Below are positions 1 to 20,875 of a DNA stretch of 20,875 nt, one piece after another (within the stretch, counting starts at the first letter, position 1; each line of letters begins with the position of its first letter). Both the position numbers and the translations under genes were made by a program. Origin of the DNA: a virus; IMG/VR virus record IMGVR_UViG_3300046499_000296, positions 1 to 20,875 of that record. One strand, written 5' to 3'. The notes beneath the pieces were generated by a model. The model saw only the letters and a program-made list of their open reading frames with translations, did no database searches and had not been told where the DNA came from.

Positions 1-160
1 TTTTCACCCCTACTGCGATCAGCACGGCAACCAGCAGGGACACCGTACCGATCACCAGCAACACCCTCTGCCGCGCCCGTTGCCTCTGGCGTTCCTTCAT
101 CGCCTGTACAGCTAGGGCCGTCTGGTCAAAGTCTACCCGGTCTTCACGCCTCACTTTCAC
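1..160 (-). CDS. Small single-pass membrane protein, 3' end cut off by window
   Basis: The reading frame starts with GTG at 160 and runs off the window edge without a stop, giving 53 visible residues. The first 32 or so are strongly charged and basic (KVRREDR, then MKERQRQRARQR). They are followed by a hydrophobic stretch, VLLVIGTVSLLVAVLIAV, that looks like one membrane helix with the N terminus in the cytoplasm. The GTG overlaps the stop of the upstream gene as GTGA, and AGGAGG lies just upstream, so the start is well supported. A holin-like or other membrane accessory role is possible because the neighbour is also a membrane protein, but nothing in the sequence proves it. The DNA is visibly richer in G+C than the genes upstream. 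Confidence 0.6.
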   Translation of the reverse strand, partial: MKVRREDRVDFDQTALAVQAMKERQRQRARQRVLLVIGTVSLLVAVLIAVGVK

Positions 161-351
161 TTTACATCCTCCTCAATATAAATCCTAGAACGCCATAAAG
201 TAAAACGCTCTAAATTTGTCGGGATTCTTAAAGTATGCCACACTACCTCTCTACAGTCACCATCATCCTTCCAGCGCTTATGCACTGGGACCAATAGAAG
301 TAAAACGAAACCAAGTACCCATACACTTAAAACTACTACACCTGATAACAT
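157..351 (-). CDS. Small membrane protein, 64 aa, unknown function
   Basis: The protein begins with a hydrophobic segment at about residues 3-22 (VVVLSVWVLGFVLLLLVPV), followed by a polar, basic tail of about 40 residues. This could be a signal anchor with the tail facing the cytoplasm or the periplasm. The ribosome binding site AGGAGGA lies a few bases before the ATG. The stop overlaps the GTG of the next membrane protein, so the two are probably made together as a pair. A two-gene membrane unit in a phage suggests lysis or superinfection exclusion, but no family was recognised and this is inference only. Confidence 0.65.
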   Translation of the reverse strand: MLSGVVVLSVWVLGFVLLLLVPVHKRWKDDGDCREVVWHTLRIPTNLERFTLWRSRIYIEEDVK

Positions 352-390
352 AAATCCTCCTAGCCATGACGGCGCAGCAAGAACTACTCA

Positions 391-413
391 CTAACTGGGG
401 CAAAAACAGTTAG
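391..413. repeat. Short inverted repeat between small genes
   Basis: CTAACTG at 391-397 is repeated in inverted form as CAGTTAG at 407-413, with a 9-base spacer. It lies in an 86-base gap between two minus-strand genes. No run of T follows it on the minus strand, so it is not a standard terminator. It could stabilise or process the mRNA. Confidence 0.4.
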
Positions 414-437
414 CTTTCATTCCTGCCGCGCTGTCTA

Positions 438-701
438 TTAATCTTTTTTAACCACTACTACTTCTGGAACATATTGACCCTCGTTAGGTGCCCAAGGTTC
501 ATGTCCCAATAAAATAAAAACAGTATTTTCAGCCCACAAGTTATCACCACCACGCGAGCGCAACCAGTCACGCAATGAAGCCCGATCTAGTTCTGCAATA
601 TCATAAGTACCAAATCCACCATCCGGCGCAGTAGCCCGAATATAAATACCAGTAGTACCATGACGTTCGCCTAAACGATGTACATCAACTTTAAATGCCA
701 T
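438..701 (-). CDS. Hypothetical phage protein, 87 aa
   Basis: The start ATG at 701 directly follows the stop TAA of the upstream gene (704-702) and is preceded by AGGAG at a normal distance. The protein is a mixed alpha/beta-looking soluble chain with no membrane segment, cysteine cluster or recognisable catalytic motif. It ends in a charged tail (VVVVKKD). I do not recognise the family. It belongs to the coupled minus-strand run, and a small accessory or host-interaction role is likely only by position. Confidence 0.65.
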   Translation of the reverse strand: MAFKVDVHRLGERHGTTGIYIRATAPDGGFGTYDIAELDRASLRDWLRSRGGDNLWAENTVFILLGHEPWAPNEGQYVPEVVVVKKD

Positions 702-851
702 TTAATTTCTCCTATGACTTCTCATTTTAACTTTGTTTCTTGCTTTCTTTCTGTGTTTATTTCCCATGTGCCGCTTTCTGTTCGGTTTCGCACTGTCGTC
801 TTTTGCTCTGGTACTGACAATGTATCCGCGACGCCTGTTTCTGATTGCCAT
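702..851 (-). CDS. Very basic small protein, 49 aa
   Basis: The start is placed at the ATG at 851 because GAGGAG lies about 8 bases upstream. A longer form would start inside the previous gene without a better site. The 49 residues are extremely rich in arginine and lysine (RNRRRGYI, NRKRHMGNKHRKKARNK) with few acidic residues. It could bind nucleic acid, but a chance frame in AT-rich, A-rich sequence can also give such a composition. The stop is exactly adjacent to the next start, and the frame fills what would otherwise be a 155-base gap. Both points favour a real gene. Confidence 0.5.
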   Translation of the reverse strand: MAIRNRRRGYIVSTRAKDDSAKPNRKRHMGNKHRKKARNKVKMRSHRRN

Positions 852-856
852 TTTGT

Positions 857-1102
857 TTACTCCTCTACTGCATCTGGACCAAGACAAATACCAACTCTAC
901 CCCCACGATCCCCGTAAGTATTCCCCGGTGGCAAACCTATATTTAAATCAAAATGTGTTACTGGGTTATCTGTACACTTACTTAGTTCTATTCCACTCCA
1001 GCACTTAATTCTAAGCACTGTCGCACCTAACGGCGAATGAATCCAAATCGTTTTTCCTTCTACATCTATCTCCATTTCACAGACTGGTACTTTAATTCTC
1101 AT
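857..1102 (-). CDS. Hypothetical protein, 81 aa
   Basis: The ATG at 1102 has GAGGAG upstream and starts 14 bases after the end of the metalloprotease gene. The chain contains alternating hydrophobic residues typical of beta strands (MRIKVPVCEMEIDV, KTIWIHS) and four cysteines spread along it. The C-terminal part is rich in glycine. No family is recognised. The beta-rich character would suit a small binding protein, which is inference only. Confidence 0.6.
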   Translation of the reverse strand: MRIKVPVCEMEIDVEGKTIWIHSPLGATVLRIKCWSGIELSKCTDNPVTHFDLNIGLPPGNTYGDRGGRVGICLGPDAVEE

Positions 1103-1115
1103 TCTACCTCTCCTC

Positions 1116-1883
1116 TTAATTCCTCTTGGTACTCACTATCTTACACTGGAGTCCATTCACTGTATACTCTTTTATTACCTTTGCCGGTTCCGGTTCTTTG
1201 ATCCCGGTTACTTTACGGAGCGCTTGCATAAAGTCGTCTTCTTTTACTGGTACCAGTTTCTCTTCAAACTTAGGCAATAGCGTATTTAATGCTGTCTTTA
1301 ACTCTAGCGAAGTTCGCTTGTCAGCTATTGCTGTTTTTATTCCGCTTGCTACTCGACTTTTCATCTCTTTTTTATCTGCACACTCTGAGCAAGTCCAGTT
1401 AGCTTTATCTTGTGTGATATCCTTATAGCCACATACCGGGCATTTGACTTGGACATACGTATTACTGTCACCACCTGCATTTTTGTATTTGTTCATAAGT
1501 AAATACCTCTTTATTGCGCTGCGGATTCGCGCGTAGTGTTCCCATTCAGAAGCATATTCTAATACGCCATACTTCTCGTACAGTTTAATTACCCTTTTAA
1601 TAAACTCTGGACCATGCCATGCCCATCTTTCTCTATTCCTAACTGTGTCAATCGGAGTTATTACATGGGTAATCTCATGTAAAACTAAACACACACTAGC
1701 TCTTGTTCTATCATCATCTGCGTGACACGTAATTCTTTTGTCCCAAGGGTTACCTTTCCCATGTCCACGGTATCCATTTTTATAGGAGTACCAGATTATT
1801 TTAACATCGCTTCCCGCTTCTGCGTCTGTTATTTCTCTAGCCCATTGCGGGACAACGTTTGATCTTTTAAAACTTCTCCGCAT
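1116..1883 (-). CDS. SprT-like zinc metalloprotease domain protein with C-terminal zinc ribbon
   Basis: Residues 69-73 read HEITH, the HExxH zinc and catalytic motif of zincin metalloproteases. A second conserved block, WHGPEF, follows at 89-94, where H90 is a likely third zinc ligand as in SprT/WLM-like proteins. Further on, CPVCG (148-152) and CSEC (165-168) form a four-cysteine zinc ribbon, which is also usual in SprT proteins. The remaining C-terminal part looks helical and charged. The start is placed at ATG 1883 because GGAG lies just before it; a TTG 12 bases earlier would lie within the binding site. An intact active site suggests a working protease, perhaps acting on DNA-bound or host proteins, as the Spartan/SprT family does on DNA-protein crosslinks. 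A strong promoter lies directly upstream. Confidence 0.85.
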   Translation of the reverse strand: MRRSFKRSNVVPQWAREITDAEAGSDVKIIWYSYKNGYRGHGKGNPWDKRITCHADDDRTRASVCLVLHEITHVITPIDTVRNRERWAWHGPEFIKRVIKLYEKYGVLEYASEWEHYARIRSAIKRYLLMNKYKNAGGDSNTYVQVKCPVCGYKDITQDKANWTCSECADKKEMKSRVASGIKTAIADKRTSLELKTALNTLLPKFEEKLVPVKEDDFMQALRKVTGIKEPEPAKVIKEYTVNGLQCKIVSTKRN

Positions 1884-1914
1884 AGCACTCTCCAAAAGAC
1901 TACCTTACACTCTC

Positions 1915-1942
1915 AGTATAGCACAACCAATACCACCGTCAA
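1915..1942 (-). promoter_or_regulatory. Sigma70-type promoter for the metalloprotease gene
   Basis: On the minus strand, TTGACG (1942-1937) is followed after 16 bases by TATACT (1920-1915), with a TG one base before the -10 box (extended -10). It sits in the 69-base gap between the genes at 1953 and 1883, which is otherwise unexplained. Confidence 0.75.
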
Positions 1943-1952
1943 GCACTTTTTC

Positions 1953-2153
1953 TTATGTCACCCGAATTTTAATTTCTTCGCTTGGGTTCCGCATTGTGCT
2001 TATTAATTCTTCACAAGCTTGGTAAGCTAACTCTGGCTCTTTATAATCTCTTTGACTAGAACATACAAATAGATTATCATCATCAAAAAGAAACCAGTAG
2101 TAGCGGCTATTACCCTCTCTATTTATACCAGCTTTCTTTATTTCAAAATGCAT
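1953..2153 (-). CDS. Small protein, possibly YegP/DUF1508-like, 66 aa
   Basis: The ATG at 2153 overlaps the stop of the upstream gene by one base (TAATG). The chain has the pattern of a short beta hairpin containing YYWFLFDDD and a serine-rich turn, followed by a helix (PELAYQACEEL). This resembles the single-repeat YegP/DUF1508 fold, where a strand carrying the query residues is followed by a helix of the form A-x-x-A-x-x-x-V. The match is by eye and weak. No catalytic motif is seen. A promoter lies directly downstream of the gene, for the next one. Confidence 0.6.
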   Translation of the reverse strand: MHFEIKKAGINREGNSRYYWFLFDDDNLFVCSSQRDYKEPELAYQACEELISTMRNPSEEIKIRVT

Positions 2154-2644
2154 TATTCTGTCTCCTCATCTAAAACAGTGGTATATCCTTCTAATGCCGA
2201 ACTAGCTTGTTGACTACTTAGTTTTACTACGCGATGATGTGGGTGCCTGTTCCTATCCCGTTGTTGTTTCTTTTTCTTATTGTCTTTATCTCTTTGATAT
2301 TGATCCCAATCCTTTTGGTTTTGCTCTGTCCACTCTTCTCTGGATAAAAACGCTACCAATGGTTTAGGCAATGGAGTAACATAAGGATAAACTACCTCTA
2401 GTGGTTCTCCTATCTTTCTTTTCTTATTTAATTCGTACTCTATTAAAAGCCGCAACGGGGTTAGCTCCCAGATAGCCGCTTTGCGTGTGTGCCTGCGCCC
2501 CGGCGGGATCGCCAGTGTGTCGAGGGTCGCGATAGTCAGGCGCGGCGCTCCTGCGCCCGCTGGTGAGGCTTGCAGCAGGGTTCGGGTCTTAGGCTCAAGA
2601 GCAAACACTTGACCCAAGTATTTCAAGAAGTAAAAGCGCTTCAT
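2153..2644 (-). CDS. Hypothetical protein with mosaic base composition, 163 aa
   Basis: The ATG at 2644 has GAGGG upstream and overlaps the stop of the gene before it. The N-terminal third to half (MKRFYFLKYLGQVFALEP, then a stretch rich in A, P, R and G) is coded by G+C-rich DNA. The rest is AT-rich and codes for a highly charged part (QRDKDNKKKKQQRDRNRHPHH) that may be unstructured or bind nucleic acid. No domain was recognised. The shift in composition inside one frame suggests that the N-terminal segment was acquired separately. Confidence 0.6.
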   Translation of the reverse strand: MKRFYFLKYLGQVFALEPKTRTLLQASPAGAGAPRLTIATLDTLAIPPGRRHTRKAAIWELTPLRLLIEYELNKKRKIGEPLEVVYPYVTPLPKPLVAFLSREEWTEQNQKDWDQYQRDKDNKKKKQQRDRNRHPHHRVVKLSSQQASSALEGYTTVLDEETE

Positions 2645-2799
2645 TTTACCCTCTTACTATACCAAATATTAACAAGCCCATCTTTACATAGAAGCAAGAA
2701 CATTTTTAGATGGAAAGTAATTAGGTTCCAATGAGCGTTAGTTTGCCCACCGGTATAGATAAACCGTATCGCTTTTCTGTCTATTTTTATGCTTCTCAT
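2641..2799 (-). CDS. Small protein, 52 aa, coupled at both ends
   Basis: An open frame from ATG 2799 to TGA 2641 codes for 52 residues starting MRSIKIDRKAIRFIYTGG. Its start overlaps the stop of the upstream gene as ATGA, and its own stop overlaps the start of the next gene in the same way. It thus fills exactly what would otherwise be a 150-base gap. AAGG precedes the start. The middle has a short hydrophobic run (FHLKMFLLLC). The function is unknown. The double coupling is the main evidence that it is expressed. Confidence 0.65.
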   Translation of the reverse strand: MRSIKIDRKAIRFIYTGGQTNAHWNLITFHLKMFLLLCKDGLVNIWYSKRVK

Positions 2800-3002
2800 T
2801 CTGTCACCTTTTTATGTTGTATCCACCAACGTTCTTTGTATACTACTACACAAGCGCAGTAAAAACAGGAAAGGCATTTATGATTCGGATCACGGTTAGG
2901 ATCGGTTAGGTGTATCTGTGCGCTTAATTCTTCGTCACTTAAATTGCGTGCCACCGCTAATTGCTGCTCTCTCATTCTTAGCTCTCTTATTTTGTCTGTC
3001 AT
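2796..3002 (-). CDS. Small cysteine-cluster protein, 68 aa
   Basis: The N-terminal 35 residues form a charged helix-like stretch. They are followed by a tight cysteine cluster, CLSCFYCAC, at about residues 43-51, which could bind a metal ion. The ribosome binding site before ATG 3002 is weak (GGAT), so translation may depend on coupling to the upstream gene, which ends only five bases earlier. The end of the upstream gene is also cysteine-rich. No family is recognised. A compact zinc knuckle is the most likely structure. Confidence 0.6.
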   Translation of the reverse strand: MTDKIRELRMREQQLAVARNLSDEELSAQIHLTDPNRDPNHKCLSCFYCACVVVYKERWWIQHKKVTE

Positions 3003-3007
3003 TTTTG

Positions 3008-3391
3008 TTAATCCGCACAGCAGGGATCGGATTCACAACGCCCAGTTTTACCGCACTTGTCTGGATACCGGCAGAATGGATAAGGCAGATTTAGTTCCCC
3101 GGCTAGTACCTTTTCATAGGTAGTTTTATTCTCTTTTGGTCCTTTCCAATAGGCTTCTATAACTTCATCGCCAACGTTCCACGGCACTTCAGCTATAACA
3201 AAACCTATATTGTCCATGCCGTAAGTTAATCCCGGTAATGCTGTTAAATGCTCTCCCTTCTCTCCCGCTTCCATAATTGACCAAAGCTTGTTTATCGGTG
3301 TTTCTAATATCTCTTCGTATTTAAACAATTCCCCGTTCGCCTTGGCCGATGGACGGAATCTGACTTTAAACTCTTTTTCTGACATTATCAT
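3008..3391 (-). CDS. Hypothetical protein with cysteine-rich C terminus, 127 aa
   Basis: The start is placed at ATG 3391, six bases after AAGGAG. A GTG 15 bases earlier would place the binding site inside the gene and is less likely; a second ATG at 3385 is also possible. The central part is a mixed soluble chain with no known motif. The last 25 residues hold five cysteines (CRYPDKCGKTGRCESDPCC), a spacing that suggests metal binding or disulfides. The upstream gene ends one base before the start, so translation is probably coupled. The function is unknown. Confidence 0.65.
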   Translation of the reverse strand: MIMSEKEFKVRFRPSAKANGELFKYEEILETPINKLWSIMEAGEKGEHLTALPGLTYGMDNIGFVIAEVPWNVGDEVIEAYWKGPKENKTTYEKVLAGELNLPYPFCRYPDKCGKTGRCESDPCCAD

Positions 3392-3392
3392 T

Positions 3393-3764
3393 TTAAACTC
3401 CTTCACTGAGAAACCTATTGATTGCCGTATAGGTCCAAGGAATATTCAAAGCTTTACATGTTGCCTTTACTGCTCTGCCAGCTTTATTATACGTTTTGTT
3501 CTTAAACGCAGCACACATACGCTCCGCTACTTTAAAGACCACATCAGCCTTAAAAGCATACTCGCCGGGGTATTTCTCCACGGCTAAAAATAGCTGTTTT
3601 TCGTATTCAGTAGAAAAGACCTTAAGCCCTTTCATTTCAGGAGCAATATCTACTTCTGCTTTTTTAATTCTCGCGTTCATTATGCCTTTCCTTATTCTAA
3701 TCCGTTTTACGCCTTGTTGGACCATATTTGTTCTGTATTTTAATTGCGCTTGTGTAGCTCTCAT
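3393..3764 (-). CDS. Hypothetical basic protein, 123 aa, possible DNA-binding
   Basis: The ATG at 3764 overlaps the stop of the upstream gene as ATGA. The N-terminal half is strongly basic (GVKRIRIRKGIMNARIKKAE). The C-terminal half has a helix-turn-helix-like alternation around AGRAVKATCKALNIPWTYTA, where a short helix, a turn at LNIP and a second helix could contact DNA. This is only a visual resemblance. The net positive charge and the position among early-type genes are consistent with a small regulator. No better identification is possible from the sequence alone. Confidence 0.65.
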   Translation of the reverse strand: MRATQAQLKYRTNMVQQGVKRIRIRKGIMNARIKKAEVDIAPEMKGLKVFSTEYEKQLFLAVEKYPGEYAFKADVVFKVAERMCAAFKNKTYNKAGRAVKATCKALNIPWTYTAINRFLSEGV

Positions 3765-4204
3765 GGCTTATATTCCCAAATCTTAAAGGTAATCATTGCA
3801 TGGACGCCCCGGTGCGCTCCCGGCACGTCATGGTGAAAGAACCAGACATTGCCGTATCTTAAAGCTTGGTTAGTTCCATTATAGCTTGGAAAGATTTTGT
3901 CTTTGGGTATCGCTTTGTCCAAACTGCCACTAAAATTACACTCTCCGTCTCGGTCAATGTAAAACGAAACGTCACCAGCACAGGGATGAACAGTACCGTC
4001 TGCTCTTTTATGTGAGCCTACAGTAGTTTGAAGCGAATCTCCTTTTAGATCGTCTTGCCAATAGTGGGTGAACTGCCTTATGCCGCCTCCTAAACTATCG
4101 GGAAAGATAACGTAATCGCCCACTTGTGGACCAATCAAAAGACTTCTTTTAGCTTCTCTTTGGATTAGTAGTTCCCGGTCTTTTTCATCGAATCCTATTT
4201 GCAT
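3761..4204 (-). CDS. Conserved hypothetical protein, 147 aa, beta-rich
   Basis: The protein contains a recurrent pattern that I associate with hypothetical proteins of proteobacterial mobile elements: GDYVIFPD near the N terminus, then DVSFYIDRDGECNFSGSLD, and near the end WFFHHDVPGAHRGV. The regular alternation of polar and hydrophobic residues suggests a beta-barrel or sandwich. The two histidines in FHHD and the one in AHRG are candidates for a binding or active site. GGAG lies upstream of ATG 4204. The biochemical role of this group is unknown to me, and the family link is from memory of the pattern, not from a search. Confidence 0.7.
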   Translation of the reverse strand: MQIGFDEKDRELLIQREAKRSLLIGPQVGDYVIFPDSLGGGIRQFTHYWQDDLKGDSLQTTVGSHKRADGTVHPCAGDVSFYIDRDGECNFSGSLDKAIPKDKIFPSYNGTNQALRYGNVWFFHHDVPGAHRGVHAMITFKIWEYKP

Positions 4205-4205
4205 T

Positions 4206-4364
4206 TTAGTTCTCCACTCTCTCAGTTAAAAACCCATGCGCGGTTGAAAACAGTTCTAAAGCTTTATTCTTTCCCTTTTCGTGTGCTTCTTCCATATTAT
4301 TTGCCACAATGGTAGTACTAAGCCGCACTCCTCCCACTACATAACTAAACTTATACTCGTTCAT
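4206..4364 (-). CDS. Small protein, 52 aa
   Basis: The frame opens with ATG 4364 right behind the stop of the upstream gene, with AGAGG upstream, and ends at TAA 4206, two bases before the next start. It codes for a beta-hairpin-like start (MNEYKFSYVVGGVRLSTTIV) followed by a helix (MEEAHEKGKNKALELF). The pattern resembles small phage proteins with one hairpin and one helix. It fills a gap of about 160 bases that would otherwise be empty. The function is unknown. Confidence 0.7.
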   Translation of the reverse strand: MNEYKFSYVVGGVRLSTTIVANNMEEAHEKGKNKALELFSTAHGFLTERVEN

Positions 4365-4365
4365 T

Positions 4366-4605
4366 TTAAACCTCTTTTGGTATCTGGAAGTTCAGATTAT
4401 GTTTTTGCTTTAGCTTAGTCAAATGTCTTACAATAATCTCTTTTACTCTGCGCTTATATTCTGACCGATCATAGTAAAAATCGGTGTTTCTTGTATTTAT
4501 GCGGTTTAGTTCGTCCAAAAGAAGATTAGAGACTTTCGTTGCTACCGCTTGAACTGGAGTAAAATCTTTTTCCATCCGTAGAGTTTTAATATCCGCTGTT
4601 TTCAC
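4366..4605 (-). CDS. Hypothetical helical protein, 79 aa
   Basis: The start is GTG 4605, which overlaps the stop of the upstream gene as GTGA. An ATG 30 bases further in is an alternative. The chain is predicted by eye to be mostly helical and basic (SEYKRRVKEIIVRHLTKLKQKHN). It has no cysteine cluster or catalytic motif. The basic helical character could fit nucleic acid or host-protein binding, but this is speculation. The gene belongs to the tightly coupled block that starts at the promoter at 5513-5541. Confidence 0.65.
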   Translation of the reverse strand: MKTADIKTLRMEKDFTPVQAVATKVSNLLLDELNRINTRNTDFYYDRSEYKRRVKEIIVRHLTKLKQKHNLNFQIPKEV

Positions 4606-4859
4606 TTCAGTATCCCCAGTGTGTTTTTAGCTTGTATTTCGATTAGGTTTAAAAGATTCCGGTTGTATTCTACTGTGTTAACTCCTGCCTGTTTATTTAC
4701 TGCTAAGGCGTGTATTGTGTCCAAACAGTTTTTAAGAGCAGGAGCATTAAGAGCCAATTTTGTTTCTTTCTCTATTGCCTTGTTTGTCTCGCTGTTGTCG
4801 TCCAAGATTAGTTCTAGGTTCTGCGGTATTGCTTGGATCGTGATGTATTTGTATTTCAT
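4602..4859 (-). CDS. Hypothetical helical protein, 85 aa
   Basis: The ATG at 4859 overlaps the stop of the gene before it (ATGA), and its stop overlaps the next start. After a short beta-like start (MKYKYITIQAIPQNLELIL), the rest alternates in heptad-like fashion (LKNCLDTIHALAVN, RNLLNLIEIQAKNTLGIL), suggesting helices that may pair. No family is recognised. Translation is likely tied to the upstream 209-residue protein. Confidence 0.7.
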   Translation of the reverse strand: MKYKYITIQAIPQNLELILDDNSETNKAIEKETKLALNAPALKNCLDTIHALAVNKQAGVNTVEYNRNLLNLIEIQAKNTLGILK

Positions 4860-5485
4860 TTTGTCTCTCCGTATTTATAACGTTCTGTCTTATCGGTCCA
4901 CGGTTTCGCGGTCCTAATGTAGCCTAACACGTTTTCGGTATTAGTGTCAACTCCCGGCGATAGATATAGTTTATCCATTTTTGGATTTACTCGCGGATTC
5001 CGTGCAAGTGTCCAAAGATTGCTTGTAATTTGGTTTTCGGTTTCGTTTACTGTGTATATTCTTGCTTCTGGCTGATACCTAGCTTTAAACGTGTCCAAAT
5101 CTTGTATCTTTGGTCTGCCTACTGGTCTATCACTTGCTGGTTTGGTTTGTTTCTGTTCTGTTTTAATATATCTTAGATCATATTCTGACTTTTGCCGTTC
5201 CGGTTCTGCGTTTTCATCATCTTTGTACCATAGTTCTCCAGTAGACTCATTTAAACAAATTAACATCATTTCTATATCTCGTTCTAATTTTTCTTTCCTT
5301 TTTGGCGATTTTGTATCTATCGCCATTTGATTTATGTCCAAAGGAGTTGTAGCATGGATTAGTTTTAGCTTATATAAAATCTGGAAGTGCTTTTGGATTG
5401 GTGGATAATGTTCCACTTCATCTTTCACGGTCCTGTAATAGAATCGTGCTATTTTATCTAATTGTTTGTACTGAATCGGAATCAT
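4856..5485 (-). CDS. Hypothetical protein, 209 aa, with AT-hook-like motif; first gene of the long minus operon
   Basis: The protein is soluble, charged and without membrane segments. Around residues 119-124 it has RPVGRPK, close to the P-R-G-R-P core of an AT-hook, which binds the minor groove of AT-rich DNA. It is not exact, since V replaces R before GRP. The N-terminal part (IPIQYKQLDKIARFYYRTV) could be a helical domain. The gene is the first after the promoter at 5513-5541, with AGGAG before ATG 5485, so it is probably among the earliest products of this block. A role in DNA binding or replication is possible but not demonstrated. Confidence 0.7.
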   Translation of the reverse strand: MIPIQYKQLDKIARFYYRTVKDEVEHYPPIQKHFQILYKLKLIHATTPLDINQMAIDTKSPKRKEKLERDIEMMLICLNESTGELWYKDDENAEPERQKSEYDLRYIKTEQKQTKPASDRPVGRPKIQDLDTFKARYQPEARIYTVNETENQITSNLWTLARNPRVNPKMDKLYLSPGVDTNTENVLGYIRTAKPWTDKTERYKYGETK

Positions 5486-5512
5486 AATCTATTTACTCCT
5501 AGTAGCCCCGCG

Positions 5513-5541
5513 AGTATACAGAAAATAAATAATCCAGTCAA
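5513..5541 (-). promoter_or_regulatory. Strong sigma70-type promoter for the long minus-strand operon
   Basis: On the minus strand, TTGACT (5541-5536) is separated by 17 bases from TATACT (5518-5513). Both boxes are near consensus with ideal spacing, and the first gene starts about 28 bases downstream of the -10 box. Confidence 0.85.
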
Positions 5542-5566
5542 GAGGCAGAAAGCTAGGCGGGACGCC

Positions 5567-5592
5567 ATGTGTACAAGTATAAAAGTATACAA
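5567..5592. repeat. Pair of GTATACAA-type sites
   Basis: ATGTGTACAA (5567-5576) and AAGTATACAA (5583-5592) each match TTGTATACAA at 8 of 10 positions and start 16 bases apart. The same word occurs three times between 8413 and 8488, and TATAC also forms part of the nearby -10 box. Their position just upstream of the promoter at 5513-5541 fits a regulator binding site. Confidence 0.45.
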
Positions 5593-5805
5593 GAATAAAT
5601 AAATAAGGGGGTCTAATGAAATTATTTTATAAAGAACATATATATTTGCCTTTATCTATATCTGGACTCCTACCTGTCTCTGTCTCTAACCGAAACAAAA
5701 TGGCTGGCCGGGGTTATTTATTTTCGATTTGTAATAGGCTGTATCTGACCAAACTTAACTTTTTTATGAACGGGCTTTGGGATCGAGCGTCCCCTAGTGA
5801 CTTTT

Positions 5806-5822
5806 GGCGCTGGCGCGTAAAT
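5806..5822 (+). repeat. Fifth copy of the 17-bp repeat
   Basis: GGCGCTGGCGCGTAAAT matches the B-type copies at 6538-6554 and 6556-6572 except in the last few bases. It is separated from the cluster of four by two genes. Confidence 0.6.
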
Positions 5823-5862
5823 ACAAAAATACAACCCCATTAGGGGTAAAACGATCTAAAAC

Positions 5863-5890
5863 AAAAAGAGCGCCCTATGTTAGCGGCGCT
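5863..5890 (-). terminator. Rho-independent terminator after the two-gene unit 6419-5919
   Basis: On the minus strand, AGCGCC (5890-5885) pairs with GGCGCT (5874-5869) and is followed at once by CTTTTTGTTTTAG. It lies about 30 bases beyond the stop of the gene at 5919, as expected. Confidence 0.8.
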
Positions 5891-5918
5891 TCGGAGGGTG
5901 CAACGGCACAAAACTAAA

Positions 5919-6116
5919 TTATGGTACGTGTTTCTCCAGTCTAATTGCCATGCGTTCTAGTTCTCGACTGGCGAATACCCAAAAATGTCCTGCGGTTCTG
6001 GTCTGCCATGCCGCGCTTAGTTCTAAACTCGCTTCCATGCATTTCTCACTTTGTTTACGTAAAGCCTTAATAAATGCTTCTGGACTGTCCGCATCTTCAA
6101 TAGATTTGTCTACCAT
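5919..6116 (-). CDS. Hypothetical helical protein, 65 aa
   Basis: The ATG at 6116 has AGGAG a few bases upstream and follows the previous gene after 9 bases. The chain is mostly helical by eye (PEAFIKALRKQSEKCMEAS, ELERMAIRLEKHV), with one cysteine. It is the second and last gene of a two-gene unit with its own promoter and terminator. No family is recognised. Compact helical proteins of this size in early phage regions are often host-protein inhibitors, but that is inference. Confidence 0.7.
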   Translation of the reverse strand: MVDKSIEDADSPEAFIKALRKQSEKCMEASLELSAAWQTRTAGHFWVFASRELERMAIRLEKHVP

Positions 6117-6125
6117 TACACGCTC

Positions 6126-6419
6126 CTAAGAATAAATACGCGCCATTATTACGCGATCCATATCAAACTTATCCGGCCATTTAAGCAGGATACCGCTAAA
6201 ATAAGAATCGGCTTCATAGCCGTCCCATCCTTCCATCTCATTACCTTTGGGACATGCCATAAAATCATTAATGTAGTACACCCATCCTTTATATCTTACA
6301 AAGTCTGCGCTCTGTTGTTTTTCTTGGTCCATCCAATCAAATTCCTTTTTTTCTTTATCTGTCAAATCTTCCCAATTGATTAATAGTCTTACGTGATAGT
6401 TACATTTAATAGTAGCCAT
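6126..6419 (-). CDS. Hypothetical protein, 97 aa
   Basis: The start is placed at ATG 6419 because AGGAG stands 8 bases upstream and the promoter -10 box lies just before it. An 18-residue extension would reach back through the promoter. The chain is acidic and rich in aromatic residues (GWVYYINDF, GWDGYEADSYF). The acidic, aromatic character recalls DNA-mimic or host-inhibitor proteins, but no family was recognised. It is the first gene of its own transcription unit. Confidence 0.7.
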   Translation of the reverse strand: MATIKCNYHVRLLINWEDLTDKEKKEFDWMDQEKQQSADFVRYKGWVYYINDFMACPKGNEMEGWDGYEADSYFSGILLKWPDKFDMDRVIMARIYS

Positions 6420-6443
6420 TACATATCTCCTGTAGCACCATAG

Positions 6444-6473
6444 AGCATAGCACACGGAACCCGGTGCTGTCAA
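6444..6473 (-). promoter_or_regulatory. Sigma70-type promoter for the two-gene unit
   Basis: On the minus strand, a perfect TTGACA (6473-6468) is followed after 18 bases by TATGCT (6449-6444), with TG one base before the -10 box. The first gene starts 25 bases downstream. Confidence 0.8.
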
Positions 6474-6514
6474 TAGGGTTGTTTAGTAGGTTAAAGCGAT
6501 TCTAAATCTAATAT

Positions 6515-6602
6515 GCCGCTGACGAGTAACTAACGTTGACGCTGGCGCGTAGCTAGGCGCTGGCGCGTAGCTAAAACAAACACTCGGCGCTGACGAGTAA
6601 CT
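6515..6602 (+). repeat. Cluster of four 17-bp repeats (iteron-like)
   Basis: Four copies of GNCGCTGRCGMGTARCT lie at 6515-6531, 6538-6554, 6556-6572 and 6586-6602, all in the same orientation. Copies 1 and 4 share GCTGACGAGTAACT (type A); copies 2 and 3 share CGCTGGCGCGTAGCT (type B), giving the order A-B-B-A. The gaps are 6, 1 and 13 bases. No coding frame explains them. The cluster could bind a replication initiator or regulator. Confidence 0.75.
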
Positions 6603-6604
6603 GT

Positions 6605-6626
6605 AGACCTATAATATTATAGGTCT
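6605..6626. repeat. Perfect 22-bp palindrome with TATAAT on both strands
   Basis: AGACCTATAAT is followed without any gap by its exact reverse complement, ATTATAGGTCT. Each half contains the -10 consensus TATAAT. It begins three bases after the last 17-bp repeat. No good -35 box is seen at 17 bases on either strand, so it is more likely an operator or melting site than two standard promoters. Confidence 0.75.
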
Positions 6627-6650
6627 AATCCCATAATAAAACTAAATAGC

Positions 6651-6694
6651 AAATAAAACAAAAATAGGGGACCGGCCTTGTTGGCCCGGTCCCC
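6651..6694 (-). terminator. Strong Rho-independent terminator after 7121-6703
   Basis: GGGGACCGG (6667-6675) pairs with CCGGTCCCC (6686-6694) over a 10-base loop in which two further G-C pairs are possible. On the minus strand the stem is followed by TATTTTTGTTTTATTTG. It lies 8 bases beyond the stop at 6703. Confidence 0.9.
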
Positions 6695-6702
6695 CTAGTA
6701 TA

Positions 6703-6876
6703 TCACCAACAGCGTGCGCGGTCTTCATTGTCTTGAGCGTCCCGGTGTGCGCGGTTTAATTCCTTTTCCTGTTGGTCGATAAATTTAATTACCTCTTCCA
6801 ACTCTTCTGGATTATCCACAAATCCGATTCCGCTTAATGCGGTGTTAATTGCTTTCTTTGCTTGTTCTGCATTCAT
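6703..6876 (-). CDS. Small charged helical protein, 57 aa
   Basis: The frame runs from ATG 6876, which overlaps the stop of the gene before it (ATGA), to TGA 6703, with GGAGG upstream. The product begins MNAEQAKKAINTALSGIGFV, is rich in acidic and basic residues (PEELEEVIKFIDQQEKELN) and should be almost fully helical. It ends in CW. The function is unknown. A terminator follows directly, so this is the last gene of its unit. Confidence 0.75.
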   Translation of the reverse strand: MNAEQAKKAINTALSGIGFVDNPEELEEVIKFIDQQEKELNRAHRDAQDNEDRARCW

Positions 6877-7121
6877 TTTAAGTTATCCTCCAAATACTCT
6901 CTCAAGTCCAGCAAGTCTTCTTCAGTCTCGCTGCCGCTCGGCGCGTCTGCAATAGCCCAAGTGACTATAGCAATCGCACGTTCTTTATTCATTGGACCTT
7001 TCGGTTCTTCCGGTGGCAGTTCTGGTGCCGGATCGTCTTCCCGCATTCCTAGCCCATGCCATGCGCCACTAATTGTGGCTAGCTTTCTTCCGGTTATGCT
7101 GTTGAATATATCATGTGCCAT
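6873..7121 (-). CDS. Small protein with DUF932-like WHGLG motif, 82 aa
   Basis: The start is placed at ATG 7121, preceded by GGAG; a longer frame would read back through the terminator hairpin. The first 25 residues, MAHDIFNSITGRKL and then WHGLG at 21-25, resemble the conserved N terminus of DUF932 proteins, which usually begin MAH and have a WHGLG block soon after. The rest is unrelated: a proline-rich acidic link (PAPELPPEEPKGP), then helices with an acidic end. It may be a short relative or partner of the full DUF932 protein coded directly upstream. The terminator between the two would lower its expression unless another promoter exists. Confidence 0.7.
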   Translation of the reverse strand: MAHDIFNSITGRKLATISGAWHGLGMREDDPAPELPPEEPKGPMNKERAIAIVTWAIADAPSGSETEEDLLDLREYLEDNLK

Positions 7122-7145
7122 TTTGTTTAATCTCCAATTAGGTAT

Positions 7146-7175
7146 AAGAAAAAGGGGGGCTGTTGCCAGCCCCCC
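7146..7175 (-). terminator. Rho-independent terminator after the DUF932 gene
   Basis: GGGGGGCTG (7154-7162) and CAGCCCCCC (7167-7175) form a 9-pair stem with a 4-base loop, followed on the minus strand by TTTTTCTTATACC. It sits 9 bases beyond the stop of the DUF932 gene and upstream of two more genes in the same direction, so partial read-through may set their level. Confidence 0.9.
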
Positions 7176-7183
7176 CGGTTTAG

Positions 7184-8224
7184 TTACGCTGCCAGTGCCA
7201 CCGCAGCATCCCACATGCGCTGTTTCACGTCGGCACCTTTGCCCCACTGTGAGGAGATAAACTTAGCCTCTTCAGTGCGACCGGTTCCCGCATGGTCGAT
7301 ATCGTAAGTCACGGCATTAACCGCGCCCCACAATGTCCCGCGTGCGCTTGCCAGATCGGAACCCGGTGCATTCTTCAGTGCTGCGCCAAGCCGCTGTAAC
7401 ACCTGCACAGTCCGGCTTTCCCTTTCCTTATTTTTCTTTTCATTTTCCTTTGCGAAGTGTTCAGCGATTTTTTCATCTGAATCTAAACCGTAGTAAGCGT
7501 TTAGCAACATCTTGATTACCTGTTCTTCGCTGACCTTTTGCTTCGCCATTCGCTTTGCATTTTCGCTAAACTGATTCCATGCATCGCTTACCAGTTCAAG
7601 CCTAATGCAAATCTTGTCCCAGTCTACAACAGTAGAGTGCCGGTTCTTGACACTGAGCACATTGCTATGCCGTGCCGATTGCAGCGTGTTATTGCAGACC
7701 GGTCGCAATTCACCGGTGAATCCTTCGGTACTCATGCTGCCATCGCAGGACGTTGCGACCGTAACAAACTGGTGCATTTTGTCCTTACCCGGCAATTCCA
7801 ACACGCAACCGGTGTTAGCCGTACACCAGTATCGACCGCCGTTAAACAACACGCCAGCGGTTTCAATCTGGTAACCGTACTTACTGCACAGTTGCTTGAA
7901 GAACTGGAAAATCGTTGTAGGCTGAACCGGCTTATATCGTTCAGTTACGGTATTCATAACTGCGCCGGTATCGCTGCGATACAGCACAAAGCGGTTTTCT
8001 GCGGTAGTCGAAACCTTGAGCGGCTTACCATCAAGCCCCACAATCTCCCGCTGAAACTCTACCGGCGCAATATTGACATTGAAGTCTGCGCCCGCTTTCA
8101 CCTGAATCTGTTCCGGCGTATCAGTCGGCAGGATCGCATTACCAAGCTTGTGCCACATGGACTCTGCGCCACCGATTGCCGCAACTGCTGCGAAACCCTT
8201 CGAAAAATCAAGTTCGTGTGCCAT
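7184..8224 (-). CDS. DUF932 family phage/plasmid-like protein, 346 aa
   Basis: The protein begins MAHELDFSKG and has WHKLG at 24-28, the position where DUF932 proteins carry WHGLG. The following region (VEFQREIVGLDGKPLKVS, then an aromatic-rich block with RYKPVQPTTIFQFF) fits the family layout in which beta strands lead into a long C-terminal helical part. The length, about 350 residues, is normal for the family. DUF932 proteins are common in phages and plasmids, but their biochemical role is not established. GGAG precedes ATG 8224. The gene is more G+C-rich than its neighbours, suggesting a separate origin. A short leader frame overlaps its start. Confidence 0.85.
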   Translation of the reverse strand: MAHELDFSKGFAAVAAIGGAESMWHKLGNAILPTDTPEQIQVKAGADFNVNIAPVEFQREIVGLDGKPLKVSTTAENRFVLYRSDTGAVMNTVTERYKPVQPTTIFQFFKQLCSKYGYQIETAGVLFNGGRYWCTANTGCVLELPGKDKMHQFVTVATSCDGSMSTEGFTGELRPVCNNTLQSARHSNVLSVKNRHSTVVDWDKICIRLELVSDAWNQFSENAKRMAKQKVSEEQVIKMLLNAYYGLDSDEKIAEHFAKENEKKNKERESRTVQVLQRLGAALKNAPGSDLASARGTLWGAVNAVTYDIDHAGTGRTEEAKFISSQWGKGADVKQRMWDAAVALAA

Positions 8225-8258
8225 TTGAAAGTCTCCGATAGTTTAGACAATGCTTCAC
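8208..8258 (-). CDS. Possible 16-residue leader peptide overlapping the DUF932 start
   Basis: AAGGAGGG stands six bases before GTG 8258, a better binding site than that of the DUF932 gene itself. The frame codes for 16 residues starting VKHCLNYRRL and ends 14 codon-widths after reading through the DUF932 start in another frame. It may couple or control translation of the main gene. A chance frame is equally possible. Confidence 0.25.
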   Translation of the reverse strand: MKHCLNYRRLSNGTRT

Positions 8259-8412
8259 CCTTTACCCTCCTTGTACATTGAGTGGGCTTACCGGTGAAGC
8301 GGGAGTAGGGCTAGCCTTTCGCTTTTGCCCTACGGTTTCGAGTTTACTCCTTATTCAATCTAAATGCAACACCCGGCACAATGTCCGGTAATCGTCCAGG
8401 CATCACGCAACA

Positions 8413-8488
8413 TTGTATACAAGTGCAGTAGTTCAGGATGCGGTGTTGTGCATATGTATACAAACCGGTATTGTGACATTGTATACTA
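8413..8488. repeat. Three TTGTATACAA-type palindromic sites
   Basis: A perfect TTGTATACAA palindrome lies at 8413-8422, with near copies ATGTATACAA at 8454-8463 and TTGTATACTA at 8479-8488. The centres are 41 and 25 bases apart. Two further near copies lie at 5567-5592. Repeated palindromes in a divergent control region suggest operators for a dimeric regulator. Confidence 0.55.
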
Positions 8489-8511
8489 GACCCCTGACGC
8501 GGACCAAGGAC

Positions 8512-8544
8512 GACCCTATTTTTTTAGGGTCCCATAGGGACCCT
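8512..8544. repeat. Two mutually exclusive hairpins (attenuator-like)
   Basis: GACCCTA (8512-8518) can pair with TAGGGTC (8525-8531) across six T. The same central arm, AGGGTCCC (8526-8533), can instead pair with GGGACCCT (8537-8544) across ATA. Only one stem can form at a time. No T-run follows the second stem on either strand, so this is not a plain terminator. Confidence 0.55.
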
Positions 8545-8680
8545 CTATAACTCGCACAATTGGTTTAAGTCGCGCCAAAAAATAATAATTTAAAATCTCG
8601 GTAAGCTAAACCCGGTAGTCCTCATTATCTCCATATGCTAAAAAATAAATTTTTTTCGTTATCCCCGCGCTCGAAACCCC

Positions 8681-8709
8681 TTGACAGCTCGGCAGAACTG
8701 TGATACGTA
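8681..8709 (+). promoter_or_regulatory. Candidate promoter for the rightward gene block
   Basis: A perfect TTGACA at 8681-8686 is followed after 17 bases by TACGTA (8704-8709), with TG one base before it. The -10 box is poor, but its distance to the -35 box and the first gene at 8741 is right. Such a weak -10 may need an activator, which would give timed expression of the packaging genes. Confidence 0.5.
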
Positions 8710-8740
8710 GGCCGGTTGACCCACCCCAAGGAGAATCCCA

Positions 8741-9148
8741 ATGAGCTTTATTAAACCAACTGTTGGAAGAGTAGTATGGTATATACCAAAGAACGTAGAC
8801 AATTTAGAACAGCATAATAACGATCCCTTAAAGGCAGATATAATCGCAGTTCATAGTCCAGAAGAAGTAAGTCTTTTCGTAATAAGTGCTTCTGGTCAAA
8901 CAAGGTATATTTCTAAAGCGCCTCTTTGGCAGTTAGAGTCTGGTAAACCTAAACCAGAGAAAGGTGGTTATGCCATGTGGATGCCTTATCAATTAGGACA
9001 GGCGGCAAAAACAGAAGAAGTTTTAGGTAGAGTGAGAAGTTCAATAGGACCGGAAGAGTTAATAAAAGGACATGCACCTAAAGAAGCGGTAACTGATCCT
9101 CCTTTAGCTGGACAAGACACACAGCCACCGCCAGCACTTGGGAATTAA
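8741..9148 (+). CDS. Conserved hypothetical phage protein, 135 aa
   Basis: The protein opens with KPTVGRVVWY, followed by ADIIAVHSPEEVSLFVISASG and, near residue 80, GYAMWMPYQLGQAAKTE. I recognise this order (GR-VWY, an IIA-VHS strand, and a late WMPYQ-GQA block) as typical of a small protein found in many tailed phages of proteobacteria, often near the packaging genes. Its role is not known. The fold is probably a small beta barrel. AAGGAG lies 7 bases before ATG 8741, and it is the first gene after the promoter. The C-terminal tail is proline-rich and probably flexible. Confidence 0.8.
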   Translation: MSFIKPTVGRVVWYIPKNVDNLEQHNNDPLKADIIAVHSPEEVSLFVISASGQTRYISKAPLWQLESGKPKPEKGGYAMWMPYQLGQAAKTEEVLGRVRSSIGPEELIKGHAPKEAVTDPPLAGQDTQPPPALGN

Positions 9149-9151
9149 AAG

Positions 9152-9328
9152 ATGCGTTTTAGATTTGCAATGGACGATGAACGGGAAAAGAGGCTTAAAA
9201 TCTGTAAAACTTGTCCGTTTTACAGAAGGGCTTTTCCTGCGGTTCTTTCGTTATGTTCGGTATGCCTATGCGTGGTGGAAGGCAAGACTTGGCTAAAAGA
9301 TCAACAGTGTCCGAAAGGAAAATGGTAA
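9152..9328 (+). CDS. Small zinc-ribbon protein, 58 aa, CPxGKW type
   Basis: The frame from ATG 9152 to TAA 9328 codes for 58 residues with CKTC at about 18-21, then CSVCLC at 35-40, and CPKGKW at the C terminus. Two paired-cysteine knuckles followed by a terminal C-P-x-G-K-W match small zinc-binding proteins known from T4-like phages and cyanophages. The family's function is not settled. It probably folds around one zinc ion and binds nucleic acid or protein. The start has only a modest GGGA site upstream. The stop overlaps the next start as TAATG. Confidence 0.8.
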   Translation: MRFRFAMDDEREKRLKICKTCPFYRRAFPAVLSLCSVCLCVVEGKTWLKDQQCPKGKW

Positions 9329-9663
9329 TGAGCAGATCATCTTCAAGAAGGAAAGCGAAGCGGGCAATGTATAAAAGGTTAAAGAAAGAAAATAGGTTAA
9401 TTAAACCTGTAACGAAAAATACTAGGCTCTTACCAAACACTATACCGCAATTTAATCTTTATGCACCTAAAATCAAAAGAGCTTTATCAAGAGTTATAGA
9501 GTTTGAAGTTCGCAAGCCGGGAGAGTTTAGCAAGTGGTTGGAAGATTTACATATAGAGCATTACAGAGCAAGGTTTCAGGAGAAATTAGATGAGCAAAAA
9601 GAGAGAGATAAAGATAGTCAAAAACAAACCGTTACCGAAGCCGAAACTGGTAGATTTGACTAG
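9328..9663 (+). CDS. Hypothetical basic protein, 111 aa
   Basis: The start is placed at ATG 9328, which overlaps the stop of the zinc-ribbon gene and has AAAGGA 8 bases upstream. A longer frame would cover that gene. The first 30 residues are strongly basic (SRSSSRRKAKRAMYKRLKKE). The rest is helical and charged, with an acidic, glutamine-rich tail (KLDEQKERDKDSQKQ). The basic N terminus suggests nucleic acid binding, but no known domain is seen. The last 74 bases overlap the next gene in another frame. Confidence 0.7.
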   Translation: MSRSSSRRKAKRAMYKRLKKENRLIKPVTKNTRLLPNTIPQFNLYAPKIKRALSRVIEFEVRKPGEFSKWLEDLHIEHYRARFQEKLDEQKERDKDSQKQTVTEAETGRFD

Positions 9664-9916
9664 TCTACCAGATAAAACGCATGAGGAGATTACTAGGCAT
9701 TTACAACATGCCAAGAATGAACTTTTGTCACAGGGTCATGCAGCGGGTTATGCTTTAGTCGTCTGGAACATGGACGGTACAATAGGTACGTCTTTTTGGG
9801 CTGCTAGGGGGTCAATAGGCAGAAGTCTAACACCGGCAGTTGTACATGATGCCTTATTAAAGCGTATCACTGTTCTTGAAGCCTTAGAAGAAACAGAGGA
9901 TGCGGGTGAGTTATGA
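9590..9916 (+). CDS. Conserved hypothetical phage protein, 108 aa
   Basis: The ATG at 9590 has AGGAG 7 bases upstream, inside the end of the previous gene, so a 74-base overlap in another frame is real. The central GYALVVWNMDGTIGTSFW segment is a beta hairpin of a kind seen in small phage proteins, followed by a helix (LTPAVVHDALLKRITVLEAL). The start is lysine- and proline-rich. I cannot name a function. The stop overlaps the start of the terminase small subunit gene as ATGA, so the products may be made in fixed ratio. Confidence 0.7.
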   Translation: MSKKREIKIVKNKPLPKPKLVDLTSLPDKTHEEITRHLQHAKNELLSQGHAAGYALVVWNMDGTIGTSFWAARGSIGRSLTPAVVHDALLKRITVLEALEETEDAGEL

Positions 9917-10629
9917 ACGCTTTAGTCAAAGAAAAGGAAACTCCGTTACAGATACTGGACAGGATACAGTACAAGGCACCGTTTAAGCATTTTGACCCTC
10001 GATCTTATGATGCCTTTTATTCTAAGCATACTCACCCTTTACAGTATCTTGAAGCAATAGGGATGGAGATAATAACAGACCTATTATTAAATCAGTTCTC
10101 CCCTAAACAAATAGCGACAGCGTTACAGATATCTCAGCATATTTTAATGCGATGGATAGACAATGACGCAGAGAGGAAAGCAGAATGGGAGTGGGCGTTA
10201 AACCATGAAGCGGATAACTTAATGTTTGAAGCAAGAGATAAGTTAGAAGAAGTATTTGTACCATCAGATAAACAGTTAGATAAGGCAGAAAAAATAGCGA
10301 ACCATAAACGGATAATGGCAAAGGGTTTTGGGCAGAAGAGATGGGGTCAGAAGGTGGACGTGTCGGGGATAGCAGCGGGGGCAACGGTTACGTATAATTT
10401 CAATGTAGGACTGTTGCCAGAACAGAAAGAGAAATTGGTTAGAGAAAAAGCGAGTGTAATAGAGCATAAAGGTGATCCCAATCCACCGGTATCATTTGAC
10501 TTTACGAACTATTTGGGATCGGGGTTAAACGCGATTGACTTAACTATACCGAAAGAGGATATGAATTATGAAGAAGCAAAAGCCCAAGAAACTCCCCTTT
10601 TCGAGCCAGAACAAGAACCGCAAGGATAA
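9913..10629 (+). CDS. Probable terminase small subunit, 238 aa
   Basis: At about residues 50-77 there is a helix-turn-helix: LLLNQFSPKQIATALQIS, then HILMRWIDNDAERK. This is the DNA-recognition domain expected of small terminase subunits, which bind the packaging start site on the phage DNA and load the large subunit. The next part is a long helical region (EADNLMFEARDKLEEVF), which would form the oligomer. The C-terminal tail is acidic and proline-rich and may contact the large subunit. The position a few hundred bases before the large terminase gene supports the call. The sequence alone does not exclude another phage DNA-binding protein. Confidence 0.7.
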   Translation: MNALVKEKETPLQILDRIQYKAPFKHFDPRSYDAFYSKHTHPLQYLEAIGMEIITDLLLNQFSPKQIATALQISQHILMRWIDNDAERKAEWEWALNHEADNLMFEARDKLEEVFVPSDKQLDKAEKIANHKRIMAKGFGQKRWGQKVDVSGIAAGATVTYNFNVGLLPEQKEKLVREKASVIEHKGDPNPPVSFDFTNYLGSGLNAIDLTIPKEDMNYEEAKAQETPLFEPEQEPQG

Positions 10630-10687
10630 TCCTAAAGACACTCCTGCGCAGGAGAGAGCAGAGCGAAAGAGAGGAATTAAGACGTGA
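10568..10687 (+). CDS. Small basic protein, 39 aa, overlapping the small terminase end
   Basis: ATG 10568 has AGAGGA about 8 bases upstream. The frame codes for 39 residues starting MKKQKPKKLPFSSQNKNRK, and its stop overlaps the next start as GTGA. It overlaps the end of the terminase small subunit gene by 62 bases in a different frame. Coupling to its neighbours on the 3' side and a normal binding site support a real gene. Its highly basic composition and small size leave some doubt. The function is unknown. Confidence 0.5.
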   Translation: MKKQKPKKLPFSSQNKNRKDNPKDTPAQERAERKRGIKT

Positions 10688-10794
10688 AAAAGAAATCTAA
10701 AGGTAAGACAGTAAAAGAGAAGTTTGAAAAGAGTAAAAGTAGAAAGCGTGGTTTTACGCCTAATCCCGGTGGACCCCCAACGGGGAGAATGTGA
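10684..10794 (+). CDS. Small basic protein, 36 aa
   Basis: The start is GTG 10684, overlapping the previous stop, with GAGG upstream. The stop overlaps the next ATG as TGATG. The product begins VKKKSKGKTVKEKFEKSKSR and ends in a proline- and glycine-rich tail (FTPNPGGPPTGRM). Like the gene before it, it is highly basic. The two may act as a pair, for example in DNA binding during packaging, but there is no direct evidence. Confidence 0.5.
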   Translation: MKKKSKGKTVKEKFEKSKSRKRGFTPNPGGPPTGRM

Positions 10795-10991
10795 TGGGAG
10801 AAGTAATATACGTAGTGCAAAAGAGACTGGAAAATGGTAAGCGTAGCATATGTAAAAGTCAGGTGCAAACATCAAGGGAAGCAAGGATACTAAAGGAAAT
10901 GGAAGATGGACAGGTAGATAAGGATTTGGCAGAGTTTTTAGTAGACTTGGAAGAATCAGGAGAATTTAGTGAGTGCAGCTCATCCACGTAA
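10794..10991 (+). CDS. Hypothetical small protein, 65 aa
   Basis: The start is placed at ATG 10794, which overlaps the stop of the previous gene; GGGGAGA lies upstream. A GTG one codon earlier is a less likely alternative. The chain has a short strand start (GEVIYVVQKRL), a helical middle (SREARILKEMEDG) and a very acidic C-terminal part (DLAEFLVDLEESGEFSE). The function is unknown. It overlaps the large terminase start by 23 bases and carries that gene's ribosome binding site. Confidence 0.65.
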   Translation: MGEVIYVVQKRLENGKRSICKSQVQTSREARILKEMEDGQVDKDLAEFLVDLEESGEFSECSSST

Positions 10992-12456
10992 TATAGAGCT
11001 AAAACCAACGGGCAGGACAGGCTTATTGACGTATGATGCAGAGCCTACTGCCCGTTTATTTCATAATGATGATACGCTTTACCGGTTCTTAATGGGTCCA
11101 GTAGGATGTGGCAAGTCTGCTGGATGCGTTATGGAGCTTTTAATGCGTGGCTTTGAGCAAGTACCGTTCCAAGGGGTAAGGAAATCACGTTGGGCTATCA
11201 TACGTAACACCTATCCAGAGTTAAAGAGCACTACAATAAAGACTTTCCAAGAATGGGTACCGAATAATATATGTCCAGTAGTCTTTGACGTACCGATTAG
11301 AGCGAATTTTAGACAAAGATTAAATGATGGGACCATAGCAGACATAGAGTTTATCTTTTTAGCACTGGAAACTGAGGATGATATTAAGAAATTATTGTCT
11401 TTGGAGCTTACTGGAGCATGGATAAACGAGGTAAGAGAGGTTCCAAAGGCAATAATTGACTTTCTACGTGGTCGTATACCCCGATATCCAGCTATAAAAG
11501 AGGGTGGAGCTACTTGGTCTGGTATTATAGCAGACACAAATAGGCCAAAAGTGGGTCATTGGCTGTATATGTTGTTTGAAGGAGAAGAAAAACTAGACGA
11601 TTTTAAGCTATTTGAGTACCCTGCGGCAGTGTTTTGGGACAATAAAACTAGTACGTGGGTACCGAATCCAGATGCTGAAAACCTTAAAAATCTGCCTCCA
11701 AACTACTATAAAAACCAGATTCAGGGTAATTCTGAGTCTTATATCAGGGTAATGCTGGCAAATGAGTATGGTGTACAGTTATTTGGCAAACCTATATATC
11801 CACAGTTTAGCCAAAATCGGCATGTAGCGAAGGAGATATTAAGAGGAGAAAGAGGATTACCGCTTATATTAGGATGGGATTTTGGTCTTAATCCAGCATG
11901 TATAATTAATCAGTTATCTAGAAGAGGTGGACTAAGAATAATAGATGAATTAGCTCCAGCAGATGAGGATTTAGAGTCCTTCTGCATGGAGTATGTAATG
12001 CCTTTATTAAATCAAAAATATTCTGGTTATACCTATGTTTGCGTAGGTGATCCGGCGGCGCGGGGTAGGTCTGGTTTAGATAAGAGAACTGCGTTTGACG
12101 TTCTCGCAGACTTTCATCTTAAGTTACAACTAGCGCCGACAAATAATTTTGCTCCTCGCAAAGAGGCAGTTGACTTCTTTTTAAACCGTAATGATGGTTT
12201 TTTAATATCCCCGCACTGTCAGTATATGATTGAGGGATGTGCGGGCGGGTATGTCTATGAAAAGATGAGTAACACAATGGCAGGTGCGACTAGATATAAA
12301 GAGAAGGCAGAGAAGAATAGATATAGTCATGGACAAGATGCAGAACAGTATGTAGCGTTGTTTGTAAGAAAGGGTAGTGGCGTTCAACGAGCAGGTAGAA
12401 TGTTGAACGGCATGGGCAATGATGAGGCACCAAAGAAAAAATTTCTATGGGCATAA
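10969..12456 (+). CDS. terL: Terminase large subunit (DNA-packaging ATPase/nuclease), 495 aa
   Basis: The N-terminal ATPase domain has a Walker A motif, GPVGCGKS, at 43-50 and a Walker B region, AWINEVRE, at 150-157, with E154 as the probable catalytic acid. The C-terminal nuclease domain shows three acidic sites at the spacing usual for RNase H-like terminase nucleases: WDFG at 303-306, VGDPA at 359-363 and HGQDAEQY near 454-461. The length is normal for a headful or site-specific packaging enzyme. It moves DNA into the empty head through the portal and cuts it. The start is GTG 10969, with AGGAG 6 bases before it. The whole enzyme appears intact. Confidence 0.95.
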   Translation: MSAAHPRNIELKPTGRTGLLTYDAEPTARLFHNDDTLYRFLMGPVGCGKSAGCVMELLMRGFEQVPFQGVRKSRWAIIRNTYPELKSTTIKTFQEWVPNNICPVVFDVPIRANFRQRLNDGTIADIEFIFLALETEDDIKKLLSLELTGAWINEVREVPKAIIDFLRGRIPRYPAIKEGGATWSGIIADTNRPKVGHWLYMLFEGEEKLDDFKLFEYPAAVFWDNKTSTWVPNPDAENLKNLPPNYYKNQIQGNSESYIRVMLANEYGVQLFGKPIYPQFSQNRHVAKEILRGERGLPLILGWDFGLNPACIINQLSRRGGLRIIDELAPADEDLESFCMEYVMPLLNQKYSGYTYVCVGDPAARGRSGLDKRTAFDVLADFHLKLQLAPTNNFAPRKEAVDFFLNRNDGFLISPHCQYMIEGCAGGYVYEKMSNTMAGATRYKEKAEKNRYSHGQDAEQYVALFVRKGSGVQRAGRMLNGMGNDEAPKKKFLWA

Positions 12457-12647
12457 AGTTAGCTTGGGAAAGAGTGACTTGTCCTTACTGTATGAAGCGA
12501 TTGACTTTTCGTGGAATAGACATGAAACATGCGAGAAGTAAAATAGCTAAACACTTAGAGAAATGTAAGGAGGAACATGCAGATTCGGCAGATGGAAGAG
12601 AAAGACTTGGATCAGATAGTAGTTCTGGAAAAGCTACATCAAGCTAG
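12447..12647 (+). CDS. Small C2HC-type zinc-finger protein, 66 aa
   Basis: CPYC at residues 12-15 is followed after a basic helical stretch by H36 and C40 (HLEKC), giving a C-x2-C-x20-H-x3-C pattern that fits a single zinc finger. The C-terminal 20 residues are rich in serine and probably flexible. The gene overlaps the end of the large terminase by 10 bases and the start of the acetyltransferase by 71 bases. The ribosome binding site is weak, so translation probably depends on ribosomes arriving from the terminase gene. It may bind DNA or assist packaging, but the role is not known. Confidence 0.7.
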   Translation: MGIKLAWERVTCPYCMKRLTFRGIDMKHARSKIAKHLEKCKEEHADSADGRERLGSDSSSGKATSS

Positions 12648-13008
12648 TCCTTGGCCGTGGATTAGTTTTGTTTATGCAATACGTGCTGGACAAGAGTGTG
12701 TAGTAGTAGAGAGAGAAAATGAAATTATTGGTTATGCTGTATGGGATAAAGGGCATGGAAGAACTATATGTGCGGTAAGTGCAAAAGCAGCATTGTTATT
12801 ATATCAAGCTTGGTATAGTTTTGTAAAGAATAAAGGAATATTGGAAATGAATGCCGAAACACCAGAGAATGCTATAGCGCCTATCGCAATGTTAGAACGC
12901 TTTGGCTTTAATAGGATTGGTACACGTCCATCCTTCTATGGTGCCGGTATTAATGCGATTGTTTGGAGTCGTCCAACTGGGGATCGACTGCTACCGGATC
13001 AGGCTTAA
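12577..13008 (+). CDS. RimI-like GNAT acetyltransferase, 143 aa
   Basis: The chain follows the GNAT layout: MQIRQMEEKDLDQIVVLEK forms the first strand and helix, PWPWISF occupies the place of the PW-x-x-F block of RimI-type enzymes, CVVVERENEIIGYAVW (41-56) forms the central strands, and ENAIAPIAMLERFGF (97-111) matches the N-x-x-A-x-x-Y/L-x-x-x-GF motif. The usual acetyl-CoA loop Q/R-x-x-G-x-G/A is not seen; that stretch reads AVSAKAALLLYQAW, so cofactor binding may be altered or lost. AAGGAGG precedes ATG 12577. It would transfer an acetyl group to a protein N terminus or other amine, perhaps of a virion or host protein. The substrate cannot be told. Confidence 0.8.
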   Translation: MQIRQMEEKDLDQIVVLEKLHQASPWPWISFVYAIRAGQECVVVERENEIIGYAVWDKGHGRTICAVSAKAALLLYQAWYSFVKNKGILEMNAETPENAIAPIAMLERFGFNRIGTRPSFYGAGINAIVWSRPTGDRLLPDQA

Positions 13009-13025
13009 CCGGGATAGATCGCAGG

Positions 13026-13060
13026 GGTTCGGAGACAACTAGTTTGTAACTCTCTGAACC
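13026..13060 (+). terminator. Hairpin after the packaging gene block
   Basis: GGTTCGGAGA (13026-13035) and TCTCTGAACC (13051-13060) pair with a single mismatch across 15 bases. The T-run after it is short (GATTTGATAAATT), so termination would be weak. It lies between the acetyltransferase gene and a new promoter, where an end of transcription is expected. Confidence 0.5.
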
Positions 13061-13077
13061 GATTTGATAAATTCTGC

Positions 13078-13106
13078 TTGACAACCCCTTTCTGTTGTGT
13101 TACAAG
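13078..13106 (+). promoter_or_regulatory. Promoter for the structural gene block
   Basis: A perfect TTGACA (13078-13083) is followed after 17 bases by TACAAG (13101-13106), with TG one base before it (extended -10). The first gene downstream starts at 13170. The layout repeats that of the promoter at 8681-8709: a perfect -35 box with a weak -10 box helped by TG. Confidence 0.7.
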
Positions 13107-13169
13107 CGTCCCCCGGCGCGGGCGTCCCTGTGCCGTTTCCCCCACTTTTAATATAAAGGAACTAATGTC

Positions 13170-13751
13170 ATGGAACATGTAGAAGCTTTACGTATGCGTT
13201 TACCGAAACTCGAAGATGTAGCGGATTTACCGCAAGACCCGGCGTATCCGGTAGGATATGCGAGCGCACCGAATGGACCGGGAGGTTTGGTACAGTCATT
13301 GGGTGTTGCTAGTGTTATTGCGTTTGCAGGGTCTTATAACTGGGATACCAAGGACCAGCAGAAGATTGCTCTTAATTGGGCTAAGGATACTGTTAATCAT
13401 TGTGCATGGGCTGCGACACTACGTGATTATCAGAAAGAGCTTGATGAAGAACAGAAGCGTAGTATCCAGTTATCTTGCGTTTCGGCAGGTGTATTCTTTG
13501 GTGGTCGTCGTTTGCTTCCGGTTGTGTGGGGCTATGTAGCGGGTCGCGCACAAGCGCTTAAGGGATTAGGTTTTGCAGCTAATTTCAATGAAGGGGACAG
13601 TAGTTTCCTTGGACAGACTAGTTCGGAAAAGGGTCCAGCGGATGCTAAGGAATTAGCATTTGAGTCTTTAATCAGTGATGTACGGCAGGGTATTTATACT
13701 CCTGCTGCGACTCCTACAGAGGGTGGTCCGGTAAAGAAAGCTGTTAAATAA
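13170..13751 (+). CDS. Hypothetical protein, 193 aa, probable virion-associated
   Basis: The start is ATG 13170 with AAAGGA 9 bases upstream; an ATG five bases earlier leads to a stop within six codons. The chain is soluble overall, but it has two apolar stretches, SLGVASVIAFAG at about 44-55 and VSAGVFFGGRRLLPVVWGYVAGRA at about 105-128. These could be buried helices or one membrane contact. The C-terminal tail is flexible and ends in a basic KKAVK. It is the first gene of the block that codes for structural proteins. The family is not recognised, and the virion role comes only from position. Confidence 0.65.
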   Translation: MEHVEALRMRLPKLEDVADLPQDPAYPVGYASAPNGPGGLVQSLGVASVIAFAGSYNWDTKDQQKIALNWAKDTVNHCAWAATLRDYQKELDEEQKRSIQLSCVSAGVFFGGRRLLPVVWGYVAGRAQALKGLGFAANFNEGDSSFLGQTSSEKGPADAKELAFESLISDVRQGIYTPAATPTEGGPVKKAVK

Positions 13752-14002
13752 TGCCAGATAGAGACATAGCTGACTTGCAAGCTAGGACTAAAATCCTAGA
13801 AGAAAGCCATGAAAAAGTAGAGTTAAGGATAGAGAGTAAGATTGATGGCTTAGTTAGCAGTCACAATGATCTAAAGACATTAGTTGTCACAGCAATTGCA
13901 ACAGCCAAAGTTAAATGGCGAATTTTGTTTAGTATTGGGGCTATTGTGGGTGCTGTGGCAGCTATTGTTGCTACGATAGTTAAGTTTGTAATGATGAAGT
14001 AG
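13751..14002 (+). CDS. Coiled-coil plus membrane-anchor protein, 83 aa (XhlA/holin-like)
   Basis: Residues 1-45 form a charged heptad-like helix (IADLQARTKILEESHEKVEL). Residues 58-78 (ILFSIGAIVGAVAAIVATIVK) form one membrane helix near the C terminus. A coiled coil followed by a single terminal membrane helix is the layout of the XhlA haemolysin/holin-associated family, which helps release lysis enzymes. A virion or membrane tether is another option. The ATG overlaps the previous stop as TAATG. No endolysin is visible nearby, so a lysis role is uncertain. Confidence 0.7.
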   Translation: MPDRDIADLQARTKILEESHEKVELRIESKIDGLVSSHNDLKTLVVTAIATAKVKWRILFSIGAIVGAVAAIVATIVKFVMMK

Positions 14003-14011
14003 GAGAGCATT

Positions 14012-14170
14012 ATGTCACTAGGTACGATTCTTTTAATTATTTTAATATTGATACTTATTGGCGCGTTACCTACTTGGCCGCATAGTGCAAACTGGGGGTA
14101 TTTTCCTAGTGGTGGTTTAGGTTTACTTGTTGTAATTCTTATTATCTTACTTATATTGGGTAAAATATAA
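14012..14170 (+). CDS. DUF3309 family small membrane protein, 52 aa
   Basis: The 52-residue product begins MSLGTILLIILILILIGALP, has WPHSANWGY and PSGGLGLL in the middle, and ends in a second hydrophobic stretch (LLVVILIILLILG). This is the full layout of DUF3309 proteins: two membrane helices joined by a short loop with a conserved P-x-WPHS and a GGLG turn. These are common in proteobacterial chromosomes and have no known function. AGGAG lies 6 bases before ATG 14012. A small two-helix membrane protein next to an XhlA-like one could be a holin or a host gene taken up by the phage. Confidence 0.85.
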   Translation: MSLGTILLIILILILIGALPTWPHSANWGYFPSGGLGLLVVILIILLILGKI

Positions 14171-14172
14171 AA

Positions 14173-15057
14173 ATGGCCGGTTTTCGTGGTATGGTGAAGG
14201 GATTACCTTTTAGTTTATCGAGAAATTTACCACGTTCGGCTAAAAGTGGTAGTGGTGTTAGTGCATGGACACCTAGTTTATTGTTCAGTAGTGGTCAACG
14301 TGGTGCATATTACGATCCAAGTGACTTATCTACGTTATTTCAGGATTCAGCAGGTACGGTTCCAGTAACTGCGGTAGGGCAACCTGTTGGTAAAATGCTA
14401 GATAAATCTGGACGTGGATATCATTTAACACAATCTAATAGTACAGCACAACGTCCAACATACCAAACGGATGTAGGGGGTTTTTCTTATTTACAATTTG
14501 TTCCAAATAGTGTTCTTTATGGACAAGCAAATAACAATAATATATTCCTTAACAATTCAATGTTACTATGTACGGCTCATCGTTTTGATTCTACAGCAGA
14601 TGGCACTTTAATTGGGCGCTCTTATAGTAATGCAAATGCTGGTCGTTGGTTTTCTGGTCGTGGTGGTGGTGGTAGTCTTAGAGCTATATTTGATAAAGAT
14701 GGTGTAACTGTAGCATCAGTGGACGCAGCTAGTGATACATCAACTTCTATAAGAGTGGTTTCAGCAGTTTATGATAGATCAGCAGCAAATCCTATTACCG
14801 AATTTTTAAATGCTGTTAATGTTGGTGTACCAACTGGAGTACTTAATACTACGGCTGTTAATATGATTGATGCGTCAAAATACTTTCGTATGGGTGCTTA
14901 TGGCGATGCTAGTGACCATTTTAATGTTGTAAATGGCGAAACTATTTACTTTACTGGACGTATTTACGCAGCATGTTTTGTATTTGATACAATCGTACCG
15001 CTTAATTTAGCGAAATTACAAACATGGTGTGGTAGCAAATGTGGTTTAGCTATTTAG
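14173..15057 (+). CDS. Tail fibre/virion protein with YDPSDLSTLFQD domain, 294 aa
   Basis: After a flexible start of about 30 residues comes AYYDPSDLSTLFQDSAGTVP, followed by GQPVGKMLDKSGRG and a HLTQ-x-x-x-x-RPTYQ block. This is a widespread sequence in phage and prophage tail-fibre or receptor-binding proteins, where it leads into a concanavalin A/lectin-like beta sandwich. The rest here (FSYLQFVPNSV, IRVVSAVYDRS) fits such a fold. It probably sits on the virion surface and binds host glycans. The start has no strong binding site and follows the DUF3309 gene by two bases. Confidence 0.75.
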   Translation: MAGFRGMVKGLPFSLSRNLPRSAKSGSGVSAWTPSLLFSSGQRGAYYDPSDLSTLFQDSAGTVPVTAVGQPVGKMLDKSGRGYHLTQSNSTAQRPTYQTDVGGFSYLQFVPNSVLYGQANNNNIFLNNSMLLCTAHRFDSTADGTLIGRSYSNANAGRWFSGRGGGGSLRAIFDKDGVTVASVDAASDTSTSIRVVSAVYDRSAANPITEFLNAVNVGVPTGVLNTTAVNMIDASKYFRMGAYGDASDHFNVVNGETIYFTGRIYAACFVFDTIVPLNLAKLQTWCGSKCGLAI

Positions 15058-15076
15058 TCTTACTAGGACACTAATC

Positions 15077-15379
15077 ATGGCACTTAATCAGATTGCATTT
15101 ATTCCACCACAGACAGCGGCAGCTACTTCTGGTACATATGACGCTGGTGATTGTGATGCTATTATAGTATCAGCAGATAATCTAGTGGGTGCTGAGACTG
15201 TTACTCTTAAAGTTATGTCCGGTGCTAATGCAAAACAAGTAAGTGACATTTATGGTGTTGCGGTTAATTTAACAGTGTCTTGTCCGTCTGTAGCATTAGA
15301 AGGTGGCGCACAGTATCAGTTTGTTAAATCTGTTACTGCTGGATTGTGTGGTGTCTACGTAAGTGTGAAAAACGGTTAA
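15077..15379 (+). CDS. Small beta-rich virion protein, 100 aa
   Basis: The chain is made of short alternating strands (AIIVSADNLVGAETVTLKV, VAVNLTVSC, YQFVKSVTAGLCGVYVSV) and has no charge clusters. It looks like a single immunoglobulin-like or jelly-roll domain. Its size and place between two fibre-type genes suggest a small decoration or fibre accessory protein. AGGA lies about 8 bases before ATG 15077, and the stop overlaps the next start (TAATG). No family is named. Confidence 0.7.
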   Translation: MALNQIAFIPPQTAAATSGTYDAGDCDAIIVSADNLVGAETVTLKVMSGANAKQVSDIYGVAVNLTVSCPSVALEGGAQYQFVKSVTAGLCGVYVSVKNG

Positions 15380-16350
15380 TGTCTCTTAATCTTATTTTAG
15401 AGGGGTTTGTAGCTCCCAATGGGCAGGGTAATTTTAATTTTAGAGGCTTAAATGATGGTGCATCTGTTAATTTTATTCTTAATATGTTATCACACCTATC
15501 CACTGGTGGGACAACTATAACAGGAACGGTTAAAGGAACTACAGGTGGAGGGGGTGGTAGCGGAGGTAGTGGTACTGATTTTGTAGAGAATATAATACAG
15601 ACAGCACATGGATTACTGGTAGGTAACGTTGTTAGATTAAGCGGTGCTGGTACTTACACAAAAGCACAAGCTAATAATGCAGTAAATGCTGAAGTAGTAG
15701 GGATAGTAGTAGCCGTAATAGATGCTAATACGTTTACTATTTGTTATGGTGGTTATATTGATCCTACTTTACTTGTCTTTACAGGTTTAACGCCTAATTC
15801 TGTTTACTTTTTAAGCCCAATAACACCGGGAGCGCTTACACTTACAGAACCCATAACACCGGGACAAGTATCCAAACCGCTTATATGGGCTGATTATCCG
15901 AACAGCGGTTACTTTTTTAACATGCGTGGCTTGACTGTATCAGCCGCGTCAGTTCCGAGAAAATATCCTTTTACCTTTAGTGATTCAACACAGTCTTCAA
16001 AGTATGATGCTACAACTAAATTAGCTCTTGGGTCAAAATACTTCGATCCGAATGATACTAGTTGGGGATTAGGTTCAGCGTCTATAGTCAAGTTACAAAT
16101 GCTTTTAGAGACAACGAATGGGGCAAACTTAGTAGGTGGAGATTTATTACGTGAAACCGGGGCAGGATCACCAGTGATTATAGCTAGTACGCCTACAACT
16201 GCTGGATTAAATGCTACTCTAGTGACTGTAGATGTATCTACAGCATTTAGACCGGGGGCAGTCGCGGGCATATTCACTACACGTTGTTGGATTACTACGG
16301 CTGGTGACCAAGTAACTAGCCGTGGATCGTGGTTGGAGATACAGCCGTAA
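15379..16350 (+). CDS. Tail fibre protein with repeated phage fibre domain, 323 aa
   Basis: The start is placed at ATG 15379, which overlaps the previous stop; an in-frame ATG 33 bases earlier lies inside that gene. A glycine/serine linker at about residues 60-70 joins two parts. The first following part (IIQTAHGLLVGNVVRLSGAG, then EVVGIVVAVIDANTFTICYG and GLTPNSVYFLSPITPGALT) matches a domain seen in many phage tail fibres. The C-terminal 120 residues form another beta-rich unit. It is most likely a fibre or baseplate surface protein. Confidence 0.75.
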   Translation: MSLNLILEGFVAPNGQGNFNFRGLNDGASVNFILNMLSHLSTGGTTITGTVKGTTGGGGGSGGSGTDFVENIIQTAHGLLVGNVVRLSGAGTYTKAQANNAVNAEVVGIVVAVIDANTFTICYGGYIDPTLLVFTGLTPNSVYFLSPITPGALTLTEPITPGQVSKPLIWADYPNSGYFFNMRGLTVSAASVPRKYPFTFSDSTQSSKYDATTKLALGSKYFDPNDTSWGLGSASIVKLQMLLETTNGANLVGGDLLRETGAGSPVIIASTPTTAGLNATLVTVDVSTAFRPGAVAGIFTTRCWITTAGDQVTSRGSWLEIQP

Positions 16351-17399
16351 TGGTTACCCGTAAGATTATTGTACCGGATAAAAAGCTAATTCTTCCGCCT
16401 AGTCCATCTCTATTAGCGCTTCCAACTACTGTTAGATCATGGCAAAAAAGTTGTAATAATTTACAATCAGCACAAGGGTCTTCACTTGCTAATAATAATT
16501 TATGCATGTTGAATATTAAAAATACATTGCTTGGGTTTGCTACTCCTCTTGTAATGGACTATTCATGTAATGGTGTTACTGCTGGAACTAAAGGAGATGG
16601 AGTTGATAGAATAGCTACAACTGCAAATATAGTACGAGCCGCTGGTGCTTCAGCTCATACATGGTGGGTATTAAAATTTCCCGGTATTCATGCAAATGCT
16701 GAAGTTTTGTTTGATTTTAATGCTGCACCGGGCAATGGCAATTTATGCACAATGTCAGTTTCAACAAGTGTTGGTTTTACTGGAGGTACAACAACTGCTG
16801 CACCAACAGCAAGTGATTCACAAATTATTAGTGCTAATGGTAATAATTTTACTGCTGTAGCATCAGATATCGCTATACGTTGGTCTGTAGAATTATCTAC
16901 TGATTTACAGTCAATGCGTGTTGCATTGGCTGCTATTGGTAATGTTATGGGTATTTGGATGCTTGATGTACCAGCAAATCCAGTAACTGGTTGGCTTAAT
17001 CCTTGGTTTAGTATGGTACATAATGGACCACCAACTGTTGGAGCAGGAACTGGTGGTATTACTTCGATGACAACATATATTCGTTCTAGAGTAAATGGTG
17101 TTAATACTAGTATAACATTTATGTGCGAAGGTCCATCTGGTAATTTACTTCCAGCGGATACGAATTTTGGTAATATAGTGAATGATGTTAGCGGTGAATG
17201 GTATTTAGCTCCAATTGGAATTGCTGGATATGGCACTGTAGGTGCTCGTGGTAGGCATGGTAGTGTTGTAGATGCATGGTTTGGTTCTAATTCTATTACT
17301 ACTGGTGATAGTTATCCTTCGACTGGTACAACAGGACAGTTTGCACAGTTTGGTAATTTAGTAATCCCATGGAATAATGGACCGGTGAACTTGTCGTGA
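16350..17399 (+). CDS. Virion structural protein, 349 aa, beta-rich
   Basis: The start is ATG 16350, overlapping the previous stop as TAATG. After about 35 residues of basic and proline-rich sequence, the chain is a long series of small residues (glycine, alanine, threonine, asparagine), as is typical of beta-sandwich or beta-helix fibre proteins. There is no catalytic motif and no coiled coil. A lectin-like shape is suggested by segments such as HTWWVLKFPGIHANAEVLF and IAIRWSVELSTDLQSMRVAL. It belongs to the same run of surface proteins as its neighbours. Receptor binding is likely, though not shown. Confidence 0.65.
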   Translation: MVTRKIIVPDKKLILPPSPSLLALPTTVRSWQKSCNNLQSAQGSSLANNNLCMLNIKNTLLGFATPLVMDYSCNGVTAGTKGDGVDRIATTANIVRAAGASAHTWWVLKFPGIHANAEVLFDFNAAPGNGNLCTMSVSTSVGFTGGTTTAAPTASDSQIISANGNNFTAVASDIAIRWSVELSTDLQSMRVALAAIGNVMGIWMLDVPANPVTGWLNPWFSMVHNGPPTVGAGTGGITSMTTYIRSRVNGVNTSITFMCEGPSGNLLPADTNFGNIVNDVSGEWYLAPIGIAGYGTVGARGRHGSVVDAWFGSNSITTGDSYPSTGTTGQFAQFGNLVIPWNNGPVNLS

Positions 17400-17659
17400 C
17401 TCTTAGAGATGCATCATTATTAGTAGGTGGAGCGGGAGAATTTTTACCATCTGCTACTCAAACGCATATTGCAGGTAATCCAGGGTATGTAATTTCTTTA
17501 CCGGGTACTGCTACTGCTGTAGTCTATAAATACAAAAACCGTGGCTGGTATGTAGCAGGAGGAGTAGAAGAGTCTTGGGTTACAGTAGGTGCGCCTAGTA
17601 CAGTCCCACCTAGTGGACACACATTAATAGGCATTGATTATGTGGTGTTACAACCGTAA
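17396..17659 (+). CDS. Small virion-associated protein, 87 aa
   Basis: The start is GTG 17396, overlapping the previous stop as GTGA, and the stop overlaps the next start as TAATG. The chain has glycine-rich turns and beta strands ([20 protein letters not shown], then [13 protein letters not shown]). Full coupling on both sides points to a product needed in proportion to the two fibre-type proteins around it, perhaps an adaptor or cap. No family is recognised. Confidence 0.65.
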
Positions 17660-18936
17660 TGGGTAGTAGTTCTGCGCTCCCTGCTGCTGGTGTAGGTGCG
17701 ACCGGAGCAACGGGCGCAACGGGAGCTACCGGCGCAGGACCAACGGGTCCAACAGGAGCTACAGGCATAGGCTTACCGGGTCCAACAGGAGCTACAGGCG
17801 CAACGGGAATAGGTGCTACCGGGCCTACAGGCGCTACCGGAATAGGCGTACAAGGTCCAACAGGAGCTACAGGAGCTACAGGAATAGGTTTACAGGGGGC
17901 AACAGGTGCTACAGGTACAACTGGTTCTATTGGGCCTACTGGGCCTACCGGGGCTACTGGTGCTGGACCTACTGGTGCTACAGGTACTACTGGTCCTACA
18001 GGTGCCACCGGTGCTACTGGCGCTACTGGTGTTGCGAGTCTCGCTGCTGTAGGGGCTGCACCGAATGCGAATGCTGCAACACTTGTTAGTGGTGTATTTA
18101 CTTTACAACCGGCAAATAATCTTTTTCCCGGTGTTTTAACTGCTGTAGCTCAAGCTATTGGAGGTGATAAAACTTTTTATGGTAATGTAACTATTGGTGT
18201 ACCAAGTACCTTAAGTTTTGGTGCAGCAACCCGCCAGATGGTGAATTTGTATGCGACTTCTTATGGTATAGGTGTTCAAGGTGGTGTGTATTATAGTCGT
18301 AGTGGAGCGAATTTTGCATGGTATAGTGGTGGTGTACATAGCGATAGTGCATATGATCCGGGGGTTGGTGGTACATTAGTAATGAGGGTAGATACAGCGG
18401 GAAACCTTATTATCCCCGGTAATTTAACAGCAGCAAATTTTTCAGGTACAGGTGGTGGAATTAGTAGTGTTGCTAATATTGGTGCTACTCCAAACGCTGG
18501 TGGTGCATCAATAGCAGGAACAGTTCTTACTTTACAACCAGCAAGTGCAACTTTTGGTGGTGTAATTATTTCCGGTAATCAAGTATTGCCTTCTGGACGG
18601 AAAACGTTTACTGATGTTTTACTTTCTAATTTACTTTATCAATTCTATGATAATGGTATAACTACAACAACAAGTAATATTGCTTGGGGTAATGGTAGTA
18701 TTCAAGCTGTTGCTCCAAATAATAGTGCTGCGCTTACTTTTACGTTTAGTCCTCCGCTTTATCCTGCTATACTTACTCTTAATCTTTATGCAGGTGTTGC
18801 GGGTCTTCCAACGTTTCCGGCAAGTGTTCATGGACAACCGGGAGTTACTTTAATTGCAGGAAAGAATTCGATATTTAGATTTTTTTGGGATGGCAATGCT
18901 ATTTTTTATTATATAGGCGGATGTAATAACCAATGA
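17659..18936 (+). CDS. Collagen-like tail fibre protein, 425 aa
   Basis: Residues 12-125 or so are almost pure Gly-x-y triplets, mostly GAT, GPT and GIG ([20 protein letters not shown] is typical), as found in phage and bacterial collagen-like fibres that form triple helices. The C-terminal 300 residues hold two related units: one near 130 ([18 protein letters not shown], then FTLQPA and GDKTF) and one near 275 ([17 protein letters not shown], then LTLQPA and GRKTF). These look like a tandem duplication of a fibre domain. The last part is beta-rich and may be a trimerising knob. It is most likely a trimeric fibre. Confidence 0.85.
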
Positions 18937-20875
18937 GCTTATCAACTGCTGGTATGAGTTACATGCCATCCTCTCCGTCATCGGGAGGCGTGTCACCATT
19001 GGCAACACCGGTAGCGCCGGTAATGCAAGAGGAGATACAAGATGATTTAGCTCGTTATGTAAGAAGTGCTTTTATTGAAGCAGAAATGTATCGCCGGGTA
19101 TCGGGGGTAGAAGAACGGCTTTTACGGGCATTAAGAGCAAGACGGTATGTATATGATCCAGAAGACGCAGGACTTGTTGGTGCGATTGATGTATATATTG
19201 GTCTTACTGCTCTTAAGTGTCGCGCTGCTGAAAGTTGGATTAATGACATTTTACTTAGTGCGATAGATAAACCTTGGACGTTATCTCCTACTCCAATTCC
19301 AGAACTTCCGCCGTGGATGAAAGAGCAAGTTGTAGACGCTCTGGAATTAGAGTTACAGCAATCAGGTGTACCAGAAGATTTACGTGCTAGAGCGAAACAG
19401 CTTAAAGACGCAGCTTTAAAATATGCTAGAGAAAAAGCTAAGTCTGCTTGTGATGGAATGGAATTAAAAATAGAAGATCAGTTATTAGAAGGTGATTGGC
19501 GTCCAGCGTTTGCAGAGTTTATACAAGATTTTTGTACGTTTCCAGCGGCTTTTATGCGAGCGCCGGTTATAGAGAATAAAAGAAGACTAGAATGGAATGG
19601 TAAAAAAGTTGTTGAAAAAGTTGATACAATTTATGTATCTCGGAGAATAAGCCCATTTGATGCGTATCCATCTATGGAGAGTACTACTCCACAGAATGGA
19701 CGGTTTTTTATAGAACGTCGTAAGATACAGATGGATGAATTACATTTGTGTCTTGGACTACAAGGATTTAATGACGAGACTATTAGAACAGTATTAGAAA
19801 AATATGCTAATACTGGTTTTGAAGAACAATTAAGGCCGGATTATCAAAGAAAGTTTCTTCAAGACACATTTACGCCTACTTTAGATCGAAAGACTTTAGA
19901 TTTAATCATTTATAATGGCAAAATACCGGGCAAGTATCTTATAGAACGTAATATATTAGTAAAAGACCCGGAGGCACAATATGAATGTGAGATTTGGACG
20001 ATCAATAACTACACTGTTAAAGCGGTTATTAATCCGTATCCATTACAAGCACGTCCTATATTCTCATCGTCGTTTGTTAAAGTACCGGGCGCATTATGGG
20101 GTGAAGGTTTAGCAGACATATTACGGGATACGCAGAGAGTAGTTAACTCTGCTGCGCGGTCTATTGTACGTAATATGAGTTATTCGTCTGGTCCAGTAGG
20201 TGAAGTGGATGTAGATCGTTTAACTGCTGGAGAAATACCAGATGAAGTATTCCCATATAAACTATATCATGTGGAAACAGACCCAACAGGTAAGGGTAAT
20301 CCTGCTTATCGTTGGTTTGTTATACCCACAGTAGTACCAGAACTATTACAAGTATGGGATAAGTTTAGTCAAATAGCGGATGATCTAAGTGGTGTCCCGC
20401 CATATATAATGGGTAATACTCAAGTACAGGGTGCTGGTCGTACAATGGGCGGTCTTAGCATGTTAATGGCTAATGCTGCTAAGGGTATTAAGAATAGTAT
20501 TCTAAATCTGGATCGTGATGTTATAGAAGATGTAATAACGTTCTATTATAATATGAATATGCGATTTGATGATGATCCAGATATTAAAGCAGATGTTCAA
20601 GTTATTGCGCGTGGCGCTACTGGACTTCTGCAACGTGAGTTGGCACAAGCTAAAACTCTTGAACTATTACAGGCGCTTACTCCGTATGCTGCGCCACAAC
20701 AAGGTATTCAGCCACTTATACCGCCAGAAGGTATGCAAGTTTTATTACGTGAAGTGCTTAAGACTACTGGTTTACCAGTGGATGAGATTATACCTAATCC
20801 AGATAAACTAAGTGCGCTTTTAACAAGTCTAGGTTCTGTAGGTGGTAATCCACAGGCTATAGCGTCTTTAATACA
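18933..20875 (+). CDS. Portal protein, 3' end cut off by window
   Basis: The frame opens at ATG 18933, overlapping the previous stop as ATGA, and stays open to the window end (647 codons visible). Features typical of large podovirus-like portal proteins are a helical N-terminal part ([20 protein letters not shown]), [18 protein letters not shown] and [13 protein letters not shown] in the wing region, [12 protein letters not shown], and near residues 487-508 GVPPYIMG followed by AGRTMGGL. The last is the conserved stem-crown approach. The portal forms the ring through which the terminase pumps DNA and to which the tail attaches. The visible length already exceeds that of most siphovirus portals. 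No stop is seen, so the true length is unknown. Confidence 0.9.

Follow-up and report, generated by a model that had tools for sequence, protein, structure and literature searches.

A phage mini-protein with the N-terminal block of DUF932, encoded next to a full-length DUF932 gene

Layout of the locus

The stretch of DNA analysed here (the window) is an IMG/VR virus record of 20,875 bases. The best matches of its terminase, at 34-40% identity, are mostly to Proteobacteria phages (among the 15 of 26 matches listed). The genes and signals around the mini-protein gene, P0001, are the following.

6703..6876, minus strand: P0003, a 57-aa ORF whose start overlaps the P0001 stop; retained in the related records L003 and L004
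6873..7121, minus strand: P0001, gene of the 82-aa mini-protein; its TGA stop overlaps the next start (ATGA)
6873..6992, minus strand: tail of P0001 from the internal Met44, 39 codons plus stop; a predicted two-helix hairpin, not DUF932
6874..6879, minus strand: AAAATG, right-hand copy of the direct repeat (6 nt) that flanks the indel
6891-6887, minus strand: GGAGG, Shine-Dalgarno of P0003, within P0001 and ten bases 5' of the P0003 ATG
5' of the internal ATG (Met44) of P0001, minus strand: AAAGGTCC
7023..7121, minus strand: DUF932/TIGR03299 N-terminal segment of P0001, secure for residues 1-25 and reaching residue 33 at most
7119..7124, minus strand: AAAATG, left-hand copy of the direct repeat (6 nt) that flanks the indel
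7135-7132, minus strand: GGAG, Shine-Dalgarno of P0001, ten bases 5' of its ATG
7153..7176, minus strand: intrinsic terminator between P0002 and P0001, with a 10-pair GC-rich stem followed by TTTTCTTATA
7184..8224, minus strand: P0002, a 346-aa full-length DUF932/TIGR03299 protein (PF06067, TIGR03299, phrog_1221)

The terminator is a strong one and P0001 stands directly behind it. When positions 6300-8900 were searched for sigma-70-like sites, one was found (4.0 were expected in shuffles). Because this sole site lies downstream, at 6473-6444, P0001 is probably expressed by read-through of the terminator.

The neighbour P0002 matched PF06067 with an E-value of 5.3e-41, TIGR03299 with 197.4 bits (cut-off 110.7) and phrog_1221. 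The match to the Pfam DUF932 model begins at residue 91, so that the N-terminal block falls outside it. Six residues were invariant in 40 DUF932 proteins, namely M1, H25, R174, C177, N179 and H196 (P0002 numbering); judged from this conservation, they could form an active site. P0002 had no solved relative by sequence, and Foldseek returned no match at E<=0.001 for the full DUF932 fold. A second structure search gave a best Z of 5.4, to actin-capping protein chains, which is under the tool's own meaningful level. Among literature titles on DUF932, TIGR03299 and DUF945 with phage, none concerned such a mini-protein.

Two further genes of the window drew our attention. Positions 1116-1895 encode a 259-aa protein that combines a HEITH motif with a part resembling a zinc ribbon; its SprT-like match is weak (E 0.19) and stays under the cut-off. 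The 425-aa protein encoded at positions 17659-18936 contains a region of GATGATG repeats that is collagen-like.

The DUF932 block in P0001 and its end

The translation of P0001 starts with MAHDIFNSITGRKLATISGAWHGLG and has MAH at residues 1-3 and WHGLG at residues 21-25. In P0002, MAH is likewise found at residues 1-3, and WHKLG at residues 24-28. The first-pass annotation had put both motifs at the same places in the two proteins; this is correct for MAH, but the second block is shifted by three residues.

To avoid circularity, the main N-terminal profile was derived from viral DUF932 loci picked via the C-terminal part of the protein (the best 80 of 202). It comprised 64 distinct N-termini from the 78 of 80 loci that were parsed, L106 and L108 being left out as they begin past the N-terminus. 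P0001 scored 15.9 bits with this profile, with residues 1-26 aligned, against a maximum of 9.6 in 20,000 shuffles and 12.6 bits for the N-terminus of P0002. In a search of 10,604 open frames from the loci collected, its E-value was 0.0076, and it was the sole closed short frame below 0.01 (listed twice, once as the window and once as L001). The other rows with a low E-value were second matches inside full-length frames, or frames cut at the end of a locus.

A second profile was built from 52 N-termini of L126-L199, mostly from Bacteroidota plus one from Planctomycetota; an N-terminus was obtained from 227 of the 240 loci in this comparison, and 13 were dropped. It is partly circular, its loci having been picked by N-terminal patterns and being biased for AWHGLG, and it gave 19.0 bits for P0001, 8.8 for P0002 and 9.6 for the best shuffle. 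The gain of P0001 with this profile seems to come from the FN..TG piece, which was absent from the selection criteria. With a profile from eight divergent named-phage proteins, P0001 ranked 4 of 10,000, these sequences being too divergent to decide. A profile based on the MAH...GAWHG pattern (22.2 bits for P0001) was set aside as circular in favour of the C-terminally selected set.

The shuffle controls with both profiles ruled out a chance resemblance to DUF932. The first-pass annotation had proposed that the mini-protein carries the N-terminal motif of DUF932, and this proved to be a true block, scoring above all 20,000 shuffles with the main profile and recovered with the second. Its remark that the small protein is closer to the family consensus than the neighbour was also confirmed by both pairs of scores. 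No Pfam, NCBIfam or PHROGs model matched P0001 at E<=10, and the protein stays below the curated cut-off of TIGR03299/PF06067; the curated models miss it because the match spans only about 25 residues.

The best tblastn match of P0001 in viral contigs was the full DUF932 protein of L002 (IMGVR_UViG_3300010392_000664), with 53% identity over residues 1-33, and BLASTP gave 53% over 34 columns (E 1e-6). The L002 protein begins like P0001, with MAHEI..SGAWHGLGM, but is full length (341 aa) and is not accompanied by a mini-protein. M1 and the histidine of WHGLG, both invariant in the 40 full-length proteins, are retained in P0001, as are the near-invariant H3, W and G.

The similarity ends at about GLG, and at residue 33 at the latest. 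A profile of the DUF932 region just past GLG gave a score of -0.3 for the remainder of P0001, which 1,119 shuffles surpassed (3,989 sequences reported of 5,001), ruling out that the tail is a continuation of DUF932. P0001 is thus like TIGR03299, PF06067 DUF932 and phrog_1221 in its first ~25 residues (MAH, linker, AWHGLG), but it measures 82 aa against ~320-350 and lacks the central and C-terminal core with the invariant R174, C177, N179 and H196.

The predicted model of P0001 had a mean pLDDT of 67, with blocks at 48-56 for residues 1-40 and at 74-88 for residues 41-80. It was obtained with an alignment of 10 rows, the tails of which are unrelated to that of P0001. Helices at residues 46-59 and 65-80 form the predicted two-helix hairpin. 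The N-terminal block was of low confidence in the model of P0002 as well (48-58 for residues 1-30). Similar hairpins were found as separate small phage proteins of 39-58 aa (rmsd 0.5-0.8 over 33-34 columns, E 1.6-2.7); no comparison of this kind reached E <0.001, the hairpin being generic among small phage proteins. Kinship of the tail with P0003, which also begins MN.E.A, was not accepted (local p 0.18-0.19, global p 0.014, no alignment by BLASTP), and kinship with the 56-aa ORF of L005 described below was rejected (p 0.75).

Occurrence of N-terminus-only forms and the indel in related phages

A scan with a DUF932 N-terminal profile yielded 80 bacterial and 80 viral loci (the best 80 of 449 and the best 80 of 252). 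The frame continued for at least 250 residues in 150 of these 160 loci, six ran off the contig, two ended at 189 and 217 residues, and two were shorter than 150. The last two, L125 (77 aa, Planctomycetales MAG) and L181 (58 aa, Planctomycetota MAG), are remnant-like. They share the DUF932 N-terminal start with P0001 but extend further into the family (to profile positions 64 and 48) and have almost no new tail. Unlike P0001, they lie on bacterial contigs with no adjoining full DUF932 gene in the stretch examined. No DUF932 was found further downstream of L125, L181 and L162, and at L180 the C-terminal part is in another frame. The occurrence of N-terminus-only ORFs without a downstream DUF932 in bacterial MAGs indicates that decay to such a form happens.

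No N-terminus-only ORF was present in the 80 viral loci (best 80 of 252), nor, apart from the window, in the 10,604 frames searched with the main profile. DUF932 genes of named phages were full length in the 8 regions inspected, of 306 records matched. Viral contigs recur across the searches, so that these counts refer to loci and not to independent phages. P0001 itself had no relative in GTDB contigs and no match in phages or plasmids, and is known as a single copy.

Four related records were found via the terminase, one of which (L117) starts so near the terminase that it does not reach to the DUF932 side. In L003 and L004, whose DUF932 protein is 99% identical, the terminator is followed directly by the 57-aa ORF and P0001 is missing. 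If 245 nt are removed from the window, from start codon to start codon, 272 of 277 bases are identical to both records. This 245-nt indel is flanked by the two copies of AAAATG, each of which spans a start codon. L003 and L004 are one base apart in 6.3 kb, and the absence of P0001 from them therefore counts as one observation. In L005 (DUF932 73% identical), the place of P0001 is taken by a different ORF of 56 aa, which also starts with MAH and is preceded by a duplicate of the DUF932 leader. A search of the whole records of L003, L004 and L005 recovered P0001 in none of the three. The idea that the pair of mini-protein and full-length gene might recur in other phages was not borne out, either in these records or at the viral loci examined.

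The gain or loss of P0001 as a whole at the AAAATG repeat suggests that the phage does without it. A deletion in the sister phage is slightly favoured over an insertion in the window, because the good Shine-Dalgarno of the 57-aa ORF sits inside P0001.

In L005, the duplication before the 56-aa ORF comprises the DUF932 leader and the first three codons (~4979-5009 and ~6089-6121; score 49, with 2,000 shuffles peaking at 35). A further one-gene presence/absence was seen nearby: an extra small ORF (MSHSYEINCNCPRC...) precedes a 97-aa gene in L003 and L005 and is missing in the window at ~6420-6700.

Origin and possible role of P0001

The reading that we favour, and hold to be rather probable, is that P0001 is a dispensable, chimeric accessory ORF in which the front of a DUF932 gene is combined with a small helical protein. 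A fragment of ~25-33 codons, from a DUF932 lineage other than that of P0002, would have been joined in frame to a two-helix phage protein of ~39 aa. The resulting gene would sit in a slot that follows the terminator of P0002, where its own Shine-Dalgarno would drive translation and P0003 would be coupled to it through the ATGA overlap. P0001 would enter or leave this slot as a whole, by way of the AAAATG copies that cover the two start codons. The DUF932 part of the protein is probably unfolded on its own and functionally inert, any activity residing most likely in the helical tail. Whereas the similarity with its end point, the exact indel, the terminator and the overlap are observed, we infer the chimeric origin, the inertness and indeed the production of the protein. 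Three observations fit this account less well. The retention of all invariant and near-invariant N-terminal residues argues against an old inert relic, which might have lost some of them. The codon usage of P0001 is ordinary for this phage (0.030, compared with -0.105 to 0.269 in other genes), which is unlike a decaying sequence. Finally, the position of the P0003 Shine-Dalgarno within P0001 suggests that the two genes are adapted to each other, which counts against a chimeric relic.

The first-pass annotation had suggested a regulator or competitor acting through the same binding surface. In such a reading the N-terminal segment of P0001 would still be at work, as a putative decoy or regulator that would fill the site taken by the same segment in DUF932, be it in the protein's own core or in a partner, while the helical hairpin would add dimerisation or another contact. 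All 40 full-length proteins have the histidine of WHGLG, which indicates that the segment matters to DUF932, and P0001 both retains this histidine and adjoins a DUF932 gene. Its ordinary codon usage is also compatible with such a role. Yet nothing ties the two proteins together in function: the N-terminus of P0001 is closer to other DUF932 lineages than to P0002, it is missing in the sister phage in spite of a DUF932 protein that is 99% identical, a terminator separates the two genes, and no such pair was present at any other viral locus examined. We regard a decoy or regulator as improbable. The more specific proposal of a selected DUF932 decoy, a putative micro-competitor whose conserved His/Trp block would take the place of that block in DUF932 or its partner and whose hairpin would modulate the effect, appears less likely still.

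A partial duplication of P0002, in which the leader and the first codons would have been copied downstream and have since diverged, is about as doubtful as a decoy or regulator. Both genes start with AAATGGCACAYGA (12/13 bases alike), the alignment of the two protein N-termini had a p value of 0.0004, and the 56-aa ORF of L005 with its copied DUF932 leader indicates that such events occur in this group. However, the likeness of the first 75 bases of P0001 and P0002 was no greater than the protein dictates (synonymous-recoding p = 0.23), P0002 came 63rd when 79 DUF932 genes were ranked by their DNA score against P0001 and 111th among 151 in protein score against its N-terminus, and the leaders of the two genes agree in those 13 nt only (score 22, best shuffle 24). 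Judged by these comparisons, P0001 is not a recent copy of P0002, since there is no nucleotide trace of copying and the fit to other DUF932 lineages is better. The alternative raised by the first-pass annotation, a relic of a duplicated gene with a new tail, is thus sustained as far as the relic and the new tail are concerned (from about GLG on the family is no longer recognisable, what follows is unrelated to it, and the indel comprises exactly one gene), but not as to a duplication of P0002 itself.

The top of the DNA ranking was occupied by bacterial genes, with recoding p values of 0.002-0.034 that fail correction for the choice of the best of 79. No second full DUF932 gene that might have served as donor was seen in the five phage records, which may be fragments; TIGR03299 had one match in each of four of the five, and a profile of other-lineage N-termini matched P0001 alone.

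It is also quite unlikely that the gene consists of the tail alone, starting at Met44 (39 aa) behind an untranslated DUF932-like remnant. In favour of this reading, AAAGG lies just 5' of the internal ATG, the tail matches separate two-helix phage proteins in size, and the confident part of the model begins there. Against it, the first ATG has a GGAG in front of it, like many other genes of the phage, and the reading frame is open through both ATGs.

Mosaic phage accessory genes arise by illegitimate recombination. P0001, read as a chimera, resembles them in the gain or loss of a whole gene at start codons and in the in-frame joining of unrelated pieces, and differs from them in that one of its pieces is a recognisable DUF932 front. 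It would be a clear example of a small phage ORF that has taken its front from a widespread protein of unknown function and whose empty site is seen in a sister phage. As such it may help to account for the origin of orphan phage mini-genes; no new mechanism is revealed by it. A further point of interest is the near-invariant His/Trp block at the N-terminus of DUF932, missed by the Pfam model in P0002.

The non-coding DNA of this region contains dispersed repeats of 16-24 nt around CGCTGGCGCGTA / CGCTGACGAGTAAC. They were found at 5806-5829 and 6517-6609 of the window and at 6995-7084 of L005, and are common to the related phages.
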